This document shows, piece after piece, positions 1 to 37,710 of a stretch of 37,710 bases of DNA. The stretch comes from Candidatus Saccharimonadota bacterium (GTDB taxonomy: Bacteria > Patescibacteriota > Saccharimonadia > Saccharimonadales > Saccharimonadaceae): positions 1-37,710 of the forward strand of contig JAGCST010000020.1 of NCBI GenBank assembly GCA_017964025.1. The letters are read 5' to 3'. How positions within the stretch are numbered: position 1 is the first letter of the stretch; each line of letters opens with the position of its first letter. The notes below the pieces were generated by a model. It ran no database searches, was not told where the DNA came from, and saw nothing but the letters and a program-made list of their open reading frames with translations. A program made the position numbers and the translations under genes.

Positions 1-2
1 GA

Positions 3-752
3 TATAAAAAACGACTTTTTGATCTCGGTATACATACGATGGGTGAACTTGCACGTTATTCTTTGACTGGTTCAGATAAACTATATGCAACGTTTGGTAA
101 AAATGCGGAGCTTCTGATTGATCACGCTTGGGGATATGAACCTGTAGAAATGAAAGATATTAAAAGTTATGTGGCAGAGAATCACAGCGTTTCTTTGGGC
201 CAAGTATTATCAGAACCGTATGATTTTGATAAAGCGCGTAATATTATGTTAGAAATGGTCGATGCCTTGGTACTTGATCTTGTAAATAAAAATTTGGTTA
301 CAGATCAGATTGTTCTTACTGTTGTTTATGATATTTCTACTATGAAAAAGTATTCTGGGGAGACGCAAAAAGATTATTATGGTCGGACAATACCAAAGCA
401 TGCACACGGAACAGCTAATCTAGGTTATTTTAATGCATCTTTTAAAACTATAGCTAAAAAAACTTCGGAGCTATTTGATATGATTGTTAACCCTGAATTA
501 TCGATTAGACGCATTTATGTAATAGCTAATCATGTACGTTATGATTCTGTAAGACCTTACCCTACGCAGTTTAATCTATTTGATGATCCCGTCGAACGCG
601 AAAAAGAATTAAAAAGAGAGTCAAGTCGGCAAAAAGCAATTTTAAAAATCAAACATCGCTATGGTAAAAATGCAATTCTTAGAGGTATCAATTTTGAAGA
701 AGGAGCAACGATGCGTGAGCGTAACCGACAAGTCGGAGGTCACAAAGCATGA
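3..752 (+). CDS. Y-family DNA polymerase (UmuC/DinB-like), C-terminal part
   Basis: Translesion-type polymerase cut by the window start. The reading frame is open from base 3, so the first visible ATG (base 39) is internal. The opening residues KRLFDLGIHTMGELA match the helix-hairpin-helix after the palm/thumb region. The rest fits the little-finger domain, including the segment VVYDISTM and the late GINFEEGAT stretch common in Firmicutes-type UmuC/UvrX proteins. The catalytic palm lies outside the window. The stop overlaps the next ATG by 4 bases (ATGA), so the YolD-like partner is probably translationally coupled. It would act in DNA damage tolerance. The family call is by recognition; no catalytic residue can be checked here. 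Confidence 0.85.
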   Translation, partial: YKKRLFDLGIHTMGELARYSLTGSDKLYATFGKNAELLIDHAWGYEPVEMKDIKSYVAENHSVSLGQVLSEPYDFDKARNIMLEMVDALVLDLVNKNLVTDQIVLTVVYDISTMKKYSGETQKDYYGRTIPKHAHGTANLGYFNASFKTIAKKTSELFDMIVNPELSIRRIYVIANHVRYDSVRPYPTQFNLFDDPVEREKELKRESSRQKAILKIKHRYGKNAILRGINFEEGATMRERNRQVGGHKA

Positions 753-967
753 ATATGATAGATATGCCCCATTTTCATGATCCTAAACGACCATTTATGA
801 GTATGCATGATCGGGCGGGGCAATTTATGCCATTTAAATCACTAAGAGGATTTGATGACGATATTGATGATAAGACTAAAAATTTACTCGATCAAGAATG
901 GGAGAAAATCATTTATGATGAAGAGTATGATCCGGATCGTTCTCTAGATGATGATGGTGATGTTTAG
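749..967 (+). CDS. YolD-like small protein
   Basis: A 72-residue protein whose core DRAGQFMPFKSLRGFDDDI fits the YolD-like family (typical form DRAaQFaPFaALtGy), which is usually encoded next to Y-family polymerases in Firmicutes. The ATG overlaps the polymerase stop codon by 4 bases, supporting co-translation. The C-terminus is very acidic (runs of D and E). Its last 59 bases lie antisense to the 3' end of the cation transporter. Its molecular role is not well defined; a regulatory or accessory role to the polymerase is inferred from synteny. Confidence 0.75.
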   Translation: MNMIDMPHFHDPKRPFMSMHDRAGQFMPFKSLRGFDDDIDDKTKNLLDQEWEKIIYDEEYDPDRSLDDDGDV

Positions 968-1565
968 ATATATGTGGGAAGATAAATTCGAGACCAATTT
1001 TAATAATGATTAGGGCAATCAAAATACTTGCGTATGATTCAATATTGATGTTAAAAATTAAATAAATAATAATTGAAGCTAATACGACGATGGAGATCCA
1101 GGTGTCGTTCATTGTTTCAGCTCCGGAAGCAACCAAGACATTTGATTTGATGTTTTTGCCAGTTGTCTTGAGATAATTTGCTAATAAATATTTGGCGATT
1201 ATTGATGAAATTAGAATAACAATTATCCAGATAGAGTAATTTAGTTCTTCTGGTGTGATGATGTTCTTGATTGAGTTAACTATTAATTCGATACCTAATA
1301 ATATAATGATTAAAGCAATAATAATTGTGACAATTCGCTCAATTTGATTACGTTTATGCGTAAATTTTTTATGATTAGCAATTTTTTCACTGATAATTAT
1401 TAAAAATCCTGAGACCGAGTCAATTAGACTATGGATGGCGTCAGAAGCAATTGCTATTGAATTAGCAAATAAACCAACAACGATATTAAGAATCGCGAGC
1501 AAAAAATTAACTAAAATGAATATATAGCCAGATTTTTGGATAATTTTACTACGGGAGTTTTTCAT
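909..1565 (-). CDS. Cation diffusion facilitator, membrane domain only, His-rich tail
   Basis: A 218-residue integral membrane protein with about six hydrophobic segments and a CDF-type metal site: H45-x3-D49 in the motif SDAIHSLIDS (second membrane segment) and E150-x3-D154 in GAETMND (fifth segment). The usual H-x3-D of the fifth segment is E-x3-D here, so metal specificity may differ from zinc exporters. The cytoplasmic C-terminal domain of typical CDF proteins (about 300 residues) is missing and is replaced by a tail with five consecutive histidines. That tail is antisense to the acidic end of the YolD-like gene. The ATG lies 6 bases after an extended -10 box, with no leader. The CDF family is clear; the substrate is unknown. 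Confidence 0.85.
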   Translation of the reverse strand: MKNSRSKIIQKSGYIFILVNFLLAILNIVVGLFANSIAIASDAIHSLIDSVSGFLIIISEKIANHKKFTHKRNQIERIVTIIIALIIILLGIELIVNSIKNIITPEELNYSIWIIVILISSIIAKYLLANYLKTTGKNIKSNVLVASGAETMNDTWISIVVLASIIIYLIFNINIESYASILIALIIIKIGLEFIFPHISKHHHHHLENDPDHTLHHK

Positions 1566-1571
1566 ACTTTG

Positions 1572-1580
1572 ATTTTAGCA
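1572..1580 (-). promoter_or_regulatory. Extended -10 box, leaderless start of the CDF gene
   Basis: On the minus strand the sequence reads TGCTAAAAT followed by 6 bases and the ATG at 1565. Transcription starting 6-7 bases after the -10 would begin at or next to the start codon. Confidence 0.6.
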
Positions 1581-1586
1581 TAGGTT

Positions 1587-1595
1587 TGTTATAAT
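1587..1595 (+). promoter_or_regulatory. Extended -10 promoter of the SDR-rubrerythrin operon
   Basis: TGTTATAAT lies 23 bases before the ATG at 1619. A weak -35 (TTTGAT, 1568-1573) stands 16 bases upstream. The transcript would carry a short leader with the Shine-Dalgarno AAAGGAG (1607-1613). The promoter partly overlaps the divergent CDF promoter. Confidence 0.65.
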
Positions 1596-1618
1596 AGTAT
1601 CAACGGAAAGGAGATAAT

Positions 1619-2380
1619 ATGTTTAATTTAAAAGGGAGAGTTGCGGTTGTTTCGGGTGCATCTTCTGGGCTAGGTCAACAGATGGCTTTGGCTTTTGCAA
1701 AACAAGGTGCTTCGTTGGTGATTTTAGCTCGACGAATTGAGCGTTTAGAGGAGTTTAAACCGAAGCTTCTGAAAGCTGGCGCAAAAGATGTTTTAGCAAT
1801 TAAATGTGATGTTACTTCTACGGACGACATTAACCAAGCTGCAGAGATCGCTGAAAAAAAATTTGGTAAAGTCGATATTTTGCTTAATTGCGCTGGTTCT
1901 TCGAAAGACAAAGGTGTAATTGAAATGTCGGATGAAGAATGGGATTTCACGATTGCTACAGATGAAACTTCTGTATTCAAAATGACGCGAGCATTTGCTA
2001 CGATAATGAAGAAGAATAAATATGGCCGAATTATTAATATTGCTTCGATGTATGGATTAGTTGGAAATACTGAAATTTATACTGTTGCTTATCATGCATC
2101 TAAAGGTGCGGTGGTGAATTTTACGCGAGCTGTAGCAGCTGAACTTGCTACTGATGGTATTACATGTAATGCGATTTGTCCTGGCTATTTTGAAACAGAA
2201 TTGACTAAAGCAGTTTTGGATACTCCGAGATTTCAAGAATTTGCGAAGGCACATGTGCCAATGCAACGTTATGGTAAACCTGGTGAGCTTGATGCTGCGG
2301 CAGTGTTTTTAGCATCAGAAGAAGCATCGTATGTAACTGGTTTGATTATGCCGGTAGATGGTGGATATACTTGTATATAA
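1619..2380 (+). CDS. Short-chain dehydrogenase/reductase (SDR)
   Basis: A 253-residue classical SDR, full length for the family. The cofactor-binding SGASSGLG (residues 12-19), the NCAG motif (90-93), catalytic S143, Y158 and K162 (YHASK) and the CPG stretch are all present. A basic pair (ARR) after the second strand suggests NADP(H). Sequence style is closest to gluconate 5-dehydrogenase or 3-oxoacyl-ACP reductase-like SDRs, but the substrate cannot be read from the sequence. A good Shine-Dalgarno (AAAGGAG) supports the start. The rubrerythrin gene follows after 21 bases and is probably co-transcribed. Confidence 0.9.
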   Translation: MFNLKGRVAVVSGASSGLGQQMALAFAKQGASLVILARRIERLEEFKPKLLKAGAKDVLAIKCDVTSTDDINQAAEIAEKKFGKVDILLNCAGSSKDKGVIEMSDEEWDFTIATDETSVFKMTRAFATIMKKNKYGRIINIASMYGLVGNTEIYTVAYHASKGAVVNFTRAVAAELATDGITCNAICPGYFETELTKAVLDTPRFQEFAKAHVPMQRYGKPGELDAAAVFLASEEASYVTGLIMPVDGGYTCI

Positions 2381-2401
2381 AATAATAGGAAGGAGAAACT
2401 A

Positions 2402-2947
2402 ATGAAAACAAAATATGACGGTACTAAGACCGAAGAAAATTTAAAAAAAGCGTTTGCTGGTGAATCTGAAGCACGCAATAAATATACTTATTTTGCTTCT
2501 AAGGCTAAGAAGGATGGTTATGAACAAATCGCAGCGATCTTTCTTGAAACGGCAGATAATGAAAAAGAACACGCTAAGATGTGGTACAAAGAGCTTCATG
2601 GTGGTGCAGTTGAAGATACTGTGACTAATCTTGAAGCTGCAGCTGATGGTGAAAACTATGAATGGACTGATATGTATGCGGAATTTGCAAAAACTGCTAG
2701 GGAAGAAGGGTTTGAAGAATTAGCAAAGAAATTTGAAGGCGTGGCTGAGATTGAAAAGCATCATGAAGAGCGTTATCGTAAATTACTCAAGAATATTAAT
2801 GATAAAAAAGTCTTTTCGCGTGATGGTGAATCGATTTGGGTTTGTCGTAACTGTGGACATATCGTAGTCGGTAAAGAAGCGCCTGAAGTTTGTCCGGTTT
2901 GTGCACACCCAAGAGCATATTTCGAGATTAAAGCTGAGAATTATTAA
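2402..2947 (+). CDS. Rubrerythrin
   Basis: A 181-residue protein with the two-part rubrerythrin layout. A ferritin-like diiron domain (about 1-135) carries E21, E54-x2-H57 and E118-x2-H121. A rubredoxin-like C-terminal domain has C148-x2-C151 and C164-x2-C167. Rubrerythrins act as cytoplasmic NADH-linked peroxide reductases in anaerobic or microaerophilic bacteria. The Shine-Dalgarno AGGAG precedes the ATG, and a strong intrinsic terminator follows, making this the last gene of the SDR operon. It points to peroxide defence in a low-oxygen lifestyle. Confidence 0.95.
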
Positions 2948-2955
2948 TTAAAAAC

Positions 2956-2975
2956 GCCCCTTCGGGGGCTTTTTT
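2956..2975 (+). terminator. Intrinsic terminator after rubrerythrin
   Basis: GCCCC, loop TTCG, GGGGC and six T. A textbook UUCG tetraloop hairpin with U-tract. Confidence 0.95.
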
Positions 2976-2977
2976 GA

Positions 2978-3053
2978 TGGAGCCGTGAGCCAGGCTTGAA
3001 CTGGCGACCTGCCGCTTACAAGGCGGCTGCTCTACCAACTGAGCTATCACGGC
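2978..3053 (-). tRNA. tRNA-Thr (TGT)
   Basis: 76 bases including an encoded CCA. The acceptor arms GCCGTGA/TCACGGC pair fully. The anticodon stem GCCGC/GCGGC closes the loop CTTGTAA, giving anticodon TGT (Thr). The T-arm GTTCAAG motif is present. It is convergent with the rubrerythrin operon. Confidence 0.97.
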
Positions 3054-3061
3054 CTATTACT

Positions 3062-3091
3062 ATTATAACACATTTTTGCCATAAAATACAA
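3062..3091 (-). promoter_or_regulatory. Promoter of tRNA-Thr
   Basis: On the minus strand TTGTAT (3086-3091), 18 bases, TATAAT (3062-3067), placed 8 bases before the tRNA 5' end. Confidence 0.7.
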
Positions 3092-3102
3092 CGTCTAATA
3101 AC

Positions 3103-3131
3103 TTGTATTTTTTAAAGATAATCATTATAAT
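3103..3131 (+). promoter_or_regulatory. Promoter of the large secreted protein
   Basis: TTGTAT (3103-3108), 17 bases, TATAAT (3126-3131). Leaves a leader of about 45 bases before the ATG at 3182; only a weak purine-rich stretch precedes the start. Confidence 0.7.
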
Positions 3132-3181
3132 AATAAGTATAAGTTCAATATAACGAGGTATTGTGAAGTTAGGTGTGAGAC

Positions 3182-5833
3182 ATGTCTTTTATTAAAGGTA
3201 TACACGTTCGGATTTTTTCTGGATTTTGCTTACTGTTAAGCATATTTGCTTATTGTGATTTGTTTTATATTGATACAGTATTTGCTGAAGCCAAACAGAG
3301 TACTTTGTCTGTTAATATGACTCAGGGAATTCTTGCTATTTCACTAACACCAAGTGGTGATGGTATGTTTGGCAAATCTTCGAATTCTTCAATTGAAATT
3401 AGTACTGATAATTACTCTGGTTATTCTATGAAAATTGTTTCTTCTGGTTCGACTAGCTTGATGAATAGTGATAACGATGAGATTGAATCAATCAATTCAG
3501 CTATTAATGAGTCGACCTTTTCTTCTAATACTATCTATAATAATAAATGGGGATATGTCCCAAGCCAATACATAACTGAAAACAATAATTCTGTAACTGT
3601 AGTTAGCAATACTGATTATTTGCCTGCTCCATCTTCTGTAGGCGATCTATTAGCAAAGACTAGTGCTGCTAATAGCACTGATGATATATATACGCTTTCT
3701 TTTGGTGCTAGAGTTGATCATCAATTACCGCCAGGGACATATCAATATGCGTTTGTTCTTCAAATAGTAGCTAACCCAATAGTATACAACATTACTTATA
3801 ATGATAATACGACAGATACTGTTACTAATATGCCAAGTCTAAATCCTCAGGTTGTAGATATTGATGGTGGGACTCCAATAACAGATAGTTATGCTATATT
3901 AAGTGATGCAGTGCCAGCACGAGATGGAAAAAAATTTTCCGGGTGGTGTGATACAACAACTACTACAGATTCTAATTCTGATGACGATATATGTTCAGGG
4001 AATGTTTATCTTGCTGGTGAAAATTTACCGATAGATCAGACTGCAGGTCCAAATATCACACTTTATGCGATTTGGACAGGGACTACTTATGTATGTAAGG
4101 CGGCTACAGTACAACATACTGAAACATGCAACAGGGACAATAATGGATGTAACGGTGCAGGTTATGCTAATGGTGCTACCATTCAATATGGTTCTTTGAT
4201 ACAGCCCGGTGCGATTTCTCTGACTCCGGGTGATGCATTAACCTGTGACATTAATAATGATGGCACATTTAATGAAACTGATGAGAGATTTTATTATTAT
4301 GCAACAAATGGCGACAATGCAGAACTAATTTATTATAAAAATCTGTCTGATGCGGAAAATAATTACGATGGTGGATTAGCTTTACTGCCAACATCGAGCA
4401 CGGTTGGGTGGACTAACCCTGGTTTGGTGGTGTTCGGTGCTAGTTTACTGAACGGCGATTATGATGGTAAAGTAGCAAGGTTTATGAGCTACGAAGAAAT
4501 TGTGGCGGCCTGTGGTAATTCAACGACTGATTTTGGCGTTAATGGTAAATGTTTATATATTCTTGAAAAATCTAATTTTGCTAATACTGATATACGTGAT
4601 GGGTATTGGATTGGTAGAAGTAATCATTCTACTAGAGTACACACTTCTACTCGAAAAATCACTGATGGTTCGTTGGTGAATGGTGTACGTCCTGTGATTG
4701 AGGTGCCATTAAATTTGATTCAAATGCCGGCCGCACTAGATGTGACGAATGCGGTGATTGCGAATAATAATTTAACTGTAGCTGTAGGTAGGACTCTTAC
4801 GATTCAGGTGAGTAATTCAGCTTTACTTGAACCATATACATTTAGTTCTGTTGATGATTCAATTGCTTCAGTTGATGCTTCAACTGGAGTTGTGACTGGT
4901 GTTAGTGCTGGCACCGTGAATATTATTATGACTGGTGCTGATTCTGGTTTAACAAAAGTGATTGAGGTTGAGGTATTGCCATTCGCTCAAGAATTTACCG
5001 TAACATTTAATACTAATGGTGGTTCTTTGAACGACGGTGCTTCTAATACTAGAAACGTGATTGATGGTGATGAGGTCGGTGTTTTGCCGACAGCATCCAA
5101 GACAGATTACAAATTCTTTGGTTGGTATACTGATGATGGCACCTTCTATGACGAAGTATATCCTGAAATGATAGTAGAAGCCGATATAACTTTCTATGCA
5201 AAATGGGAAGAAGATTTATCGAGCTTCCCAATTATCTGGTCTGAGATTAATGAATGTATATTTACTGGAACTACAGTAACTGGTACTTATTGTGAACATA
5301 CAAATAATAGTTCATATTATATTGATACAGATATTCAATTATTCATTGCTGCTAACTATAATAAGAATTTTGAAGTTGGGTTTACGATAACTGAGTTTGA
5401 CCCAACTAGCCAGCTTTCTAATAGTGGTAACCAAGCAACTTTTGTCAGCTCTAAAAAAGAAGATAGTCTCAATAACTATCCTGGTTTTGTGATTCGTCGT
5501 TATAGTGGAACCAATTTCATTGAAATTACGTCTAGGTGGAAGGACGATGCGCAGTCTTTATCTAAGAATGACCTCCCATATGCGACTACAAAGACTGTAA
5601 AATTGCAGAAACGCAAAGAAACCGAACAGGGCAACGACTACTATCGTATTTATTATTCGATTAACGGTGGCACTTGGACATTATATGAAGATGTAACCAA
5701 TAAGACTTATTTCGAATTTAATACTAAAATTTGGTTTGGTGGTGCTGCGAATTCAAATGGTGTTTCTCCGATGCGTCCATTGGTCGGTAAAATGACTGAT
5801 ATGTATGTGAAGTTAGGTTTAGGGAGCGAGTAA
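3182..5833 (+). CDS. Large secreted multidomain surface protein (InlB-like repeats, Big2, lectin-like end)
   Basis: An 883-residue exported protein. Order seen: N-terminal signal or anchor (hydrophobic 10-28, possible cleavage after VFAEA); a beta-rich domain to about 205 ending in VANP; an InlB/Listeria-Bacteroides-type repeat (about 205-300, FSGW ... LYAIW); a calcium-loop-like DINNDGTFNETDE near 356; a DUF6273-like domain (about 370-508, ending GVRPVIEVP); a Big2-like Ig domain (516-600); a second InlB-type repeat (608-678, VTFNTNGGS ... FYAKW); and a C-terminal concanavalin/LamG-like region (683-883). There is no LPxTG motif or C-terminal membrane segment, so attachment may rely on the N-terminal hydrophobic segment. 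It shares its first half with the minus-strand protein at 34526-36280. A role in adhesion to a host cell is inferred only. Confidence 0.75.
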   Translation: MSFIKGIHVRIFSGFCLLLSIFAYCDLFYIDTVFAEAKQSTLSVNMTQGILAISLTPSGDGMFGKSSNSSIEISTDNYSGYSMKIVSSGSTSLMNSDNDEIESINSAINESTFSSNTIYNNKWGYVPSQYITENNNSVTVVSNTDYLPAPSSVGDLLAKTSAANSTDDIYTLSFGARVDHQLPPGTYQYAFVLQIVANPIVYNITYNDNTTDTVTNMPSLNPQVVDIDGGTPITDSYAILSDAVPARDGKKFSGWCDTTTTTDSNSDDDICSGNVYLAGENLPIDQTAGPNITLYAIWTGTTYVCKAATVQHTETCNRDNNGCNGAGYANGATIQYGSLIQPGAISLTPGDALTCDINNDGTFNETDERFYYYATNGDNAELIYYKNLSDAENNYDGGLALLPTSSTVGWTNPGLVVFGASLLNGDYDGKVARFMSYEEIVAACGNSTTDFGVNGKCLYILEKSNFANTDIRDGYWIGRSNHSTRVHTSTRKITDGSLVNGVRPVIEVPLNLIQMPAALDVTNAVIANNNLTVAVGRTLTIQVSNSALLEPYTFSSVDDSIASVDASTGVVTGVSAGTVNIIMTGADSGLTKVIEVEVLPFAQEFTVTFNTNGGSLNDGASNTRNVIDGDEVGVLPTASKTDYKFFGWYTDDGTFYDEVYPEMIVEADITFYAKWEEDLSSFPIIWSEINECIFTGTTVTGTYCEHTNNSSYYIDTDIQLFIAANYNKNFEVGFTITEFDPTSQLSNSGNQATFVSSKKEDSLNNYPGFVIRRYSGTNFIEITSRWKDDAQSLSKNDLPYATTKTVKLQKRKETEQGNDYYRIYYSINGGTWTLYEDVTNKTYFEFNTKIWFGGAANSNGVSPMRPLVGKMTDMYVKLGLGSE

Positions 5834-5845
5834 TCATAATTATTA

Positions 5846-5854
5846 TGTTATAAT
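5846..5854 (+). promoter_or_regulatory. Extended -10 box, leaderless start of rmuC
   Basis: TGTTATAAT followed by 7 bases and the ATG at 5862. No Shine-Dalgarno is present. Confidence 0.65.
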
Positions 5855-5861
5855 ATAGCGT

Positions 5862-7028
5862 ATGGATATAGTGTTTATTATTTTAGATGTAGTAATTATT
5901 ATTCTGTTGATTGTCGCTATTGTTTTACTTTTAAAAAAGAATTCGACTAATAATTATTCTTCCGATCTCAAAACAATGAGTGAAAGATTAATCCGAGTTG
6001 AAGGTGAGATTACCAAGATTAATCCGGTAATAGATCGGAATTTTCGTGAGAATCGTAAAGAAATTTCAGAGAACTTAGAACGAATGCAGAATAGTAATGC
6101 TAAGAGTATTGAACAGCTTAGGACAGGAAATGAGAAAAAATTGGAAGAAATGCGTGAAACTGTGGATGAAAAATTAAAAGCTAGTGTAGAAAAACGTTTT
6201 GATGAAAGCTTTAAATCAATTTCTGCGCAATTGACACAGGTTTATCAAGGTTTGGGCGAAGTAAAAAATATGACTTCTGAAGTAGGAAGTTTGAAAAAAG
6301 TGATGGAGGGCGTAAAGACGCGTGGTATTTATGGTGAGGTACAATTGGGGGCAATTATTGAAGATATTTTAAATAAATCTCAGTATGAAGAAAACGTGAT
6401 TACAAAAAAAGGAAGTACTGATAGAGTAGAATTTGCTATTAAGATGCCAGGAAAAGATACAGATAGTTTAGTATATTTGCCTATTGATAGTAAATTTCCA
6501 GTAGAGAATTATTCTAGACTAATTGCAGCTTATGAAAATGGCGAAAAAGCCGAAATAGATAAATATTCTAAAGCTTTAGCTAATGATGTAAAAGAACAAG
6601 CTAAAAAAATTTCTACTAAATATTTAGATCCGCCGATGACTACAGACTTTGGAATGATGTTTGTGCCGACAGAATCTTTGTATGCAGAAATTTTACGGGT
6701 TCCAGGATTATCGGATGAAATTAGACAAAAATATAACGTTTCAATTACTAGTCCATCAACTTTACCAGTAGCTTTGAATGGTTTGTTGATGGGATTTAGA
6801 ACTGTAGCAATAGAGAAACGTTCAGCTGAGGTTTGGCAAAAACTCGGAGCTGTAAAAACACAATTTGGAAAGTTTTCAGATTTGCTTGAGGGTGTACAGA
6901 AAAAACTTCAAGAATCTGCAAATAAAATCGAATCAGCTAAAACTACTTCTCGTCAAATTGAGAAAAAACTTAAAGATGTCGAAGAATTGCCAGAGGCTGA
7001 TTCAATTAAATTAATTGGTGAGATATGA
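5862..7028 (+). CDS. rmuC: RmuC family DNA recombination protein
   Basis: 388 residues, typical of shorter RmuC proteins. A single N-terminal membrane segment (about 4-24) is followed by a long coiled coil (about 35-145). Then comes the conserved nuclease-like domain with RGIYGEVQLGAIIEDIL, LPIDSKFPVENY, TTDFGMMFVPTESLYAEI and the SPSTLPVALNGLLMGFR region. RmuC is linked to limiting inversions and processing stalled or damaged DNA. Here it heads a run of same-strand genes, and its TGA stop overlaps the next ATG by 4 bases. The use of TGA as stop supports the standard code. Confidence 0.93.
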   Translation: MDIVFIILDVVIIILLIVAIVLLLKKNSTNNYSSDLKTMSERLIRVEGEITKINPVIDRNFRENRKEISENLERMQNSNAKSIEQLRTGNEKKLEEMRETVDEKLKASVEKRFDESFKSISAQLTQVYQGLGEVKNMTSEVGSLKKVMEGVKTRGIYGEVQLGAIIEDILNKSQYEENVITKKGSTDRVEFAIKMPGKDTDSLVYLPIDSKFPVENYSRLIAAYENGEKAEIDKYSKALANDVKEQAKKISTKYLDPPMTTDFGMMFVPTESLYAEILRVPGLSDEIRQKYNVSITSPSTLPVALNGLLMGFRTVAIEKRSAEVWQKLGAVKTQFGKFSDLLEGVQKKLQESANKIESAKTTSRQIEKKLKDVEELPEADSIKLIGEI

Positions 7029-8557
7029 GCAAAAATATGAAAAAGGAAAAAGAAAGAGGAATTAAGGCTAAATTTAATAGAAATGCTGACTATACATTGA
7101 TTTTTGTGTTAGATGCGGTAGGTATGATTTTAGAATTAGTAGCAGCAAGGTTGATGTCGCCATATTTTGGCAATAGTAACTTTGTTTGGACGGCTATTAT
7201 TGGCATTATTCTATTGGCTGGAAGTTTAGGTAATTTAATTGGCGGTAGAATTGCGTCTAGTAAATATCCAAGATATATAGCTTATATTTTATTATTATTT
7301 GCATCTGTTTATATTGCCGTTACGCCACTAGTAGATACAGTTATATTGAATTCTGTAAAAGAATTAAATACTAGCACACAATTTGCATCTGTGATTGGGA
7401 GTATAATCTTTTTCTTAATTCCGTCTACTATTCTTGGAATAATAACACCGATTATTATGAAAGAAAAAATTGGTGATAGCGAAGATAAAGGTAAGGAATC
7501 GGGCAAGATTACAGCTACTATTGCACTGGGTAGCTTAGTAGGAACTTTCGTAGGTGGTTTTTGGTTAATTCCTGCGATGGGGACAAGAATGATATTTGTG
7601 ATAATTGCTATGATAATTTTGACGATTGCCGCTTTGCTTAAACCGTTGAAAACTATATATGATATTAAAATACGTAGTGCTACTGTGATAGTAAAGATTC
7701 TAGTTGCTATTATAGTAACAGTAGCATGTTTTAAGGTTGGATTAACTAATAATAATGAAGTCATCAGTATAGACACAGAATATGGTCGGATATTAGTTGA
7801 AGATGGATTTTATAATGGTCAACCAGTGCGTTTTTATAAACAGAGTGGAGCTTATTCCTCTGCTACTTATACTGACGATGAATTTAAATATGATTTGGTG
7901 TTTGAATATGTAGCTTCTTACGATGAAATGTTCAAATTCTTAGATGTTAATGATGTCGCAATGATAGGAGGTGCAGCTTATCAATATCCAAAATATTTTA
8001 TCTCTCACTTTCCTAATAAAACTATGGATGTAGTGGAAATTGATCCTAAATCTACGGAAATCGCTAAACAATATTTTTATTTAGATGATTTATTGGCTGA
8101 TTATGGTACGGATAGATTAGGCCTTTATAATGATGACGGTAGGCTGTTTATGGCCAATGGTGACAAAAAATATGATGCAATTTTAAATGATGCATTTTCT
8201 GGAGAAGTGCCAGTTGCAGGGTTATCAACTGTAGAGGCAGTTAAAACTATAAAAAGTCGTCTAAATAAGGATGGCGTATATATGTCAAACATAATTGGTG
8301 CGCTAGAGGGGCGTAAGGGAGCATTTCTGCGTGCTGAAGTTAAAACTATGCAGCAAGTATTTAAAAATGTTTATGTAGTGCCCGTATATCGGCATTTTGA
8401 GACTGATCAATTTATTAATTGGATGGTGATTGCTACGGATAATGATAAATATGTACCAAAAAAAGTTGTTAATGTGAAAATAAATGATGAAGATATAATA
8501 TTAACTGATGATTATAATCCTGTTGATAGTTTGGTGAGAACAGAATATTTTGATTAA
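7025..8557 (+). CDS. Membrane-fused spermidine synthase-like methyltransferase-fold protein
   Basis: 510 residues. The N-terminal half (about 20-240) holds roughly seven membrane segments, including the LVAARLMSPYFG stretch seen in fused MFS/spermidine-synthase proteins. The C-terminal half (about 250-510) is a Rossmann-type spermidine synthase-like domain with IGGAAYQYPKYF, the acidic ribose-binding VVEIDPKS, NDDGRLFM and ILNDAFSG. Such fusions are common but their substrates are mostly unproven. True polyamine synthesis cannot be assumed, since no SAM decarboxylase is visible nearby. The start overlaps the rmuC stop (ATGA), so it is translationally coupled. Confidence 0.85.
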   Translation: MSKNMKKEKERGIKAKFNRNADYTLIFVLDAVGMILELVAARLMSPYFGNSNFVWTAIIGIILLAGSLGNLIGGRIASSKYPRYIAYILLLFASVYIAVTPLVDTVILNSVKELNTSTQFASVIGSIIFFLIPSTILGIITPIIMKEKIGDSEDKGKESGKITATIALGSLVGTFVGGFWLIPAMGTRMIFVIIAMIILTIAALLKPLKTIYDIKIRSATVIVKILVAIIVTVACFKVGLTNNNEVISIDTEYGRILVEDGFYNGQPVRFYKQSGAYSSATYTDDEFKYDLVFEYVASYDEMFKFLDVNDVAMIGGAAYQYPKYFISHFPNKTMDVVEIDPKSTEIAKQYFYLDDLLADYGTDRLGLYNDDGRLFMANGDKKYDAILNDAFSGEVPVAGLSTVEAVKTIKSRLNKDGVYMSNIIGALEGRKGAFLRAEVKTMQQVFKNVYVVPVYRHFETDQFINWMVIATDNDKYVPKKVVNVKINDEDIILTDDYNPVDSLVRTEYFD

Positions 8558-8576
8558 CGATTAGTACTACTCTTTA

Positions 8577-8585
8577 TGTTATAAT
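8577..8585 (+). promoter_or_regulatory. Extended -10 box, leaderless start of the gpsA-like gene
   Basis: TGTTATAAT followed by 7 bases and the ATG at 8593. No Shine-Dalgarno. Confidence 0.65.
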
Positions 8586-8592
8586 AAATAAT

Positions 8593-9372
8593 ATGAAAAT
8601 TGCAATACTTGGTGCGGGAGCGTTTGGTACGGCTCTCGGCGGAATTTTGGCCGATAATCATTATGATATTGATTATTATGACCCTAAATTCGGAAAAGAA
8701 AATTTATCAGATGTGTTGAATGGGGCAGATTATGTAGTATTATGTGCACCATCTAATGCAGTATCAAATATATTACCACTTTTACCAAAGGATATCTCGT
8801 TGATTATAGCGACCAAAGGTTTATTCGGTGATAAACTGTTTCATGATTTTAAAGATTATATGGTATTATCTGGTCCAGGTTTTGCGAATGATATCAAGGC
8901 TAAAAAAGAAACAAAATTTACTGTTACTGATGATCGGTTAGTAAAGTTGTTTAAAGCTAAGTATATTGTTTTTGATCAAACAGATGATAAAAATGGGGTA
9001 TTGATGTGCGGAGCACTTAAAAATGTTTATGCAATTTGGGCAGGTGTTCTAGGATTAAAACGAGATACGGCTAAATGGAAAAAATATATCAATGATGTAG
9101 TGAAAGAGATGAGAGATGTATTGGCGGCTAATGGGGCAAAAGGCGATACGGCGGGTTTAGTTTGTGGAATTTCTGATCTTAAATTAACATGTGATTATCC
9201 TTCGCGTAATTATGAATTTGGTGATAATTTGAGACTTGATCCAAATTTTGTATCTCAAAAAACGGTTGAAGGTTTGTCGGCACTAAGGAGACTAGAGAGT
9301 GGTGAAATTAAAATACCAAGTAAGGCTAACATACTAAAGAAGATAATTAAAGAAAGCTATAAATGGAATTAA
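8593..9372 (+). CDS. gpsA: Glycerol-3-phosphate dehydrogenase [NAD(P)+], shortened
   Basis: 259 residues, against about 330 for usual GpsA. Conserved parts are present: the dinucleotide motif GAGAFGTALG (7-16), ATKG, SGPGFANDI, the substrate-site GALKNVYAIWAG with its lysine, and late GISDLKLTCDYPSRNYEFG. The shortening appears spread through the N-terminal Rossmann part and linkers rather than as one broken end. It would make sn-glycerol 3-phosphate for lipid synthesis. Start by leaderless promoter. Its end overlaps the helicase start by 10 bases. The family is clear; activity with the reduced length is unproven. Confidence 0.8.
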   Translation: MKIAILGAGAFGTALGGILADNHYDIDYYDPKFGKENLSDVLNGADYVVLCAPSNAVSNILPLLPKDISLIIATKGLFGDKLFHDFKDYMVLSGPGFANDIKAKKETKFTVTDDRLVKLFKAKYIVFDQTDDKNGVLMCGALKNVYAIWAGVLGLKRDTAKWKKYINDVVKEMRDVLAANGAKGDTAGLVCGISDLKLTCDYPSRNYEFGDNLRLDPNFVSQKTVEGLSALRRLESGEIKIPSKANILKKIIKESYKWN

Positions 9373-12300
9373 ACCAAAAGCAAAAAGAGGCAGTAGAATA
9401 TCTAGATGGGCCTCTTTTAGTATTAGCTGGTCCTGGTACTGGTAAAACTCAATTGCTATCTGAAAAAGTAGCATATATTTTAAAAAATACTGATACTAAT
9501 CCAGAGAATATTTTATGTATGACATTTACCGAGACTGGAGCGATGAATATGCGCGAACGTCTTAAAACTATTATTGGCGCAGATGGCTCTAAAGTAAATG
9601 TGAATACTTACCATGCATTTGGTTCGGATATTTTAGCTCAATATAGAAATTATTCTGAAGACTATAATCGTAAATTAGATTCTGCAATTGATGAAGTAAC
9701 GCAGTATAAGATCGTACGAGATATTCAGGCGAGTTTAAACGGCGGAGATATTTTACGCGGGGACTCAGTTAAAGATATTATTTCGGTGATATCGTCTGCA
9801 AAATCAGCTGGACTTTCTGCAAAAGACTTAGAAAAAATTGCTGTTCAGAATTTTGAAGATTCTGAGGTTTTGTCGAAAGCAATTTCGCCATTGTTGAAGA
9901 ATATTGTACCTAAGAATTATAAAGCTTCTTTTGATAATGCATATCAGCCAATTTATGAAATGTTGAAAGATTACACCGATTTGAAACCAATTTTAAAAAA
10001 TGTAGAACGTTCAATTGGTGGAATGGCAAGAGATTTAAAAGATGCTATTGTTGAAGCAAAAAGTATTGAGAGCATTAAAATTTTATCGGCTTGGAAAGAT
10101 AAATATTTTGAAAAAGATGGTAAAAACAATTATAAACTAAAAGATCGTATCGCTAATAAAAAGTTATTATCATTAGCTAACATAATGAAAATTTACGATG
10201 CATTTTTGCATGAAAATGGGTTGTATGATTTTGATGATATGATTATGGAAGCTTTGAATTTCTTAAAGAAGGACGCCGGATTTAAGGCGACGCTTTCTGA
10301 ACGTTATCAATATATTATGCTGGATGAATTTCAAGATACTAATCCTATGCAATTTGCAATTATCAAAGAATTGACAGATTATGAAAAACCAATTGTGATG
10401 GCAGTGGGTGATGATGATCAGGCGATTTATGAATTTCAGGGTGCGCTTTCGACAAATTTGACTGATTTTCAACGACATTATCAAGCTCACGTGATTCCAT
10501 TGATAGAAAATTATAGAAGTACTCAAGAGATTTTAGATTTTTCACGTCATATTATAAATCAGGCGCCGGATCGCTTTGCGGATAAAGAATTAGTAGCTCA
10601 TAAAAAATCTCCTAAAAAATCACAAATTTATCGACATGAATTTTTATCCTCAGATATGGAATATGGTTTTATCGCTGATAAGATTGCTGAATTGGTGCAT
10701 GCTGGGGTTCCACAGACTGAAATTGCAATTATTTCATATAAATCTAAATATTTTATGCCGCTATTACCATATCTAAAGTCAAAGCCAGAAATTAACATAG
10801 CCTATGAAAAGAAAAATAATTTGCTTGAAGATGAAAGAATGCATGAGATTTTGACAATTGCAAAATATGTATATGAGATTGCTAACGAGAAAAGGCCGAC
10901 GGTTTCTACTTTGGAAATCCTTTCATATCCGTTTTTAGGGTTGCCAGTTCTTGAGGTAATCAAGATTATGTCGAAAGCTAGGAGCGAAAAGAAGGCAGTT
11001 TTTGATGTATTGACAGAATCTGAAGATACTAAAATTCGAAATGTAACAGAGTGGTTGTCAGCTTTAGTTGCGAAATCTTTCAATGAGCCATTAGAGATGT
11101 TCTTGGATTATTTGATTGGTACAGCTGAACTTAATGGTTATCGTTCGCCATTTTTGGAATATTATTCAAAGGAAGAATATTCGGCTTTTTCATTATACGA
11201 AAATTTGGCTGCGTTGAGAGGAAAACTATTAAAACATTTTGGTGAAAAGAGTTTGAAATTAGTAGATTTAGTTCAAATGTTGGAAGATTATGAATCTGCT
11301 GATATGCCAATAAATACTACTTCGCCATATAAAGATGCAGATGAGGCTGTTTCGGTATTGACAGCACATAAAGCAAAAGGTTTGGAATTTTCATATGTAT
11401 TTATTATTTCGGCAGATCACTCTGCTTGGGGGCGTGGTAAGGGCAACAATACTAGGTTAAGTTTGCCAAAAAATTTAATGCAGATTCGCCACACCGGTCT
11501 TACGGATGGAGAAAAATTACGAATACTATATGTATCACTTACTCGTGCTAAACACACTCTTTATATTACAAATTCGTTACATGATTTTAATAATAAAAGT
11601 CCAGAGAGGTTAGAATATTTAAATGAATATGTATCTGGTGATAAAGTTTATTCTGAATTTTTGCCAGATAAAATTATAGAAACACATTATGAAGCGAGCG
11701 CTGAAGTTTCTTCCGAAAAGAATCTAAAAAATTGGTTAATTCCATATGTAAAAGCAACTCCAGATATGAAAGCAATCTATCGCAGTAAGGTCGCAAAATG
11801 GCGAATGTCAGCCTCTGCTTTGACTTCGTTTATAGATATCGTATATGCTGGACCAGAGGCGTTTTTCTGCTCATATATACTACAAGCTCCGAGAGAGCCT
11901 GAGACAGAAGCATTAGCCTATGGTGATTTGATACATAAAACTTTTGAAAAGGTAACAAAGGCCGGATTTGATAATGAACAAGCGATAGAATTTTTCTTAC
12001 AGGAATTAGATAAAAAGGAACTTTCGGTGGATATATTGCAAAAAATTTGCGAAAAAGGGCCACAAGATTTAGCAATTGCTTTGAGGGCTTTTGGTGAAAT
12101 GTTAAGAAGCGGCAAAGCTGAGGTTGATTTTGGTGTAGAAAGACTTTCGATCGCTGGTGTACCTGTAACTGGTAAAATTGATCATATTTCTATAGATGAA
12201 GATACTAAGACAATTGAGATTTATGATTTTAAGACTGGCGGATACCATAAAGAGAAATGGCGAAGCCATGCGACTCTATATAAATATATGTTACAACTTG

Positions 12301-12584
12301 GTTTTTATAAGTTATTACTTAATAATTCAACCACTTATCGTAAGTATCGAGTAGAACGAGCCCATATTTTATTTGTCACTCCTGATAAGGATGGAGAAGT
12401 TTATGATAAAATATATGAATTTAATGATAAAGATGAACAAGAATTAATAGATATAATGAAAGTTGTTTATAAATTAGTATCGACATTAAAATTCTTAGAT
12501 GACGAAGATATATTTGTCCCTGCAGATAATAGCTTGGGGCTTAAAGATATTAAGGAATTTATCGCGCTCTTGCTTGCTAAATAG
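9363..12584 (+). CDS. UvrD/Rep-type helicase fused to a RecB-like nuclease
   Basis: 1073 residues. Superfamily 1A helicase motifs run in order: Q-motif LNQKQKEAVEY, Walker A GPGTGKT (about 23-29), TFTETGA, motif II DEFQDTNPMQ (about 321), GDDDQAIYEFQGA, LIENYRS, VLTAHKAKGLEF and motif VI LYVSLTRAKH (about 721). The C-terminal 250 residues carry a PD-(D/E)xK RecB-family nuclease: GDLIHKTFE, GKIDHIS (about 936), IYDFKTGG (about 953) and a following tyrosine. Helicase plus nuclease in one chain resembles AddA/AddB-type end processing, so a role in double-strand break repair is inferred. It has no Fe-S cysteine cluster that I can see. The ATG lies inside the end of the gpsA-like gene. Confidence 0.88.
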   Translation: MELNQKQKEAVEYLDGPLLVLAGPGTGKTQLLSEKVAYILKNTDTNPENILCMTFTETGAMNMRERLKTIIGADGSKVNVNTYHAFGSDILAQYRNYSEDYNRKLDSAIDEVTQYKIVRDIQASLNGGDILRGDSVKDIISVISSAKSAGLSAKDLEKIAVQNFEDSEVLSKAISPLLKNIVPKNYKASFDNAYQPIYEMLKDYTDLKPILKNVERSIGGMARDLKDAIVEAKSIESIKILSAWKDKYFEKDGKNNYKLKDRIANKKLLSLANIMKIYDAFLHENGLYDFDDMIMEALNFLKKDAGFKATLSERYQYIMLDEFQDTNPMQFAIIKELTDYEKPIVMAVGDDDQAIYEFQGALSTNLTDFQRHYQAHVIPLIENYRSTQEILDFSRHIINQAPDRFADKELVAHKKSPKKSQIYRHEFLSSDMEYGFIADKIAELVHAGVPQTEIAIISYKSKYFMPLLPYLKSKPEINIAYEKKNNLLEDERMHEILTIAKYVYEIANEKRPTVSTLEILSYPFLGLPVLEVIKIMSKARSEKKAVFDVLTESEDTKIRNVTEWLSALVAKSFNEPLEMFLDYLIGTAELNGYRSPFLEYYSKEEYSAFSLYENLAALRGKLLKHFGEKSLKLVDLVQMLEDYESADMPINTTSPYKDADEAVSVLTAHKAKGLEFSYVFIISADHSAWGRGKGNNTRLSLPKNLMQIRHTGLTDGEKLRILYVSLTRAKHTLYITNSLHDFNNKSPERLEYLNEYVSGDKVYSEFLPDKIIETHYEASAEVSSEKNLKNWLIPYVKATPDMKAIYRSKVAKWRMSASALTSFIDIVYAGPEAFFCSYILQAPREPETEALAYGDLIHKTFEKVTKAGFDNEQAIEFFLQELDKKELSVDILQKICEKGPQDLAIALRAFGEMLRSGKAEVDFGVERLSIAGVPVTGKIDHISIDEDTKTIEIYDFKTGGYHKEKWRSHATLYKYMLQLGFYKLLLNNSTTYRKYRVERAHILFVTPDKDGEVYDKIYEFNDKDEQELIDIMKVVYKLVSTLKFLDDEDIFVPADNSLGLKDIKEFIALLLAK

Positions 12585-12655
12585 TTTCAAAAATAGTAGA
12601 ATTTAAAAAAATATTACTTTTTTTTAGAACTTTATGTAGAAAGGGGGTGAAGTGA

Positions 12656-12811
12656 TTGATTATCATCAAAGATTTGACTATGGGAACTTCCTATGCGTTT
12701 GTAGCAACAAGAGAAGGATATTTCGCTGCTGATGCTAAAATCCAAGAGATTATTGGCATGGGACATCGAGTCGGTGGCGATGTGGCAAAAGTGCGTAACT
12801 ATGTAGGCTAA
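12656..12811 (+). CDS. Small unlisted ORF, 51 residues
   Basis: An ORF opening with TTG (12656) and a strong Shine-Dalgarno-like AAAGGGGG 9 bases upstream; an in-frame ATG lies at 12680. The product has a regular sequence with stretches GTSYAFVATREGYFAA and GHRVGGDVAKVRNYVG, without stop-rich or low-complexity character, and the gap between the helicase and L33 genes is otherwise empty. I do not recognise the family. An intrinsic terminator follows 33 bases later. It could be a true small protein or a chance ORF; the Shine-Dalgarno and terminator framing favour a gene. Confidence 0.5.
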   Translation: MIIIKDLTMGTSYAFVATREGYFAADAKIQEIIGMGHRVGGDVAKVRNYVG

Positions 12812-12844
12812 TCGTTAGATTCTGGTGATAACACACTTTATACC

Positions 12845-12874
12845 ATAGCAAGACACCCTAGTCTTGCTATTTTC
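12845..12874 (+). terminator. Intrinsic terminator before rpmG
   Basis: ATAGCAAGAC, six-base loop, GTCTTGCTAT and a short T-rich tail. A 10-bp perfect stem ending the small ORF transcript. Confidence 0.75.
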
Positions 12875-12892
12875 TTGTAAGTGTGGTAAAAT
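12864..12892 (+). promoter_or_regulatory. Promoter of rpmG
   Basis: TTGCTA (12864-12869), 17 bases, TAAAAT (12887-12892), then 11 bases to the ATG at 12904. The leader would be only a few bases and there is no Shine-Dalgarno. The -35 lies inside the right arm of the preceding terminator. Confidence 0.5.
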
Positions 12893-12903
12893 AATCTTTA
12901 ATT

Positions 12904-13113
12904 ATGGCAAAGAAGAATAATACTAAGAGGAAGTTGGTTGGGCTCGTCTCTGAGGAGTCTGGTGTTCGTGCTTACTATACTAAAAAGAATACGATGAATA
13001 CACCAGATAAGCTTTCATTGAAGAAATACGACCCAGTACTTCGCAAGCATGTCGTCTTTACTGAGACTAAAAAGAATCTCGGTCGAAACGAAGTTAAAGA
13101 AAAGAAACGTTAA
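12904..13113 (+). CDS. rpmG: 50S ribosomal protein L33 (bL33)
   Basis: 69 residues. The segment [20 protein letters not shown] and the [19 protein letters not shown] stretch are diagnostic of bL33. It lacks the four zinc cysteines, so it is the C-minus type. It is slightly longer than the usual 50-55 residues, with a basic C-terminal extension. It is not next to other ribosomal genes. The promoter is near-leaderless, and a hairpin terminator shared with the convergent GH57 gene follows. Confidence 0.95.
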
Positions 13114-13140
13114 AATAATCCCTCTAAGGGGATTATTTTT
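13114..13140 (+). terminator. Terminator between rpmG and the GH57 gene
   Basis: AATAATCCC, loop, GGGATTATT followed by T-run. It overlaps the last codons of the minus-strand GH57 gene and may also stop transcription from that side. Confidence 0.8.
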
Positions 13141-14326
13141 TTATTCTAAATTCTATATCGCGAAGGACATTCATAAAATACATAAATGACTCGTAAGGTG
13201 ATGCGTAGGCAGAGAAATAAGCGTGGACGTCACCATCATTCCAATATTTAGTACACATTGAATATGGATGATCAGAAGTAGTGAGATAGCGCCAGTCAGC
13301 TATTAGTTGACCATCATTAGTTGAAAGAATTTGGTCGCGTAGATTATATAATTCTTGCATAGCTGAAACTTGCATCTTATTGGAGAGCCAAGCCGAGAGG
13401 TCACGCTCGGTGTCTGCCCAAGTGATAGTATCGGGCATGGAAATTTCATCAGCTGGTTCGTATAAATCACAGGCTTCAGAGACAGTGACGAATTTATTTT
13501 CATATTTAGATAGCCAATCTGGTATAAAGGCATTCATGAAATTAAAAATGCCAGTATCTTCCCATTGATGTTCACCGAAGGTTTCAAAATCCATAAACAA
13601 ATTGATGAGATTACCGCGTAAACAATCCATGTTAATCCAATCAGTATATTTTGGCACAGTAAGTGGCCATTCTGCCCAGGCGCGATTAGAAAAACGGAAG
13701 GCGATATCGTCTGATAGTCGGTAATTTTTGAGTAGAAGTTTAATATTTTCGCAGCCAGCTGGACGATAGACATGGTTTGGACTACGCCATCCTAAAATTT
13801 TGTCCCAACCTTCGGCTAATATACCTTTATAACCTTTTTCATCGGCCCACTTAGCTAAACTATCATTATAGGCAAACTCAGTGTTGCGAAAGACTTTAGG
13901 TGTGACACCAAATAATCGTTCGATTTTTTGAGAATGCATAAGAACTTGGTCATTAAATTCATCTAAATTATAGAAATAGGCTAGGGAATGGTAGTAGGTT
14001 TCACCGACAATTTCGGCCTGCCCGCTTTTAACCATACGATCAATCTGAGCGATTAATTCTGGCGCCCATCTTTCAGCCTGTTCGAGCCAGGTGCCGGTAA
14101 TCGAGAAAGATACCTTAAATTCTGGAAATCTTTGCATATTATTTTCAAGCAAGTTCAACATTGGGCGATAGCTTTTGTTAGCTACCTTTTTAAAAATGCG
14201 CTCGTTTGATTGTCTGCTATCATAATGATCATTATAATAATTAGAATCATTAGCAACGTCAAAAATTGAATATTCACGATAGCGAATTGGCTGATGTATG
14301 TGAAGATATAAGCAAATTGCTCGCAC
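13133..14326 (-). CDS. GH57 family alpha-glucan hydrolase or branching-type enzyme
   Basis: 397 residues, compact for GH57. Family motifs in order: HIHQP (9-13), GETYYHSLA (109-117), nucleophile region FRNTEFAYND with E150, and acid/base region MDFETFGEHQ with D246. It has no signal peptide, so it is cytoplasmic. It starts with GTG one base after the stop of the upstream GT4 gene, so the two are in one operon. GH57 includes alpha-amylases, 4-alpha-glucanotransferases and branching enzymes; the short length and GT partner suggest work on an internal alpha-glucan, but the exact reaction cannot be decided from sequence. Confidence 0.85.
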   Translation of the reverse strand: MRAICLYLHIHQPIRYREYSIFDVANDSNYYNDHYDSRQSNERIFKKVANKSYRPMLNLLENNMQRFPEFKVSFSITGTWLEQAERWAPELIAQIDRMVKSGQAEIVGETYYHSLAYFYNLDEFNDQVLMHSQKIERLFGVTPKVFRNTEFAYNDSLAKWADEKGYKGILAEGWDKILGWRSPNHVYRPAGCENIKLLLKNYRLSDDIAFRFSNRAWAEWPLTVPKYTDWINMDCLRGNLINLFMDFETFGEHQWEDTGIFNFMNAFIPDWLSKYENKFVTVSEACDLYEPADEISMPDTITWADTERDLSAWLSNKMQVSAMQELYNLRDQILSTNDGQLIADWRYLTTSDHPYSMCTKYWNDGDVHAYFSAYASPYESFMYFMNVLRDIEFRIKK

Positions 14327-14327
14327 G

Positions 14328-15557
14328 TTAATGATTCCTCTTATGTTTTATGATTCTATTATAAATCTTTAAACATTTTTTTGCAACTTGATTCCATGAA
14401 ATTTTTCTGTATTCGTTTTGCACATTTTCTTGCAAAGATTCTTTTAGAGCGGAATTGTTTGCTACTGCCAATATCTCGTCGGCAAGTTTTTGTTTATCCC
14501 AGAAATCGTACTTAAGAGCAGACCAAATAATTTCAGAAACTCCAGATTGGTTGGTGAGAATTAATACATCACCATGATGTGCTGCTTCTAAAGCGGTAAG
14601 TCCGAAAGGTTCTGAAACTGAACTCATGACAAATATATCAGCTAATGTATAGATGTCTCGTAATTTTTTGCCACGAATAAAACCGGTAAAAATAACGTTC
14701 TTAGCAATACCTAATTCTGCGGCCATATTAATAAGCTCATTGCGTTCTTCACCATCTCCGGCAAAGATAAAGATTAATTTGGGATTTTTGGAAATTGCGA
14801 GAGCAGCCGCACGCATAAGATTTGGTAGACCTTTTTGAATTGTAAAGCGACCTACAGTAGAAATAATGGTGTGTCCAGATTGTTTGAGGCTTTCAATGTA
14901 ACGATATGTTTTTTCATCGAAACAATAATTGCCTTTATCATAATTCTCATCGAGAGAATTATAAACTACGTCAATTTTAGAAAGTGGAATGCGATATTTG
15001 TCATGAATAATACGTTTAGTAGTTTCGGAGACTGCGATAATACGGTCCGCCATCATTAAACCTTCATACTCAATTTCATGAATTAAAGGATTACCAGAAT
15101 GCATACCAGCGCGATCAAACTCAGTAGCGTGTACGTGAGCAATTAATGGTACGTTGTGTCCTTTTTTGGCAATAATGCCAGCTTCATAAGTAAGCCAGTC
15201 ATGTGCATGAACGACGTCAGGTCGATGATTCTTGAGATATTTATCAACATAATCGCAATATTGTTTTTGAATTTCGCGAATAGATACTAAAACTTCTTTA
15301 TCTACGCTTGGGATTAATTCTTCAAGAACATTCATGGAAGCATATGAGCCTCCACCGTAACGATAGATTGGGTCTAAATGAGTAGCTGGTAATATTTTCA
15401 TAAAGTTAGCATCTGGATGATCGGCATCATATGGCACTACGAATTCGATGTTAACGCCTTGCCTTGCTAAGGCTTTTGCCAAGTTAAAACAGGCGACTCC
15501 AAGACCTCCGCTATTATGCGGTGGAAGTTCCCAACCTAACATAAGTATTTTCATCAT
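14328..15557 (-). CDS. GT4-type glycosyltransferase (glycogen synthase-like)
   Basis: About 409 residues with a GT-B fold. The N-terminal glycine-rich LGWELPPHNSGGLG, the VVHAHDWLTYEAG motif and AHVHATEFDR are present. In the C-terminal half the donor-site motifs are TVGRFTIQKGLPNLM and SEPFGLTALEAAHHG (the E-x7-E motif). The segments resemble bacterial GT4/GT5 alpha-glucan synthases that use nucleotide-glucose. Two adjacent ATG codons (15557 and 15554) follow the -10; the second fits leaderless initiation better. Together with the GH57 gene it suggests a small alpha-glucan (glycogen-like) pathway. The donor and acceptor are not proven. Confidence 0.82.
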   Translation of the reverse strand: MMKILMLGWELPPHNSGGLGVACFNLAKALARQGVNIEFVVPYDADHPDANFMKILPATHLDPIYRYGGGSYASMNVLEELIPSVDKEVLVSIREIQKQYCDYVDKYLKNHRPDVVHAHDWLTYEAGIIAKKGHNVPLIAHVHATEFDRAGMHSGNPLIHEIEYEGLMMADRIIAVSETTKRIIHDKYRIPLSKIDVVYNSLDENYDKGNYCFDEKTYRYIESLKQSGHTIISTVGRFTIQKGLPNLMRAAALAISKNPKLIFIFAGDGEERNELINMAAELGIAKNVIFTGFIRGKKLRDIYTLADIFVMSSVSEPFGLTALEAAHHGDVLILTNQSGVSEIIWSALKYDFWDKQKLADEILAVANNSALKESLQENVQNEYRKISWNQVAKKCLKIYNRIIKHKRNH

Positions 15558-15562
15558 ATTCT

Positions 15563-15571
15563 ATTTTAGCA
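15563..15571 (-). promoter_or_regulatory. Extended -10 box, leaderless start of the GT4-GH57 operon
   Basis: On the minus strand TGCTAAAAT, with 5 bases to the first ATG (15557) and 8 to the second (15554). Confidence 0.6.
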
Positions 15572-15627
15572 TAAATTTTATGAATTGTGCAAGAAATATG
15601 ATAAAATTTATTAAAGAACTTTTATGT

Positions 15628-15703
15628 AGGGGTATAGCTCAGTTGGTAGAGCACTGGTCTCCAAAACCAGGTGTCGGGGGTTCAAGTCCCTCTGCCCCTG
15701 CCA
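15628..15703 (+). tRNA. tRNA-Trp (CCA)
   Basis: 76 bases with encoded CCA. Acceptor AGGGGTA/TGCCCCT, anticodon stem CTGGT/ACCAG, loop CTCCAAA, anticodon CCA (Trp). D-arm AGCTCAGTTGGTAGAGC and T-arm GTTCAAG are standard. Confidence 0.97.
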
Positions 15704-15739
15704 TATTTATACAGGAGTGATTCAGCTTCTGTTTTTTAA

Positions 15740-15748
15740 TGCTATAAT
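15740..15748 (+). promoter_or_regulatory. Extended -10 box, leaderless start of first DUF3137 gene
   Basis: TGCTATAAT followed by 6 bases and ATG at 15755. Confidence 0.65.
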
Positions 15749-15754
15749 TAATTT

Positions 15755-16660
15755 ATGGATTTTAATGAAGTTGAAGAAGCTCGTGTTGCAAGCGCAAAGA
15801 AAATAATAAGAGTTAATACTATTACTGTTATTATCTTTTTGGTATCAGTTTTAATAGGTGCTACATTGAGTGGAATTGGATTAGGCTTAATTCTAGTATT
15901 CTTTCTTTCTTTTGCGATTGCCGTATCTTTTTATTTGTTATATCATATTTTTTCTTATGATGATGAATTAAATAGATATAAAAATGTATATAAATCATAT
16001 TTTGTTGAGCAGAGTCTAAAAAATACATTTGACAATCTAATATATAGTCGTGATTCTGGTATTGATAGCAATTTGGTTTTAAATACTGGAATGATTGGCG
16101 AAGGTGATTTGTCTTCAAATGACTTTGTCTCTGGTAATTATCATGGCGTTATTTTTTCGCAAGCAGATGTATCAATTACGGTTAATGCTGTTGATGGCTA
16201 TAGTGTTGTATTTCAAGGACGTTGGATGATTTTTGAATTTCCTAAAAAATTCGCATATCGAGTTGAGGTTGTACAAAATGATTTTCCAGATAAGAAAGTA
16301 CCAGAAGTTGGCCCAAGTGGGCGTAAATTTGAGAAATATGTTGTAGAATCACCTAGATTTCATGACAAATTTGAAATATATGCTGAAAGTGGGCTGGAGG
16401 CCTTCCATGTGTTAGATCCCGCCTTAATTAATCGTATCGAAATACTCAGCGATAACTGTAAAGGGAAGATGCTTCTTTGTTTTGTTGATAACAAGCTACA
16501 TTTTGCATTACATAATAGGAATGATGCATTTGAACCGCCTGATCCAAGAAAAAAGATTGATGAGGAGATTGAATTTAAAAAAGTGAACAATGAACTTAAA
16601 ACTATAGTAAACTTCATAGATTATTTAAAAATGAATAATAAAATCTTTATTAAGAAGTAG
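15755..16660 (+). CDS. DUF3137-like membrane protein, copy 1
   Basis: 301 residues. Two membrane segments (about 24-44 and 47-67) are followed by a soluble domain of about 230 residues. That domain has features of DUF3137: FQGRWMIFEF, a KFEIYAESGLEAFHVLDP segment and LLCFVDNKLHFAL. It has no known catalytic motif. It is the first of two tandem paralogues; the second (16740-17657) is clearly related along the whole length. The family has no established role. Leaderless start chosen from the -10 spacing. Confidence 0.75.
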   Translation: MDFNEVEEARVASAKKIIRVNTITVIIFLVSVLIGATLSGIGLGLILVFFLSFAIAVSFYLLYHIFSYDDELNRYKNVYKSYFVEQSLKNTFDNLIYSRDSGIDSNLVLNTGMIGEGDLSSNDFVSGNYHGVIFSQADVSITVNAVDGYSVVFQGRWMIFEFPKKFAYRVEVVQNDFPDKKVPEVGPSGRKFEKYVVESPRFHDKFEIYAESGLEAFHVLDPALINRIEILSDNCKGKMLLCFVDNKLHFALHNRNDAFEPPDPRKKIDEEIEFKKVNNELKTIVNFIDYLKMNNKIFIKK

Positions 16661-16724
16661 AGTTTTTAATAGCATAGTTAAAGTTTATCAAAACTTATTG
16701 ACAGATATATGTTATATTCTATTG

Positions 16725-16733
16725 TGCTATAAT
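16725..16733 (+). promoter_or_regulatory. Extended -10 box, leaderless start of second DUF3137 gene
   Basis: TGCTATAAT followed by 6 bases and ATG at 16740. This placement rejects the longer ORF beginning at 16698, since bases 16698-16739 would be promoter. A TTGACA at 16698-16703 is 24 bases from the -10, too far to be its -35. Confidence 0.65.
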
Positions 16734-16739
16734 ATACTT

Positions 16740-17657
16740 ATGGATTTTAGTTCTGTAGAAAATGCACGAGTTGTGTATGCGAAAAAAATGAAAAAATCGA
16801 TTACTGTCTGTGTCAGTATACTTTTTGTTATTGTAGTGCTGGGTATTGCGTCAGGTGGTGACGATGGGATTTTTGGAATAGTTTTTGTTTTGGCTTTTGT
16901 TATACCGTTATCGTACTATATTTTTAGTTTTTTCTTTTATAAGAATGAAAGGAATAATTATAGAAGGATCTACAAGGCTTATTTTGTCGAACAAAATATG
17001 AAAAAATTGTTCACTGATTTGTCATATAACCACGATTTAGGTATTAACAGGAGTATACTTGCTTCTACAGAAATGATTAGAACTGGCGATCGTTATGCTT
17101 CGAATGACTATGTAAAGGGGAAATATCATGATGTTGATTTTGAACAAGCTGATGTATGGATTCAAGAAGAACATACTGATTCAGATGGTGATACTTATTA
17201 CGTGACTATTTTTAAAGGTCGTTGGATGACTTTTGAGTTTCCGAAAAAATTTGCTTATAGAATTGAGGTTGTGCAGAAAGGATTTCCTGCAAAAAAAGTG
17301 CCAAAAACTGGTTCAAATGGACGTAAATTTGAAAAACAAAGCATTGAATCTCCTACATTTCATAAAAAATTTAAAATTTATGCTGATGATGGGTTTGAGA
17401 CATTTTATGTTTTGGATCCGGCGTTGATCGATCGTATTGAATCGTTGAGTGAGAATTGCAAAGGCAAACTACTTCTTTGTTTTGTTGATAATAAATTACA
17501 TGTTGGTTTGAATAATAACAAGGATGCTTTTGAGCCACCTTCTCCTCTGAAGAAACTAGATGAGCAAAAAGAAAATGGAAAAATTAATAGTGAGCTCAAA
17601 ACTATCACTGATTTTGTTGACTATCTGAAATTAGATAAGAATATCTTTACTAATTGA
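16740..17657 (+). CDS. DUF3137-like membrane protein, copy 2
   Basis: 305 residues from the chosen ATG. It has the same plan as copy 1: N-terminal MDFSSVENARV (MDFNEVEEARV in copy 1), two membrane segments, then the DUF3137-like domain with FKGRWMTFEFPKKFAYRIEV, FKIYADDGFETFYVLDPALI and LLCFVDNKLHVGL. Conservation of membrane-proximal and domain parts after duplication suggests both copies are in use. An insertion (about residues 140-152, rich in E, D and T) distinguishes it from copy 1. Each copy has its own leaderless promoter. Function unknown. Confidence 0.75.
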   Translation: MDFSSVENARVVYAKKMKKSITVCVSILFVIVVLGIASGGDDGIFGIVFVLAFVIPLSYYIFSFFFYKNERNNYRRIYKAYFVEQNMKKLFTDLSYNHDLGINRSILASTEMIRTGDRYASNDYVKGKYHDVDFEQADVWIQEEHTDSDGDTYYVTIFKGRWMTFEFPKKFAYRIEVVQKGFPAKKVPKTGSNGRKFEKQSIESPTFHKKFKIYADDGFETFYVLDPALIDRIESLSENCKGKLLLCFVDNKLHVGLNNNKDAFEPPSPLKKLDEQKENGKINSELKTITDFVDYLKLDKNIFTN

Positions 17658-17664
17658 TAATCTA

Positions 17665-17673
17665 TGATACAAT
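17665..17673 (+). promoter_or_regulatory. Extended -10 box, leaderless start of the kinase gene
   Basis: TGATACAAT followed by 6 bases and ATG at 17680. Confidence 0.55.
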
Positions 17674-17679
17674 AAAGAT

Positions 17680-18174
17680 ATGATGGAAGGTAATAGGAAA
17701 AATCGACCGCGAGCGCTTTTGGTATTTGGTGCACCAGCTAGCGGTAAAACTACTTTTGCAGAAAAATTTGCCAAAAAATTTGGGTTAGCTTTTTACAATC
17801 TTGCCGATTTGATGGAAGAGCATGATTTTTCGCGAGATACTATATTAATTATATTGGAACAGATTCTAAAAACTGGCCAAACTGTAGTACTTGAAGGTTG
17901 TTTGGATACCGAAAAAGATAGAACAGAAATCCGCAATGTCATACGAAAAAGTGGTTATGAACCAGCTTTGGTATGGGTACAAACTGATATTTCCACTATT
18001 AGACAGCGGTTGAAAACGCGCTATAAGAGTGTTTCCAAAGCCAAAGACGCTTACGAGAAGGCAGTCGCAGAGATGGAAGCACCTATCGATATAGAAAAGC
18101 CAATTATTTTGTCTGGTAAACATACTTTTGAAACTCAAACTCGTCATGTAATTGCTGGTTTAGCGGATTTATAA
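17680..18174 (+). CDS. P-loop kinase-like NTPase (AAA_33 type)
   Basis: 164 residues. Walker A GAPASGKTT (17-25) and the typical second acidic strand VVLEGC are followed by a lid-like RQRLKTRY segment. This fits the AAA_33/zeta-toxin/nucleotide-kinase-like group of small P-loop kinases. The substrate cannot be assigned. The next gene begins with GTG 3 bases after its stop, so the two form an operon with the YgjP-type peptidase. Two ATG codons (17680, 17683) are possible; both are near the predicted transcript 5' end. Confidence 0.75.
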   Translation: MMEGNRKNRPRALLVFGAPASGKTTFAEKFAKKFGLAFYNLADLMEEHDFSRDTILIILEQILKTGQTVVLEGCLDTEKDRTEIRNVIRKSGYEPALVWVQTDISTIRQRLKTRYKSVSKAKDAYEKAVAEMEAPIDIEKPIILSGKHTFETQTRHVIAGLADL

Positions 18175-18177
18175 ATT

Positions 18178-18723
18178 GTGATCATTAATGATACTGAATT
18201 TGGTGAGGTGATTGTTAGACGTAGCCCGTTGTCGCGTGGTGTTAAATTCTCAGTTTCAACTTCCGGTAGATTACAAATGTCAGTCCCGAAAAATACTTCG
18301 GATTTTTTGGCAAAAAGATTCTTAAATTCAAATCGTAAGAGAATTCGTGAAAAATTGCCGATCAAAAATCCCGATGAGCAAAGGGCACGAGACTATCAAA
18401 AAAAGATTTTAATGAAGAAAGCGCGTAATTATTTACCGTATCGATTAGAATATTATGCTAAATTGTACGGTTATGAATATTCTAAATGTCGGCTTACTCA
18501 CGCTAATACGAGATGGGGTAGTTGTTCATCTAATAAAACAATTTCATTAAATATTGGGCTAATGCAAGTACCGGAACCTTTACGTGATTATGTCATAATT
18601 CATGAATTGGCACATTTAAACCATATGAACCATTCAAAAGCCTTTTGGAATGAAGTTGGTTTACATGATAAAAATTATCGATTGCATGAAAAGAAATTAA
18701 AAATGCTTAGTCCAGGCGTTTAA
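18178..18723 (+). CDS. YgjP/WSS1-type zinc metallopeptidase-like protein (DUF45)
   Basis: 181 residues with a GTG start 3 bases after the kinase stop. The zinc motif HELAHLNHMNHSKAFW (H-E-x2-H, about 141-145, with the downstream NHS..FW) and the preceding TRWGSCSSNKTISLN are diagnostic of the YgjP/DUF45 family. The family is related to SprT and WSS1-like proteases that act on DNA-protein crosslinks in eukaryotes; the bacterial role is not settled. No signal peptide, so cytoplasmic. Confidence 0.9.
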   Translation: MIINDTEFGEVIVRRSPLSRGVKFSVSTSGRLQMSVPKNTSDFLAKRFLNSNRKRIREKLPIKNPDEQRARDYQKKILMKKARNYLPYRLEYYAKLYGYEYSKCRLTHANTRWGSCSSNKTISLNIGLMQVPEPLRDYVIIHELAHLNHMNHSKAFWNEVGLHDKNYRLHEKKLKMLSPGV

Positions 18724-18745
18724 TATAATTTTTATAAACTACTTA

Positions 18746-18754
18746 TGTTATAAT
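18746..18754 (+). promoter_or_regulatory. Extended -10 promoter of the sortase gene
   Basis: TGTTATAAT lies 19 bases before the GTG at 18774. The short leader holds the Shine-Dalgarno AAGGAGGAG (18762-18770), so this is a leadered use of the same box. Confidence 0.65.
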
Positions 18755-18773
18755 TGTTTGTAAGGAGGAGAGT

Positions 18774-19262
18774 GTGGAACTAAGAAAACGTCTAAACTCA
18801 AAAAATGTTTTTGTGGTTTTATATGTTTTGGCGTTTTTTATTTATATAATATATGGTCTCCAACCGGCGGAAGCTGTACAAAATGAAACTACTGGTGAAT
18901 TAAATATTCCTAGTATAGGTTTAGTTAGTAATGTGACAGATGCACAGCTTAAAAATAATGAATTAGAAGTTCCTGATTTGATTGTAGGAAGTTTTTCAAA
19001 CCATACTAACAAAACTTTATTAATTGGTCATTCTACTACAGTTTTTAGTGATTTAGATAAGGTACAACTGCGAGATTCAATTATATATAATGGAAAAAAA
19101 TATACTGTAAAAATGATTGACATAATGAAAAAATCAAAAATTAGTATGAGAACTTTGCTTGATGCTTCAGTTAAAGACACTATTGTAATTATGACCTGTG
19201 CTGGAAAATTATTGGATAATGGTGATGCAACACATCGGTTAATTATAACCGCATCAGTTTAA
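18774..19262 (+). CDS. Sortase-family transpeptidase
   Basis: 162 residues with one N-terminal membrane segment (about 12-29) and an extracellular sortase domain. The catalytic triad is visible: H86 (IGHS), C142 (MTCAG) and R155 (ATHRLII). It is shorter than SrtA-type enzymes. GTG start with a strong Shine-Dalgarno. I saw no LPxTG-like sorting signal in the secreted proteins of this window, so its substrates are elsewhere or use another signal. Its last 20 bases overlap the convergent GH97 gene. Confidence 0.85.
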   Translation: MELRKRLNSKNVFVVLYVLAFFIYIIYGLQPAEAVQNETTGELNIPSIGLVSNVTDAQLKNNELEVPDLIVGSFSNHTNKTLLIGHSTTVFSDLDKVQLRDSIIYNGKKYTVKMIDIMKKSKISMRTLLDASVKDTIVIMTCAGKLLDNGDATHRLIITASV

Positions 19263-21198
19263 TTGCGAACCCGCCACCTGGAGCCATATATAGATCTAAG
19301 GAATCGTGGCAGCCAACTCGTTTTTCTTGTTTTATGATTGCGAATGGATTTTCACGATAATGTGCATGGTCAGCGTCTGCATAAATTGAAGCTTTATATA
19401 CCGCTCCTTGTTCTAAGAAATCAAGATTAATATGAATACGGCGACCCATTTCATCGCTCACTCCACCAATAAACCAGTCGTTTGAATCCCGATCTTTACG
19501 CGCTACTATATAGTATTCGCCAATTTCGCCTGCTAGGGGTAAAGTTTTTTCAAAATTAGTTGGGACATCGCGAATAAATTGAAATTCTTCGGGGAATCTT
19601 TCTTCATAAATATATGGACGATCGGCAGCCATTTGCATACCAGAATAAATTGTAATAAAGTAAGCTAATTGACGAGCTAAAGTTGTGGCCATACGTTTAA
19701 CACTATTGGTTAAATCTAGTATACCTGAGGTATAATCCATACCGCCAGCTAATAACCTAGTATATGGAAGGAAGCAAGCATGTGAAGGACTTAGTGCGCC
19801 ACCTTCATATTCTTGACCACGAGCACCTTCGCGTGATAAAAGATTGGGCCAGGTACGTTCAATACCGGTGCCTTTTATCGGTTCATGTATATCGAGACAA
19901 ATATGTTTCTTGGCGGCGAGTTGTACAGTTTTTTGATAATGATTAACCCCTAGTTGGCAATGATGGAATTCGCGACGTCCGTTAATCATCATCATACTAC
20001 CTGCGTAGCCAGTTTTGATGTAATGAACGCCATTTGTAGCATAGTAGTTATATGCTTCTTCTAACTGGTTTTCGTAATTGTCTACAAAACCGACTGTTTC
20101 GTGATGACCTACTATTTCTATCTTATGATTTTTAGCATAGCGGGCAACTTCTTCTAAATTAAAATCTGATGTAGTAATGGTAAATTTATTAAAGCGACCG
20201 TTTTCTAGCCAATCACCTTCCCAACCTTCGTTCCAACCTTCTATTAACAAGCCTGAAATACCTAGACGTACAGCAGCATCAATATATTCTTTGGCATGTT
20301 CAGTAGTAGCACCATGACGTTCACCTGGCGCCCATGTCCATTCTCCTACATACATAGCCCACCAAATTCCGATAAATTTAAGAGTTTTTACCCAGCTAAA
20401 GTCTTCGGTTGGAGCTTCGTTTAGAGCATACATAACACGGTTGGTGGTAAGTTCAGTGGCAGAGTTGGCAACCATAATCAGACGCCAAGGAGTTTGGAAG
20501 GGAAGCATAACATGTGCCTTGGTGCCATCGGATAATGGTGTGATATCAGTTTTTAATATGTTATTTTGGTTTAATTTAATAGTAGCTGAGCCATAATTAT
20601 AAAGAGCAGCTTCATGAATAGCTAGATAATATCCAGTAGGAGTTTTAAATGTAACTGGTGTATGAACAGAATTTTGAAGTTGATGCACCATGGTTTTTTC
20701 GTAATTATATTCATAGCGATCTGGTTGATATGCAGGGATTTTCCAGGCAATAGAATTTAAATCTATATTAAATTCCGTCAATTCATCTTTGATAGTGATT
20801 TGACTAAATTTGGGCTGAGGCGGAATTTCGTAACGAAAGGCTACGGCATTATCGAAAACACGGAACCTTAAAGTAAAGATACGTTTTTGTTCTTTATCTT
20901 CGGAAAGATAAAAAGCGGATTCTGAATAATTATTCGGTATGTAACGATCTTCGCCCCAAAGCATTTCGATAGTTTCACTATGGCGTCTTTTTTGTTCACG
21001 GATTAGTTTAAGATCATTCATGAGTGGAGTTTCGCCACAGATTAAAAATCCCAGTCTGGATGGTTTTATAATTTGTTTTTCATTTTTATATACAGAATAA
21101 AAAATTTGACCTAATTTCAAGGTAAAATGACAACGAATGCTTTTATCGGGAGAATAAACGTCACGTTCAATTTCACTATGACTGAACCATTTAAACAT
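19243..21198 (-). CDS. GH97 alpha-glucosidase, SusB-like, cytoplasmic
   Basis: 651 residues from the chosen ATG (21198). The longer ORF to 21303 is rejected because that extension covers a promoter and the divergent capA-like gene. An N-terminal beta-sandwich (to about 240) is followed by the barrel domain with WTWAPGERHGATTEH, LLIEGWNEGWEGDW, GHHETVGF, LDIHEPIKGTG, and TREGARGQEYEG-like SREGARGQEYEG. The E in HHETVG and the KTGYAG segment (no aspartate nucleophile) match the inverting SusB subgroup as I remember it, not the retaining one. No signal peptide, unlike many Bacteroidetes enzymes, so it would act on internal or imported alpha-glucosides. Confidence 0.9.
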   Translation of the reverse strand: MFKWFSHSEIERDVYSPDKSIRCHFTLKLGQIFYSVYKNEKQIIKPSRLGFLICGETPLMNDLKLIREQKRRHSETIEMLWGEDRYIPNNYSESAFYLSEDKEQKRIFTLRFRVFDNAVAFRYEIPPQPKFSQITIKDELTEFNIDLNSIAWKIPAYQPDRYEYNYEKTMVHQLQNSVHTPVTFKTPTGYYLAIHEAALYNYGSATIKLNQNNILKTDITPLSDGTKAHVMLPFQTPWRLIMVANSATELTTNRVMYALNEAPTEDFSWVKTLKFIGIWWAMYVGEWTWAPGERHGATTEHAKEYIDAAVRLGISGLLIEGWNEGWEGDWLENGRFNKFTITTSDFNLEEVARYAKNHKIEIVGHHETVGFVDNYENQLEEAYNYYATNGVHYIKTGYAGSMMMINGRREFHHCQLGVNHYQKTVQLAAKKHICLDIHEPIKGTGIERTWPNLLSREGARGQEYEGGALSPSHACFLPYTRLLAGGMDYTSGILDLTNSVKRMATTLARQLAYFITIYSGMQMAADRPYIYEERFPEEFQFIRDVPTNFEKTLPLAGEIGEYYIVARKDRDSNDWFIGGVSDEMGRRIHINLDFLEQGAVYKASIYADADHAHYRENPFAIIKQEKRVGCHDSLDLYMAPGGGFAIKLMRL

Positions 21199-21204
21199 AA
21201 GTTT

Positions 21205-21213
21205 ATTATAGCA
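21205..21213 (-). promoter_or_regulatory. Extended -10 box, leaderless start of GH97
   Basis: On the minus strand TGCTATAAT, then 6 bases to the ATG at 21198. It decides the start codon. Confidence 0.65.
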
Positions 21214-21233
21214 TAGTTTAAAGCTAGGAGTTA

Positions 21234-21242
21234 TGCTATAAT
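21234..21242 (+). promoter_or_regulatory. Extended -10 box of the capA-like gene
   Basis: TGCTATAAT followed by 9 bases and ATG at 21252, with no Shine-Dalgarno. Divergent from the GH97 box, 20 bases apart. Confidence 0.6.
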
Positions 21243-21251
21243 GTATACATA

Positions 21252-22751
21252 ATGCGTATGGTGCGTAAAAAACGTAATAGAGTGAAACATTTCTTTTTGG
21301 CATTGCTGTTGTTCGTGGTAATGTTTGGTGGAGCTTTCTTTGGAATCCAATATTTTACTAAAACTGGATTATTTAGAATTCCTGGTATAGTTTATTATGA
21401 TGAAAGTTTGACCGATGTTGAAAAAGAACTTTTGCAATCGATTTTTACTGAAGAAGTTGATTTAGATAAAGATGTAACTATTTCCGCTGAAAACAGCTTA
21501 ACTAAGCCAGAATCTAAAGATAATGAGTATTTATACCAAGTTTTTGTGCCGGTGACAGATTTTTATAGCACCGAAACTAATATTACAATTGAGGATCCAA
21601 ATTCATCATTTATTGATTCTACTCAAACTGAAATTGGTTATACGATGATAGATTTTGATGATTTAGATTTTCAGAAAAAATTATTAAGTATAAATGATAA
21701 GTATTATCTAGATAACTTTGATTCTGGAGCAATCTTTAGAACAATTAAATTTGATTCTGAAAAATTTGAAGATGAAATTAAACCTTTGGTCGAAAAGAAT
21801 TTCATTAAAACTTTCCCTGAGAAATCTTCTGTTTTAACTTTTGCTCAGACTGGTGTAACGGCACTTAGCCGTGGTATGAATGCTAAATTGGTTGCTACGG
21901 GTGGAGATGCAACTTATTTCGCTACTAATATTAAGGACTTTCTTTCAAGTTTTGATTTAACACATACTTCAAATGAGTCATCTTTTACGACATTTGCAAA
22001 TTCGCAAAATATTTGCTCTGATACTAGATTTATTGATACTTTGACGGCGATTGGATTAGATATTGTAGAACTTACTGGTAATCATAATCAAGATTGCGGT
22101 AACGATGCTGCTTTGAATTCGATTGATATTTATGAGCAGAATAATATAAAGATGGTTGGTGGTGGCAGAACAGCAGAAGAAGCAGCTAAACCACTAGAGA
22201 TTGACGAAAAAGACACTCATATTACATTTTTAGCTTACAATCTATCTACCGGTGGTGCTACTTATGGTAATACTCCTGGAGCTAATCAATATTATGAAGA
22301 AAATGCAATTACCGAGATTAATGCGGCAAAAGAACGAGGGGATTTTGTAATTGTGGATATTCAATATTATGAATGTAATGCTTATGCGTCAGAATATGAG
22401 GATGCTACTTGTGATAGAGCTAATTCGTCAGCCGGGGATCAGGTTGGGTTCTTCCGCCACTTAATTGATCTTGGCGCAGATGTAGTAGTAGGAACTAGCG
22501 CACACCAGCCTCAAACTTTTGAATTGTATGGAGACGGAGCAATTTATTATGGATTAGGTAATTTGTTCTTTGATCAAATATGGTGGCCAGGAACTACTCG
22601 TAGCTTAGTGCTGGTGCACTATTTCTATAAAGGTAAACCTTTACAAACTAAAATTGTTCCAACAGTATATGATAGTTCGATGCAAACTAAATTATTAGAT
22701 GAGGATACTTCTAAATGGTTTCTAGAAAGGTTAATAAGCGTAAAACCGTAA
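21252..22751 (+). CDS. CapA-like (PGA_cap) metallophosphatase-fold protein, membrane-anchored
   Basis: 499 residues. A basic N-terminus and membrane segment (about 14-34) are followed by an extracellular part of which the last 290 residues are CapA/PgsA-like: LVATGGDATYF, NESSFTTF, LTGNHNQDCG, GTSAHQPQTFEL and YYGLGNLFFDQ. The family includes poly-gamma-glutamate capsule proteins but most members have unknown substrates. The usual partners CapB and CapC are not present here, so polyglutamate synthesis is not supported. Its 3' end overlaps the serine hydrolase start by 37 bases. Confidence 0.85.
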   Translation: MRMVRKKRNRVKHFFLALLLFVVMFGGAFFGIQYFTKTGLFRIPGIVYYDESLTDVEKELLQSIFTEEVDLDKDVTISAENSLTKPESKDNEYLYQVFVPVTDFYSTETNITIEDPNSSFIDSTQTEIGYTMIDFDDLDFQKKLLSINDKYYLDNFDSGAIFRTIKFDSEKFEDEIKPLVEKNFIKTFPEKSSVLTFAQTGVTALSRGMNAKLVATGGDATYFATNIKDFLSSFDLTHTSNESSFTTFANSQNICSDTRFIDTLTAIGLDIVELTGNHNQDCGNDAALNSIDIYEQNNIKMVGGGRTAEEAAKPLEIDEKDTHITFLAYNLSTGGATYGNTPGANQYYEENAITEINAAKERGDFVIVDIQYYECNAYASEYEDATCDRANSSAGDQVGFFRHLIDLGADVVVGTSAHQPQTFELYGDGAIYYGLGNLFFDQIWWPGTTRSLVLVHYFYKGKPLQTKIVPTVYDSSMQTKLLDEDTSKWFLERLISVKP

Positions 22752-23662
22752 AAACTAAAAAGAATAAAAAAATATGGATTAAGGTTTTGTTGTTGATTTT
22801 GCTTGGTTTATTGGTAGCTGGGCTAACTATTGGTTTGCTATGGTTTATAAATCGTCAGAATGAAACAAGTGTTATATCAAACTCTCCGTCTGTTAACGAG
22901 CCGGAACCAGAGCCAGAAGAGCCTAAAATTACTTTACCAAATAAAATAGACTTTCAACCGATGGTAGATGAATGGGTTCAAGCGGTTGGGGGGAATCGTA
23001 GCGTGTTGATTTATGATTTGGAGAGAGAAGAGATAGCAGCTAATTATAATGGTGATGAAAAATATAGTACTGCTTCGTTGTATAAGCTATTTGTAGTATA
23101 TGAGGGTTACCGTAGAATACAGAATGGTGAATGGAGCGGAAATGATGCTGCCGGTTCCACCGGTTATACGATTTTAAAATGTTTGGATTTAGCGATACGC
23201 GAATCACATTCACCTTGTGCTGAAACTTTATGGGCAAAGATTGGTCATACTGAATTAGATGAAATTATTAAAAAAGATTTTAAAATTGAAAATTCTGATA
23301 TCTCCCATTTGATCTCTAACCCAGCTGATATTATGAAAATATTGAAAATTTTTTATTTACATAAAGATATTAAAAATGAAAATTTGATTATTTCAATGAA
23401 AGATTCGTTTTTAAATCAGCCAACAACAACGTATAATTGGAGGCAGGGTTTACCTAGTGGTTTTAATAAGGCAAATGTTTATAATAAAGTTGGTTGGGAC
23501 TATAACCCAGACGGCCGATATTGGAACATCTATCATGATGCTGCAATTGTAGAATTCCCAGACGAAAACCGACATTTTATTGTAGTAGTGATGACTAACC
23601 GAGTTCCTTTTGAACGAATTCGTCAATTTGGCACAAAAATAGAAGAAACTTTTTATAAATAA
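22715..23662 (+). CDS. Class A beta-lactamase-like serine hydrolase, membrane-anchored
   Basis: 315 residues. A lysine-rich start, one membrane segment (about 21-46) and an acidic proline-rich linker (EPEPEPEEP) are followed by a beta-lactamase-fold domain. S121-x2-K124 (STASLYK) is the active-site pair, S164-H-S166 sits where the SDN loop is expected, and KVGW takes the place of KTG. With these changes it is more likely a cell-wall peptidase or unassigned hydrolase than a drug-resistance enzyme. The ATG lies inside the capA-like gene, with GAGG 10 bases upstream. Confidence 0.8.
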   Translation: MVSRKVNKRKTVKTKKNKKIWIKVLLLILLGLLVAGLTIGLLWFINRQNETSVISNSPSVNEPEPEPEEPKITLPNKIDFQPMVDEWVQAVGGNRSVLIYDLEREEIAANYNGDEKYSTASLYKLFVVYEGYRRIQNGEWSGNDAAGSTGYTILKCLDLAIRESHSPCAETLWAKIGHTELDEIIKKDFKIENSDISHLISNPADIMKILKIFYLHKDIKNENLIISMKDSFLNQPTTTYNWRQGLPSGFNKANVYNKVGWDYNPDGRYWNIYHDAAIVEFPDENRHFIVVVMTNRVPFERIRQFGTKIEETFYK

Positions 23663-23663
23663 T

Positions 23664-24623
23664 TTAGTAAGTGCTAAAGAATTGTGACCAGTAGGTTTTA
23701 TAATCAGAATTTAAATCGAAATTAAATCCTACAGCAAGTTTAGTATAATCGGGATTTAATATATTGGCACGGTGAGTCTCACTACTCATCCAAAGTGCAA
23801 CTGTAGTAGCTGGGGATACAGCACCGTTTCCAATAGCAAGATTTTCACCACTGACGCCGCCGGAATCTGGAGTTTTGCAAGCTGTAGACCAACTGCTACC
23901 GTCAGGACGAGTGTGAGCATATAGAATCATGGTTTCTTTAGCGCGAATGTCAGCAGCTTCTTCACAAGTATATCCCCAGGTAAGTTGACCTAATTTATTT
24001 TTAACACGGATTTTATTGACGAGAGTTAAGACTTCATGTTTCCATTGATCGGCTGGCGGAGCGATAACTGTAACTATGATGGAATCTTTTCTTTTACCAT
24101 CGTAAGTGCCTGCAGTAATTGTAGTGGTTCCAGTACCACTAATAACTGGATAACGGCAAGTCTCATTATTAAAACCAAGCCAAGTACGAGCAGAATTATA
24201 AAAACCAGAAATTACATTAGTATCTGAAGTTTGCCAATACATTTCGCCTAAATCTGCTAAACCTCCGCCTACACATAAATCAATATCAGGTGTGGCATAG
24301 ATCGTAATAGCATTTTCATTCCATAGTTCACCTGGTTGAACTGACGTATTATCAAATTCATGGCTAGATGTAGAAACATAGTCATCGTTACCAATAGTAT
24401 CAAGATATTCAGTTCTGGCATTTGAATCGGAAACAGATTCTAGAAGTTCCATTTCACCTACCGTATCTTCTACGATATCAGAACGTTCATCTACAGCTCT
24501 GAAAGTTAGACCACCTTTCAACCAGATTGCGCTGGCAATTAATACGCCAGCAATTAAGATGGCAGCAGCATTAAGTGACAATAAAATTGCCATCTTATTA
24601 CGTTTAGGACGAACTTCGTCCAT
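23664..24623 (-). CDS. CAP/SCP-domain secreted protein, membrane-anchored
   Basis: 319 residues. An N-terminal membrane segment (about 10-30) leads to a middle beta-rich part (about 95-185), then a CAP domain (about 190-319) with EVLTLVNKIRVKNKLGQL, ADIRAKETMI, HTRPDGSSW, GENLAIG and WMSSETHRANILNPDYTKL. CAP proteins are found on many bacterial surfaces with varied or unknown roles. The ATG directly abuts the TAG of the upstream 7TM gene, with AAGGGG as Shine-Dalgarno inside that gene's end. Its stop is one base from the convergent serine hydrolase stop, and no terminator is visible between them. Confidence 0.85.
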   Translation of the reverse strand: MDEVRPKRNKMAILLSLNAAAILIAGVLIASAIWLKGGLTFRAVDERSDIVEDTVGEMELLESVSDSNARTEYLDTIGNDDYVSTSSHEFDNTSVQPGELWNENAITIYATPDIDLCVGGGLADLGEMYWQTSDTNVISGFYNSARTWLGFNNETCRYPVISGTGTTTITAGTYDGKRKDSIIVTVIAPPADQWKHEVLTLVNKIRVKNKLGQLTWGYTCEEAADIRAKETMILYAHTRPDGSSWSTACKTPDSGGVSGENLAIGNGAVSPATTVALWMSSETHRANILNPDYTKLAVGFNFDLNSDYKTYWSQFFSTY

Positions 24624-25559
24624 CTATTTTTTCCCCTTACTATGAGAATCTTCAGATATAAATGATTTAACAGATGCCATGATATTATTCATCGCTGGCA
24701 TTAAGCTAGTGAATATCAATATCATAATAAAATTCAATATGATTACTTCAAGTGATGGAGTAGATCCACGGAATAGAGCGGCAAAGATTACTGAGAATAT
24801 TATCATATATACAATAGCAATGGAGGCTACTATTACAACATATGATAGAATTCTGAGCCAAATAGAGGCGAGATTTAACATACGATAACGTAAAATAGTA
24901 TAATATACAGCTATAATAGTCATTGCTAATGCTAATGGTCCAATCCAGATAAGCGACCAATTATTTAATAATGGGAGAATGAGGTTGAAAATTAAAACCA
25001 TTGTACTAGATATACCAAAACTTGCCATCGTGACAATATCGCCACCACGTTTTCTTTTGGAGCTAGTTTTGAAAAATTGATGTGCAAAAACACCTATAAT
25101 GACTGGTACGATTAATCCAAAGAAAGCGATATAACAAACATACAAAGGGCCGATATTCATAACTACACTATTACCAGTATTACTAAGAACAATATCTGTA
25201 TATAGCAAATCGGGTTTTAACATGATTAAACCACCAATTATTGCCCCAAGTAATAAGAAGGTTAAAGTTATGGCTTGACCATATTTTTTCTTCCAAGCAC
25301 CATAACCAAGAAAAGCTACATCGATTAGAATAGCACTAACAAAAGTCCAAATTACATGCCAACCGATAGTATCGGCATCCGTAGGGCGAGCGCTAAGAAA
25401 GATTGATATTGAGGCCATCCAGACTGTGGCAAAAATCGCTGCAGCAAAATACCATGTGGAGCGAATTCGGTCACTTTTAGAAGAGCCAAAAAATACAATG
25501 GCGCCGGACAAAAATGTCAAAACCGACACCGTAGCGAGTAATATCACAATTAATTGCAT
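24624..25559 (-). CDS. Seven- or eight-helix membrane protein, histidine-kinase sensor-like
   Basis: 311 residues, almost wholly hydrophobic with about 8 membrane segments. The topology and late motif YTILRYRMLNLAS resemble the N-terminal 7TM sensor region (histidine-kinase N-terminal type) of some signalling proteins, but no kinase or output domain follows. It has a strong Shine-Dalgarno (AAAGGAGGT). It is zero bases from the CAP gene, so the two proteins are probably co-made. Function unknown. Confidence 0.6.
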   Translation of the reverse strand: MQLIVILLATVSVLTFLSGAIVFFGSSKSDRIRSTWYFAAAIFATVWMASISIFLSARPTDADTIGWHVIWTFVSAILIDVAFLGYGAWKKKYGQAITLTFLLLGAIIGGLIMLKPDLLYTDIVLSNTGNSVVMNIGPLYVCYIAFFGLIVPVIIGVFAHQFFKTSSKRKRGGDIVTMASFGISSTMVLIFNLILPLLNNWSLIWIGPLALAMTIIAVYYTILRYRMLNLASIWLRILSYVVIVASIAIVYMIIFSVIFAALFRGSTPSLEVIILNFIMILIFTSLMPAMNNIMASVKSFISEDSHSKGKK

Positions 25560-25576
25560 TTACCTCCTTTTATATT

Positions 25577-25585
25577 ATTATATCA
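25577..25585 (-). promoter_or_regulatory. Extended -10 promoter of the 7TM-CAP operon
   Basis: On the minus strand TGATATAAT, 17 bases before the ATG at 25559, with the Shine-Dalgarno AAAGGAGG between. Confidence 0.6.
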
Positions 25586-25625
25586 CATTATGGATATGTT
25601 TTTGTTTAAGTTTAAATTGCCAAAG

Positions 25626-27245
25626 TTATTTTTTAATATCAAAGTTTGTTGAGGAATTACCTATAATGGTTGTGATATCTGATGTAATAAAATCTTGATA
25701 TTTTTTATTATTTAAATATATAGTATATTTTTCAGCTAATTTGAATTTGGGAGTGCCAGCAACAAGATGGCTAAATTTCTTGGCTGACGTATAAGATAAA
25801 ATTGTTTGATTCTCAGAATCTGTGATTTCGATTAATGTATTTGGAGATTGTTCGTTCTTAAAATAAACACTAATATTATTAATCGTGGATGTTTTACTTA
25901 AGGATTCAGCCATACCACTTGAGCCAAGCGCAATAATTTCACCACCTTTCGCAATGATACCCATACCTGTATCGAGAGCACCATTACCGTCATGGATGGG
26001 ACCATCAACTATAATTGTTCCGTCGTTGATATAGAGCCAACCATTGCTATCTATGCCATCCCCGGAAGCACTGATATGAATATTCCCACCATTAATGGCA
26101 ATGATGCAATTTTCATCTACATTGAACATTTCACTTCTAGGGTTATTGGTTGTTGATTGATTAGCTCCGCCACCAGCATTGATACCATCATCGGTAGTGA
26201 TAAGATCAATCGTACCAGAATTAATGATTACGACTTGTGCTTCGAGCCCTTCATGAGCTTGGCTAACAGTGATAGTCCCGTCATCAATAATTAACTTACT
26301 ATTTGCGTGAATCGCATCATCACTAGCGTTGATGCTTAAATTACCACCGATAATACCTATATAGTTATCTGAATGAATAGCATCATCATGAGATTCTATA
26401 GAAAATTCTCCATCTTGAATGATAATATTATGGGTGGCTTTGAGACCTTTGGCATTAGAAGTGATATTAAAATTACCTTTTTCGACCAAAATATATCCTT
26501 TTCCAAAGTTGGTTTCATCGGTAGTTTTAATAGCATCAGCAGTTGAATTAAGTATAAAATTGCCGTCTATAATGTATACCGAATCTGTGCCGCGTATTGC
26601 ATCATCGGCGGACGTAATATAATAAGATCCATTAATAAATTTAAGATCATCTTTTCCAACTATGCCATCTTCGTGATTAGCGACAAGATTAAGACTGCCG
26701 TTACCACTAAATATTAAGTCCGCTCTGGAATAAATTGCACCTTTTACGTCATCGCTGTATACAGAGCTGTATTTATAGCTGTCAGAAAGATTGTTTTCAC
26801 CTATAAGTTCAATTACGAGGTCTTCAGCTGTGCTGCAATAAATAGCTGGACCAGCAAGGTTGTTGATAGTTACATTGTCTAAAATTAATCTAACTTCACC
26901 TACGTGTGCATCAACAGTAATTGAGCCATTTTGTAAATTGCCGGTTAAATGATAAGTACCCGACTTATTAATAACAATTGATTCAGATAATTCAATATCG
27001 ACGGTTTGATAATGATCCCAGTTAATTTTAAGGTCACCATTATCGATGTCGATGGCATTGAGGAAATCTTTTGTGGTGTCTTCGTGGGTAACGTCTTGAT
27101 TAACAAATACAGCGACAATTGTGGTGGCAATTAGAATAATAAATAGAAATAAAACACGCCAATCGAATTTTGATTTTTCTCGCTGATAAATATTTTCTGG
27201 TAAATCGTGATCAACTTTACTATTTTTAGTATTATGATCAACCAT
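25626..27245 (-). CDS. Cthe_2159-like carbohydrate-binding beta-helix protein (DUF4353), membrane-anchored
   Basis: 539 residues from the ATG at 27245; a longer ORF to 27266 exists, but AGGAGGA precedes this ATG at good distance and the ATG overlaps the upstream stop (TAATG). One membrane segment (about 30-50) is followed by a repetitive domain of short beta-helix turns with recurring Asp-rich corners (DDAIHSDN, DDAIHANS, DDGINAGG, GDGIDSNG). This matches the Cthe_2159 family, reported to bind calcium and acidic or cellulosic polysaccharide. In Firmicutes this family often sits beside VTC and DUF4956 genes, exactly as here. Last gene of the operon. Confidence 0.82.
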   Translation of the reverse strand: MVDHNTKNSKVDHDLPENIYQREKSKFDWRVLFLFIILIATTIVAVFVNQDVTHEDTTKDFLNAIDIDNGDLKINWDHYQTVDIELSESIVINKSGTYHLTGNLQNGSITVDAHVGEVRLILDNVTINNLAGPAIYCSTAEDLVIELIGENNLSDSYKYSSVYSDDVKGAIYSRADLIFSGNGSLNLVANHEDGIVGKDDLKFINGSYYITSADDAIRGTDSVYIIDGNFILNSTADAIKTTDETNFGKGYILVEKGNFNITSNAKGLKATHNIIIQDGEFSIESHDDAIHSDNYIGIIGGNLSINASDDAIHANSKLIIDDGTITVSQAHEGLEAQVVIINSGTIDLITTDDGINAGGGANQSTTNNPRSEMFNVDENCIIAINGGNIHISASGDGIDSNGWLYINDGTIIVDGPIHDGNGALDTGMGIIAKGGEIIALGSSGMAESLSKTSTINNISVYFKNEQSPNTLIEITDSENQTILSYTSAKKFSHLVAGTPKFKLAEKYTIYLNNKKYQDFITSDITTIIGNSSTNFDIKK

Positions 27246-27916
27246 TAAATTTCCTCCTCGCAACATGGCTCGGAGAGTAAGACTTTAAGGTTACAATTTT
27301 TAACACGGATTTCATCAAGAAAGTCTTTTTCTTTAACGCCATGACGCAATTTTATATCGTAGGTTAATTTATAAAGACTACCCATGTTCATGGTTTTCAT
27401 TTTAACAAGATGAGCGCGAGATGTATATTTTTGGAAAATTTCTCCGAATACGTCTTCGTAATCTAAATCTTCTGGAATAACGATTTTTAATACACGACCT
27501 CTAGCGTCTGGTTCGAGAAAATGCGTGAAAGTAAAAAAGACAATCGCTACAATGGCAATAGCGGTGATAATAACTGCAAATAGTAAATGTCCCATACCAA
27601 GAGCTAGACCAACCATCATAGCAAAGAAAACGCTAAGAAGATCTTTAGCATGACCCTGAATAGAACGGAAGCGAATTAGTGAAAAAGCACCCAAAATAGC
27701 AATAGAGGTGCCTAGATTGCCGTTAATCATAATCATTACGGCCATAACGAGCAATGGTAAAACTGCTAGAGTCGTGAGAAACCCTTTAGTGGTTTGTGAA
27801 GTTTTCATATGAGTGATAGCAATAGCTGTGCCTAATACTAACGATGCTCCGGCGCAAATTAATGCGATTTTGATATCAAGACCAGTTGCTGTAGTATCGA
27901 AAAGACTATTAAACAT
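27245..27916 (-). CDS. DUF4956 membrane protein
   Basis: 223 residues. About four membrane segments (19-37, 46-65, 72-90 and 100-130) are followed by a cytoplasmic beta-alpha domain. The conserved stretch GNLGTSIAILGAFSLIRFRS with SIQGHAKDL marks DUF4956. Its ATG overlaps the end of the VTC gene by 8 bases, with GGAG as Shine-Dalgarno within that gene, and its TAA overlaps the ATG of the next gene by one base. Tight coupling suggests one functional unit with the VTC polymerase. Role unknown; a channel for the polymer is a guess. Confidence 0.85.
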   Translation of the reverse strand: MFNSLFDTTATGLDIKIALICAGASLVLGTAIAITHMKTSQTTKGFLTTLAVLPLLVMAVMIMINGNLGTSIAILGAFSLIRFRSIQGHAKDLLSVFFAMMVGLALGMGHLLFAVIITAIAIVAIVFFTFTHFLEPDARGRVLKIVIPEDLDYEDVFGEIFQKYTSRAHLVKMKTMNMGSLYKLTYDIKLRHGVKEKDFLDEIRVKNCNLKVLLSEPCCEEEI

Positions 27917-28634
27917 TTTTCTCCTTCATTATCTTTTCATAAATTTTACCGATTTTACTAAATTGCTGAGGATAGATTTGAAGTCGCGACATTTCTTTAA
28001 CTAACCAGAGGGGAAGAACACCGTGAGCTTTAATCTCCATAATAATATTATGTTTGTCCTCAAAATAAATTTTATCACGTTTTCCTTTAGTAAAGTTGAG
28101 ATTTTTTTGACGAGATTTAAGATTTTCGTCAAAAGTAATCCGTAAATTATCTTCACCTTTATAGGATTCTCGATTATAAATTACCATAATTTTAGGGGTT
28201 AGGTTGAAGTGCTGAATTAAATAATCAATTTCTTTAGCAATTTGGATATCGTTTTTAGTTTCGATGGAACGAGAGGCAAGTTCAACCATTGTAGTTTTAC
28301 CTTTGACCAACTCTTTAAAATCTTGTTTAGTTATCATAACACGACGCTTATACCCTGGATTCATATCACGACCGCGCATTTTAGTTTTGATCTCAAGAAA
28401 AACTCGATCATATCCGCCATAACTACGAGCACGTAGCTTATGCTTAAAAATTGGTTGCTCAATAGATTGAATAATTAAATCGTAATTATCTGTATCGAAA
28501 TAAACATTAAAAACCTCGGATTTATAATAACCGTCCTTTTTCATATATTGGTGGATAGTTTTGAGTAGCTCTTTTTTATCGCTTTTGGTAATTAGGTATT
28601 TTTTTTCTATCCTATTAAATACTTTACCATCCAT
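27909..28634 (-). CDS. VTC-domain polyphosphate polymerase-like protein
   Basis: 241 residues, a stand-alone VTC catalytic-type domain. Typical tunnel residues are seen: FNRIEKKYLI near the start, FDTDNYDLI, the basic KHKLRARSYG, FLEIKTKMRGR, YKRRVMI and late IIMEIKAHG. The yeast family member makes inorganic polyphosphate from ATP; activity of bacterial members is less studied, so polyphosphate synthesis here is inferred. First gene of the operon with DUF4956 and the beta-helix protein, and with a near-leaderless start. Confidence 0.85.
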   Translation of the reverse strand: MDGKVFNRIEKKYLITKSDKKELLKTIHQYMKKDGYYKSEVFNVYFDTDNYDLIIQSIEQPIFKHKLRARSYGGYDRVFLEIKTKMRGRDMNPGYKRRVMITKQDFKELVKGKTTMVELASRSIETKNDIQIAKEIDYLIQHFNLTPKIMVIYNRESYKGEDNLRITFDENLKSRQKNLNFTKGKRDKIYFEDKHNIIMEIKAHGVLPLWLVKEMSRLQIYPQQFSKIGKIYEKIMKEKNV

Positions 28635-28643
28635 ATATTGTAT

Positions 28644-28649
28644 ATTATA
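28644..28649 (-). promoter_or_regulatory. -10 box of the VTC operon
   Basis: TATAAT on the minus strand, 9 bases before the ATG at 28634, with no Shine-Dalgarno. Confidence 0.5.
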
Positions 28650-28695
28650 ATGAAATTTTCGTTAAAATCTAGTTAGTTTATATCTCTTGTTCATA

Positions 28696-28724
28696 TTGAC
28701 ATTTTAGTAAAAGTATGATATAAT
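28696..28724 (+). promoter_or_regulatory. Consensus promoter with extended -10
   Basis: TTGACA (28696-28701), 17 bases, TATAAT (28719-28724) preceded by TGA. Leader of about 56 bases to the ATG at 28788. Confidence 0.85.
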
Positions 28725-28787
28725 TTAAGGGTAGGTCTTGCTATGACTTGAACTTTTATAATTAGTGGTCTTAAGGGGGAAATTGAG

Positions 28788-29267
28788 ATGAAAAATCTGA
28801 CTAAACGCGAAAAAATTTTCGTTGCTATAATCGCTGTTCTTGTTGTTAGCCTGATTATTATGTTTAATGTCCTTGATAATACTCAAAGGGAATGCAATAA
28901 TTTGGCTATGCAGAATTACTCTTTAACCGAAGAGAGAGATAATGTGAATACGACTAATTTGAATCTGCTTGAAGCATTAAGACGAGAACATAGAATTGCA
29001 TTAAATGCAGATACAAAGCTTCTGGTCGCCGACCTTGCTTGGCTTGATCGTGAAAATGGTACACTTTATATGGATGCATTTATTGATCTTGATTCTGGGG
29101 AAGGTAATTGCTTCAAAAGATTAAAAAAGCTGTTCGACGAAGATAAGGATGCTCGCGCAAGAGCAATCAATATTGTTTGTTATCATTTAGATGATATATG
29201 TCTTTATCAAGTATCGGATGATTATTATAATCAGTTAGTGCTTGAAAGTCAATTCATAGATGAATAA
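28788..29267 (+). CDS. Small membrane-anchored protein of unknown function
   Basis: 159 residues. A basic start (KNLTKREK) and one membrane segment (about 10-27) are followed by a short coiled-coil-like stretch (to about 65) and an acidic, cysteine-containing soluble part. I do not recognise a family. It has a near-consensus promoter, a Shine-Dalgarno-like AAGGGGGAA and its own terminator, so it is a single-gene unit that is probably well expressed. No link to neighbours can be shown. Confidence 0.75.
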   Translation: MKNLTKREKIFVAIIAVLVVSLIIMFNVLDNTQRECNNLAMQNYSLTEERDNVNTTNLNLLEALRREHRIALNADTKLLVADLAWLDRENGTLYMDAFIDLDSGEGNCFKRLKKLFDEDKDARARAINIVCYHLDDICLYQVSDDYYNQLVLESQFIDE

Positions 29268-29276
29268 GACCAAATT

Positions 29277-29304
29277 ATGCCCGTAAATTATGCGGGCATT
29301 TTTT
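29277..29304 (+). terminator. Intrinsic terminator
   Basis: ATGCCCG, loop, CGGGCAT and a run of seven T. Confidence 0.92.
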
Positions 29305-29312
29305 TATGTTTA

Positions 29313-29321
29313 TGCTATAAT
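29313..29321 (+). promoter_or_regulatory. Extended -10 box of the ABC transporter gene
   Basis: TGCTATAAT, 10 bases before ATG 29332 and 4 before an in-frame ATG at 29326. It excludes the longer ORF that begins at 29290 inside the terminator. Confidence 0.6.
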
Positions 29322-29331
29322 GTATATGTGT

Positions 29332-32300
29332 ATGCTTGAAATTCGGAGTGTGTCGAAAGTCTACCGGACTGCGGGTGTTGATCGTACTGTTTTAAATAAA
29401 GTACGGATTAATTTTCGTAAGTCAGAATTTGCAGCAATCCTAGGTCCTTCTGGCTCTGGTAAAACTACATTACTTAATATTATCGGCGGATTGGATCATT
29501 ATACGACTGGCGATTTGATTATTAATGAGAAATCTACTAAAAAATTCCATGATAAAGATTGGGATGCTTATCGCAACCACCGCGTAGGGTTTGTATTCCA
29601 GACTTATAATTTAATTCCGCATCAGACGGTTTTAAACAATGTGCGGCTAGCGTTGACTTTAAGTGGAATTTCTAAACGAACATCAATTAAACGTGCTAAA
29701 AAAGCTTTAAAAGATGTGGGATTAGAGGAACACATTAATAAACGTCCAGCACAATTATCGGGTGGACAAATGCAACGCGTAGCAATTGCTAGAGCTTTAG
29801 TTAATGACCCTGAAATATTATTGGCTGATGAACCTACTGGAGCACTTGATTCGGAAACTTCTGAACAAGTTATGAAAATTCTTAAAGAGGTGGCAAAAGA
29901 TAGATTGGTAGTGATGGTGACACATAACCCTGAGTTGGCTCATAAATACGCTACCAGAATTATTACTTTAAAAGATGGGAAAATCACTTCAGATTCTGAT
30001 CCGTATGATGGCAAGATTAAAACTGACCTCGATGCGAAAGAGGCTGGCAAGAAAAGTAAAAAGACTAAAATGTCGTTTTTTACGGCTATGTCTTTGTCGT
30101 TTAATAATTTACTAACTAAAAAGACACGTACTATATTAGTAGCGATGGCGGGTTCGATTGGGATTATTGGGATTGCCTTGATTTCAGCTGTTTCAACAGG
30201 TTTTCAAAATTATATTGATAAAATCGAAGAAGATACTTTGACATCATATCCGTTAGTGTTACAAGAAGAAGCAGCTGACATATCCGGAATGTTACTCAGT
30301 CTTTCTGGTGGGGAATCGGTAGAAACGAATGATAATAAACTCCATGAAAATCAAGTATTAACTTCTACGCTCGGTAGTGTCTCAAATAATGATTTGCCAA
30401 GTTTTATTGATTATCTCGATGCACATGCGACGGAGATAAAAGATGATATCAGATTAATGGAATATCAATATAATGTTGATCCAGTAATTTATACGAAAGA
30501 TGCGACTGGAAAAGTAGCGAAAATGAATCCAAGTAATATGTTTTCATCACTCATCGGTGATAATTCATTATTAAGAAATTATTCTACGATGACATCGGTA
30601 TTTAGACAATTTGATCCAGATAATTTAAAAAGTGGTACAGAACTTTTGGCTGGCCGTTATCCAGAAGAATATAATGAAATGATAGTAGTTCTTAATAATC
30701 GTTCGGAAATTTCAGAACTCATTACATATTCTCTAGGATTCCATGATTCACAAGAATTAAATGAAATTATTACAAAGATTATGAGTGGAGAGAGTGTAGA
30801 AATAAATAATGAGCCTTTGGAACTGACTTATGATGATTTAATGAATGTGGATTTGAGATTGTTATTACCAGCCGATTATTATAAATATAATGAAAAATAT
30901 GAAGTCTATGAAGATATGTCTACTGACAAGGATTTTATGCAAAATATTTATGATAAAGCAGAAAGATTAAAAATTGTAGGTGTAGCGGTAATGAATACAG
31001 AAATGATGTCAGCGGGTAGTGGTATGGCATATTTACCGTCGTTAGTTGAACATATTATTGATAGGTCTAGTAAAACGGAAATTGTTAAAAAACAACTAGC
31101 AAACCCGGAAATTGATATTTTCTCAAATACTAAATTTGGAGATGAAGGGAACGACTTTAATTTCGAGTTCTCGGACTTAGTTTCGATTGACGAAGCTAAG
31201 TTATCACAAGCTTTTGGCGTAAATATTGATCAAAATACAATCTCCGAAAAAACTAAGGAATATATTAATCAAATTTCGAATGATATTACGGCAGATGTTT
31301 CACCAATCCGTGACGATTTATCTGATAAATATAAAAACTTAGCGGAAAAACTTAAAAATGAATTGTTGCTTGCCGGTTCATTCAAAAAAGTAGATATAGA
31401 ATCTATCGTGAGTGAGTTTATCACTAAACAGGATTTTAGTGATCTTGAAAACAAGTATTATCTTCCGACAGACAAGGCGAGCGCTCTATACCAAGGTTTG
31501 TTAGTTGGTACACTACAAGTTTATGTCCAGGAATACACTAGTAAGGCACAGATTCCAAATTTCGACCCAGAAACCAGTGATATTATGGTGAACGCAATTG
31601 CTTTTGATATTGTTGTAAAAAAATGTCTTGATTCAATGCAATTTAATGCAGCTTTTGACGCCATTGCAGTTCCTATGACTGAAGTGAATATGAAAAAGGA
31701 AATTTTAACTAAGGTTGGTAATCTAAGTGCATACCTATCTAGTAGTTTTGCGAATGCTTTTCATGTAGATCAAGATGCAATCATTGGTGCATTTAAATTA
31801 AATTTTTCAGAGGATGAGTTATCGCGCGTAGTGACAGCTATGTTCACTAAAAAGAAAACTTCGCTTGCGACTAATTTGTCTGCTTTAGGATATCAAGATT
31901 TGGATGATCCTACCATGTTATCGTTTTATTTTTGGAGTTTCGATGGTAAAACACGATTTGTCGATTTCTTAGATGGATATAATGATTTAATGAAATCGAT
32001 GGATAAAGAAGAAAAGGTTATTGATTATACTGATGCTACCGGCATATTGATGTCATCAGTTAAAACTATTGTAGATGCCGTAAGTTATGTCTTGATTGCC
32101 TTTGTATCGATTTCACTTGTTGTATCATCGATTATGATTGGTGTGATTACTTACATCTCGGTCTATGAAAGAACAAAAGAAATTGGTATCTTAAGAGCAA
32201 TTGGTGCATCAAAACACAATATATCATCGATATTCAATGCCGAAACATTTATCGTAGGACTTTTGGCGGGATTATTCGGCATAGGATTTTCATATTTAAT

Positions 32301-32484
32301 AATTCCAATAATTAATATGATATTACACCATTATACTGGTGATATACCTTTGTCAGCGACATTGGATCCTCGGACGGCGGTGTCTTTAATTATACTCTCA
32401 GTTATACTTACTTTGATAGCTGGGCTAATACCATCGAGATCAGCTTCAAAGAAAGATCCAGTGGAAGCGCTAAGAAGTGAATAA
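29332..32484 (+). CDS. MacB-type ABC transporter, ATPase and FtsX-like permease fused
   Basis: 1050 residues from ATG 29332. The ATPase domain comes first: Walker A GPSGSGKTT (about 38-46), signature LSGGQMQRVAIARAL, Walker B LLADEPTGALD and H-loop VTHNPEL. A first membrane helix (near 270-290) is followed by a very long extracytoplasmic region (about 600 residues, including predicted helical stretches), then three C-terminal helices with the FtsX motif YERTKEIGILRAIGASK. This is the mechanotransmission type, which moves or acts on substrates outside the membrane rather than importing. The substrate is unknown. Fusions of this type occur in low-GC Gram-positives. Confidence 0.88.
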   Translation: MLEIRSVSKVYRTAGVDRTVLNKVRINFRKSEFAAILGPSGSGKTTLLNIIGGLDHYTTGDLIINEKSTKKFHDKDWDAYRNHRVGFVFQTYNLIPHQTVLNNVRLALTLSGISKRTSIKRAKKALKDVGLEEHINKRPAQLSGGQMQRVAIARALVNDPEILLADEPTGALDSETSEQVMKILKEVAKDRLVVMVTHNPELAHKYATRIITLKDGKITSDSDPYDGKIKTDLDAKEAGKKSKKTKMSFFTAMSLSFNNLLTKKTRTILVAMAGSIGIIGIALISAVSTGFQNYIDKIEEDTLTSYPLVLQEEAADISGMLLSLSGGESVETNDNKLHENQVLTSTLGSVSNNDLPSFIDYLDAHATEIKDDIRLMEYQYNVDPVIYTKDATGKVAKMNPSNMFSSLIGDNSLLRNYSTMTSVFRQFDPDNLKSGTELLAGRYPEEYNEMIVVLNNRSEISELITYSLGFHDSQELNEIITKIMSGESVEINNEPLELTYDDLMNVDLRLLLPADYYKYNEKYEVYEDMSTDKDFMQNIYDKAERLKIVGVAVMNTEMMSAGSGMAYLPSLVEHIIDRSSKTEIVKKQLANPEIDIFSNTKFGDEGNDFNFEFSDLVSIDEAKLSQAFGVNIDQNTISEKTKEYINQISNDITADVSPIRDDLSDKYKNLAEKLKNELLLAGSFKKVDIESIVSEFITKQDFSDLENKYYLPTDKASALYQGLLVGTLQVYVQEYTSKAQIPNFDPETSDIMVNAIAFDIVVKKCLDSMQFNAAFDAIAVPMTEVNMKKEILTKVGNLSAYLSSSFANAFHVDQDAIIGAFKLNFSEDELSRVVTAMFTKKKTSLATNLSALGYQDLDDPTMLSFYFWSFDGKTRFVDFLDGYNDLMKSMDKEEKVIDYTDATGILMSSVKTIVDAVSYVLIAFVSISLVVSSIMIGVITYISVYERTKEIGILRAIGASKHNISSIFNAETFIVGLLAGLFGIGFSYLIIPIINMILHHYTGDIPLSATLDPRTAVSLIILSVILTLIAGLIPSRSASKKDPVEALRSE

Positions 32485-32513
32485 AAAAAGTCGCGGACTT
32501 CTATCCGCGGACT
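32483..32513 (-). terminator. Terminator of the sigma4/alpha-CTD-like gene
   Basis: On the minus strand a GC-rich hairpin, arms AGTCCGCGGA and TCCGCGACT with one bulge, followed by seven T. It overlaps the stop codon of the convergent ABC transporter gene. Confidence 0.8.
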
Positions 32514-32527
32514 TACTTCTTCGGGAA

Positions 32528-33391
32528 TTATTTTTTAAGGGATAAGCCTCTGGTTTTCAGAGCACTTTTGATGTCTGAAATACCTTTCTGACCTATACTC
32601 ATTTTTGACAGTGCCTGTGAGCTAAGAGAACACAGAGTAGCTATATCTTTAATGCCGACGGCATTAAGAGATGCGATTAGCTTATCTGAGAGACCTAAGC
32701 TCTGCAGCGTAAATGAGTTGGTAGTGGCTTCTTCGCCGAATATTTCGGCTTCTTTTTGGCGATATCTTTCTCTAGCCGAAGCGAGAGCTTCGTTTTTTGC
32801 AGCAAGTTTTTCCTCTAGCGATGAAATGGTCTTTGCGGCCATTTTGTTATCACTTTTGGCCTCTGCCAGCTGTTTCTGGAGAGATTCTTGCTCGTGCTGA
32901 GCTCTAGCTAGCTTTTCGCTGTAGGCTTTGATCGTTTGGCTAAGTCTAGCCTCGTTCTCTTTGGAAGACTGGAGTCTAAAGAAGAGTTCTTTTTTCTCCT
33001 GATCTTCACCGCTGAAACGGAGACCTTTTTCAGCCAGTTCGTATATCTCCTTGATATCCGGTACCAGTTTTTTAAGCTGGCCTTTGTAAGGTGATGCCTG
33101 CAGTTTTTTGATGGCTTTGTGAGCCATTTTTGATATCTGGTTCGGATCCATGTTGGATTCTGCTGCAATCTGTTTCTGCAGTTGCTTTTCGCAGTTGAAC
33201 CCAAACCCCCTTAGAAGAAGGTCCTTTTCTTCTTTAGTGAGAGCGCTATCGAAAATCTTAAACATCTTTTGATAGTTATATGGTGGAATTCCGATTGGGC
33301 ACTCTGCCACGTTAGTGATAGCTATAATCAGGTTCTGACCTGGGGTTCTTGAGCTTCTTCCGAATATATTATTTTTTTCTGCATTCTTCAT
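32528..33391 (-). CDS. Sigma region 4-like / coiled coil / RNAP alpha-CTD-like fusion protein
   Basis: 287 residues in three parts. Residues 48-99 resemble sigma-70 region 4 (LTKEEKDLLLRGFGF, then KQIAAESNMDPNQISKMAHK and AIKKL, as in the helix-turn-helix before the terminal helix). Residues 132-218 are a charged heptad-rich coiled coil. Residues 227-287 resemble the RNA polymerase alpha C-terminal domain: LGLSDKLIASLNAVGIKDI and MSIGQKGISDIKSALKTRG, ending LSL. Compared with E. coli alpha, the DNA-contact R265 position is K and N268 is not kept. No sigma region 2 or 3 is present, so it is not a complete sigma factor. It is visibly richer in G+C than its neighbours. A promoter-recruiting transcription regulator is the simplest inference. 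Confidence 0.7.
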   Translation of the reverse strand: MKNAEKNNIFGRSSRTPGQNLIIAITNVAECPIGIPPYNYQKMFKIFDSALTKEEKDLLLRGFGFNCEKQLQKQIAAESNMDPNQISKMAHKAIKKLQASPYKGQLKKLVPDIKEIYELAEKGLRFSGEDQEKKELFFRLQSSKENEARLSQTIKAYSEKLARAQHEQESLQKQLAEAKSDNKMAAKTISSLEEKLAAKNEALASARERYRQKEAEIFGEEATTNSFTLQSLGLSDKLIASLNAVGIKDIATLCSLSSQALSKMSIGQKGISDIKSALKTRGLSLKK

Positions 33392-33439
33392 AGCTTAAAT
33401 CCTTTCTCTTCAAATCCAATCGACATCATAAAATCGTGC

Positions 33440-33457
33440 CTAACCTGTGTCTAACCT
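33440..33457 (-). repeat. Tandem heptamer in the leader
   Basis: AGGTTAG (minus strand) occurs at 33440-33446 and 33451-33457, 11 bases apart, in the leader of the sigma4/alpha-CTD-like gene. Could be a protein or RNA target, or chance. Confidence 0.4.
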
Positions 33458-33490
33458 TTCAGCCTTCTTCCTCCTATCCCTATTAGATTT

Positions 33491-33544
33491 AGTTTGATCA
33501 CAGAATTAAATTTACAAATATAAACTTGGTTCTGTGATCAAACT
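33491..33544. repeat. Perfect 15-bp inverted repeat in a divergent promoter region
   Basis: AGTTTGATCACAGAA (33491-33505) and its exact complement (33530-33544), separated by 24 bases. It lies about 35-90 bases inside the predicted leader of the minus-strand gene. No T-run follows on that strand, so it is not a standard terminator. It could be two operator sites or a long mRNA hairpin. Confidence 0.85.
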
Positions 33545-33586
33545 ATTCACCGAAGTTAATTTGCGATACTTGACGTATATGTTTCT

Positions 33587-33615
33587 ATTATATCATAACA
33601 TATATTTTTTGTCAA
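33587..33615 (-). promoter_or_regulatory. Consensus promoter of the sigma4/alpha-CTD-like gene
   Basis: On the minus strand TTGACA (33610-33615), exactly 17 bases, TATAAT (33587-33592), an exact match to the consensus. The predicted leader is about 190 bases. The rest of the 338-base gene-free stretch holds the inverted repeat, the heptamer pair and the + strand promoter. Confidence 0.9.
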
Positions 33616-33643
33616 TAGATGAGTTAAAATTGTTGTCTTTTTA

Positions 33644-33672
33644 TTGACATGAATCAATATTTATGTTAAAAT
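33644..33672 (+). promoter_or_regulatory. Near-consensus promoter of the 33730 gene
   Basis: TTGACA (33644-33649), 17 bases, TAAAAT (33667-33672). Divergent from the minus-strand promoter, 28 bases from its -35. Confidence 0.8.
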
Positions 33673-33729
33673 GTTTTTACTATTGTACCTTAATATATTG
33701 ATTGAGTAGATAGAACTGGAGGGAGGAAT

Positions 33730-34191
33730 ATGGAATATTTTAAGGATCTAACTACACGAGAGATGTTCTCTAGTATGCGCACAGACGACGTTTGCCAAGC
33801 ATATAGAGTTGGACTCTCAACTAAAAACCCGTTGCTCGCTATTACGGCGCAAAATGAACTGATTCGTAGAGGTGATACAGATATAGTCAGCAAAGAGATT
33901 CATCTTTTCGTCGATGATAACTCTGACCTTTTTGAATCTGATTCTATGTTTGCTCAAATATTGGGCAGTAGCTTATGCCAGCTCGGTATGTATGATCGGA
34001 CGTTGTATTATGTAGGTAAACACATTCTGTCAAATGACAAAAACAGCTATGATGAATTAAAAAATAGTAATCTAGCTGATGATGAGGCTAAGTTGATGGG
34101 AACATTAAGAAGTTTGATTGAGAAATATGATTATTCCAATAGAGATTTCTATGAACTAGCCGATTCTATCTTCGAAGAAAATTCTTTATAG
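33730..34191 (+). CDS. Soluble helical protein of unknown function
   Basis: 153 residues, no signal peptide or membrane segment. The sequence is helix-rich and acidic, with segments such as AITAQNELIRRGD and QILGSSLCQLGMYDRTLYYVGKHIL that could be tetratricopeptide-like, but no clear repeat is seen. I do not recognise the family. It has a strong Shine-Dalgarno (GGAGGGAGG), a near-consensus promoter and its own terminator. It is divergent from the sigma4/alpha-CTD-like gene, which makes it a possible target or partner of that regulator; this is inference only. Confidence 0.75.
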   Translation: MEYFKDLTTREMFSSMRTDDVCQAYRVGLSTKNPLLAITAQNELIRRGDTDIVSKEIHLFVDDNSDLFESDSMFAQILGSSLCQLGMYDRTLYYVGKHILSNDKNSYDELKNSNLADDEAKLMGTLRSLIEKYDYSNRDFYELADSIFEENSL

Positions 34192-34211
34192 AATCTTCTA
34201 TATTAATTTTG

Positions 34212-34238
34212 CCCCCGTATTAATTATGGGGGATTTTT
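34212..34238 (+). terminator. Intrinsic terminator
   Basis: CCCCC, A+T loop with extra pairs, GGGGG, then ATTTTTA. Confidence 0.85.
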
Positions 34239-34264
34239 ATTATTCTGTTAAAAATTGTTGGATG

Positions 34265-34273
34265 TGATATAAT
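34265..34273 (+). promoter_or_regulatory. Extended -10 promoter of tRNA-Gln
   Basis: TGATATAAT, 11 bases before the tRNA 5' end. The -35 is weak. Confidence 0.6.
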
Positions 34274-34284
34274 ATGATTTGTAC

Positions 34285-34359
34285 TGGGGATTCGCCAAGT
34301 GGTAAGGCAGTGGGTTCTGGTCCCACCATTCGGGGGTTCGAATCCCTCATCCCCAGCCA
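34285..34359 (+). tRNA. tRNA-Gln (CTG)
   Basis: 75 bases with encoded CCA. Acceptor TGGGGAT/ATCCCCA, anticodon stem GTGGG/CCCAC, loop TTCTGGT, anticodon CTG (Gln). T-arm GTTCGAA. Confidence 0.96.
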
Positions 34360-34391
34360 GGTTATCTTGCTTTTGTGGAGCGTCATAAATA

Positions 34392-34416
34392 ATCCCTAAT
34401 TATAGGGATATTTTTT
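34392..34416 (+). terminator. Terminator after tRNA-Gln
   Basis: ATCCCTA, short loop, TAGGGAT, then a T-run. May also serve the convergent surface-protein gene weakly. Confidence 0.75.
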
Positions 34417-34525
34417 GTTTTTGATAACAATATCATCCATACATAAATAATTAATTTAGTGTTATTTTTGCAGCGAGTGTAGGATAACCGTGTATTAACT
34501 ATACATGTAAGTACTAATTAAAATC

Positions 34526-36280
34526 CTAATTACTAGAAATACAACGCACCATTAACCCGTCATGTTTGTTTCCATCGTACGCGTCTGAATTAACGTTCGT
34601 GTTGTTGAAGTATACGTAGTAAGCGTAGTAACTATTGGCCCCAGAAGCAGACCAATAAACTCCGTAGGACCCACGGTTGTAAAACGATGAACCATTTATG
34701 AACCCGGGATAAACAAAATTATTAGGATAGGTCCTATATCTTAGAGACATAACTGTTCCGGTAGGCGTAGTATCAGAATTTGAATATACACCATTGCCGC
34801 CTAAGGCGATATCTAGTGCCCCGAATTCTCCTGTAGCGTCTTTGCCTGTAGGTAAATGCCAACCTGTAGGACAGATATCACCAGAAGCTATGTAACTAGA
34901 GCCGTAGCTTTCACCATATTTACCGTGACCTACTGTTGCTGAATACCAGTTGTAATAATTGCCGTAACTATACACGTTACTTGTTATATCATAGTTAGAG
35001 GCAGTGTTATTAGTGAATAGAGTAGTATTGTTGGTAGATAATATAGATTGATCAATACAATTAGATGAGCTAGTTGTACACCAAGCTGTATTGGTTGGAT
35101 CTGTGGTGGCTGAGAGATGATTTGAAGTGGCTGAATTATTATTGGTGAGAGGAAGGGATGGATTATGAGTATTGGCAGATGATAGTTCTGGTGTGTTATC
35201 TAATCTTAAGTTTTCTATCATCCAACACTTACCATCCGCAAGCTTAGCAACTGTATAAACACTGTTGTCTCTAGAGTCTTTTAAGGCCGTAACTGCACCT
35301 TGTGTAAGTGAACTGCAACCACTCCAATTCTGCATGTCACCAGTAGTTCTAATCCAAATAGCATATAATGATAGGCCGTTGGTGGATGTATCAGTTGGTG
35401 TAGTAATAGTTTGGTTTGGACCATAGTTTGTACCTGAATAATCATAGGCTGTATTCCAACCAGCAAAGCCATAGTCATCACGCTTGAAGTTGGGTGCCCA
35501 AAGTTGGACAGATGCATTGTTGCCCGCAGATTGTTTACCCATTTCACCTTGAACTGGAGTCAGGGCATTCGCATTATAGCAAATTTTACCAGCATCACAG
35601 GTTACAGGTCCTAGTTGCTGTTCTGGGTTAGCTACTGCATAGAAGTTGATTATATTAGTGTATATACCAGAAGCCTGACTACTAGATGCTTTGGCACCAA
35701 TTTTGAATTTGATAGTCTTACCATCTGCTGGATTATGAGTATCTATTAGAGTTATTCCACCATTACCGCGTTCTTCTGGGCCATCATTATTATCTAATGG
35801 AAGTCCTGCATAGCCACTAGCAGTGCTACCGGCATTCCCACTAATCCAATTAGTACCATTATCAATAGAGTATGAGTATCCCCAAGTATTATCACTGAAG
35901 TTACTTAATGATGGGGCAGAACCTGCAGTAGTAGCTAGGCTAGTAAAGATATAGTTACTATTGCTAGTGTTGATTAAAGCCGAATTACTATCTTTAGTAC
36001 CTACTGTGGCTAGCAAACTATAACCCTGTGAAGCATTAGTAGCCACTGTGACGTCTATAATATTACTGTCAGATGCAGAACTAGGTGCTAAATTATTAAT
36101 CAACAGATCTCCAGACAAAGTAACCGCAATAGTAGGATTAAAGGTAAAACCAACACCAACAGATGACTGATAAGTTAATGCAACTGAATTGATGGAAAAA
36201 AGAAATGTAGACGACAAAATGAAATAGATAGCCACAGCAAATAACACGCCTAACCTAACTAAAACTTTATTTCTTATCAT
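34526..36280 (-). CDS. Secreted protein with InlB-like repeat and FISUMP domain
   Basis: 584 residues. An N-terminal signal or anchor helix (about 10-31) is followed by a beta-rich domain to about 218 ending in AVANPEQQ, an InlB-type repeat (about 225-312, GFAGWNTAYDYSG ... LYAIW) and a C-terminal domain of the Fibrobacter succinogenes major paralogous type. The latter shows KCWMIENLRLDN, GDICPTGWHLPTGKD, VYWSASG and the final LMVRCISS. The N-terminal half and its domain order parallel the protein at 3182-5833 (NTWGY and NKWGY, ANP followed by an InlB repeat). No LPxTG signal. Surface location is clear; ligand unknown. Confidence 0.82.
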   Translation of the reverse strand: MIRNKVLVRLGVLFAVAIYFILSSTFLFSINSVALTYQSSVGVGFTFNPTIAVTLSGDLLINNLAPSSASDSNIIDVTVATNASQGYSLLATVGTKDSNSALINTSNSNYIFTSLATTAGSAPSLSNFSDNTWGYSYSIDNGTNWISGNAGSTASGYAGLPLDNNDGPEERGNGGITLIDTHNPADGKTIKFKIGAKASSSQASGIYTNIINFYAVANPEQQLGPVTCDAGKICYNANALTPVQGEMGKQSAGNNASVQLWAPNFKRDDYGFAGWNTAYDYSGTNYGPNQTITTPTDTSTNGLSLYAIWIRTTGDMQNWSGCSSLTQGAVTALKDSRDNSVYTVAKLADGKCWMIENLRLDNTPELSSANTHNPSLPLTNNNSATSNHLSATTDPTNTAWCTTSSSNCIDQSILSTNNTTLFTNNTASNYDITSNVYSYGNYYNWYSATVGHGKYGESYGSSYIASGDICPTGWHLPTGKDATGEFGALDIALGGNGVYSNSDTTPTGTVMSLRYRTYPNNFVYPGFINGSSFYNRGSYGVYWSASGANSYYAYYVYFNNTNVNSDAYDGNKHDGLMVRCISSN

Positions 36281-36306
36281 TAATTGTTTTTAATGTTTGC
36301 ATAACC

Positions 36307-36315
36307 ATTATAGCA
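36307..36315 (-). promoter_or_regulatory. Extended -10 promoter of the FISUMP gene
   Basis: On the minus strand TGCTATAAT, 26 bases before the ATG at 36280. Leader of about 20 bases without a clear Shine-Dalgarno. Confidence 0.6.
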
Positions 36316-36383
36316 TATTATAATTATATAAGCGATACTGTCAGGATGAGTTATTCTTTTATCGTGGTTTCACTATATTGTTA

Positions 36384-36392
36384 TGGTACAAT
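36384..36392 (+). promoter_or_regulatory. Extended -10 promoter of the Fic-HD operon
   Basis: TGGTACAAT, 25 bases before the ATG at 36418; the leader holds TTGGAGGT. No good -35. Confidence 0.5.
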
Positions 36393-36417
36393 AATAATAT
36401 ATTTGGAGGTAAACAAT

Positions 36418-37152
36418 ATGAGTGAAATAATCAAAGGCGAATCTGGAAACACAGAAAATATTTTTGACTCTCTCTCTTCTGTTGAATTTGCTGGTAATCA
36501 AATTTCAGTGGAAACTTATTTGCAAGATGCAGAAAGAAATCTATTGGCCATGTCTAGAACTGCACAAGGTGTAGTGGACACTTCTGCAAGTGCAAAAAAA
36601 GCAGAATCTATGACAGGTGTGTCTGGGGAAGCTGCAGCAGATTTAGCAAGGCAAAATTTCAAAACCGCCATTCGAGAAGCTTACAATAATAAGGAAAGAA
36701 AATTTACATCTCCAGAAGAATTAAAAGGTTTCATTGAAGGCTTAGCAACGATAGTTAACTCTGGTATCGTAAAAGAAGGTAGTTTAATTCGTTCATCTGA
36801 TTCGGAAAAATATCCATATGTTAGAATCGCTAATCTTAATAATTATATGGATAAATTTTATAAAAATCTTTATGAGCGCATTCAAAATCCTAAAGCAGAT
36901 CCGGTTGAATCGGCTGCATTTGCAGAATTCGGTATAGATTTTGGTGGACATTTTTTTGCCGATGGATGTGGTAAAACTGCTAAAGTAGTTTCTAGCTTTA
37001 TGTTGATGCGTCATAACCATAAATTACCCGAGTATAAAGGTGGACGAAGTGCATACTACGCTAACCAACTTAAACAAATTGCCGGAGAAGATGAGAATGC
37101 TGACGAAGCTGGATATCAAAAGTTTCTAGAATATTATAGGGAATTATTTTAA
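36418..37152 (+). CDS. Fic-domain-like protein with altered active-site motif
   Basis: 244 residues from the ATG at 36418, chosen because TGGAGG stands just upstream and the longer ORF (36346) would include the promoter. The C-terminal third has HFFADGCGKTAK (178-189), aligned with the Fic motif HPFxDGNGRxxR. The histidine, F180, D182-G183 and G185 are kept, while N is C184 and both R are K. The following FMLMRHNHKLPEY and later YYANQL also fit the Fic fold. Fic proteins transfer AMP or phosphate groups to protein hydroxyls; the changes leave activity uncertain. It precedes an HD hydrolase gene by 9 bases. Confidence 0.65.
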   Translation: MSEIIKGESGNTENIFDSLSSVEFAGNQISVETYLQDAERNLLAMSRTAQGVVDTSASAKKAESMTGVSGEAAADLARQNFKTAIREAYNNKERKFTSPEELKGFIEGLATIVNSGIVKEGSLIRSSDSEKYPYVRIANLNNYMDKFYKNLYERIQNPKADPVESAAFAEFGIDFGGHFFADGCGKTAKVVSSFMLMRHNHKLPEYKGGRSAYYANQLKQIAGEDENADEAGYQKFLEYYRELF

Positions 37153-37161
37153 GGAGAAAAC

Positions 37162-37710
37162 ATGGAAGATTTAGTAAAAAAATATCATAATACACAGTAT
37201 CGAAATAATAACAAAGTTCCTTACATAGAACACCTTGTTGGTGTAAAATCTATTCTATCTTCGGTTTTAGAAATTACTAAGGAGTGTACGGATGAAGTAT
37301 TATTGGAAGATATGTTAAACGCTTCACTTGGGCATGATTTAATAGAAGATACTGATGTAACAAAAGATGAAATAATGAGAGTAGCTAATGAACGAGTCCT
37401 GCACCTGATAGAGGAACTCTCAAATCCAGTAGATGATGCGCACACTGATGATTATATGGCTCAACTTAGTAATACATCAGAAGAAGCTAGAATTATTAAG
37501 TATGCTGACCTAGTTGAAAATACTACCAGCGTTTGTTATGGCCTATATGACTTAGGAATCAATTGGTTCTACGATTTTTATGAACCGATTCTCAAAAAAA
37601 CCACCAGTAATCTTGCAAGCACCGAATTTAATAAATATCCGAAAACAGCTAATTTGCTACGTTTAATGCTTATAATCTCGACAGATTTAGTTTATAGTAA
37701 ATTAAAAATC
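37162..37710 (+). CDS. HD-domain (p)ppGpp hydrolase-like protein, 3' end outside window
   Basis: 183 codons visible, open to the window end. AAGGAG (37151-37156) precedes the ATG. The layout matches the RelA/SpoT hydrolase or MESH1-type HD domain: R14 with PYIEH (H24), GHDLIEDT (H58, D59, E62, D63) and later RIIKYADLVENTT with the metal-binding D. No synthetase domain is seen in the visible part. It is probably co-transcribed with the Fic-like gene. Alarmone hydrolysis is inferred; other nucleotides are possible. Confidence 0.75.
   Translation, partial: MEDLVKKYHNTQYRNNNKVPYIEHLVGVKSILSSVLEITKECTDEVLLEDMLNASLGHDLIEDTDVTKDEIMRVANERVLHLIEELSNPVDDAHTDDYMAQLSNTSEEARIIKYADLVENTTSVCYGLYDLGINWFYDFYEPILKKTTSNLASTEFNKYPKTANLLRLMLIISTDLVYSKLKI

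Follow-up and report, generated by a model that had tools for sequence, protein, structure and literature searches.

The fusion gene described here lies on the reverse strand of a 37,710-nucleotide stretch of DNA from a gut-dwelling Candidatus Saccharimonadota bacterium (hereafter the window). It encodes a protein in which a sigma region 4-like domain (sigma4), a long helix and a domain resembling the C-terminal domain of the RNA polymerase alpha subunit (alpha-CTD) follow one another in a single chain, and it is preceded by a predicted promoter, a structured leader and a divergently oriented small gene (Table 1). At 32491-32513, between the fusion gene and a converging ABC transporter gene, lies a short inverted repeat that is rich in G+C and has A/T runs; read by eye, it looks like a two-way terminator.

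Table 1. Positions of the fusion gene, its domains and the adjoining features in the window
Feature	Position	Strand	Basis and remarks
Fusion gene, sigma4 - coiled coil - alpha-CTD protein (P0001)	32528..33391	-	ORF, ATG start, 287 aa; family alignment A2
N-terminal segment, residues 1-35	33287..33391	-	Conserved 'GQN(L/V)..AI' motif; without known domain
Sigma region 4-like domain, residues 36-111	33059..33286	-	Z 9.5 to SigA region 4; host RpoD region 4 picked up by the family profile
One long helix (residues 129-224), predicted to form a coiled coil	32720..33007	-	AlphaFold2 model
Alpha-CTD-like domain, residues 226-287	32531..32716	-	Profile and structure matches; R265 equivalent is Lys
Sigma70 promoter of fusion gene, TTGACA-17-TATAAT	33587..33615	-	Predicted from sequence; predicted start about 33579
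Conserved element of the 5' leader RNA, modelled as R1; its long hairpin has arms at 33490-33505 and 33530-33545	33477..33565	-	Covariance
Divergent small helical gene, 153 aa	33730..34188	+	Also divergent to the fusion gene of G464; weakly TPR-like model
Promoter of divergent gene, TTGACA-17-TAAAAT	33644..33672	+	Predicted from sequence

Domain architecture of the fusion protein

The C-terminal part of the window protein is matched by the RNA_pol_A_CTD profile (PF03118) over residues 221-279 with 21.8 bits in hmmscan and 23.8 bits in the genome search, the Pfam cut-off being 23.8, and it also matches the Thermus thermophilus alpha subunit (E 4e-5). By itself, the sigma4 part of the window protein gives a weak match (TIGR02937 at residues 45-98, E 0.0085) and falls below the Pfam cut-off for Sigma70_r4. 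The domain assignment was settled by the relatives, since the sigma4 part of one of them (L002, 27.5 bits for Sigma70_r4) and the alpha-CTD part of another (L004) both exceed the Pfam cut-offs.

From the AlphaFold2 model, which was built on a ten-member alignment and has a mean pLDDT of 86, a sigma4-like helical bundle can be seen, followed by one continuous helix and then by the helix order of an alpha-CTD. In structural alignment with VIA-align, residues 226-287 superimpose on the E. coli alpha-CTD with Z 11.8 (1.3 Å over 62 residues, 31% identity), and residues 36-111 on SigA region 4 with Z 9.5 (about 75 residues). The two ends that the initial annotation had assigned to these folds are thus confirmed as such by modelling and structural comparison. 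Its coiled-coil joiner is likewise recovered as a long helix, but one of 96 residues rather than about 85. Foldseek ranked alpha-CTD structures at the top and also listed sigma4 structures at high probability, with E-values that are poor for this model because the domains are short. A chance join or a generic HhH fold is ruled out by the structure match together with the family profile; as modelled, the window protein is a sigma4 fold, a coiled coil and an alpha-CTD fold in one chain.

No match to sigma regions 2 or 3 was detected in the window protein, as had been proposed: Sigma70_r2 gave none up to E 10, and no region 2 is discernible from the helix order of the 287-aa model. The Pfam scan found no alpha N-terminal domain either. 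Since the host also encodes a normal complete RpoA with its own alpha-CTD (317 aa) and a normal complete RpoD (335 aa), the fusion is an extra protein rather than a split subunit, and a split-off alpha subunit is ruled out by the full RpoA. The likeness to the RNA polymerase alpha C-terminal domain (PF03118) is one of fold over residues 226-287, in a protein that, unlike alpha, has no N-terminal alpha domain, has lost R265 and is joined to a coil and a sigma4-like domain. The likeness to sigma-70 region 4 (PF04545; RpoD) is similarly one of fold over residues 36-111, whereas regions 2 and 3 are absent and the recognition helix is changed.

Family, DNA-contact residues and gene composition

A family profile made from only three members was run against 295 genomes belonging to the order and 100 belonging to the genus. 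In most genus genomes, its positions 47-110 pick the housekeeping RpoD region 4 and its positions 224-284 the alpha-CTD of RpoA. The suggested search for homologues and their neighbourhoods in Saccharibacteria yielded window-type proteins in 15 of 174 genus genomes (G000, G383, G464, G089, G873, G468, G837, G361, G195, G461, G430, G881, G885, G404 and G462), with a sporadic distribution and with the linked small genes described below. Relatives in the ten-member alignment are 20-36% identical to the window protein. Three relatives are from Candidatus Saccharibacteria MAGs, two of which come from sheep ileum and jejunum.

Compact proteins with clear sigma4 and alpha-CTD domains are present in the same family of genomes (L050, L052, L058 and L138) and in other Patescibacteria (L079 and L081), with domain bit scores of 57.5 and 72.6 for L050 and of 62.6 and 59.7 for L079. 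The same pairing is found in Bacteroidota-type mobile DNA (L070, L074-L076, L077 and L078). These clearer fusions indicate that the pairing is recurrent and not a chance join. Of these, L050, L052, L058, L079 and L081, and L070, L077 and L078 of Bacteroidota mobile DNA, have the same domain order in one chain as the window type, but differ from it by a shorter linker and by lacking the leader element wherever their loci were searched for it, and two of the Bacteroidota proteins start with another HTH. At the Bacteroidota-type loci (L070:948-1856, L078:5001-5996 and L077:7674-8555), which are phage-like scaffolds and a Chryseobacterium plasmid, this extra HTH of two fusions is excisionase-like. 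The view that no such family had been described fits our literature searches, which turned up nothing on this fusion, but the domain pairing is not unique to this locus. The single annotated copy is named merely 'alpha C-terminal domain-containing protein'.

In two genomes (G150 and G395), the site that the fusion gene occupies in the window, downstream of the same ABC transporter, holds a compact type instead. A different, short-linker sigma4+alpha-CTD gene lies at this site beside the transporter at L052:8638-9414 and L065:6244-7062, without the hairpin leader. In genome G066, a sigma4+alpha-CTD gene (L059 about 7961-8680, equal to L003 about 1430-2100; alpha-CTD 63.5 bits) is interrupted by two in-frame TAA codons and otherwise open, which is either a decayed gene or an assembly error.

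R265 is the arginine by which alpha-CTD contacts UP DNA, and region 4.2 of sigma reads the -35 element. When aligned to the host RpoA, none of the 13 window-type proteins has Arg at the R265 position, whereas Arg is kept in nine of the ten other sigma4+alpha-CTD fusions aligned. The region 4.2 recognition helix of window-type proteins is also no longer RpoD-like. As the window's clade has lost both sets of residues, it is doubtful that the protein bridges -35 and UP DNA in the canonical way, one of the roles first suggested for it, and binding of DNA or polymerase by the window protein is not assured. The folds have been kept, but the standard -35 and UP readout has probably been lost.

The fusion gene is richer in G+C than its surroundings, as noted at the outset: its GC3 is 0.429, compared with a mean of 0.257 (sd 0.036, maximum 0.34) for 30 other window genes. 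In each of ten window-type loci examined, the GC3 of the fusion gene exceeded the local mean. Amino-acid composition as the sole cause is ruled out, since GC3 is high too. The raised GC3 and the patchy distribution suggest, without amounting to proof, that the gene is accessory and perhaps acquired. Pattern search of IMG/VR and a search of a phage collection, both weak for diverged proteins, gave no relative of the window protein, so that a phage origin is without support from them.

Promoter, leader RNA and small neighbour genes

A near-consensus sigma70 promoter with at most one mismatch to TTGACA-17-TATAAT was present in all 14 upstream regions scanned, its -35 element beginning 177-247 nt upstream of the start codon. 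The predicted transcript of the fusion gene opens with a leader of about 190 nt that holds the long hairpin. Among 12 distinct leader sequences, 16 of the 19 hairpin pairs are changed on both sides and 94% of cells pair. Two-sided changes occupy 37 cells, compared with a mean of 11.3 and a maximum of 19 in 1000 shuffles, a figure that leans upward because the shuffles ignore relatedness and the alignment was fitted to the model. RNAalifold run on a plain MAFFT alignment of the leaders agrees with the hairpin (15 of 20 pairs).

The covariance model R1 matched in nine of 147 genomes, in each case upstream of a fusion gene. Its match in G837 preceded the discovery of the fusion gene there, and it recovered the leaders of four genes outside the seed (L133-L136). 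The leader hairpin is missing in G089, and in G383 its place is taken by a different inverted repeat. No second copy of the element was found in the genome, and a role as a regulon operator or marker is ruled out by this single copy. Nor does it belong to an RNA family known to Rfam, where the window leader had no match up to E 1 and seven relatives had none at the gathering threshold. In these Saccharibacteria, a SAM riboswitch was seen upstream of a metK-like gene (L056:11537-11631 and L060:14179-14273).

All 15 window-type members adjoin one of three types of small helical gene. Type 1 is a convergent gene for a protein of about 100-120 aa (seven genomes, two different chromosomal sites), type 2 a divergent gene for a protein of about 120-150 aa next to fusA (six genomes), and type 3 the gene of the window and G464 (two genomes, two different sites). 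Strong matches of the families A8 (seven genomes) and A9 (six genomes) all adjoin a fusion gene, and the first two types are almost confined to genomes that carry one, with weak extra matches in G880, G424 and G406. The type 3 domain is not exclusive in this way, since genomes that lack the fusion gene also carry relatives of it, either stand-alone or as part of TrbL/VirB6-like membrane proteins. Such membrane proteins were seen at L163:883-3291 and L165:1-2406, and small stand-alone genes across the genus. The fold model of the 153-aa partner is of low confidence (pLDDT 68), with weak TPR-like matches at best. The two divergent -35 elements in the window are 28 bp apart, and one protein bound there could therefore affect both promoters. 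While the domain identification of the initial annotation stands, it had missed both the leader structure and the small gene linked to the fusion gene.

Proposed role, alternatives and known systems

We propose, with about even confidence, that the window protein is an accessory, self-regulated, coiled-coil transcription regulator assembled from the two promoter-recognition modules of RNA polymerase. This reading builds on the folds, the family, the covarying leader restricted to the gene and the linked small genes, and on promoters that are predicted from sequence. In the coiled-coil dimer that the protein probably forms, a pair of sigma4-like heads and a pair of alpha-CTD-like heads would lie far from each other. 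Since the standard -35 and UP contact residues are lost, the heads would most likely serve as docking surfaces on RNA polymerase, or as readers of a changed DNA site. In the former case, the sigma4-like head may dock on the beta flap and the alpha-CTD-like head on sigma4 or alpha. We think that the protein acts mainly on its own locus, to which the adjoining promoter of the divergent partner gene belongs. The amount of protein made would be set by the leader hairpin, and the small neighbour protein is a likely partner or modulator. The gene, its own hairpin leader and the small neighbour suggest a small self-contained regulatory cassette. A tentative and rather doubtful extension is that this is a new Saccharibacteria cassette in which the coiled-coil sigma4/alpha-CTD protein, its structured leader RNA and a small partner protein dedicated to it would jointly handle RNA polymerase, the leader or the partner acting as sensor.

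The main rival is a polymerase decoy or appropriator, in which the sigma4-like head sits on the beta flap, or region-4-binding factors are bound by the heads, as the initial annotation had suggested for a decoy, so as to inhibit or redirect the host RNA polymerase. The keeping of the folds while DNA-contact residues are lost would fit such a protein, as would the sporadic distribution of the window type and the related fusions on phage-like scaffolds and a plasmid. However, window-type genes stand at fixed chromosomal sites by core genes such as fusA, and no phage genes were recognised adjoining them; we regard this explanation as unlikely. Precedents for a sigma4-like function or target on a separate small protein are T4 gp33 and AsiA, phage proteins that inhibit or redirect host RNA polymerase, and the two-part sigma SigO-RsoA of Bacillus subtilis; we know of no alpha-CTD fusion or structured leader in any of them. 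It is distinctly unlikely that the protein is a coiled-coil nucleic-acid binder (HTH plus HhH-like folds) acting on DNA architecture or on its own leader RNA without contacting RNA polymerase. The alpha-CTD does belong to the HhH-like folds and the leader hairpin is found solely with the fusion gene, but profile and structure alike match the two ends to polymerase modules.

The inverted repeat of the leader might instead be a DNA operator for the dimer rather than an RNA structure, which would be compatible with the regulator reading, and the half-site core GATYGCAGAA is indeed alike in most members. The repeat is, however, downstream of the predicted promoter and within the transcript, and its loop length varies widely. 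Moreover, one-sided changes counted from the pair table comprise 18 G-U against 5 A-C cells, an excess that is expected for RNA and favours RNA structure, making an operator improbable. Least likely is a selfish or toxin-antitoxin-like cassette in which either the small helical protein or the leader RNA would be the antidote to the fusion protein. While the gene, leader and small gene co-occur patchily, and the raised GC3 in most hosts suggests an accessory origin, a toxin fold is absent, the leader consists of a single hairpin instead of the repeats of type III systems, and PADLOC gave no system beyond weak matches to the coil.

The genomes of Saccharibacteria are tiny, and few of their regulators have been characterised. 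The recurrent recombination of the polymerase's two upstream promoter-recognition modules offers a handle on how transcription may be steered without a full sigma factor, and the covarying leader and linked small genes make the cassette testable as a unit. Since sigma4+alpha-CTD fusions recur in mobile elements of Bacteroidota, they may represent a broader class of regulators that has yet to be named.

Among known defence proteins, neither MzaA nor PglW gave a match to the window protein, and no MzaB-type gene was recognised beside its gene; the compact L050 protein gave a match to the sigma4 portion of MzaA, which belongs to the MZA defence system (E 6e-12). In G460, an MZA-like defence locus of Saccharibacteria was observed (L051:3787-7213), in which a gene for an MzaB-like ATPase (E 1e-33) is followed by one for a 636-aa protein (5306-7213) with two alpha-CTD-like domains, a sigma4 domain, a weak HARE-HTH match and a match to PglW (E 3e-9).

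Follow-up and report, generated by a model that had tools for sequence, protein, structure and literature searches.

A covarying leader hairpin as a candidate RNA control element of a sigma4/alpha-CTD regulator gene in Saccharibacteria

Introduction

Leader hairpins that are bound by the product of their own gene form a general class of autogenous control elements. Double-stranded leader and mRNA segments can also be cut. Examples are rncO, the leader of rnc in E. coli, which is cut by RNase III, and the mRNA of the S. coelicolor transcription factor gene adpA, which is cleaved by the RNase III AbsB (PMC3997798).

Here, we analyzed a stretch of 37,710 nucleotides (the window), which is one contig of the 0.70 Mb assembly of a Candidatus Saccharimonadota bacterium and contains a long hairpin in the leader of a putative regulator gene. 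Saccharibacteria are tiny epibionts. To our knowledge, their gene control is almost unstudied and hardly any regulatory RNA is known, and we know of no expression tools for them. In the excerpted part of a perspective on Patescibacteria (PMC11665869), riboswitches are named solely as future tools. A search of the PMC literature, with subscription papers mostly outside its scope, retrieved no description of the leader RNA or of a sigma4/alpha-CTD fusion.

Results

The locus and its promoters

The gap of 338 bases at 33392-33729 separates a regulator gene on the minus strand from a small gene on the plus strand. The following features were assigned, those of the gap from the sequence:

32528-33391, minus strand: regulator gene, 287 aa, with an N-terminal part resembling sigma-70 region 4, a coiled coil and a C-terminal domain resembling the RNAP alpha-CTD
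33400-33405, minus strand: likely Shine-Dalgarno motif AAAGGA
33587-33592, minus strand: -10 hexamer TATAAT of the regulator gene, with TG before it
33610-33615, minus strand: -35 hexamer TTGACA of the regulator gene
33644-33672, plus strand: promoter TTGACA-N17-TAAAAT of the divergent gene
33685-33693, plus strand: GTACCTTAA, downstream of the divergent promoter, a motif enriched after TATAAT in the genus
33730-34191, plus strand: divergent gene, 153 aa

The initial annotation had described two near-consensus promoters, and both were found. The minus-strand TTGACA-N17-TATAAT (33615-33587) matches the consensus at 12 of 12 bases and has a TG ahead of the -10 hexamer, and the plus-strand TTGACA-N17-TAAAAT (33644-33672) matches at 11 of 12. 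No convincing family was found for the 153-aa protein in Pfam, NCBIfam or PADLOC. A relative of it is encoded by G075 (L004:2753-3253), in the same divergent position to the regulator gene. At the loci other than the window and L004, different small genes, which form two clusters, adjoin the regulator gene. A small neighbor that differs between loci suggests a module of regulator and partner.

The motif GTACNTTAA was found 231 times at a distance of 4-26 nt after TATAAT in 118 genomes of the genus, compared with 51 times for the reversed control (about 4.5-fold). It precedes apparently unrelated genes, often near the Shine-Dalgarno motif, and motifs of this type are also present in L097, around 470-500 and 1500-1515. 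GTACNTTAA may be a general leader signal.

The regulator family

The N-terminal part of the family matched the Sigma70_r4 profile in 6 of 13 members at E values up to 0.1 (best 2.2e-6), and the family profile matched RpoD in the PDB with an E value of 0.0058; the window protein alone gave a weak sigma match (TIGR02937, E 0.0085). The C-terminal part matched RpoA in sequence as well as in fold. An alpha-CTD was recognized in 5 of 13 members, in the window protein just below the family cut-off (PF03118, E 1.6e-4), and the family profile matched the alpha-CTD structure 1doq at 7.4e-8. The predicted fold of residues 222-287 aligned with RpoA chains with a Z score of 11.3 and an rmsd of 2.0 over 65 residues, in a model with a low overall pLDDT of 56.6.

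A scan of the genome contigs with the window protein as single query revealed no relative. Long matches covering both end domains were found in 15 genomes, all of its own genus, when 394 genomes of the family were searched; the remaining family-wide matches cover just an RpoA-like or a sigma-4-like part. The distribution of the gene is patchy, and it resides at different loci. Its neighbors include genes that we take to encode EF-G (six loci, with a presumed EF-Tu gene on the other flank in four of the six), a Y-family polymerase (three loci) and glycyl-tRNA synthetase (one locus). In the L052-L057 subgroup, EF-G is the neighbor and EF-Tu lies opposite where visible, which is an unusual site for an accessory regulator.

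The hairpin in the window

Four features of the minus-strand leader are relevant for the following analyses:

33440-33457, minus strand: two AGGTTAG heptamers 11 nt apart (sequence)
33487-33492, minus strand: CTAAAT, a conserved stretch at the 3' base of the hairpin (alignment)
33490-33545, minus strand: leader hairpin P2 (repeat search, folding, covariation and model match)
33553-33559, minus strand: TTAACTT, conserved segment directly before the hairpin, GTACWTTAACTT in many relatives (alignments)

P2 starts about 35 nt into the predicted minus-strand transcript and lies about 100 nt from the start codon. A perfect inverted repeat had been noticed initially; the repeat was confirmed, with a 24-nt spacer and with slightly longer arms of 16+16 rather than 15+15 bp. 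The 16-bp outer helix (33530-33545 paired with 33490-33505) is followed by a 2x2 internal loop, an inner helix of 8 bp (33520-33527 with 33508-33515) and the loop AUUU (33516-33519, minus-strand RNA). The 91-nt core of the window folds with a z score of -6.4.

No other perfect stem of the window equals the outer helix in length; 40 first-order Markov sequences of window length contained at most 13 bp. The longest stem in 2000 dinucleotide shuffles of the 338-base gap likewise had 13 bp, and no second perfect stem of 16 bp or more is present in the window plus eight further stretches of the same genome (193,710 bases; maximum, 15 bp). As an exact sequence, the arm TTTGATCACA is unique in the assembly; with up to two mismatches, it was found at 33 places in the genome, including both arms, versus 19 for the reversed control. 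An integron-type or other mobile hairpin was rejected on the basis of the single copy per genome. Elsewhere in the same genome (contig C42, L137:135-209), an inverted repeat with 13-bp arms, separated by 49 nt, is situated about 90 bases after a tRNA-like sequence.

The hairpin has no match in Rfam 15, in which the sole match at E values up to 1 within window positions 32000-35000 was a tRNA. At six related loci, the Rfam 15 matches were far below the gathering scores.

Conservation of the leader in related genomes

Twelve other family members (L004-L009, L050 and L052-L056) share the layout of the leader, i.e., a near-consensus promoter upstream, a segment around TTAAC, a long hairpin, and CTAAAT or a variant thereof. 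One relative genome of the genus stems from a roe-deer omasum. The arms of the relatives are near GATYGCAGAATAGG / CCTATTCTGCRATC or TTTAGATTGCGGAA / TTCTGCAATCTAAA; an exact pattern search with one arm form retrieved G072 only. The initial annotation had named lack of conservation of the repeat in close relatives that keep both genes as evidence against its interpretation. In G075 (L004), the one relative found with both genes in divergent orientation, the repeat is kept. By sequence comparison, evolution has retained the hairpin in other Saccharibacteria at an equivalent position ahead of this rare regulator gene. Two other details that had been highlighted fared differently: the TGATCA core is no conserved feature, and the AGGTTAG heptamers, although present in the window, were found in 0 of 12 related leaders examined and are probably outside the element.

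A covariance model, R1, was built on a 12-row alignment (A2), from which L055 was excluded as a near copy of L054; L051, L057 and L097 are also outside the model. Among 174 genomes of the genus, which belong to uncultured Saccharibacteria as far as they are named, R1 matched 13, with one main place each, invariably in the leader of the regulator gene and accompanied by weaker opposite-strand matches of the same palindrome. The match in the window spans 33477-33567 (E 3.1e-13, the sequence itself being part of the model). Because 12 of the 13 genomes contributed training sequences and the 13th is nearly identical to one of them, the informative part of this result is that good copies were not found elsewhere. 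A second place in a genome with a main element, L096 (G128:C4:32521-32616), matched weakly (E 0.025). In the order, 7 of 392 genomes matched, all of the same genus, and the search of the 394 genomes of the family yielded one further match, in G248 of another genus (L097, E 2.2e-4).

The L097 element lies downstream of a promoter and a GAACCTTAAAA segment and precedes an unrelated 204-aa gene, for whose product no convincing family was found. It folds with a z score of -7.0, relying on G-U pairs, and its longest perfect stem has 9 bp, an unremarkable length that 166 of 2000 shuffles attained as well. Because MAFFT placed the L097 arms out of register, R1 was not enlarged with this sequence. G101 (L051), which was missed by R1, has a hairpin of like build with other bases (z -7.3; arms of 13 bp, a length reached by 1 of 2000 shuffles). 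G077 (L057) contains the regulator gene and no such hairpin, the longest stem in its leader being 7 bp.

Covariation and the discrimination between RNA and DNA

Two readings of the repeat had been proposed at the outset, an mRNA control hairpin and an operator pair, together with an alignment of the arms across relatives as a means to check them. Covariation was found. In the 12-row alignment, 20 pairs form, 90.8% of the cells are paired, and 17 of the 20 pairs are doubly changed. None of 500 shuffles showed covariation as high, and in control structures slid along the alignment only 35-43% of the cells were paired. These double changes suggest selection on pairing, and the conserved core and flanks suggest recognition. 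Both argue against a passive 5' stabilizer or a functionless hairpin carried along with a horizontally moving gene, a view that would fit the patchy distribution of the gene and its different loci, and that we regard as very improbable.

Because a palindromic operator would show paired changes too, three further tests were applied to distinguish RNA from DNA. First, G-U and U-G accounted for 20 of the 42 non-Watson-Crick cells, compared with a fraction of 0.197 expected from composition (p 4e-5); the excess was smaller relative to a column-permuted control, which averaged 0.415 and attained the observed fraction in 8 of 1000 permutations. Second, the interior between the conserved arms is not conserved in sequence and varies in length from 13 to 36 nt, and yet the interiors fold better than shuffles (Fisher p 8e-7 for the 10 non-duplicate members; L006 and L008 were individually not significant). 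Third, the spacing of the arms across these 13-36 nt showed no helical phase in the 10 non-duplicate leaders (Rayleigh p 0.68). The near-duplicates L009 and L056 were dropped from the Rayleigh test and from all Fisher values. The G-U excess, the pairing of an unconserved interior and the unphased spacing favor the RNA reading, as does the kept position in the transcript.

In the operator reading, a dimer of the sigma4/alpha-CTD protein, formed through its coiled coil, would bind the arms as half-sites and repress its own promoter. Both end domains belong to DNA-binding families, the palindrome lies directly downstream of the promoter, and the arm core GATYGCRGAA is conserved in sequence. The mean pairwise identities of the arms are 72 and 79%, compared with 49% for the upstream flank, 49% for the inner helix and 59% for the downstream flank. 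This higher conservation of the stem core is suggestive of sequence-specific recognition, so the DNA reading stays under consideration. However, half-sites on DNA would be expected neither to accumulate G-U pairs nor to enclose a paired, unconserved interior, their spacing is unphased, and the arm is not repeated exactly elsewhere in the genome. Therefore, the operator pair is disfavored, and we consider it rather unlikely.

The remainder of the leader

The absence of a U-tract after the repeat, as initially reported, was borne out in 12 of 12 leaders, which contain one to three T in the 8 nt after the stem; termination is therefore unlikely. The leader segments upstream and downstream of the hairpin showed no excess of structure over shuffles (Fisher p 0.26 and 0.38), and the additional structures P1 (upstream) and P3 (downstream), visible by eye in several leaders, did not exceed shuffles either. 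The predicted accessibility of the Shine-Dalgarno motif ranged from 0.04 to 0.9 in the 12 of 13 leaders that were scored. A reading frame through the leader is open in L005 and L006; by eye, it is closed in L004, L008 and the window, so that the ATGTACWTTAAC of some leaders is no shared start codon.

An RNA switch would arise if the 3' arm had two alternative partners, the 5' arm and an incomplete copy of it close to the ribosome-binding site. By eye, L054-L056 contain a downstream segment similar to the 5' arm, and the 3' arm paired slightly better with the leader downstream than with shuffles (Fisher p 0.035, one of four uncorrected tests). The corresponding value for the 5' arm was 0.79, the individual values were 0.41 in the window, 0.75 in L008 and 0.66 in L004, and the leaders as a whole showed no conserved partner downstream. 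Alternative pairing is thus unsupported, and we give such a switch hardly any credence.

Discussion

The results make it likely that P2 is a control hairpin that acts at the RNA level on the regulator mRNA, be it through processing or through binding. They point to a previously undescribed RNA control element of the regulator gene, as far as can be judged from sequence.

In the mechanism that we propose, a strong and probably constitutive promoter would produce an mRNA whose leader measures about 190 nt. Roughly 35 nt from its 5' end, this leader would form a long hairpin with an outer helix, a small internal mismatch, an inner helix and a short loop, flanked by conserved segments that would be single-stranded. 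The hairpin would act on the RNA after initiation and set the output of the sigma4/alpha-CTD regulator. Within this scheme, we infer the transcription start, the cleavage or binding and the sign of the regulation. The scheme builds on the hairpin with its covariation, on its location downstream of a promoter within the leaders of a single gene family, and on an RNase III gene in the same genome (TIGR02191, E 4.8e-70, over the cut-off). A U-tract is missing, the rest of the leader is no more structured than shuffles, and alternative pairing is marginal; the feature that is left is the long duplex close to the 5' end. The likeliest step would be recognition of this stem, either by RNase III, which would cut it as in rncO, or by a specific protein, for which the encoded regulator is a candidate. 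The sequence conservation of the stem core exceeds what RNase III would need, and a protein that recognizes the core, perhaps the encoded regulator, would account for it. Counter to the scheme are also the low structure of the leader between the hairpin and the start codon about 100 nt away, the gene of G077 with no such hairpin, and the similar element of G248 ahead of an unrelated gene.

Autoregulation by the encoded regulator is plausible and fits the link of the hairpin to one gene family in the genus; the L097 element, which precedes an unrelated gene, speaks against a strict link. In a special form of such an autogenous loop, the stem would imitate, as double-stranded RNA, the DNA site to which the regulator binds, and would be bound through the conserved core. 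We consider this form distinctly improbable. If true, an RNA would mimic promoter DNA for a factor built from two RNA polymerase contact domains.

A strongly covarying leader RNA that is tied to a regulator with two contact domains represents a concrete and testable control circuit. The leader RNA could possibly also serve as a natural regulatory part for Saccharibacteria.

In comparison with known systems, the element resembles intrinsic attenuators and terminators in being a leader hairpin between promoter and gene, but the stem is long and AT-rich and lacks a U-tract in 12 of 12 leaders. With autogenous leader hairpins it shares the occurrence as one element per genome at one gene family in the genus; in contrast to these, binding of the product is hypothetical here, and no mimicry target was found. 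Further parallels are rncO and adpA (PMC3997798), in which double-stranded RNA within an mRNA likewise serves as a post-transcriptional operator. With 16+8 bp in the window and 20 bp in the consensus, the stem spans about two helical turns, and the genome encodes RNase III. Cleavage is hypothetical here. The sequence conservation of its stem core and a downstream gene that encodes a sigma4/alpha-CTD fusion set the Saccharibacteria element apart from rncO and adpA.
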